Origin: a virus
DNA length: 23,343 bases
Virus record (IMG/VR): IMGVR_UViG_3300037847_000920
Span: 1 to 23,343 of that record
Direction: 5' to 3' (one strand)
The position numbers and the translations under genes were made by a program. The notes under the pieces are model-generated. The model saw only the letters and a program-made list of their open reading frames with translations. It was not told where the DNA came from and searched no databases. Positions 1-23,343 of the stretch are shown here, piece by piece; positions within the stretch are counted from its first letter, which is position 1, and each line of letters opens with the position of its first letter.

Positions 1-2032
1 CATAAGCTACTGTAATACCACTTTCAGTATTACTAGATACCATAGCTCCTACAGTATCTTGAATAACTTCTGATAAGTCTATGTTTGCTGTACCATCAAA
101 AGATACACCATGAATTGTTCTTGCTGTAGCTAATGCTGTAGCTGTTGCAGCATTACCAGTTGTATCTTGATTACCTGCAGTATTTACACCGGGTAGGTCA
201 ATATTAGCACTACCATCAAAGCTTACTCCACCAATATTTCTTGCAGTTGTTAATGTAGCTGCAGAGCCTGTAGTATTTTGGTTAAGAGTTCCTACTGTTA
301 AATCTATTGTACCATCAGCATCTTGATAATCTACTGTAATACCTGATTCAGTATTAGAACTAAACATAGCACCGACTGTATCTTGCACAACTTCTGTTAG
401 GTCTATATTAGCTGTTCCATCAAATGAAACACCATGTATTGTTCTAGCTGTTTCAAGTGCTGTAGCTGTAGCAGCATTACCTGTAGTATCTGCTGAACCA
501 CTAAATGCAAAGTCTAATGTGTTATCACTATCATCATATGTAACTGTTATATTTGTTTCAGTATTTCCTGATACCATAGCTCCTACAGTATCACTAATTG
601 TTTCTGCTAGTGTAACTCCATTAATAGTAATTGCATCAGCTTCTAATGTTCCATCTATATCTGCATCACCTGATATGTCAAGTGACCCTGCATCTAACTC
701 ACCACTAATAGTAATATTTCTACCACCAGTAATATCTTTATTAGCATCTGTTATAATAGCTTTACTTGCTATTACTGTTCCGTTTGTTATACCATCTATA
801 AGATTTATATCTGTTGCACTAGCTGTAACACCATCAAGTATATTTAATTCTGCTGTGGTGCTTGTAACACCATCTAATATATTTAACTCGGCTGTAGTAC
901 TTGTAACACCATCAAGTAAGTTAAGCTCTGCAGCAGTTGATGTAACTCCATCAAGTATATTAAGTTCTGCAGTAGTTACTGTAGCACCATCTAATATATT
1001 TAATTCTGCAGCAGTAGATGTTGTTGCTAAACTTACAGCTCCACTAGAAACTGTAAAGTCATCTGAACTAAATGAAGCAACACCTTTATTACTTGTTGTT
1101 GCATCTTCACCAGCAATAGTAATTGTATTACTTGAAGCAGAAGTATCAATACCTTCGCCACCTGCAATAGTTAATGTTTCACTATCTAAGTCTATTGCTA
1201 TTGTACCACTATCTGTAGTAGCATCTAAATCTTGTGCTGTAACTTGTGAATCTACATAAGCTTTAATAGATTGTTGAGAAGCAATACCTGTAGCACTATT
1301 AGAAGACATATCATCTTCATCAAGAAAAGCTTTACCATCTAATATATTTAATTCGGCTGCTGTAGATGTTACACCATCCATTATATTTAATTCAGCAGTA
1401 GTTGCAGTTACACCATCCATAATGTTTAATTCTGCTGTAGTTGCAGTAACACCATCAAGAATATTAAGTTCTGCTGTTGTAGATGTTACACCATCAAGAA
1501 TGTTAAGTTCAGCTGCTGTGGATGTCACTCCATCTAATATGTTTAGTTCAGCAGCAGTTGATGTAATTGTTGTGCCACCTAATGTTAAAGCTCCTGAAAT
1601 ATCTACTGCACCATTTATATCAATAGTTGTTGCAGCTATTTGTATTTCTGTATCAGCTACTAAATCTAATTGACCATCAACACTAGAATTAATGTATATA
1701 GCTGTATCTCTAAATTGTATTTTTTCTGTTGTTGCAATTAATAAATCATCTGAAAATTCAAAATAATCTTCATCTTCTTTCCATGTTAATACACCATCAT
1801 TAGATGTAGCATTAAATGTTATAGCAATATCATTATTAGTATTAGTTCCAAATACTAAAGCATTACTAAATAAATTTGAAATAGGTCCACCATCTCCTGT
1901 AGTACTACCATCATGTGTATGTCCACCAGTAACGCTAAAAGCATTTACTAATTGATTATATTCATTATTAAAAAGTGCAGCAGTAATGGTATCTCCATCA
2001 CTAAATGAACTTTGTCTTACATATCCTGCCAT
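1..2032 (-). CDS. Tail fibre / receptor-binding protein with repeats, 3' end outside the window
   Basis: The minus strand is open from ATG at 2032 to the window edge, 677 codons without a stop. The start follows a good ribosome site (GAGGAGA) that overlaps the stop of the upstream tail gene. The N-terminus begins [16 protein letters not shown]. Two blocks of six 13-residue repeats follow (core [11 protein letters not shown]), then longer repeats with cores [11 protein letters not shown] and QDTVGAM. Such low-complexity Asn/Asp/Thr repeats are typical of trimeric beta-rich fibres in marine phages. Position as the last gene after the adaptor and propeller-like genes fits a distal tail fibre. 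The receptor-binding tip would be at the missing C-terminus. Plus-strand open frames at 519-1259 and 1422-1673 are shadows of this gene. Role is inferred from repeats and position. Confidence 0.88.
8..492 (-). repeat. Two long diverged direct repeats in the tail fibre gene
   Basis: The segment 8-170 is repeated at 328-492, offset about 320 bases. Both copies encode the order IQDTVGAM-like, SNTESGITV-like, [25 protein letters not shown] elements. A third partial copy ([17 protein letters not shown]) lies near 540-610. They are homologous shaft modules within the protein. Confidence 0.75.
791..1024 (-). repeat. Six tandem 39-bp repeats in the tail fibre gene (block 2)
   Basis: A second array of the same 13-residue unit, five good copies and a last degenerate one ([13 protein letters not shown]). 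It lies about 300 bases downstream of block 1 in the gene, separated by non-repeated sequence containing [15 protein letters not shown]. The two blocks could recombine and change shaft length. Confidence 0.9.
1333..1566 (-). repeat. Six tandem 39-bp repeats in the tail fibre gene (block 1)
   Basis: Six consecutive 13-codon units encode variants of [13 protein letters not shown] (Ser/Ala, Ala/Thr and Leu/Met alternate). Synonymous codons differ between units, so the protein sequence is better conserved than the DNA. It is an in-frame repeat within the fibre shaft. Confidence 0.92.
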
Positions 2033-2046
2033 TTTTTATATCTCCT

Positions 2047-3648
2047 CTATTGTCTTCCCGATGGTCTATAATTTATATAGATACCATTAATTGTATATGG
2101 TGCATTAGTATCTTCACTAAAAATTCTAAAAAAATTACTATGTCCACTACCTGTTAAAGTTTGTCTAACTAAAGGTACTTCAGAAGCTCCAAACTTTCCA
2201 GTATTAAATACAGCACTACCAAATAAAGCAGGTTGTGGTATGGAATCTAATACTATATCTACAGGTTGTGGTGTAGTATTACTATCATAATCAAACTTAT
2301 ATCTTAATGTAGGTTGACAGTCTCCTTCAGGAGTAAATGAAAACTTAGCATAATCTAAAGTTTTTAAAGTTCCTAAATCACCATAATCATAATCAGGTGA
2401 TTGATATTCAGCTAATATAGCTACATTATTAAAACTGTTACCTGTATCATGATTAAATATTTTACCATCTCTATCACCATGATAAACTTTTTCTAATCCA
2501 GAACTATCAAATCCTGATGTAATTGCAGGTGCTTGTATTCCTATTGTTTCTGACCATTCAAATCCATTAGGTCTTAATGTTCCTATAATACCTTTTGATG
2601 TAGCTGTAGTATCACTAGCAGAACTATAAAACATTCTATATTGTGATTTATCTCTTAATACTACACTACTAAATTGTAAAGTATTAGCAGCAGCAGCTAC
2701 TAGATTAACTATAGGTTGTATAGCTTTACTAACTGTACCTAACTCAACATCTCCTATTCTTGCAGTACCAGCAACTGTTCTAAAACCATCAGGTGCTAAA
2801 AATATTAAATCACCTGCAATTTCTTGAATTGTTTTTCCATCTAAACAACCTACATTTTTAGTAACAGGTACTACAGCAACAGTACTAGAATTATTTATAT
2901 TTTGCAACTTAAATATTGAGTTTCTACAAAATATAAATAGTTCATTACGAAAACTTTTTAATCCTACTATTTTATCTTCTAATGTTACACTACCTGAACC
3001 TGAACTACTAAAACTATCTACATCTCCAGTACCACTATAATAAACAGTATTAGGTGTTGTAGGGTCTCCAGCAACAACTAAATGATTATCATGTATTGTA
3101 CAAAACTTAGCTTTAGTAGAACCACTTATAGTTATTTGACTAGCAAAAAAAGTTCTAGCTGTTAAATCAGCAGAAGTTCCTGTCATTTTAAATAAAAATG
3201 GTTTGTTATTACCACTTTTATCTGTAATAATTACTTCACCATAATCTGTAGTACCTTCGAATACTGCAAATTCACATTGGTCTACACCTGTTAAAGATAA
3301 TTCACTTCTACCACTAAAGGTAGAATAGTTATCTCCACTTGCTGAAACACTATCTTTATTTAATTGTAGCCAAGCACTTTCTCCATCTTGACTAAAAAAT
3401 ATATCATTTCCTACTACAGCTAATACTCCATCAGCATATACTAATAAACCTTCTACATCATTAGTAGAATTAGGTAAAGTATCTCCAAATAAAGTATATC
3501 CATTTATTCTTCTATATCCACCTTCTGTTGCAACCTCAAAGTTTTTTAACTTAGTAGCAACTCCGGGAGTTTGTAATAAAGCTAAAGAATTTGTAGACTT
3601 ATTAAGTCCACCTCCTAAAGGTACTGAAAATGGTTGAGAACCTGCCAC
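2047..3648 (-). CDS. Virion tail protein, propeller-like (P22 gp10 / tail tubular B position)
   Basis: A 533-residue protein starting at GTG (3646-3648); the G of GTG is also the last base of the upstream TAG stop, and GGAGA lies just before. The N-terminus (MAGSQPFSVPLGGGLNKSTN) and the spaced blocks such as RRINGYTLFGD, LLVYADGVLAVVGNDIFF, KSFRNELFIFCRNSIFKLQ and EKVYHGDRDGKIFNHDTG look like blades of a beta-propeller. Gene order (after the adaptor, before the fibre) matches P22 gp10 or T7-type tail tubular protein B, which form the tail tube or nozzle. No transmembrane segment or signal peptide is seen. Structural class and exact tail role are inferred from order and pattern. Confidence 0.75.
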   Translation of the reverse strand: MAGSQPFSVPLGGGLNKSTNSLALLQTPGVATKLKNFEVATEGGYRRINGYTLFGDTLPNSTNDVEGLLVYADGVLAVVGNDIFFSQDGESAWLQLNKDSVSASGDNYSTFSGRSELSLTGVDQCEFAVFEGTTDYGEVIITDKSGNNKPFLFKMTGTSADLTARTFFASQITISGSTKAKFCTIHDNHLVVAGDPTTPNTVYYSGTGDVDSFSSSGSGSVTLEDKIVGLKSFRNELFIFCRNSIFKLQNINNSSTVAVVPVTKNVGCLDGKTIQEIAGDLIFLAPDGFRTVAGTARIGDVELGTVSKAIQPIVNLVAAAANTLQFSSVVLRDKSQYRMFYSSASDTTATSKGIIGTLRPNGFEWSETIGIQAPAITSGFDSSGLEKVYHGDRDGKIFNHDTGNSFNNVAILAEYQSPDYDYGDLGTLKTLDYAKFSFTPEGDCQPTLRYKFDYDSNTTPQPVDIVLDSIPQPALFGSAVFNTGKFGASEVPLVRQTLTGSGHSNFFRIFSEDTNAPYTINGIYINYRPSGRQ

Positions 3649-4421
3649 TAAAAATATCTCCTATCATCTGTCATATTTCTAGGTGTTGGATTTATTAAAT
3701 TAGATTTCATAGCTCTTAGATTCTTTTTATATTCATTTAATGCAAAATTAGCTTGTTGTAAATTTTCTTTAAATTGATGTACATAGTATCTTGTTTTTGC
3801 TGTTATTACATTACTATATTGTTCAGGCATAACAATAGTATCATCAAAAGCTGATAAAGCTGTTGGTTTTGTAAATGCATAAAAATGCACATTATAAACT
3901 TTATCTGGTATAGGACTTAATCCAAACTTTCTATGGTCTGGACTTTTAATAACATATCTAGGTTCACCATGTCCAGCATCTGAACCTTCTGCATCATCTG
4001 CATTTTCACTATCTCTATAATATTGTTTCCAATCAGCTAGTGATAAAAATTTTAATCCTTTAGAAACATAAGGACTTGATTCACCACTTACATTTATTGT
4101 TGTTAAATAAAAATCATCCCAATCTACAGATGCATAATCTGTGGTTATACTAGAACTATCAGATTTTAAAGTATACCATCTTGTTCCTGCTACAGTTGCT
4201 ACTGTTACATTACCATAAAAAGGGTCTGTACCTCCACTAACACCAGCACTAAAAAAGGGTAATTGAGGTTCATCATTAGCTATATCAAATATAGATTTAT
4301 TAATTGCATCTTTTACAAATGCTTGAATGCCTGTAGCACTTGCAAAATTACCAGAAGTTAAAACAACTTCATTTAGTTCTCTTAAAACTTCATTACTTAA
4401 ATCTAGATATGTTGTAGCCAT
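3648..4421 (-). CDS. Head-tail adaptor / tail tubular A-like protein (P22 gp4 position)
   Basis: A 257-residue protein beginning MATTYLDLSNEVLRELNEV. An N-terminal helical part is followed by a beta-rich middle (VAGTRWYTLKSDSSS, GLKFLSLADWKQYYRD, YNVHFYAFTKPTALS) and a C-terminal helical part (VITAKTRYYVHQFKENLQQANFALNEYKKNL). This layout fits the connector family that joins portal to tail in short-tailed phages (P22 gp4, T7 gp11). Its start overlaps the stop of the preceding 48-residue gene (TAATG) and its stop overlaps the GTG of the next tail gene, so the three are probably translated together. The family call rests on layout and gene order. Confidence 0.72.
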   Translation of the reverse strand: MATTYLDLSNEVLRELNEVVLTSGNFASATGIQAFVKDAINKSIFDIANDEPQLPFFSAGVSGGTDPFYGNVTVATVAGTRWYTLKSDSSSITTDYASVDWDDFYLTTINVSGESSPYVSKGLKFLSLADWKQYYRDSENADDAEGSDAGHGEPRYVIKSPDHRKFGLSPIPDKVYNVHFYAFTKPTALSAFDDTIVMPEQYSNVITAKTRYYVHQFKENLQQANFALNEYKKNLRAMKSNLINPTPRNMTDDRRYF

Positions 4422-4567
4422 TATTTTTTATGTACCTTTTGTATTGCAAAATTTGCCATTAAACTTGCACCCTTGTGCTTAACAAACTTTCCTGTGTGTT
4501 TCATTAATTTAAAACTACCATTTTTTTGTTTCATCCAATGGTAGCCTTTTGGTGCTTTAACTTTCAT
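4421..4567 (-). CDS. Small basic protein, 48 aa, unknown
   Basis: A short gene between the coat terminator and the adaptor. Start ATG 4567 overlaps the TAA of the preceding 55-residue gene, and its own TAA overlaps the adaptor ATG (both TAATG). The product begins MKVKAPKGYHWMKQKNGSFK and is rich in Lys, with His and aromatic residues. No domain is recognised. Overlaps at both ends support a real gene. A small virion or DNA-contacting role is possible but only a guess. Confidence 0.7.
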   Translation of the reverse strand: MKVKAPKGYHWMKQKNGSFKLMKHTGKFVKHKGASLMANFAIQKVHKK

Positions 4568-4734
4568 TAGTTAGGCATACACTTAGGTGTACCTTTGTAT
4601 TTAGGTTGAGAACCTTCCATCATAACTTCTCCACCATGTCCATACTTCATACGACCACCATGACCTTTTTTCTTTCTCATCATTTCAGCGTAGCCACCAC
4701 CTTCTTTTTTCATTCTTTTATTTTTGTAATTCAT
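4567..4734 (-). CDS. Small Gly/Lys/Met-rich protein, 55 aa, unknown
   Basis: The first gene after the coat terminator. The start at 4734 follows AAAGGA at good spacing, and the stop overlaps the next start. The sequence has KKEGGGYAEMMRKKK, then GHGGRMKYGHGGEVMMEG, ending CMPN. It is strongly basic, with a Gly/His-rich middle. Similar short Gly-Lys proteins are common beside structural genes in marine phages, but I cannot name a family. Because it lies beyond the terminator, it depends on readthrough or an unseen promoter and is probably made at a lower level than coat. Confidence 0.7.
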   Translation of the reverse strand: MNYKNKRMKKEGGGYAEMMRKKKGHGGRMKYGHGGEVMMEGSQPKYKGTPKCMPN

Positions 4735-4744
4735 GTTTTTTCCT

Positions 4745-4775
4745 TTAAAAAATGGAGGAGACCGAAGCCTCCCCC
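4745..4775 (-). terminator. Rho-independent terminator after the coat gene (UUCG loop)
   Basis: On the minus strand GGGGGAGGC (4775-4767) pairs with GUCUCCUCC (4762-4754; two G-U pairs) around a UUCG loop, followed by six U (4752-4747). The stem starts 10 bases after the coat stop. It should end or reduce transcription beyond coat, giving excess coat over tail genes. Confidence 0.9.
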
Positions 4776-4784
4776 GAATTGATA

Positions 4785-5756
4785 TTAATCAATGCCATAA
4801 AATGCACTTACCATTGCTTCAGGTCTAAGTACTTTCGCACCATAAACATGAAGACCTCTTACTATATCACCAAACGATGTTGGGTCTCTTAACACTTCTG
4901 TTGAGAGAATAGTATTAGCAGTTGCAGTAGAGGACATATGACCACCCATACATTTACCAGCAGCATTAGATGTACTAGCAATGTTGTTAGATTTGTACAT
5001 ATCAAATCCTCTTAATTTACCACTTGAAACTAATCCGTTTCTAATTGAACCTTGACCTGCGTTGAAGTCTACAGATAACAATTTAGAAGCTGATTGACCT
5101 AGAACTTCGTAGAAGTCAGGACTTGCGACAAACCATCTACCTTCTTCAGGTACATTTTGTTCATCTAAAAGTCTTGCCATTCTAGCTAAAAGGTCTAGAG
5201 GGTCTGTTTCACCAGATACACCTAAATCTATGTTACCAGTTCCATCATATACTCCAGCACCTAAGTCTGTAGCATTATCAGCACCTAACACATGGTCTGG
5301 TGATGAAGATGAAACTCCTGAGAACATAGTAGCAATAACAGCAGCATCATATGAATCTTTTAATGCATATGCAGCACTTGAAGAAGCTACTTCTTTGAAG
5401 TTAACATGTGACATATTTGTTTCAATATCATCTACGATGAATTTGAAAGCTTTAGCACTATCAACAACTAAGGTAATTTCTTGGTCTGTTAGTCTAGTTT
5501 CAGTTGTATCAGTATTTCTTGTGTAATCAGACACAGAAATAACTGGTTCTTTTATAATCTTTACTGAGTCTCCATAAGCAGAAATTTCACCAGCATAATC
5601 TGTGTTGGTGATAGCTTCAACTACCGAGGCTTTTCTAAAGAAGTTTAAAACCTTTTTAGAGTAAACCGAAGGTAAAAAGAAACTATTAGTTTGTCCACTT
5701 ACGGAGTTAGCAAAGTTAGCATCGGTATCGGTTGACGGTTCAAAATATTGAGCCAT
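4785..5756 (-). CDS. Major capsid (coat) protein
   Basis: A 323-residue protein just after the scaffold gene, with AAAGGAG before the ATG. Features familiar from P22-type HK97-fold coat families are an N-terminal SFFLPSVYSKKVLNFFRKAS, then YGDSVKIIKEPVISVSDYTR, FKFIVDDIETNMSHVNF, the helix around DLLARMARLLDEQNVPEEGR followed by WFVASPDFYEVL, and C-terminal GLHVYGAKVLRPEAMVSAFY. It is shorter than P22 coat (430 residues), consistent with lack of an insertion domain. It assembles the icosahedral shell around the scaffold. A strong terminator directly follows. The family call is from recognisable pattern and order. Confidence 0.88.
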   Translation of the reverse strand: MAQYFEPSTDTDANFANSVSGQTNSFFLPSVYSKKVLNFFRKASVVEAITNTDYAGEISAYGDSVKIIKEPVISVSDYTRNTDTTETRLTDQEITLVVDSAKAFKFIVDDIETNMSHVNFKEVASSSAAYALKDSYDAAVIATMFSGVSSSSPDHVLGADNATDLGAGVYDGTGNIDLGVSGETDPLDLLARMARLLDEQNVPEEGRWFVASPDFYEVLGQSASKLLSVDFNAGQGSIRNGLVSSGKLRGFDMYKSNNIASTSNAAGKCMGGHMSSTATANTILSTEVLRDPTSFGDIVRGLHVYGAKVLRPEAMVSAFYGID

Positions 5757-5781
5757 GATACTTTCTCCTTTAAGTTATAGT

Positions 5782-6657
5782 TTACTTTGTGATTCTGCCT
5801 TCTTGCATAGCATCTGATATGTCTTGTTCGTACTTATCAAATTCTGCCATACTCATAGCAGCAATCTCCCTTTCTGACCAAATCTTTTCCTGTTTAGGTT
5901 CAACTGTTGTTGTTTTAGTTGATACCATATCAGCAGCAGATTTAGTCGGTTTAGAAGATGACTTAGTCTTTGTAGGTTCTATACCAAAATCTTTTTTAAA
6001 TAAATCTAAAGCACGAGAAGCTAAATCGGCATCATTAGCATTTGAATATATCCAAGTTTGAATAGAATCAGGTTGCTCTTTTGCCCATGCATGGAAGTCA
6101 TCGCTGTTTCTAATATCTTCAAAATCAGGATGTTTTTCCATTAACCTTTTTTCTGCATCTTTTTGTATTAACTCTTGTTCTCGCTGTTGGAGTTTACTAA
6201 GGCGTTCTTCTAGAACTTTTGCTTTAGACTCCGATTGCATATGTGCAACAGTTTCTACAACTTCATACACATCAGGATAATCTCTTTTAAACTTTTCTAG
6301 TTCTTCTTCAGTTTTAGGAGCTTTATATTCAGGTTGATTAACTTGATTTATTAACTCTTCTTCTCTAAGTCTAAACTCATTAAGTTTATTATCATAATGT
6401 TTTTTTAAATCATCATATCTTTTTTTGTAATCTGGTTTTTTATAAGGAACATCCTTTTTAGTTTCCAGTTCTTCTCTATTTACACTTCCTTCAGCTTCAA
6501 TTTCAGTAACATCGTTGCTTTTAAAAAGTTTATTTTTTTCAGAAGGTTCTTCAAAATAAAGATTTTCTGATGATACAAAAGGTTTATCTTCTGTGTGCCA
6601 TTCTTTTTTTGCATTATAAGGATTTGGCGTTTCCTCTTTTTGGACTTTATTAGTCAT
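5782..6657 (-). CDS. Capsid scaffolding protein
   Basis: A 291-residue, highly charged, mostly helical protein immediately before coat, with AGGAG ahead of its ATG. The N-terminal third looks disordered. Residues about 70-175 are Lys/Glu-rich with coiled-coil character (NEFRLREEELINQV, VLEERLSKLQQREQELIQK). Then comes HPDFEDIRNSDDFHAWAKEQ, a Ser/Lys/Thr linker, and a C-terminal helix pair (WSEREIAAMSMAEFDKYEQD) ending in basic residues. In P22 the C-terminal basic helix-turn-helix binds coat; the same may hold here. No protease gene is seen nearby, so P22-like scaffold exit rather than cleavage is an inference. Confidence 0.82.
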   Translation of the reverse strand: MTNKVQKEETPNPYNAKKEWHTEDKPFVSSENLYFEEPSEKNKLFKSNDVTEIEAEGSVNREELETKKDVPYKKPDYKKRYDDLKKHYDNKLNEFRLREEELINQVNQPEYKAPKTEEELEKFKRDYPDVYEVVETVAHMQSESKAKVLEERLSKLQQREQELIQKDAEKRLMEKHPDFEDIRNSDDFHAWAKEQPDSIQTWIYSNANDADLASRALDLFKKDFGIEPTKTKSSSKPTKSAADMVSTKTTTVEPKQEKIWSEREIAAMSMAEFDKYEQDISDAMQEGRITK

Positions 6658-6778
6658 TTTCTTTTCTCCTAATTGGGGCTTTGTTTACAAGGTAGCTCTA
6701 TGTCGACTAGAGGGCTTGTATTGTAAAGGTAGCCTTTCGGTTTTTATTTGATAAAGTGCCTACGCTAATAGGGTAGCT
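6658..6778 (-). other. Structured gap between the 285-aa gene and scaffold
   Basis: No gene is seen. On the minus strand, GATAAAG...CTTTATC forms a hairpin whose inside also pairs (CTAC...GTAG); it starts at the end of the upstream gene. AAAGG-cta-CCTTT and CTCTA...TAGAG follow. The motif GCTACC occurs three times. There is no clear U-tract, so this looks more like a leader or processing site before scaffold than a terminator. Confidence 0.4.
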
Positions 6779-7636
6779 TTATCGTTGATTTGAACTAAAT
6801 CTAGGATTAACTTTACGCATATCAGAAACAATATCAGATGTATCATCTGGTAATTCTTCTTCAAGCATTAGAGTTCCTCCTCTATTAAGTTCTTGTCTTT
6901 TATCTGCTTTAGCTTCAGCATCTTTCATCATACGCATCAATTCATCAGCTCCGATTTCTTCTGTAGCTTTTGCAGTAAAGACAAATTCTCCATCAGATAA
7001 CCTTGCAGGTATACTGTCAGAGACTCCTGAACCCGGACCTTCAACAGGACCAGACCCAGCAAATTCTTGTGCTACATCTATTACTTTATCAAATAACATT
7101 TGTAGCTCTTCATCTTGTTCTAGTTTAGAAGTTAGCATATCTTCTTCTTCTTCTGTTAATGCTTCTTCCATTATAAAATTTGTATAGTTATCTTCCATTT
7201 TGCTATCAGATTCCATTTCTGGTTTTTCTTTTATACCCATTACCATAACCATTTGGTCATCCACAGACATTGGACCACCTTCAGCAACCATTCCTCTAGC
7301 AACATATTCATCTGCAATATCTTCTTCTATCATACGAATTTTTACTTCTAATTCATCTGCTATACTTTCATAAAATTCAAGTTCATCTGCTCTATCAGGA
7401 GAATTTTTTAACTCTTGTACTTTTTCTTTTGCATTTTTTAATTCCTTTTTAGCATCTTTTAAAGTTACTTTACCTTTTCTTCCTGCAAAAGCATCAGTAT
7501 TTTTTAAAATTTTACTTGCAATTTTAGAAGCAACACCACCAAAAGATTTTTGTTCTCTCATGTTTTTTTCTATAGCATCTTGTCTAGCTTGTTCATACCC
7601 AGACATTTTACCATCTTTATCTAAATCACCTTTCAT
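6779..7636 (-). CDS. Conserved virion-associated protein with EF-hand-like loop and SDSIPARLSDGEFV motif
   Basis: A 285-residue acidic protein between portal and scaffold. Residues 4-15 (DLDKDGKMSGYE) fit the 12-residue EF-hand calcium loop (D1, D3, D5, G6, E12). Residues about 60-105 are a charged helix. Acidic stretches (EEALTEEEEDML) follow. Residues about 200-240 carry GPGSGVSDSIPARLSDGEFV followed by FTAKATEEIGADELM, a motif I know from many phage structural proteins of unknown role. It starts five bases after the portal stop. Calcium binding is an inference from the loop pattern only; no enzyme function is claimed. Confidence 0.75.
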   Translation of the reverse strand: MKGDLDKDGKMSGYEQARQDAIEKNMREQKSFGGVASKIASKILKNTDAFAGRKGKVTLKDAKKELKNAKEKVQELKNSPDRADELEFYESIADELEVKIRMIEEDIADEYVARGMVAEGGPMSVDDQMVMVMGIKEKPEMESDSKMEDNYTNFIMEEALTEEEEDMLTSKLEQDEELQMLFDKVIDVAQEFAGSGPVEGPGSGVSDSIPARLSDGEFVFTAKATEEIGADELMRMMKDAEAKADKRQELNRGGTLMLEEELPDDTSDIVSDMRKVNPRFSSNQR

Positions 7637-7641
7637 CTTTT

Positions 7642-9858
7642 CTATTCAATGCCTCCTTGATTTGCTCCGGCAATTGCTCTAGGCGTACCAGAGAACTCAC
7701 TTTCCCCTGCAACCGGAACATTTCCGATTCCGATGTTGCCACCACCAGTGCCTGTAGGTCCAAGTTCTTGAGGTTGTTGAGGTGTTCCATTAGGTCCTGC
7801 CATTGGGGATGGTTGACCAAGGGATTGAGCCTCGCTGCTATTTTCTTGTCCAGCATTTTGCATTCCTATTATTTGTGCCATGATAGCTGCTTCTTCAGGG
7901 TCATTGAGTATTTCATCAGGGTCTAAATCTAAGCTATAGGCTAGTTCACTTACGAGTTTAGAAATTTTAACAAATGGTGCAATAGCAGGACTTTGTGCAG
8001 TTTGTAAGAACATAGTTAGTCTTTGACTTCGTACTTCTTTTTGCATCAAGCTATTTGTACCAGTAGCTTTAACTTCTAAATCACCTTTAACATCAAGTTC
8101 ATCTTCTAAAAACTGCATGTTCCATTGAAAGTAAGATTCACCTAATGGTTTTAATAAAAAGTCATCAAGGTTTTTAACAACTGTTTTTATATTTAAACTA
8201 GATGCTCCAAGTAACATTGACATACCTGAAGCAGTCCTTGTCATACTTTGAACACCAGTTTGTCCATGTGAGTAACTTGGTATTCCTGTTTGTTCATCTG
8301 CAAGTTGTCTAAACTTGTCAAACATCATTAAGTTTTCTTGTGATGTATTAGGAAACTTTAAACCATGTATTGCTTGTCCGGGCATTCCTGCTTGTCTTCT
8401 AAATATTTTACCCGGATATATTTCCATTGATTGTCCACCAACTAAAGCAGATTCATCTACATCAAATACTAAAGAACCAGACATTGCTAAATTATCAATA
8501 GCCATTCTTGCATGACCATTCATAATTTGTTGACTATCATCCATATTTTCTGCTATACCAATACCATAAAAATTATATGGATTTCTTTCATATGGAAAAG
8601 CATGATATGGTAATCTATAAGGAGTAAATGGATTAATTACTGCTCTAAGTAATTTATCTCCACATATCCATGCATTAATTTGAACTTCATCTAAATCATC
8701 TATTTTTTTAGAAATTTCAATTCCAACTTCTCTAGCATATTGAGCATCCATAATTCCCCAGTACTCAATAACTTCAAAGTTATTATTAACATCTTCATCA
8801 GCTCTTCTATCATCTCTAAGTTGAGCTTCATAATCTTTTTCAATATAATTAGGACCATACTGAATACATTCACGAATTGCATCTTCATTAAAATATGGCA
8901 TGTTTCGTAGTTGTCTTAATTCACTACGATTCATTTTATGTCTATGAATTACATATTCACATTCTTCCATATTAGTAGCTGAAGGGTCAGGATAAAAATC
9001 CCAACAACTTACAAACTCTATTCTAGGAACTCTAACTTCTAATGGACTATATGTTCTTTCTCCATCTTCACCTACAGTCCATTTATGTAATTTTTTATTA
9101 AAATTAAATGGTCCTTTTACAATCCCTGTACCTAATAAAGCAGATTCTAAAAGAGCATTTCTAATTTCAGAAGAACCATTAGATTCATCTATTTGGTCAT
9201 GGATAAGTTTTTCCATTCTTCTTGCAGCTTTTTGTGCAGGATTTAATTCTAATTCTTGAGGATTTGCACTTGCTCCATCTTTTAATATACCAGCATTTCT
9301 AGCTTGGTCTTCAATACTATCTTCAAAAATTCCATTGTAAAAAGATGCACCGGGTTTTAAAGTTTTACCATCACCTTCATAACCAACATCATAAGGACTT
9401 TGATAATCTATTGAATTACCATTAACTTCTTGTTCTTGATTTTTTGATGTTTCAATTCCGGGAACAGGATTATTTACATCAAGATGAGCTATATCAGTTT
9501 CACCTTCTGGCATTTTAGTTTCTGATATACCAATAGGAAACTTACCAGTTCCAAATATAACATCTACTAATTGTCCAAATGCAGCTAGTACTTTTGTTTT
9601 AGTTATTTTTACAAATACTCTAGATTTTTCAGACTCTCTAAACTTAACGCCTTTAGCATACAAACCTCTATAGTTTTCATATGCTGTTATCCATCTGCGT
9701 TCATCAGTATCTCTAGCCATTTCAGCTTGAGCATATCTACCTTTAATGATACCAATAAGATTTCTTTGTTGGTCTTCTTCTAACTTTAATTGTTTCCCAG
9801 CTTCACCTTCTACTTCTTCGTAAATATAATCAGCATTTAAAAATGTATTATCTTCCAT
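7642..9858 (-). CDS. Portal protein (P22-like)
   Basis: A 738-residue protein close in length to P22 portal (725). It follows large terminase directly, the classic terminase-portal order. Recognisable stretches are RWITAYENYRGLYAKGVKF near the N-terminus, the portal-body segment AYPYERNPY-like (YHAFPYERNPYNFYGIGIAE), QQIMNGHARMAIDNLAMSG, QLADEQTGIPSYSHGQTGV, TRTASGMSMLLGASSLNIKT and the long helix region VVKNLDDFLLKPLGESYFQW. The C-terminal 90 residues are Gln/Gly/Pro-rich. As a dodecamer it would form the DNA entry channel and bind terminase and the adaptor. The start is fixed by the adjoining stop of terminase. Confidence 0.9.
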   Translation of the reverse strand: MEDNTFLNADYIYEEVEGEAGKQLKLEEDQQRNLIGIIKGRYAQAEMARDTDERRWITAYENYRGLYAKGVKFRESEKSRVFVKITKTKVLAAFGQLVDVIFGTGKFPIGISETKMPEGETDIAHLDVNNPVPGIETSKNQEQEVNGNSIDYQSPYDVGYEGDGKTLKPGASFYNGIFEDSIEDQARNAGILKDGASANPQELELNPAQKAARRMEKLIHDQIDESNGSSEIRNALLESALLGTGIVKGPFNFNKKLHKWTVGEDGERTYSPLEVRVPRIEFVSCWDFYPDPSATNMEECEYVIHRHKMNRSELRQLRNMPYFNEDAIRECIQYGPNYIEKDYEAQLRDDRRADEDVNNNFEVIEYWGIMDAQYAREVGIEISKKIDDLDEVQINAWICGDKLLRAVINPFTPYRLPYHAFPYERNPYNFYGIGIAENMDDSQQIMNGHARMAIDNLAMSGSLVFDVDESALVGGQSMEIYPGKIFRRQAGMPGQAIHGLKFPNTSQENLMMFDKFRQLADEQTGIPSYSHGQTGVQSMTRTASGMSMLLGASSLNIKTVVKNLDDFLLKPLGESYFQWNMQFLEDELDVKGDLEVKATGTNSLMQKEVRSQRLTMFLQTAQSPAIAPFVKISKLVSELAYSLDLDPDEILNDPEEAAIMAQIIGMQNAGQENSSEAQSLGQPSPMAGPNGTPQQPQELGPTGTGGGNIGIGNVPVAGESEFSGTPRAIAGANQGGIE

Positions 9859-9860
9859 TA

Positions 9861-11507
9861 TTAATATCCAAAAGTATTATCTGAAGGTTGATAAATATCT
9901 GTTTTTATTTTTAACATCCTATCATAAGGATGGTCCATTCTAGGTCTACTCATTATCATATACCTTAATGCATCATAAGCATGGTCAGCAGCTTTAGTAT
10001 CTACATCTTCTGGATTAGTTGTAGATAATGGAATACCTTGTAATTCTTTTATTAAGTTTACACAGTTACTAAATATTTGCAACCTTGGTCTTCCTGTTCC
10101 TTCACGCTGTCTTAAATGCTCATGTATTTGAGTTTTACCAGCTATTCTATTTTTATCAGCTCTTCTTAATTTATGTCCTTTATTGACAAGTATTTCACCA
10201 ATAGTAGGACCTGTATATCCAGTTCTTGACCATGCAGCAGTATCTAAAACTCCCGGAATAGATTTAATTTCATTTTCTTCCATTTGAGTTATAGTGTCTC
10301 CGAGTGCATCCCCAGTTAGACCTTTTCTGTATAACTCTCTGTATATAATGATGGTCTTATCATCGGGGTCTATAGCAGCCCATAGACAACAACTTTCTGC
10401 AGCATAACCATAGTCAATTCCTTTTATTCTTTCCCACCAAGAGGGTAATTCAAAAGGAGGTATTACATGTACATCTGGAGTAAACTCTGCAAATGCTGCA
10501 CCTTCTGCTACATCCCAATTACCTTCTAGCAGTTGTTTTCTTTGAACTGCAGGTAAGGATTGTAACATCCTTTCATATTCACCATCTTCAGCAAGGTAAG
10601 GATTATCCTGTAACAATGCTGGAATAAACTTTCTTGTTAAACCATCTGTACCTTTAAATGTTTTATTAGGTTCAGATGCTTCTACATATCTTTTCTTTAC
10701 CCATTGTGCACCTACACCACCCGGGTTAGCTGTACATCTTAGATAAGTTTTTAAATCTGGATGTGTTGTTCTTAACCTTGAGGCAAGATAGTTCCATCCA
10801 AACTCTGTAGGTAAATGAGTTATTTCATCAAAACCTATCCAACTGTATGCTTGTCCTTGATAACGATACACATCTGCATCTCTTTCTAGGAAACCAAATT
10901 CTATTTTAGCTCCACTAGGAAAGTTCCAAAGCTTTTCTACTTCTCTAAACTTAGCACCTTTAAATGCTTTAGGATAGAGTTCTCGAGACTTATCAATAAG
11001 TTCTCTTAGCTCTGGCATAGACCTTCTTAATATCAAGGCTCTATGTTCAGCTATGTGGCAAGAACGCAATGGGTCTATTAACATTGCAAAACTTTTACCA
11101 CCACCTGCTGCTCCTCCGTAGAGTACATCTTTTTCTGCAGCAGCTAAAAAATCTGTTTGTGGTCCTTCATTAGGCATAAATGCCACATAAGAACCTGTAG
11201 TATCTAAATGTTCTTGTATAGAATCAGGTAATACTTTTGTTTCTGATTCTGTTAAAACATTTGAAGTTAAAACTTTTTCTTCTTGTTCAACTTCTTTTTT
11301 AACTCTTGCTAAACTTCTTGTTAGCTTTTTAACTTTTTTATTTTTATTATCTAATCTTTTTTTAGCTTGTAATGCTAATTTAACATTAGATAATTCACTA
11401 TTCTTTGGTCTACCTACTTTTTTCTTAGTAGCACCAGTATCACTTATTATAGAGTCTTTTGAGACTTTTGTCAAGTCTTTTGTAGATTTATTTATTTTAT
11501 CTACCAT
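9861..11507 (-). CDS. terL: Terminase large subunit (ATPase plus nuclease)
   Basis: A 548-residue packaging motor. Walker A is GGAAGGGKS (131-139), Walker B IGFDE (224-228), and the coupling motif is TANPGG (259-264). The RuvC-like nuclease has D365 in GIDYG, D422 in DTAAW, and D508/D512 in AADHAYDALRY. The family core starts near residue 110. The first 100 residues are an unusual Lys-rich extension with an AT-hook-like KKKVGRPKN (29-36) and a coiled stretch. The ATG at 11507 lies inside the end of the preceding gene (11-base overlap) and has no strong ribosome site, so coupling is likely. The next Met is residue 111, just before the ATPase. A perfect promoter lies within codons 12-21. Confidence 0.93.
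   Translation of the reverse strand: MVDKINKSTKDLTKVSKDSIISDTGATKKKVGRPKNSELSNVKLALQAKKRLDNKNKKVKKLTRSLARVKKEVEQEEKVLTSNVLTESETKVLPDSIQEHLDTTGSYVAFMPNEGPQTDFLAAAEKDVLYGGAAGGGKSFAMLIDPLRSCHIAEHRALILRRSMPELRELIDKSRELYPKAFKGAKFREVEKLWNFPSGAKIEFGFLERDADVYRYQGQAYSWIGFDEITHLPTEFGWNYLASRLRTTHPDLKTYLRCTANPGGVGAQWVKKRYVEASEPNKTFKGTDGLTRKFIPALLQDNPYLAEDGEYERMLQSLPAVQRKQLLEGNWDVAEGAAFAEFTPDVHVIPPFELPSWWERIKGIDYGYAAESCCLWAAIDPDDKTIIIYRELYRKGLTGDALGDTITQMEENEIKSIPGVLDTAAWSRTGYTGPTIGEILVNKGHKLRRADKNRIAGKTQIHEHLRQREGTGRPRLQIFSNCVNLIKELQGIPLSTTNPEDVDTKAADHAYDALRYMIMSRPRMDHPYDRMLKIKTDIYQPSDNTFGY
11446..11474 (-). promoter_or_regulatory. Perfect sigma70-type promoter inside the terL coding sequence
   Basis: On the minus strand TTGACA (11474-11469), 17-base spacer, TATAAT (11451-11446). 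The spacer holds AGTCT-caaa-AGACT. It shares AAAGACTTGACAAA with the small-terminase promoter. Transcription would start near 11439 and could boost portal-to-fibre expression, or make a terL mRNA lacking the first codons. Confidence 0.6.
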
Positions 11508-11748
11508 ATATTTTATCTACATATTTTTTTAAACCGGGTCTTGACATTTGTCTTCCTGTTTCTGCTTCTAACCAATCTACACCAATACCTAAACTTATTT
11601 CACCATGAAACACAGCTTCAGCTACATCTTTTAATATAATAAGTTCTGATTCTATAGGTTTTAAATAACCTTCAAAGTCTGCATCTAACTCATAACCAAA
11701 TGGTACAGTTGATGAAGTTCTTTTTATATAATTATCAGGTATAAACAT
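11497..11748 (-). CDS. Small protein with helix-turn-helix-like C-terminus, 83 aa
   Basis: It lies directly upstream of large terminase and overlaps its start by 11 bases. The N-terminus reads FGYELDADFEGYLKPIESEL, and the C-terminal half (about 52-78) is ISLGIGVDWLEAETGRQMSR followed by PGLKKYV, which has the look of a helix-turn-helix of the type 'wLe.kTGr.iS..GLkk' seen in resolvase-like or terminase-adjacent domains. I know similar short segments fused to or beside large terminases in marine phages. A role in DNA recognition for packaging is plausible but inferred. A better small-terminase candidate lies at the operon start, so this may be an accessory. Confidence 0.72.
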   Translation of the reverse strand: MFIPDNYIKRTSSTVPFGYELDADFEGYLKPIESELIILKDVAEAVFHGEISLGIGVDWLEAETGRQMSRPGLKKYVDKIYGR

Positions 11749-11750
11749 TT

Positions 11751-13604
11751 TTAATTGTAAGTGTCTGGGTCAAAATACATATATTCAGGAAATCTATCTT
11801 CATCAGCAGTATAACCATATTTTTTTAATTCTGGTTCAAATTCTTCTTTTCTAAAATGTATTCCTTCTATAGCGTGTGGGTCATCATATCTATCATATGG
11901 TTTACCTGTTATAAAACTTAGTCCATCCTCTAACATTTCAATGCCACCTTGAGTAGCAGTTTTAATAGCATTTAAACCTCTTAATTGATGTACATGTTTT
12001 AATTCTTCTACTAAAACACTTTCTCGGTGGAAAGGATGCATATTTTTATCTAAAACTATAGTTAATTCTTTTTTAGGATTTAAAAAAGTTAATAGACTAA
12101 CTCTATTATCTATTATATTATATCCTTTTTTATGTAATAAAGTTGGTGTCATTAAATATTTTGCAACTTTGTAAGCATCTCTAGCTACATCATTTTTTAT
12201 TACTGGACTTGGCATAATATGTGCTCTATACTTTTCTCCAAGAACTTGCAAAATAGCTGTTTCTGGTCTTTCTCTTAAAGGTATTTCAGAATCTGTTAAT
12301 ATTTTTTTAACAGCTTCTATCTTAGGTATATCTTTATATTCAGTAAATTTATCTTGTTTTGGTTTAAAATCAACTTCTTTAACTACTATGTTATGTTGTT
12401 TTTCTAACATTTTGTATACATCTTGTAAATAGTTATCATAATTTTCTTTATACAATCTGTCTTTTTCATAATATCTTTTAGCTTCTGGACTTTTTTTACT
12501 ACCTGATAGTTTAGCTGCTTTTAAATCTGCATAATCTGGTTCAAGAAATTCTTCTCTATGAAACAAATCATCTATATTTTTTCTTTTATCAGTTACCAAG
12601 GTATTTGGTTTTCCAAATATATTTGAGCTAGAAGGCTCATGCTCATACATAAATGCTAAACTTGAATCATTTCTTTCAATCATACGCATTAATCCTTCCA
12701 TTGCAGCTTTTTCATCACTACCATACACATCTCTTAACCTAAATCCTACTCTATTATTTATTACATCATTTCTTTCATTTCTAAAATTATAACCAGATTT
12801 AGGACCTAAACTTTCTGTAGTAACACCATCTTTAAGTGATACAACTTCAATTTCTTCTGGTTCATATCCATAATACAAAGCAGCTTGTGTTACATCTTTT
12901 GCTTGTATAAATGGTCTTTTAATTTTTTTATCACCGGCTCTATACCCAAATAAAGCATGTCTAACTATTTCTTCTATGTCTTCCATTCTGTTTGGATGAG
13001 CATTCCAAAAATTTAATTGACCTTTTTTATCAGCTTCGTTTATATAGGTAACAGTATCTTCAAAAGCTTGACTTTGCATTTTTTGAGTATATCCTAATAC
13101 ATCTGCACTTGTTTGATATAAAGGATAAAGTATAGCTCCTACTTGGTGTCTTAGAGGGTCATTTCTATTATCTATTATTTTTTGAAAATTATTTAATTCT
13201 TGATATCTATTTTGTTCTTCTTGTCTTTGTTGTTCTTCTTGTCTTTGTTGCTCTTCTTGTCTTCTTTGTTCTTCTTGTCTTCTTTGTTCTTCTTGTCTTC
13301 GTTGTTCTTCTTGTATTCTTTGTTCTTCTGTATTATTATTTACAACACCACCTGTAAACTTAAACTGTCTAGCTCTTCTAGTTTTTTTAGCTATTCGTTT
13401 TGGTTGTTTACTGTGTTGTTTTCCTTTTCTAGTATCTTCTCGTTTTTTTCTTGTTGTTGCTGCATATTCTGCTGGAGTTAATGCATCACGAGCTGCTTTA
13501 GGTAAATATCTTTCTCCAGTCTCACTAGACTTTTTACCAGACTTAGTACCCCATTTTTGTTTTGTCCAAGCCCTAAGACTTCTTTGCGATTTTTTTAGTG
13601 CCAT
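11751..13604 (-). CDS. 617-aa fusion: basic module, EEQRRQ repeats, large C-terminal domain with zincin-like motif
   Basis: Residues 1-80 are a very basic module (KKSQRSLRAWTKQKWGTKSG, then ERYLPKAARDALTPAEYAAT) that I recognise as a recurrent small domain in phages and large algal viruses. Residues 93-135 are six-residue EEQRRQ-type repeats, probably a charged helix. The remaining 480 residues match nothing I can name. Near the end VEELKHVHQLRG (about 532-543), followed about 30 residues later by YDDPHAIEG (573-581), resembles a metallopeptidase HExxH plus third-ligand motif, but Glu stands where the first His should be. Its ATG overlaps the preceding gene by 32 bases. It may be a virion or ejected protein; function is unknown. 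Confidence 0.75.
   Translation of the reverse strand: MALKKSQRSLRAWTKQKWGTKSGKKSSETGERYLPKAARDALTPAEYAATTRKKREDTRKGKQHSKQPKRIAKKTRRARQFKFTGGVVNNNTEEQRIQEEQRRQEEQRRQEEQRRQEEQQRQEEQQRQEEQNRYQELNNFQKIIDNRNDPLRHQVGAILYPLYQTSADVLGYTQKMQSQAFEDTVTYINEADKKGQLNFWNAHPNRMEDIEEIVRHALFGYRAGDKKIKRPFIQAKDVTQAALYYGYEPEEIEVVSLKDGVTTESLGPKSGYNFRNERNDVINNRVGFRLRDVYGSDEKAAMEGLMRMIERNDSSLAFMYEHEPSSSNIFGKPNTLVTDKRKNIDDLFHREEFLEPDYADLKAAKLSGSKKSPEAKRYYEKDRLYKENYDNYLQDVYKMLEKQHNIVVKEVDFKPKQDKFTEYKDIPKIEAVKKILTDSEIPLRERPETAILQVLGEKYRAHIMPSPVIKNDVARDAYKVAKYLMTPTLLHKKGYNIIDNRVSLLTFLNPKKELTIVLDKNMHPFHRESVLVEELKHVHQLRGLNAIKTATQGGIEMLEDGLSFITGKPYDRYDDPHAIEGIHFRKEEFEPELKKYGYTADEDRFPEYMYFDPDTYN
13203..13328 (-). repeat. Tandem 18-bp repeats encoding EEQRRQ/EEQQRQ
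   Basis: About seven imperfect copies of an 18-base unit encode alternating EEQRRQ and EEQQRQ within the 617-residue protein. The DNA copies are close to identical, so copy number may change by slippage. The mirror plus-strand open frame (13200-13481) is an artefact of this low complexity. Confidence 0.88.
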
Positions 13605-13884
13605 GTTTTTTTCTAATTGCTTCCTTACCTCGTTTAGCTATTGCAGCTTGTGTAGGTTTACCAGCTACTTTAGCTCTTTGCTCTAATACTGTTAGTATTT
13701 GTATTTTACGAGCAAATGGTTTTTTAATTCTTTTAACTTTAGCTACAGTAGCTCTAGCATCTGCTGGAGTTGCAAACTTAATACTTACTGTATCTTTTGG
13801 ATTTTCATCTGTATATAATCTTCTACCACTACCTTTAGGTTTTTTACCTGTACCTACTTTAGGGTCTTTCTTTTTTCTAGGCAT
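13573..13884 (-). CDS. Small basic conserved phage protein, 103 aa
   Basis: The sequence contains KPKGSGRRLYTDENPKDTVS followed by IKFATPADARATVAKVKR and FARKIQILTVLEQRAKVAG. I recognise the GSGRRLYTDENPxDTVxIKF pattern from small proteins of marine phages (probably the DUF6321 type, name not certain). Both termini are Lys-rich. Start ATG 13884 shares a base with the preceding stop (TAATG), and the 3' end overlaps the next gene by 32 bases. It is one of four basic products in this stretch. DNA binding is plausible from charge alone; the molecular role is unknown. Confidence 0.82.
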   Translation of the reverse strand: MPRKKKDPKVGTGKKPKGSGRRLYTDENPKDTVSIKFATPADARATVAKVKRIKKPFARKIQILTVLEQRAKVAGKPTQAAIAKRGKEAIRKKHGTKKIAKKS

Positions 13885-14081
13885 TATTTATAACCACCAC
13901 CTTTAGCTTTATATTGTTTTGCTAAAAGCTGGGCTTTCCGAGCAGACCATTGTCCGGGTTTACCTCCTTTAGAACCGGCTTTGATTCTCTCGAAAAGCCT
14001 CTTACGCATAGTAGGCTTGGTATAATTACCAGCTTTATTAACAGTTGACTTCTTTTTAGTCGTTGTTTTTTTCTTTGGCAT
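13884..14081 (-). CDS. Small basic protein with KPGQWSARKAQLLAK motif, 65 aa
   Basis: The start is placed at 14081, where AAAGGAG lies at good spacing, rather than at the upstream in-frame ATG 14141 that would run through the previous gene. After a Lys/Thr tail (PKKKTTTKKK) it has NYTKPTMRKRLFERIKAGSK and KPGQWSARKAQLLAKQYKAK ending GGGYK. This motif recurs in short proteins and fused tails in phages and algal viruses (I believe DUF5872-like). The role is unknown; a nucleic-acid or virion-packaging partner is a guess. Its stop overlaps the next ATG by one base. Confidence 0.85.
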   Translation of the reverse strand: MPKKKTTTKKKSTVNKAGNYTKPTMRKRLFERIKAGSKGGKPGQWSARKAQLLAKQYKAKGGGYK

Positions 14082-14244
14082 TTTTTTCTCCTTTCTTAAA
14101 AATCTTATCCCAGTTATCTTGGTATTGTTTTGAAAAAACATTTACTCTAGGTCTAGCACCTTTGCCACCCCAAGTGTCGCTTTTACCGTAAATACTTTTT
14201 CTAAAGACTACTTGATTGCCTTCATCATTACCAATTTGAGGCAT
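14056..14244 (-). CDS. Small protein, 62 aa, unknown
   Basis: It contains FRKSIYGKSDTWGGKGARPR followed by VNVFSKQYQDNWDKIFKKGE. The start at 14244 lies just after the stop of the tiny membrane peptide, and the 3' end overlaps the next gene by 26 bases. Tryptophans and a KxxD/KxxE-rich C-terminus suggest a short helix. I know similar WGGKGxRPR-containing short proteins beside marine phage structural genes, but no function. It is basic overall. The tight packing supports that it is real. Confidence 0.72.
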   Translation of the reverse strand: MPQIGNDEGNQVVFRKSIYGKSDTWGGKGARPRVNVFSKQYQDNWDKIFKKGEKNAKEKNND

Positions 14245-14246
14245 AT

Positions 14247-14357
14247 TTATTTATTTTTCCACAAGTTTTTTATATGTGTAATCCATTCAGGTTTTTGTTT
14301 ATAAATAACAAAACCTACAATTCCTACAAAAATTAATATTCCTATAATTTGTTCCAT
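14247..14357 (-). CDS. Tiny single-pass membrane protein, 36 aa
   Basis: ATG 14357 follows AAGGAG that sits at the end of the iscU gene. The product starts MEQIIGILIFVGIVGFVIYK, one clear transmembrane helix, then a basic tail (WITHIKNLWKNK). One short N-terminal residue block precedes the helix, so the tail is probably cytoplasmic. Size and topology would fit a holin-like or small inner-membrane protein, but no lysis enzyme is seen nearby, so this is open. It lies between iscU and the 62-residue gene with gaps of only a few bases. Confidence 0.75.
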   Translation of the reverse strand: MEQIIGILIFVGIVGFVIYKQKPEWITHIKNLWKNK

Positions 14358-14360
14358 GTT

Positions 14361-14783
14361 TTACTCCTTGTAATAATTATGTTTTCTATGTGCAACTTTT
14401 TGTTCCCAATCTTGTATAGCTTGTCTTATACTATCTTCTGCTAGTACACTACAATGCAACTTAATTGCTGGTAGTTCTAAAGCTTCTGCTATATCTTTAT
14501 CTTTAATAAGTTTAGCTTCTTCTATAGTTTTACCTTTTAACATATCTACAAACATTGTAGAGGATGCAATAGCACTTCCACACCCATATGTTTTAAACTT
14601 GACATCTTCTATAACATCATTGTTTAATTTTATTTGTAATTTCATAACATCCCCACATGCAGGTGCACCCACCATACCTGTAGCAACATTAGGGTCTTTA
14701 GGGTCAAACCTTCCAACAGAATGTTTTGCTGGATTGTTTAAGACACTTTCAAACCTATCAACCACCTTTTGTGAATATGCCAT
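14361..14783 (-). CDS. iscU: IscU-type iron-sulfur cluster scaffold protein
   Basis: A 140-residue protein very close to bacterial IscU across its length. It has MVGAPACGDVMKLQI with Cys43 and Asp45, FKTYGCGSAIASS with Cys68, and LPAIKLHCSVLAED with Lys108, His110 and Cys111. All three cluster cysteines, the Asp, and the Lys/His pair are kept. The chaperone-binding LPPVK motif of bacterial IscU is LPAIK here. IscU holds nascent 2Fe-2S clusters made by IscS and passes them on with HscA/HscB. No other isc gene is visible, so it would depend on host partners. It sits in the late packaging operon; ATG overlaps the stop of a 25-codon frame (TAATG). It was probably acquired from a host. Confidence 0.96.
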   Translation of the reverse strand: MAYSQKVVDRFESVLNNPAKHSVGRFDPKDPNVATGMVGAPACGDVMKLQIKLNNDVIEDVKFKTYGCGSAIASSTMFVDMLKGKTIEEAKLIKDKDIAEALELPAIKLHCSVLAEDSIRQAIQDWEQKVAHRKHNYYKE

Positions 14784-14860
14784 TAGCTAAATAGTTTCCA
14801 AACTTTATTAATTCTTCCACACTTCATAAACTTGTGTAGTTTATTAAATAACCTTACCAT
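14783..14860 (-). CDS. Possible tiny basic peptide (25 aa) coupling two genes
   Basis: This open frame exactly fills the gap between the 102-residue gene and iscU. Its ATG (14860) precedes the upstream stop by a few bases and its TAA shares a base with the iscU ATG. The peptide begins MVRLFNKLHKFM, is strongly basic and amphipathic, and contains one Cys. No good ribosome site is seen, so it would be translated by coupling. It may serve mainly to carry ribosomes to iscU, which also lacks a strong site. Overlaps at both ends argue for it; the tiny size argues for caution. Confidence 0.45.
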   Translation of the reverse strand: MVRLFNKLHKFMKCGRINKVWKLFS

Positions 14861-15162
14861 TTAACTTTATCAGCCCAGTAAGCTGCTGACATTTTTCCTT
14901 TAGCAATATTCTTACCATGTCTAGCTTTAAAACTTCTACGCTTTGCTTTCATTCTAGCAGACTCACCTTTTTTAGGTTTACCGGCTGTACCTTTTACAGT
15001 TCCAACCTTTTTACCTTGTTGTCCAAATCTAATTGTTTTAATCTTGTCACCTTCTTTAGCAACAACAATATGTGATTTAGTTTTATGTCCGGGAGTACGC
15101 TTGGGTTTGTTATAACCACTTACTCCTGCTCTTGCAAGTCTTGGGTCTTTCTTTTTAGCCAT
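14854..15162 (-). CDS. Small very basic conserved phage protein, 102 aa
   Basis: It begins MAKKKDPRLARAGVSGYNKP and contains KTKSHIVVAKEGDKIKTIRF, GESARMKAKRRSFKARHGKN and KMSAAYWADKVKW at the end. I recognise this pattern from marine podoviruses and cyanophages, where it sits near terminase and structural genes. It is extremely Lys/Arg-rich, so nucleic-acid binding or packaging with DNA is plausible but not shown. The start follows AAAGGAG within the end of the preceding 58-residue gene, whose TAA overlaps this ATG. Other members have no assigned function that I know of. Confidence 0.85.
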   Translation of the reverse strand: MAKKKDPRLARAGVSGYNKPKRTPGHKTKSHIVVAKEGDKIKTIRFGQQGKKVGTVKGTAGKPKKGESARMKAKRRSFKARHGKNIAKGKMSAAYWADKVKW

Positions 15163-15338
15163 TAGTGTATTGTCTCCTTTTCTTTTGGTAATTGATGTTC
15201 TAGTTCGTATATTTCTCCTACTAATGTTAAAGCATACATATCAGCTATTTCTATAGCTCTATCAAGTGTTTCTGCTTTAATATATGGTCCTATTAAAGGT
15301 TTATTATCTTTAACAACTTCAGTCAGAAATATTTTCAT
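15162..15338 (-). CDS. Small conserved phage protein, 58 aa
   Basis: It starts at ATG 15338 within the last codons of small terminase and ends with a TAA overlapping the next ATG (TAATG). The product has MKIFLTEVVKDNKPLIGPYI then KAETLDRAIEIADMYALTLV and GEIYELEHQL, a beta-hairpin plus helix pattern I know from short marine phage proteins of the type 'GPxIxAxxxxxAxxxAxxxxxxLVGE'. No function is known to me. Small terminase itself overlaps its start by 20 bases, so the two are translated in different frames from one message. Confidence 0.78.
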   Translation of the reverse strand: MKIFLTEVVKDNKPLIGPYIKAETLDRAIEIADMYALTLVGEIYELEHQLPKEKETIH

Positions 15339-15753
15339 ATTCCCCTTCTTCTATATCTAAAGGTTGTTTATCTGGCATTAAAAATATACCACCACTATTA
15401 ACATTATGATTTACATCAACTCGTTCTACTTTACCTACACCTACTCTATCTAATAAAGTCTGTGCAGCAGCTAGTTTGTTATTAGCCTGTATGATAGGTT
15501 TCTTAGAATCCATAATTTCTACAAGTTTAAATGCTGCTTTAGGTGCAGAGTTGGCTAATACTTCCTGAGTAAGCTCAAGTATTTCAGACTTTAAAGTCTT
15601 TACAACATGATGATAATGAGAAGAATAACCAGCAAGTTCTGCAGCTTTCTTAGCATCGCCTTGTGTTTCTACAAGATGTGTAAGAAAAGACTGTTGTTTA
15701 TCGGTTAGTTCTCTTTTACGAGTGTTATTATCTATGCTTGGAAGTATAGCCAT
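15319..15753 (-). CDS. terS: Terminase small subunit (DNA recognition)
   Basis: With ATG 15753 the protein has 144 residues. LTDKQQSFLTHLVETQGDAK (16-35) and KAAELAGYSS (36-45) form the helix-turn-helix typical of small terminases. A helical middle follows (KAAFKLVEIMDSKKPIIQAN), then AAAQTLLDRVGVGKVERVDV and a C-terminal GGIFLMPDKQ, as in many Terminase_2-like proteins. The open frame continues upstream to 15849, but the first 32 codons coincide with a promoter, so the later ATG is chosen. The transcript would start about one base before this ATG, giving a leaderless message. Small terminase selects pac sites and loads large terminase, whose gene lies 3.8 kb downstream. Confidence 0.88.
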   Translation of the reverse strand: MAILPSIDNNTRKRELTDKQQSFLTHLVETQGDAKKAAELAGYSSHYHHVVKTLKSEILELTQEVLANSAPKAAFKLVEIMDSKKPIIQANNKLAAAQTLLDRVGVGKVERVDVNHNVNSGGIFLMPDKQPLDIEEGEYENISD

Positions 15754-15760
15754 GTGTTCT

Positions 15761-15789
15761 AGTATACACTTGTATTTAAGGTTTGTCAA
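15761..15789 (-). promoter_or_regulatory. Leftward sigma70-type promoter for the late operon
   Basis: On the minus strand TTGACA (15789-15784), 17-base spacer, TATACT (15766-15761). The ATG of terS begins 8 bases after the -10 box. It is the only strong promoter upstream of the late genes and is divergent from the promoter at 15816. Confidence 0.82.
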
Positions 15790-15815
15790 GTCTTTAAAAA
15801 TATTTGCTAAATGTA

Positions 15816-15844
15816 TTGACAAATTGGAATCTGAAGTGTATAAT
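15816..15844 (+). promoter_or_regulatory. Rightward perfect sigma70-type promoter
   Basis: TTGACA (15816-15821), 17-base spacer, TATAAT (15839-15844). Start is expected near 15851. It faces away from the late promoter, with 26 bases between the two -35 boxes, so the two could be co-regulated. It reads into two hairpins and then the large inverted repeat. Confidence 0.85.
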
Positions 15845-15847
15845 AAC

Positions 15848-15893
15848 ATTGTGCCCTCCCGGGTGCAATAGTACCTTTTCTGGTACTTTTTTT
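15848..15893 (+). terminator. Two hairpins at the start of the rightward transcript; the second looks like a terminator/attenuator
   Basis: ATTGTGCCC-tccc-GGGTGCAAT (15848-15869) pairs fully with two G-U pairs; the transcript should begin inside it. Next AGTACC-ttttct-GGTACT runs into seven T (15870-15893). From 15894 to 16035 no gene is seen, only AT-rich DNA with a weak hairpin near 15950-15985. The pair may attenuate early transcription or end an RNA of about 43 bases. Confidence 0.6.
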
Positions 15894-16035
15894 ATGCCTA
15901 AAATAAATCTGTTTAGGTTTGAAAGATATTGAAGTTTTTATAGCCGGGTCGTTAACTAGATTTTAAAATAACTGGTTAATGGTTGTTTTGTATAATTTTG
16001 TATGTGTATTAGATGTATATATGCATACCTAGGGT

Positions 16036-16699
16036 GGTCTCCTGCCCACCTACTCTTAACTTTATAGTCTGTAAAAATCCCAGACCACTGGCTGACTATG
16101 ACTTTGAAAGCTTTAGAGTTAATTAGACTTCCAAGTCTTGTTGTTCTAAATAAAGCAAGATAAAGTATCGATGGGCTTTTATTTTTTATAGCTTTCAGAA
16201 GTCAATCAGCCATTAATATTGTTGAAAGCTTATTCTTATAAAAGGCAGTAGACCATAAAGACAACTTAAAAAATTTGCTAGGCAAAAGAAATATCCAAGG
16301 TCATGTGTCATTACTCTTTTTTAGCTTTCAAAGTCTCCAATATGGCTCTTTGGATTGTGGGAAACTTGAATATAATCTGGTTTACACATGTCTAATAGTT
16401 TTAAAGTGCAGTTTATATCAATGTATTTCACTCATATTTCTTTTGCCCTCGCTTTTGAAAGTCTCTCTAACTCCTGCATTTGTGCCTTCCAACAATAAAA
16501 ATCCATAGTCTATTGTTGTCAGTCTGATTTTTACTTTTCCCATGAATGACACACATTGTTTGACAAATGTGTAACCCTCATGCTTTGCGTAGAAACTGTA
16601 TTCAACTAAATTATTTCATGTGTTAGGTATACCTTAAAACTATCATATGTCTTCTCCTTGCTTTATCATTTCCACATACTTGACTTAAAAAATCAAGAG
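16036..16699 (-). pseudogene. Left arm of the foldback: non-coding inverted copy of the two right-arm genes
   Basis: Read on the minus strand, this arm lines up with the right-arm genes and their flanks but cannot encode them. The relic of the first start, with its ribosome site (CAAGGAGAA, then ATG at 16646), reaches TAA after seven codons. The relic of the second start (ATG 16435) reaches TGA after five. Many small insertions and deletions break the frames. The outer non-coding flanks are matched as well as the genes, so this is an inverted duplication of a whole segment. The plus-strand frame 16275-16508 (TTG start, no ribosome site) looks accidental. Either it is an old duplicate in decay or it is kept as an antisense or structural arm. 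Confidence 0.75.
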
Positions 16700-16776
16700 T
16701 ATACTCGAATGCTCGAGCAACTTCTCTTGATTTTTTAAATCTAAGTATGTCTTCGGAAATGCACAAGGAGAAAACT

Positions 16777-16968
16777 ATGATACTAATAAGCTATACAAAC
16801 AATGAAACAATAAGTTTCAAATCAGTTTCTACTGCAAAGCAATACACATTTGACCTTTTACAATGTGACATTCACGCAGTAAAAATCAGAGTCAACAATG
16901 GCTCTGACTTCTCATTGTTGCAAGACTACATTGCAGCGTTATATAAACTTCCAAAAAGCGAGGGCTAG
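16777..16968 (+). CDS. Small unknown protein, 63 aa (right arm, first gene)
   Basis: The start is placed at ATG 16777 because AAGGAG lies six bases before it; the in-frame ATG at 16747 has no site and falls in the palindrome tip region. The product begins MILISYTNNETISFKSVSTA and ends ALYKLPKSEG. It looks like a small alpha/beta protein (strand, helix KQYTFDLLQCD, strand AVKIRVNNGS, helix LLQDYIAAL). No family is recognised. The ribosome site and start codon are complementary to the left arm, so in a long transcript they would be paired. The next gene starts four bases after its stop. Confidence 0.72.
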   Translation: MILISYTNNETISFKSVSTAKQYTFDLLQCDIHAVKIRVNNGSDFSLLQDYIAALYKLPKSEG

Positions 16969-16972
16969 AAAT

Positions 16973-17242
16973 ATGGAAAATACATTTGATATAAACGACT
17001 ATAAAGATAGACATGGAAACCCAGCAAGTTTCCCACAATGCAGAGCCATTGGATTAAAATTTGCTAAAAAAGGTAATGTCATGAATTGGAGATTACAAAA
17101 GCAAATTACTGGTTGTCTTTATGGTCTAGCTAAAGAGAATAAGCTTACTTTTAAAAAGGCTGATAGTCTTCTGAAAGGTAAAACATTACCAAAAGCTTAT
17201 TTCGATAAAATTAAGCTTTATTTAGAACAACAAGAAAGCTAA
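16973..17242 (+). CDS. Small helical protein, 89 aa (right arm, second gene)
   Basis: The start at ATG 16973 follows AGGG eight bases upstream; the longer frame from 16898 would run through the first gene. The product begins MENTFDINDYKDRHGNPASF, then PQCRAIGLKFAKKG, NWRLQKQITGCLYGLAKENK, LTFKKADSLLKGKTLP and a Lys/Glu helix. The pattern (Gln-x-x-x-Ile/Leu ... helix ... LTxxxAxxLL) recalls short three-helix phage proteins of the DUF3072 kind, but I am not sure. It is basic and may bind nucleic acid. It ends just before a terminator. Left-arm complementarity covers the whole gene, including a 20-base perfect block at its end. Confidence 0.75.
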   Translation: MENTFDINDYKDRHGNPASFPQCRAIGLKFAKKGNVMNWRLQKQITGCLYGLAKENKLTFKKADSLLKGKTLPKAYFDKIKLYLEQQES

Positions 17243-17250
17243 AACCTTAA

Positions 17251-17288
17251 AAACTCTATGGCTCTTCAAAGTCATAGAGTTTTTTTTA
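17251..17288 (+). terminator. Rho-independent terminator after the right-arm genes
   Basis: AACTCTATG (17252-17260) pairs with CATAGAGTT (17273-17281) around a 12-base loop, followed by a run of T to 17287. It closes the two-gene unit. The matching left-arm sequence keeps the loop (TTCAAAGTCATAG complement) but has lost the stem symmetry. Confidence 0.85.
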
Positions 17289-17362
17289 TGTCTGGGATTT
17301 TTTTTAAAATAAAGTTTTTTTAATGAGTAAGACTTTTTATTTTAGTAGGTGGGCAGAAGACC

Positions 17363-17640
17363 TTTAATTAACTATTTAAGTACTTAATTAAGTTATTTAT
17401 TTTTTTAAGGAAAACGGGGTGATTTGGTTGAGGGCGAAGTGTGTCAATTGTGTGAACTTTGTGTCAATTGTGTGAACTTTGTGTTAATTATGTGTCAATT
17501 GTGCAACATTTTGTGAATTTTATGCAACAATTTTGTGAATTTTATGTGAATTTTTTGTATAAAATTTAACAATCTTTTTTAAGTTTGTTTATTATTTTGA
17601 GGCAATTTAAAATTATTTTAATCTTAAAGTTGTGCTTAAT
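17363..17640. other. Candidate replication origin: AT-rich region with direct repeats
   Basis: No gene is seen. A 12-bp palindrome TTAAGTACTTAA (17376-17387) lies in AT-only DNA, then direct repeats (separate entry), then about 90 bases of almost pure A/T (17540-17635). Iteron-like repeats next to a melting region, at the change of coding strand and beside the foldback, fit an origin. This is an inference. Confidence 0.45.
17441..17555 (+). repeat. Iteron-like direct repeats (GTGTCAATTGTGTGAACTTT)
   Basis: Two perfect adjacent 20-base copies (17441-17460, 17461-17480) are followed by degenerate ones that keep GTGTTAATTA, GTGTCAATTGTGCAAC and repeated TTGTGAATTTTATG up to 17555. The core TCAATTGTG contains the palindrome CAATTG. 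No CRISPR spacing is present. Confidence 0.82.
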
Positions 17641-17777
17641 ACCTAGCAAACTTTAAACAAGACTTCTTCTCTTAAGGTTAAGCTTGTGGGAACAATGCTT
17701 GACTTTTGTTTCGGTCTGTGGCATTCTTTTAGGGCTCGGCAGGGCAACAACGAAACTTCGCTAAACTTTAAAAAAAT
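17641..17777 (+). other. Leader with possible H-type pseudoknot
   Basis: AATGC (17694-17698) pairs with GCATT (17721-17725). GTTTCG (17708-17713), inside that loop, pairs with CGAAAC (17751-17756) downstream, giving a pseudoknot ahead of the gene at 17778. No good promoter or ribosome site is seen; a weak TTGACT lies at 17699. Confidence 0.4.
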
Positions 17778-18032
17778 ATGGGGCATTGTATGAAATTAAA
17801 AACACACATCAATGGATATCCTGAAACAGTATTTACTGATTTTGAGGAAATGCAACGATATATCAACAAGTTAGGATTTGTTTACAAAGAACAAAATGCT
17901 TTCAAAGAAGACAGGTCTATTATATACAGACATAAAACTAATAAAAAGCACATCTTTGTCAAATCTATATTTGGGTATCTCTCGCCAACTACAATGGAGA
18001 TGGGAACTCTTTGGACTGTGCATGAATTTTAA
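17778..18032 (+). CDS. Small unknown protein, 84 aa
   Basis: The product starts MGHCMKLKTHINGYPETVFT and has DFEEMQRYINKLGFVYKEQN, SIIYRHKTNKKHIFVKSIFG and ends GTLWTVHEF. The pattern suggests a small alpha/beta fold. Neither start has a standard ribosome site: the first ATG (17778) is preceded by A-rich sequence, and the second (17790) has GGGG within the first codons. The shorter form is therefore possible. It follows the structured leader and precedes the promoter at 18061. I recognise no family. AT-rich codon use is like that of its neighbours. Confidence 0.65.
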   Translation: MGHCMKLKTHINGYPETVFTDFEEMQRYINKLGFVYKEQNAFKEDRSIIYRHKTNKKHIFVKSIFGYLSPTTMEMGTLWTVHEF

Positions 18033-18060
18033 TAGTTGTAATCTTTACTTATAACTTGTC

Positions 18061-18089
18061 TTGACAGCACAAACCAAAAATGCTATAAT
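18061..18089 (+). promoter_or_regulatory. Perfect sigma70-type promoter for the 18.2-19.3 kb genes
   Basis: TTGACA (18061-18066), 17-base spacer, TATAAT (18084-18089) within GCTA-TAAT-TAGC. Start is expected near 18096. It lies 29 bases after the previous stop and about 110 before the next ATG. Confidence 0.9.
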
Positions 18090-18124
18090 TAGCGAACAGA
18101 ACGACACAAAGATTTACCAATTTG

Positions 18125-18166
18125 ACTACTTTTAAAGGGTAAAAGTAGTAGTGCTAGGTATCACTA
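18125..18166 (+). promoter_or_regulatory. Leader hairpins before the coiled-coil gene
   Basis: ACTACTTTT-aaagggt-AAAAGTAGT (18125-18149) forms a 9-bp stem; its last base starts a second hairpin, TAGTG-ctaggtat-CACTA (18149-18166), so the two may compete. A CTGCC and T-run follows (18171-18179). It may protect the mRNA 5' end or attenuate transcription. Confidence 0.5.
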
Positions 18167-18206
18167 AAACTGCCTTTTTCAAACCATAAACTTAAAGGAG
18201 ATAGAT

Positions 18207-18518
18207 ATGGAATTTATTAAAAGAAAACTTATTGAATTACTTGGATTAAAGCATTTATATGCTGAAATTCAACAATTGAGAGATATGATTGATGAAGTAG
18301 ACTACAAAGCTGATGAAATAAAAAATGATTTAGAAAATGTAGAATACAGATGTGATGAAGTTGAAACAGAAACAGAAAGATTATGTAGTAATCTTGAAGA
18401 TGAATTAGAAACAAAAACAGAAGAAGCTTTATCAGATATACAAGAAGCAATAGAAAATTTCAATGAAATGAGAGAAGGATATGTGCTTGATGTTAAATTA
18501 ACAAGAGAGGTATATTAA
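18207..18518 (+). CDS. Coiled-coil protein, 103 aa, unknown
   Basis: AAAGGAG precedes the ATG. After a short basic start (MEFIKRKLIELLGLKHLYAE), residues about 20-90 are an almost unbroken acidic heptad-like helix (IQQLRDMIDEVDYKADEIKN, VETETERLCSNLEDELETKT). The C-terminus is DVKLTREVY. It is likely an oligomeric rod. The role is unknown. It heads an operon from the 18061 promoter; the next tiny membrane gene starts one base after its stop, so the pair may act at the membrane. Reverse-strand frame 18229-18450 is a shadow of the repetitive helix codons. Confidence 0.8.
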   Translation: MEFIKRKLIELLGLKHLYAEIQQLRDMIDEVDYKADEIKNDLENVEYRCDEVETETERLCSNLEDELETKTEEALSDIQEAIENFNEMREGYVLDVKLTREVY

Positions 18519-18519
18519 T

Positions 18520-18636
18520 ATGTTTAATGAATTCAGAGGGTTTCTTTCTAATATGAAAGGGTTAGAAAGATTTAATTGGTATGTGTTAAAGCCTATCGCT
18601 TTAATACTTGTAATAATTGCTTTAATTACTTTATAG
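18520..18636 (+). CDS. Tiny membrane protein, 38 aa
   Basis: ATG 18520 follows the coiled-coil stop by one base, with GAGAGG upstream. The product begins MFNEFRGFLSNMKGLERFNW and ends in one transmembrane helix (PIALILVIIALITL), with the C-terminus at the membrane. Basic residues before the helix place the N-terminus inside the cell. Size and topology are like small phage membrane anchors or antiholin-like peptides, but nothing defines it. Coupling to the coiled-coil gene suggests a shared complex. Confidence 0.75.
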   Translation: MFNEFRGFLSNMKGLERFNWYVLKPIALILVIIALITL

Positions 18637-18646
18637 GAGGTATAAC

Positions 18647-18856
18647 ATGGCAGATGTGACATTTCACAATGTAACTAAAATAGAAGTTCTTAAAAGAAAA
18701 GACCATAAAGGTTTTTCAGTTAGGGATTTAGTAATTCATAATGATGAGTGGAACTCAGAATTAGGTAAAAGAATTGCTACTCAAACAGAAATTAATTTAT
18801 TTCTTGATGACAAATCAGCAGGTAAATTAGTTTATAGTGATAAAACTTGTAGATAA
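18647..18856 (+). CDS. Small unknown protein, 69 aa
   Basis: It has a strong ribosome site (AGGAGG) that overlaps the previous stop. The product begins MADVTFHNVTKIEVLKRKDH and then reads KGFSVRDLVIHNDEWNSELG, with a C-terminal LFLDDKSAGKLVYSDKTCR. The alternation suggests a mostly beta fold. I do not recognise the family. It is in the operon from the 18061 promoter, third in line. The next gene starts 10 bases beyond its stop. Confidence 0.78.
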   Translation: MADVTFHNVTKIEVLKRKDHKGFSVRDLVIHNDEWNSELGKRIATQTEINLFLDDKSAGKLVYSDKTCR

Positions 18857-18866
18857 GGAGGTATAT

Positions 18867-19271
18867 ATGAGTAAAATAGTATATGGAAAAAGAACGACTG
18901 ATACAGTTCAATGTATTGATACTGCACCAATGAGTATTCAAAGACTTTGGAATGTATCAAATGCTCTAGGAATTAATATTATTAGAGTTAGAAAAACAAA
19001 GCATAGAAATGAATTGACAAGTGGAGATACATTTCTTGGCTATCATAAAGACAAGGTATCAATATACCAACAAAAGTCTAGTCCTAAAAAGCCTTTACAT
19101 TTTGTAAGACCAACGCCTTTAGGAAAAGATAATAGAGGTATGCAGATACTTGAAGTAGCAGACAACATTGATGTTCAAGATACTCTTGAAGTTATCAATG
19201 ACTATGAGTTCTATACTGCTAAAGGTATAAGAGCATGGTTAAGAATAGCATTCAATAGAGTGTTTGCGTAA
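18867..19271 (+). CDS. Unknown basic protein, 134 aa
   Basis: The start is placed at ATG 18867, where AAGGAGG lies at ideal spacing; an in-frame ATG at 18837 lies inside the previous gene. The product starts MSKIVYGKRTTDTVQCIDTA and contains RLWNVSNALGINIIRVRKTK, GDTFLGYHKDKVSIYQQKSS, HFVRPTPLGKDNRGMQILEV and a C-terminal helix FYTAKGIRAWLRIAFNRVFA. It is moderately basic with an alpha/beta look. No family or catalytic motif is recognised. It is the last gene of the operon; a leader with its own promoter follows. Confidence 0.78.
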   Translation: MSKIVYGKRTTDTVQCIDTAPMSIQRLWNVSNALGINIIRVRKTKHRNELTSGDTFLGYHKDKVSIYQQKSSPKKPLHFVRPTPLGKDNRGMQILEVADNIDVQDTLEVINDYEFYTAKGIRAWLRIAFNRVFA

Positions 19272-19302
19272 TCTGAAAAGACAGTAAAGCATAAACCTAA
19301 AA

Positions 19303-19331
19303 TTTAACTGTGTGGTTAAATGGAGTATAAT
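19303..19331 (+). promoter_or_regulatory. Probable promoter with an inverted repeat over the -35 box
   Basis: TTAACT (19304-19309), 16-base spacer, TATAAT (19326-19331). The palindrome TTTAAC-tgtgtg-GTTAAA (19303-19320) covers the -35 and half the spacer and could be an operator. It precedes a 130-base leader of the gene at 19473. Confidence 0.55.
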
Positions 19332-19363
19332 AATAAAAATTGGGATAATGTAGTCTTGAAGAT

Positions 19364-19445
19364 AGTCATCAGCAATCAGGAGTATGACTTTAAATCTACA
19401 GCTGATAGTAGTTGGCAGACCTGCTTAAAAAACTGCCACTTTTAT
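19364..19445 (+). promoter_or_regulatory. Structured leader with attenuator-like hairpin
   Basis: AGTCAT...ATGACT (19364-19369/19384-19389) is one stem. TGGCAG...CTGCCA (19413-19418/19433-19438), followed by CTTTTATT, looks like a weak terminator 28 bases before the ribosome site of the next gene. ATCAGC...GCTGAT is an alternative pairing. Confidence 0.45.
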
Positions 19446-19472
19446 TAACAGCTATACATACAGGAGATTATT

Positions 19473-19907
19473 ATGGCAAAACAAATGAGAATATGTGACC
19501 AAGATTTAATTATAAATAAAGTCATGAAAAGTGTAGAACAAGTAAGAAGAGAAGCCTATGAGAAAGATATTAAATCTCAACCAGAATGGAAACAGTTTCT
19601 TGCTGAAACTACAAAACATCAAAAAGAATATGACAAAATTGACAAGCTTAAAAGTAAATTAGCTACTGCAAGAGATAACCTTGAAGAAAGAATTAAAAAG
19701 TTTAATGAAAAACAAGGTTTTACAGGGTATAACGAGGGTATACAACAAGAAAACTATCACAGAGATAGACCTAGTATTCGTATAAATACTAATGGTTTAG
19801 ATTGGGATATTCGACAAGAAATTACTGAAGAAGTAAGATTTGCAGGTATGTCTGGAGATTTTAATGCTAAACAAATGATTGAAGATTTAGTAGCAAAATT
19901 TAGTTAA
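19473..19907 (+). CDS. Coiled-coil protein, 144 aa, unknown
   Basis: CAGGAG precedes the ATG. The product begins MAKQMRICDQDLIINKVMKS, has a long charged helix (about 25-82, including HQKEYDKIDKLKSKLATARD), then NEKQGFTGYNEGIQQENYHR, IRINTNGLDWDIRQEITEEV and ends with a short helix. Helical hairpin plus small C-terminal domain is a common layout for early phage host-control or DNA-binding accessory proteins, but no family is recognised. It stands alone between two promoters, so it is probably a single-gene unit. The stop is 8 bases before the next -35 box. Confidence 0.78.
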   Translation: MAKQMRICDQDLIINKVMKSVEQVRREAYEKDIKSQPEWKQFLAETTKHQKEYDKIDKLKSKLATARDNLEERIKKFNEKQGFTGYNEGIQQENYHRDRPSIRINTNGLDWDIRQEITEEVRFAGMSGDFNAKQMIEDLVAKFS

Positions 19908-19915
19908 ACTTTGAC

Positions 19916-19952
19916 TTGACAACGCCCTACTGTTAACTTATAATGGTAGGGC
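19916..19952 (+). promoter_or_regulatory. Perfect promoter with operator-like inverted repeat across the -10 box
   Basis: TTGACA (19916-19921), 17-base spacer, TATAAT (19939-19944). GCCCTAC (19924-19930) and GTAGGGC (19946-19952) are perfect inverted arms whose centres are 22 bp apart, two helical turns, flanking the -10 box. That fits a dimeric repressor site. It drives the genes from 19978. Confidence 0.88.
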
Positions 19953-19977
19953 AATTCACAACAACAAGGAGATATAA

Positions 19978-20256
19978 ATGACACACAATGACTTAAAAAA
20001 AGGTATGAGAGTTCAGCTAACACCTATACCTACTATTTCAAACCAACCTAGATTTGCTACTATTATGGACAACATTAAAGGTATAACTAGAATGGTTCAT
20101 ATAGAAGAACAAAATGGGTATTTTGGAGATATGGGTAGCGTATATGTTAGTGAAATAGAATATGTTTTGTTTCCAGATGATATGCCAGAAAAACTAGAAG
20201 TATCAGAAGCACATCAAAAGAAATTAGATTTATTAACACGAATACATTGGGGGTAA
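19978..20256 (+). CDS. Small protein with SH3-like pattern, 92 aa
   Basis: AAGGAG precedes the ATG. The product begins MTHNDLKKGMRVQLTPIPTI, then RFATIMDNIKGITRMVHIEE, NGYFGDMGSVYVSEIEYVLF and ends with a helix (HQKKLDLLTRIHWG). 'Kkgmrvql ... aTImDN.KG..R.v.Ie ... GsvYv.eI' is typical of small SH3-type barrels found in short phage proteins. Function is unknown. It is the first gene after the operator-bearing promoter, followed by two overlapping genes; the three form an operon. Confidence 0.8.
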   Translation: MTHNDLKKGMRVQLTPIPTISNQPRFATIMDNIKGITRMVHIEEQNGYFGDMGSVYVSEIEYVLFPDDMPEKLEVSEAHQKKLDLLTRIHWG

Positions 20257-20258
20257 AC

Positions 20259-20471
20259 ATGATAGATATATATAATGAAGTTATAGAAATTATAGATGAC
20301 AAGATAGAAAAAACTACTAAATATAATGGTCAAGTATATAAACTCACAGAACTAGATGAACAAGGTGGACATGGAGATATTATTAAATATCTTGAAGAAA
20401 ATAAATTAGATACAGAACAATTACAAGATGTATTATTAGCTCTTGTAAGAGGTTTAAGGGGGCATGTATGA
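20259..20471 (+). CDS. Small acidic helical protein, 70 aa
   Basis: The start is placed at ATG 20259, two bases after the previous stop, with GGGGG just upstream; a TTG at 20247 in the same frame lies within the previous gene. The product begins MIDIYNEVIEIIDDKIEKTT and contains KLTELDEQGGHGDIIKYLEE and LQDVLLALVRGLRGHV. It looks like three helices. No family is recognised. Its stop overlaps the next start (ATGA). Confidence 0.75.
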   Translation: MIDIYNEVIEIIDDKIEKTTKYNGQVYKLTELDEQGGHGDIIKYLEENKLDTEQLQDVLLALVRGLRGHV

Positions 20472-20665
20472 CATATTGGGTAGATGAATTTCATAAACAA
20501 ACTATGGATAAAGCTAAAAAAGATTTAGAAATATTATACAAAGCAAAAAGTATTCTTATACAAAGAATAAATTATAATGATGAAAAGTGTGCTTTTTTAG
20601 AACTACAATGTTTTAATGATAAACTTAACAAGTGCATAGAAATAATAGAAGATGAATTACATTAG
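20468..20665 (+). CDS. Small helical protein, 65 aa
   Basis: It starts in a four-base ATGA overlap with the preceding gene, so translation is coupled. The product begins MTYWVDEFHKQTMDKAKKDL and reads on as two long helices (EILYKAKSILIQRINYND, then CAFLELQCFNDKLNKCIEII), probably an antiparallel hairpin with two Cys. No family is recognised. An AGGAGG site directly after its last codon serves the next gene. Confidence 0.75.
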   Translation: MTYWVDEFHKQTMDKAKKDLEILYKAKSILIQRINYNDEKCAFLELQCFNDKLNKCIEIIEDELH

Positions 20666-20673
20666 GAGGTATC

Positions 20674-21381
20674 ATGGCATATAAATTATTAACATTAAAC
20701 AATCCAAAGATATTAAAAGGTAAGAAAGTAAATGATAAATATATTAGTGCTATATTACACATGCGACCAGAGAATACTAGGATATGTCCTTATCAAGAGA
20801 TTGCAAGTTGCAAGGAGGCTTGTCTTAATACAGCAGGTAGAGGTGGTATAATTAAAAAGGGGGAAACCACAAATGTCATACAAGAGGCACGAAAGCGTAA
20901 GACTAAATTGTTCTTGGAAAATAGAACAACCTTTATGACAGACCTGATAGCAGACATTACAAAGTTTGCTAATTACTGTAAGAAAAAAGATAAGCTTCCT
21001 TGCATTAGGTTAAATGGCACAAGTGATATACAATATGAAAAGATATTGGTGGAGGGCAAAAATATATTTGAACACTTTCCAGATATACAGTTCTATGATT
21101 ATACCAAGATACCTACAAGAAAAGTATCTCATATCAAGAACTATCATTTGACATGGTCATACTCGGAAGCTAATCCAAAATATACAGCATGGTATGATAA
21201 GATTGCATATAATATTGCAGTAGTATTCAATGGAGCTTTCCCTATCTATTTCAAGGGTAGAGAAGTAATCAATGGCGATGAAAGTGATTTAAGATTTTTA
21301 GATAAACAAAATGTTATTGTTGGTTTAAAAGCAAAAGGCAAGGCACGACATGATATGTCAGGTTTTGTCATTCATGTATAA
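20674..21381 (+). CDS. Conserved phage protein with Cys cluster and RLNGTSDI motif, 235 aa
   Basis: A strong AGGAGG site precedes the ATG. The protein has three clustered cysteines, C38-x7-C46-x3-C50 (ICPYQEIASCKEACLNTAGR), then GxxxxVxxARxxKTxLF, the motif RLNGTSDIQ (112-120), FYDYTK (140-145), YHLTWS (157-162) and, near the end, GKARHDMSGFVIHV. I know this set of motifs from a widespread phage family of unknown function (I believe DUF7227). The Cys spacing resembles a metal or iron-sulfur site but is not the CxxxCxxC of radical-SAM enzymes. A possible link to the phage IscU is only inference. It ends at a short palindrome (21381-21396). Confidence 0.85.
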   Translation: MAYKLLTLNNPKILKGKKVNDKYISAILHMRPENTRICPYQEIASCKEACLNTAGRGGIIKKGETTNVIQEARKRKTKLFLENRTTFMTDLIADITKFANYCKKKDKLPCIRLNGTSDIQYEKILVEGKNIFEHFPDIQFYDYTKIPTRKVSHIKNYHLTWSYSEANPKYTAWYDKIAYNIAVVFNGAFPIYFKGREVINGDESDLRFLDKQNVIVGLKAKGKARHDMSGFVIHV

Positions 21382-21964
21382 ACTTTTGGAAAAGTTGCGT
21401 CTGGCGAATATTGTATAGTTTTTTAGGGATTAAATGATACTAAAATAATTATGATTACAATATGGCAAGTGAGAACAAAAGCAAAAGTATACATTACATA
21501 TATAACTTCAGAGTGGTAGTAATTAATCAGTTCTTGAAACAGCCTGACCGTTTAGGATTTACCAACGGTAAGAGACCATAGGTTATACATGTTAGTCAAT
21601 GGGAGTTGCATATCCAAGTTGACTTTAAATAAATATAAAGGTGGTATGCTAGACTGATTTTTCCACATCTGCGTGGGTGTTTTAATGTCGATAAATAACA
21701 AAACACAGCATTGCGAGGCAACTGTTTTGCTAGTTTCAAAGTCTCTAATAAAAAACTAGCATGTTTACAAGGGCAGAAAATTCTACGAAGAAACAAATTT
21801 TAAATAAGTTTCCTAGTAAGAGTAGTCTGAAAGGGTATATAAAGTAGATGACTAGTTCCTGAACTTTATATCTGATTAGTGCAAAGGTTCGAAACTTTGT
21901 CAATGAGTAGCTCTCAAACTATGTGGCTACCTGTCCTTTTAAACATTTTATATAAGGAGATATT
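21382..21964 (+). ncRNA. Gene-free region with a chain of hairpins; candidate structured RNA
   Basis: No convincing gene is present; the reverse frames at 21596-21796 and 21919-22119 have no ribosome site. Perfect stems in order: AACTTTT/AAAAGTT (from 21381), ACCGTT/AACGGT (21547/21564), GTGTTTT/AAAACAC (21677/21700), TGCTAGTTT/AAACTAGCA (21728/21753), ATATAAAGT/ACTTTATAT (21837/21863), CAAAG/CTTTG closing GTTCGAAA (21882/21895), GTAGC/GCTAC (21907/21926). It is plus-strand flanked by genes and lacks a clear promoter, so it may be a leader processed from a longer message. The T-loop-like GGTTCGAAAC has no tRNA around it. Confidence 0.45.
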
Positions 21965-22126
21965 ATGACTGAAGAAATAAAAAAATTACTAGAAGATTGT
22001 AAAGATACACTTGAACACATAGTAGATAGTGAAGAATGGGAAACTTTAAAAGGAAGGTCTAGTGCTGATGTATTAATTGGACAAATAGATTGGGCATTAG
22101 AAAAAAATATTTTAGACAACTTTTAA
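21965..22126 (+). CDS. Small acidic protein, 53 aa
   Basis: AAGGAG lies at good spacing before ATG 21965. The product begins MTEEIKKLLEDCKDTLEHIV and contains DSEEWETLKGRSSADVLIGQ, ending in a short helix. It looks like a compact helical domain. No family is recognised. It is the first of seven closely spaced genes running to the window edge; its stop is followed immediately by AAGGAG for the next gene. Confidence 0.78.
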   Translation: MTEEIKKLLEDCKDTLEHIVDSEEWETLKGRSSADVLIGQIDWALEKNILDNF

Positions 22127-22139
22127 TAAGGAGATAACA

Positions 22140-22406
22140 ATGAAACTTAAACAAGTAATAGCAATACAAGAAATATTAGATAAAAGAAAAATACCTGTTG
22201 ACATGGCAGAAAAATGGGTGTATCATAGTGAAAGTCGTGATGAATGGGTAGACATCATGGAACTAGATGTAATTCATGCGATTAGAATATTAAGAAAACA
22301 TATGGGAAAAATGAGTGATGAACAACCAGAAGAACATAGAATTGTTGAACCATTTTGGTTAGACACAAAAAAATATGAACATAATATGGGAGGTAGTGAT
22401 GAGTAA
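22140..22406 (+). CDS. Small unknown protein, 88 aa
   Basis: AAGGAG precedes the ATG. The product begins MKLKQVIAIQEILDKRKIPV, then AEKWVYHSESRDEWVDIMEL, DVIHAIRILRKHMGKMSDEQ and ends FWLDTKKYEHNMGGSDE. It is mostly helical with an acidic end. No family is recognised. Its last eight bases overlap the next gene. A one-mismatch promoter-like sequence inside it (22198-22226) is probably chance. Confidence 0.78.
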   Translation: MKLKQVIAIQEILDKRKIPVDMAEKWVYHSESRDEWVDIMELDVIHAIRILRKHMGKMSDEQPEEHRIVEPFWLDTKKYEHNMGGSDE

Positions 22407-22593
22407 TCAACACAATCAAAAAGAATTTGAAAAGATAATGCAAGAAGTAGAACAGTTAGACCAAGAGGGTATGCTTGAGGCAGATATACAAACTGTATCT
22501 CAAGTCTATGGATTGCATGAAGATGATGATAGAGATGATATATTATTCTTTATCGCAGAAAACTTATATGAAAATGGGAGAATAACAATATGA
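22399..22593 (+). CDS. Small acidic protein, 64 aa
   Basis: The start is set at ATG 22399 with GGGAGG before it; an earlier in-frame ATG (22375) lies inside the previous gene without a site. The product begins MSNQHNQKEFEKIMQEVEQL and has the acidic EADIQTVSQVYGLHEDDDRD followed by DILFFIAENLYENG. It is helical and unrecognised. Its TGA overlaps the next ATG (ATGA). Confidence 0.75.
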   Translation: MSNQHNQKEFEKIMQEVEQLDQEGMLEADIQTVSQVYGLHEDDDRDDILFFIAENLYENGRITI

Positions 22594-22739
22594 GATTTGA
22601 TATAAAAGATATAAACTATTTAGTTATAGTAATTGCACTTGTTATATCATTAACTGTGCAAACAATAAGAATTCTTGAATTAGGAGAAGAATATCAATGG
22701 TGTCAAGATTTTTACAATAAGTATGGGAGAGATATGTAA
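22590..22739 (+). CDS. Small single-pass membrane protein, 49 aa
   Basis: It starts in an ATGA overlap with the preceding gene, with GGGAG upstream. After RFDIKDINY comes a transmembrane helix (LVIVIALVISLTVQ, about 11-25), then a charged tail (LELGEEYQWCQDFYNKYGRD) with a Cys. N-terminal anchor plus soluble tail resembles small inner-membrane or spanin-like proteins, but no partner is seen. Its TAA overlaps the next ATG. Confidence 0.75.
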   Translation: MRFDIKDINYLVIVIALVISLTVQTIRILELGEEYQWCQDFYNKYGRDM

Positions 22740-22897
22740 TGGCTAAAAAAACTAAAGTAATACAAAGTATAGACCATGTTAAAAAGGTCACATCACAAGG
22801 CACAGGAGGTCGTTCTAGGAGTATTAAAATATCAACAGCTCACATGAATAAAAATAAACGCAGAAGTTATAAAGCATATAGAGGACAAGGAAGATGA
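22739..22897 (+). CDS. Small very basic conserved phage protein, 52 aa
   Basis: It starts by TAATG overlap and ends by ATGA overlap. The product begins MAKKTKVIQSIDHVKKVTSQ and ends with GGRSRSIKISTAHMNKNKRR followed by SYKAYRGQGR. I recognise the GRSRSIKxSTxxMNKxKRRSYKAYRGQGR-type C-terminus from short genes in marine podoviruses. Strong positive charge suggests nucleic-acid contact; nothing more is known to me. It belongs to the cluster of the 22-23 kb genes with no gaps between reading frames. Confidence 0.82.
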   Translation: MAKKTKVIQSIDHVKKVTSQGTGGRSRSIKISTAHMNKNKRRSYKAYRGQGR

Positions 22898-23238
22898 AAG
22901 GAATATTAATTAATCCATTTGATGAAACAATAAAAGAAGTAAACATATTAGGCAATATTGAGGACATATATCTCTTGACAGAATGTAAAACATTTGATAT
23001 AGTAGCACTATCAGATAAAGATGATTTATATGTTGATGATGAAGGACTGTTAAAAGATAACAGATATTTTACTATTTATGGTAAACCTATAGCAGGTAAA
23101 TCTCTTATCATGTCTCATGATGATGAGGGTAGTAGTATATCTACAACTTTATCTTTACAAGAGGTAAAAAATGTGGTAGAATGGTTGCCAGAAGGACATA
23201 AAGAAACACCTTATATGGAGTTTAGAGTATTAGAATGA
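22894..23238 (+). CDS. DUF3846-like protein, 114 aa
   Basis: It starts in an ATGA overlap. The product begins MKGILINPFDETIKEVNILG, then DIYLLTECKTFDIVALSDKD, LYVDDEGLLKDNRYFTIYGK and PIAGKSLIMSHDDEGSSIST. 'YvDDEGLLK ... G.PiaGk.li...DeG' is the signature I associate with the DUF3846 family of short phage and plasmid proteins, role unknown. Its stop overlaps the next start (ATGA). A TTGACA-N17-TATAGT sequence lies inside it at 22975. Confidence 0.8.
   Translation: MKGILINPFDETIKEVNILGNIEDIYLLTECKTFDIVALSDKDDLYVDDEGLLKDNRYFTIYGKPIAGKSLIMSHDDEGSSISTTLSLQEVKNVVEWLPEGHKETPYMEFRVLE
22975..23003 (+). promoter_or_regulatory. Possible intragenic promoter
   Basis: TTGACA (22975-22980), 17-base spacer, TATAGT (22998-23003), one mismatch in twelve, inside the DUF3846-like gene. 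It could add transcription of the next gene at 23235, but in DNA this AT-rich about one such match per window may occur by chance. Confidence 0.3.
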
Positions 23239-23343
23239 ATGGAAAACAAATAAAAAAATTAAGAAGAAAAATAAAACCTATTCAAATTGAATGGTTAAAA
23301 ACATTATTGCCAGAAGAACAATCTAGTTCTATTACTGTAGATA
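23235..23343 (+). CDS. Conserved phage protein, 5' part only
   Basis: It starts in an ATGA overlap with the previous gene and runs off the window after 36 codons. The visible start MNGKQIKKLRRKIKPIQIEW is followed by LKTLLPEEQSSSITVD. I recognise this N-terminus from marine phages, where a longer protein of unknown function follows; it is basic and starts with a helix. The end cannot be judged. Confidence 0.8.
   Translation, partial: MNGKQIKKLRRKIKPIQIEWLKTLLPEEQSSSITVD

Follow-up and report, generated by a model that had tools for sequence, protein, structure and literature searches.

A giant imperfect foldback with one coding arm, kept under selection and exchanged as a cassette between related podophages

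The genome studied here, that of a podophage with 32% GC, contains an imperfect foldback of more than a kilobase, in which one arm codes for two small proteins and the other is non-coding and is kept for its pairing with the first. We analysed the whole 23,343-nucleotide stretch of this genome, referred to as the window, together with contigs of related uncultured ocean phages. The structure of the foldback and the selection acting on it can be read from comparison of the relatives, and from these we infer that the minus strand is transcribed and that its RNA has a function. The explanation that we tentatively favour, while stopping short of calling it probable, is an allelic foldback cassette whose self-locked minus-strand antisense RNA controls genes 1 and 2 in an allele-specific, immunity-like manner.

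The foldback, its two genes and its locus

Self-alignment of the window gave a single unbroken anti-diagonal from 16058 to 17316 (E=8e-141; 1354 columns, 69% identity, 190 gap columns), confirming the giant 1.3-kb imperfect foldback of the preliminary description. The mirrored outer non-coding flanks claimed there were also found, and the outer 19-bp ends (16036–16054 and 17344–17362) are complementary at 95%. When the region 16036–17362 was folded as RNA, the energy was −506 kcal/mol for the plus strand and −549 kcal/mol for the minus strand, compared with −288 ± 9 kcal/mol for 12 dinucleotide shuffles of the minus strand; the fold lies more than 20 standard deviations below these shuffles. 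In the minus-strand fold of the window, 376 of the 500 pairs span more than 300 nt. The two intact genes described earlier are indeed confined to the right arm, and the non-coding left arm holds no intact copy of either (Table 1).

Table 1. Features of the foldback and its surroundings in the window
Feature	Position	Strand	Remarks
Divergent promoter of the small terminase gene	15750..15789	−	TTGACA..TATACT
Consensus promoter followed by a perfect terminator	15816..15893	+	TTGACA-17-TATAAT
Conserved left-edge block	15943..16054		in relatives GTCGGGGCGTTAACTAG..CTGGTTAATG..ATAGATATATAGGGTAGAGGG..TGGTCTCCTGCC
Left arm, non-coding degenerate complement of the right arm	16036..16700		self-alignment and fold
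Apical loop region	16701..16723		TATACTCGAATGCTCGAGCAA; minus-strand fold
Right arm (gene 1, gene 2, plus-strand terminator)	16724..17362		self-alignment and fold
Gene 1, 63 aa	16777..16968	+	ATG start; beta-beta-alpha-beta-alpha fold predicted, pLDDT 91
Gene 2, 89 aa	16973..17242	+	ATG start; mostly helical prediction, pLDDT 80
Intrinsic-terminator-like hairpin and T run, 3' of gene 2	17255..17290	+	
Tandem repeats, 20-bp	17440..17554		TGTGTCAATTGTGTGAACTT; candidate replication origin region

The ATG starts chosen for genes 1 and 2 lie slightly downstream of the mechanical ORF starts (16747 and 16898, respectively). Because these starts are conserved among relatives, dN/dS is low (0.18–0.53 for gene 1 in informative pairs, 0.05–0.39 for gene 2) and the structure models are confident for gene 1 and fair for gene 2, we conclude that both are real, conserved proteins under purifying selection. 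Hairpins related to the terminator behind gene 2 are also found 3' of this gene in relatives. The predicted fold of gene 1 had no match in the PDB and belongs to no recognisable family, gene 2 had no match in Pfam, PHROG or the PDB, neither gene was found in the cultured phage collection, and no relatives of gene 2 were found in the bacterial genomes searched. Family searches showed no likeness to any transposase. Type I toxin-antitoxin systems consist of a small toxic protein, usually a membrane protein, and an antisense RNA; genes 1 and 2 encode small proteins with predicted soluble folds and no match to a toxin family.

By large terminase, the nearest cultured relatives of the source genome are the Pelagibacter phages HTVC115P, HTVC104P and HTVC103P (64–67%), followed by HMO-2011-type phages at below 50%. 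The packaging genes run leftward and end with the small terminase gene (TerS), the early genes run rightward from 17778, and the order TerS, foldback, o17790 is fixed across relatives. Because all relatives share this locus and genes 1 and 2 resemble no transposase, we rejected a transposon or MITE with terminal inverted repeats, which would be expected to have a transposase, variable insertion sites and target duplications. Elsewhere in the window, an IscU/NifU-like iron-sulphur scaffold protein gene (14361–14783) stands among the packaging genes and is 77% identical at the DNA level to the iscU of two Acinetobacter phage records, and 39-bp repeat arrays at 800–1565 in the structural region are probably part of a repetitive virion protein gene on the minus strand.

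A foldback was present, always at the same site, in all 64 related contigs that have gene 2 and readable upstream DNA. The first scan with gene 2 yielded 48 viral contigs, all 48 with the foldback, which was detected by BLAST in 44 and at lower stringency and by folding in L040–L043. A profile scan added 17 contigs, 14 of them positive by BLAST and two (L088 and L089) by folding; L084 was left unjudged, since the contig starts too near gene 2. When right arms less than 10% different were counted as one allele, the 61 long cases, including the window, made up 28 alleles, and within each of these the arms match at 75–87% of aligned positions. The two near-complete genomes contain no other large foldback, and no giant foldback was found in the terminase-side regions of HTVC115P, HTVC104P, HTVC033P and HMO-2011.

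As the left-edge block is partly present in cultured HTVC115P, which itself has no foldback, we assign it to the backbone. When we scanned with this block, three contigs (L099, L104 and L136) came up in which the two-gene cassette, ~1.2 kb after the left-edge block, is very dissimilar (gene 2 13–15% identical). In all three, pairing of the left region takes in gene 1 and the beginning of gene 2, in L104 and L136 also the far end, and most of gene 2 stays unpaired. These partial foldbacks fold beyond chance (z −12 to −20), and a partial foldback thus seems to recur with other genes at the same locus.

Co-evolution of the arms and strand bias of their mismatches

The left arm aligns best to its own right arm (for the window, 240, compared with 75 for the right arm of L004), and left arms of different clades scarcely align to one another. 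In a four-way alignment of the window with its close relative L003, 57 right-arm changes fall at paired sites: 30 are compensated to a Watson–Crick pair, 13 give a minus-strand G-U, 4 give a plus-strand G-U and 10 break the pair. The bulges are common to both. Similar compensation was seen in other pairs, for example between L014 and L015 (63 of 98). Covariation that maintains pairing, as looked for in structured RNAs, is thus present, and the proposal that the left arm is kept for pairing has held up: every relative with readable DNA retains a paired left arm, with compensatory change. A recent inverted duplication in decay, or an assembly artefact, would fit a left arm devoid of intact genes, but the same feature occurs in more than 60 contigs from many samples with compensatory changes, and we regard this explanation as practically ruled out.

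The positions of mismatches and bulges are unrelated between distant clades. We therefore rejected a fixed internal-loop architecture, whose loop positions should have been kept; what persists is a long imperfect duplex and no particular set of loops. Long perfect runs exceed the independent-site expectation, so avoidance of long helices as evasion of RNase III was also rejected, these runs being enriched and not depleted. Uninterrupted stems of more than 30 bp are nearly absent. This argues against a dsRNA decoy aimed at RNase III of the host or at a different factor that senses dsRNA. Only the size of the duplex speaks for such an idea, which the preliminary description had put forward for host RNase. 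Such a decoy needs no coding arm, strand-specific wobble or symmetric allele exchange; we found no specific support for it and consider it very improbable.

The mismatches between the arms are unequally distributed between the strands. Over the 28 alleles, plus-strand A-C mismatches, which are G-U pairs on the minus strand, outnumber G-T mismatches by 807 to 339. They are in excess in 22 alleles and in deficit in 5 (sign test p=0.0015); the excess is individually significant in 13 alleles (p<0.02), and no allele is significantly reversed. In roughly half of the alleles, among them that of the window with 20 A-C and 14 G-T, the bias is not significant. The minus-strand fold is up to 230 kcal/mol more stable than that of the plus strand (L004: −664 vs −430).

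In a controlled test on strand-biased alleles, we kept the right arm fixed and compared close relatives for changes in the left arm. Transitions that lead to a minus-strand G-U were found at 9.1% of sites overall (10.4% facing C, 8.5% facing A) and those that lead to a plus-strand G-U at 2.7% (3.2% facing G, 2.4% facing T), with 7.1% for transitions in bulges; transversions amounted to 4–6% at paired sites vs 9.3% in bulges. Five non-overlapping pairs gave 100:23 for left-arm changes (p=5e-10). The A-C mismatches are equal at the three codon positions, and the bias lies in the coding parts of the arms (266:31), whereas the outer parts have none (19:16). A simple mutation bias is not expected to act in this way, because whether a given A/G or C/T change is frequent depends on the base opposite: G-to-A and T-to-C are raised, and C-to-T and A-to-G lowered, by the facing base only. 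As minus-strand G-U pairs are tolerated and the mirror-image changes are not, it appears that a minus-strand hairpin is under selection, most likely as RNA. On one reading, the A-C mismatches also leave the mRNA of the genes free for translation.

Concerted evolution at the DNA level, in which hairpin-templated (quasipalindrome) repair copies one arm onto the other and the RNA has little or no function, would account for the excess of long perfect runs, for loops that turn over fully between clades and for the absence of strand bias from roughly half of the alleles. The creation and maintenance of hairpins by template switching have been described (PMC8794818). However, templated repair does not predict a minus-strand wobble bias set by the facing base and not by the type of mutation, nor pair-breaking changes that are rarer at paired sites than in bulges, and it leaves unexplained why a 650-bp non-coding arm persists in every relative. 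It may contribute; as the explanation of the foldback we hold it possible, but not probable.

Exchange of the cassette and the adjoining control region

The foldback is swapped between phages as a whole, and the breakpoints are symmetric. Between L004 and L005, the flank on the TerS side differs by 0.1% and the other flank by 0.0%, while their left arms are 25% and their right arms 16% different; with such flanks, hypermutation was rejected in favour of an allele swap. Similarly, L009, L014 and L018 share a backbone (0.7–1.3%) that carries three foldbacks, 27–33% apart in the left arm and 22–26% in the right. The reverse case, nearly the same foldback on backbones 7–15% apart, was also observed. 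In addition, exchange can be nested: in the inner half of L009, which comprises gene 1 with its partner, both arms agree with L005/L008 (0–1% and 4–5%), and in the outer half, with gene 2 and the partner of gene 2, both agree with L068 (1% and 7%), the remaining combinations being 18–54% apart. L038/L039 is a second nested symmetric exchange. One double crossover centred on the loop explains each nested case if its ends fall at paired positions, which would be expected if mismatched recombinants were lost or if folded DNA recombines. Different alleles swapped as a unit on near-identical backbones are what is looked for in an immunity or incompatibility cassette.

The promoter at 15816, a perfect one of the sigma-70 type, is followed within ~25 bases by a perfect terminator-like sequence, AGTACC-TTTTC-TGGTACTTTTTTT (15870–15893), and so it probably drives a short RNA in the window, with a candidate length of roughly 40 nt. 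All aligned relatives keep the promoter, but its terminator is found only in the window's own clade; 15816–15893 is nearly unchanged in L003, and the terminator is replaced in other clades. A plus-strand hairpin RNA or a left-arm antisense RNA from this promoter, the first of which had been proposed in the preliminary description, found no support: in the window the terminator intervenes, and the wobble bias of the family favours the opposite strand. A long hairpin RNA controlling the two genes is still the leading idea, although probably not one made from the gene strand or from this promoter. To the right of the foldback, a promoter-like motif that points leftward, TTAACAAACTTAAG-ATATA-TTATA, stands back to back with the early promoter in many of the relatives; in the window its form is weak. 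Further along, at 18061–18160, a second consensus promoter (TTGACA-17-TATAAT) precedes a conserved non-coding stretch rich in hairpins, which may be a further small RNA or a leader.

The site beside the foldback is a candidate replication origin. In several relatives, arrays of the DnaA box TTATCCACA take the place of the tandem repeats of the window. Two to four exact boxes lie to the right of the foldback in several alleles, with clusters 100–300 bases to its right in L004, L005, L015 and others, and the near-complete genome G003 has only two copies in all (27782 and 27803), both beside the foldback. The cumulative GC skew reaches its global minimum at the foldback in both near-complete genomes, G001 (which has a 161-bp terminal overlap) and G003; this minimum is also the transcription divide.

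The earlier suggestion of a cruciform near an origin agrees in position with this candidate origin, and we retain a DNA element as a rival: a single-stranded or cruciform origin element in which the unwound minus DNA strand would fold for initiation, priming or strand switching. The skew minimum in two genomes and the boxes adjoining the foldback in several alleles, in G003 nowhere else, favour it, and in DNA, too, G-T pairs are tolerated better than A-C. On the other hand, many of the pairs are of the G-U type (~12% in L004), which is usual in RNA and costly in DNA stems, the strand bias falls mainly in the coding part of each arm, and the skew minimum coincides with the transcription divide. 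We consider such an element rather unlikely.

A model for the cassette and its relation to known systems

A leftward hairpin RNA would account most simply for the strand bias. In the model that we favour, a single long RNA would be transcribed from the minus strand, starting on the origin side and running leftward, with the antisense of gene 2 and then gene 1 first and the sense-like left arm second. This RNA would fold on itself at once into a hairpin of ~600 interrupted base pairs and would control genes 1 and 2. Its antisense half is perfectly complementary to its own mRNA but to the left arm at just 75–87%, so that a cognate mRNA could, as far as energy is concerned, displace the left arm and be silenced, whereas the mRNA of a foreign allele, 15–30% different, could not. 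Since swapped right arms are 16–26% apart, close to the arm mismatch of 13–25%, recognition would be allele-specific; this step belongs to the model. The outcome would be an immunity- or incompatibility-like switch adjoining the replication origin, which is consistent with the swapping of cassettes between otherwise near-identical phages.

A more elaborate possibility is that the RNA serves as a sensor of self and non-self, in which only mRNA of the same allele displaces the left arm from the antisense half. The arm mismatch would then set the threshold of recognition, and diversifying selection between co-infecting phages would drive the swapping of whole foldbacks. We think this unlikely. 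Alternatively, the left arm might do nothing but lock an unavoidable leftward late antisense transcript and so spare genes 1 and 2. Such self-neutralisation would explain why the minus strand pairs, why the match is imperfect and why the foldback lies upstream of the leftward terminase operon; it does not alone explain the swapping of alleles, and its late promoter is putative. This we judge more doubtful still. Among templated repair, an origin DNA structure and self-neutralisation, more than one may be true.

Lambdoid-type immunity cassettes, the P1/P4 c4-CI RNA and ColE1 RNA I/II are immunity or incompatibility loci. Like them, the cassette has divergent alleles swapped on near-identical genomes, a proposed antisense logic and a position at a control region or origin; it differs in that no repressor-operator or short antisense RNA was identified and in that its arms exceed 600 nt. 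A search of the whole window against Rfam (cmscan, gathering thresholds) gave no matches, GOLLD and ROOL included. GOLLD, ROOL and OLE are likewise large phage or bacterial RNAs, of unknown function and supported by covariation (PMC12286853). Their folds are ornate and multi-domain, whereas the foldback is one linear hairpin with a coding arm.

Outside bacteria, the hpRNA loci of Drosophila offer a parallel: their long inverted-repeat RNAs have matches to protein-coding genes and act in genetic conflict (PMC10292708, PMC10317233). In the phage, too, one arm matches protein-coding genes, the right arm being genes 1 and 2 themselves. The Drosophila hpRNAs, however, silence in trans through Dicer and siRNA, while in the phage cassette the coding genes form one of the arms and the RNA would come from the opposite strand. 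We know of no RNAi machinery in the phage host. The coding palindromes of Nematomorpha mitochondria are also inverted repeats in coding DNA kept by selection or conversion (PMC6649704), but these are perfect and short (arms up to 142 bp) and both arms code, as opposed to one coding arm in the phage.

In the open-access literature searched we found no description of such an element, in agreement with the initial impression that no phage element like it had been described. As far as we found, a coding arm faced by a non-coding arm kept only for pairing is undescribed in phages or bacteria; long hairpin RNAs, antisense RNAs and immunity cassettes are each familiar, but to our knowledge they have not been described in combination with a coding arm. 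Should the RNA reading be true, the foldback would represent a new architecture of regulatory RNA, and should the DNA reading be true, a natural case of kilobase-scale templated repair that keeps two arms matched. Strand-specific selection on wobble pairs and an immunity-like swapping of alleles are found here together in a widespread group of marine phages.
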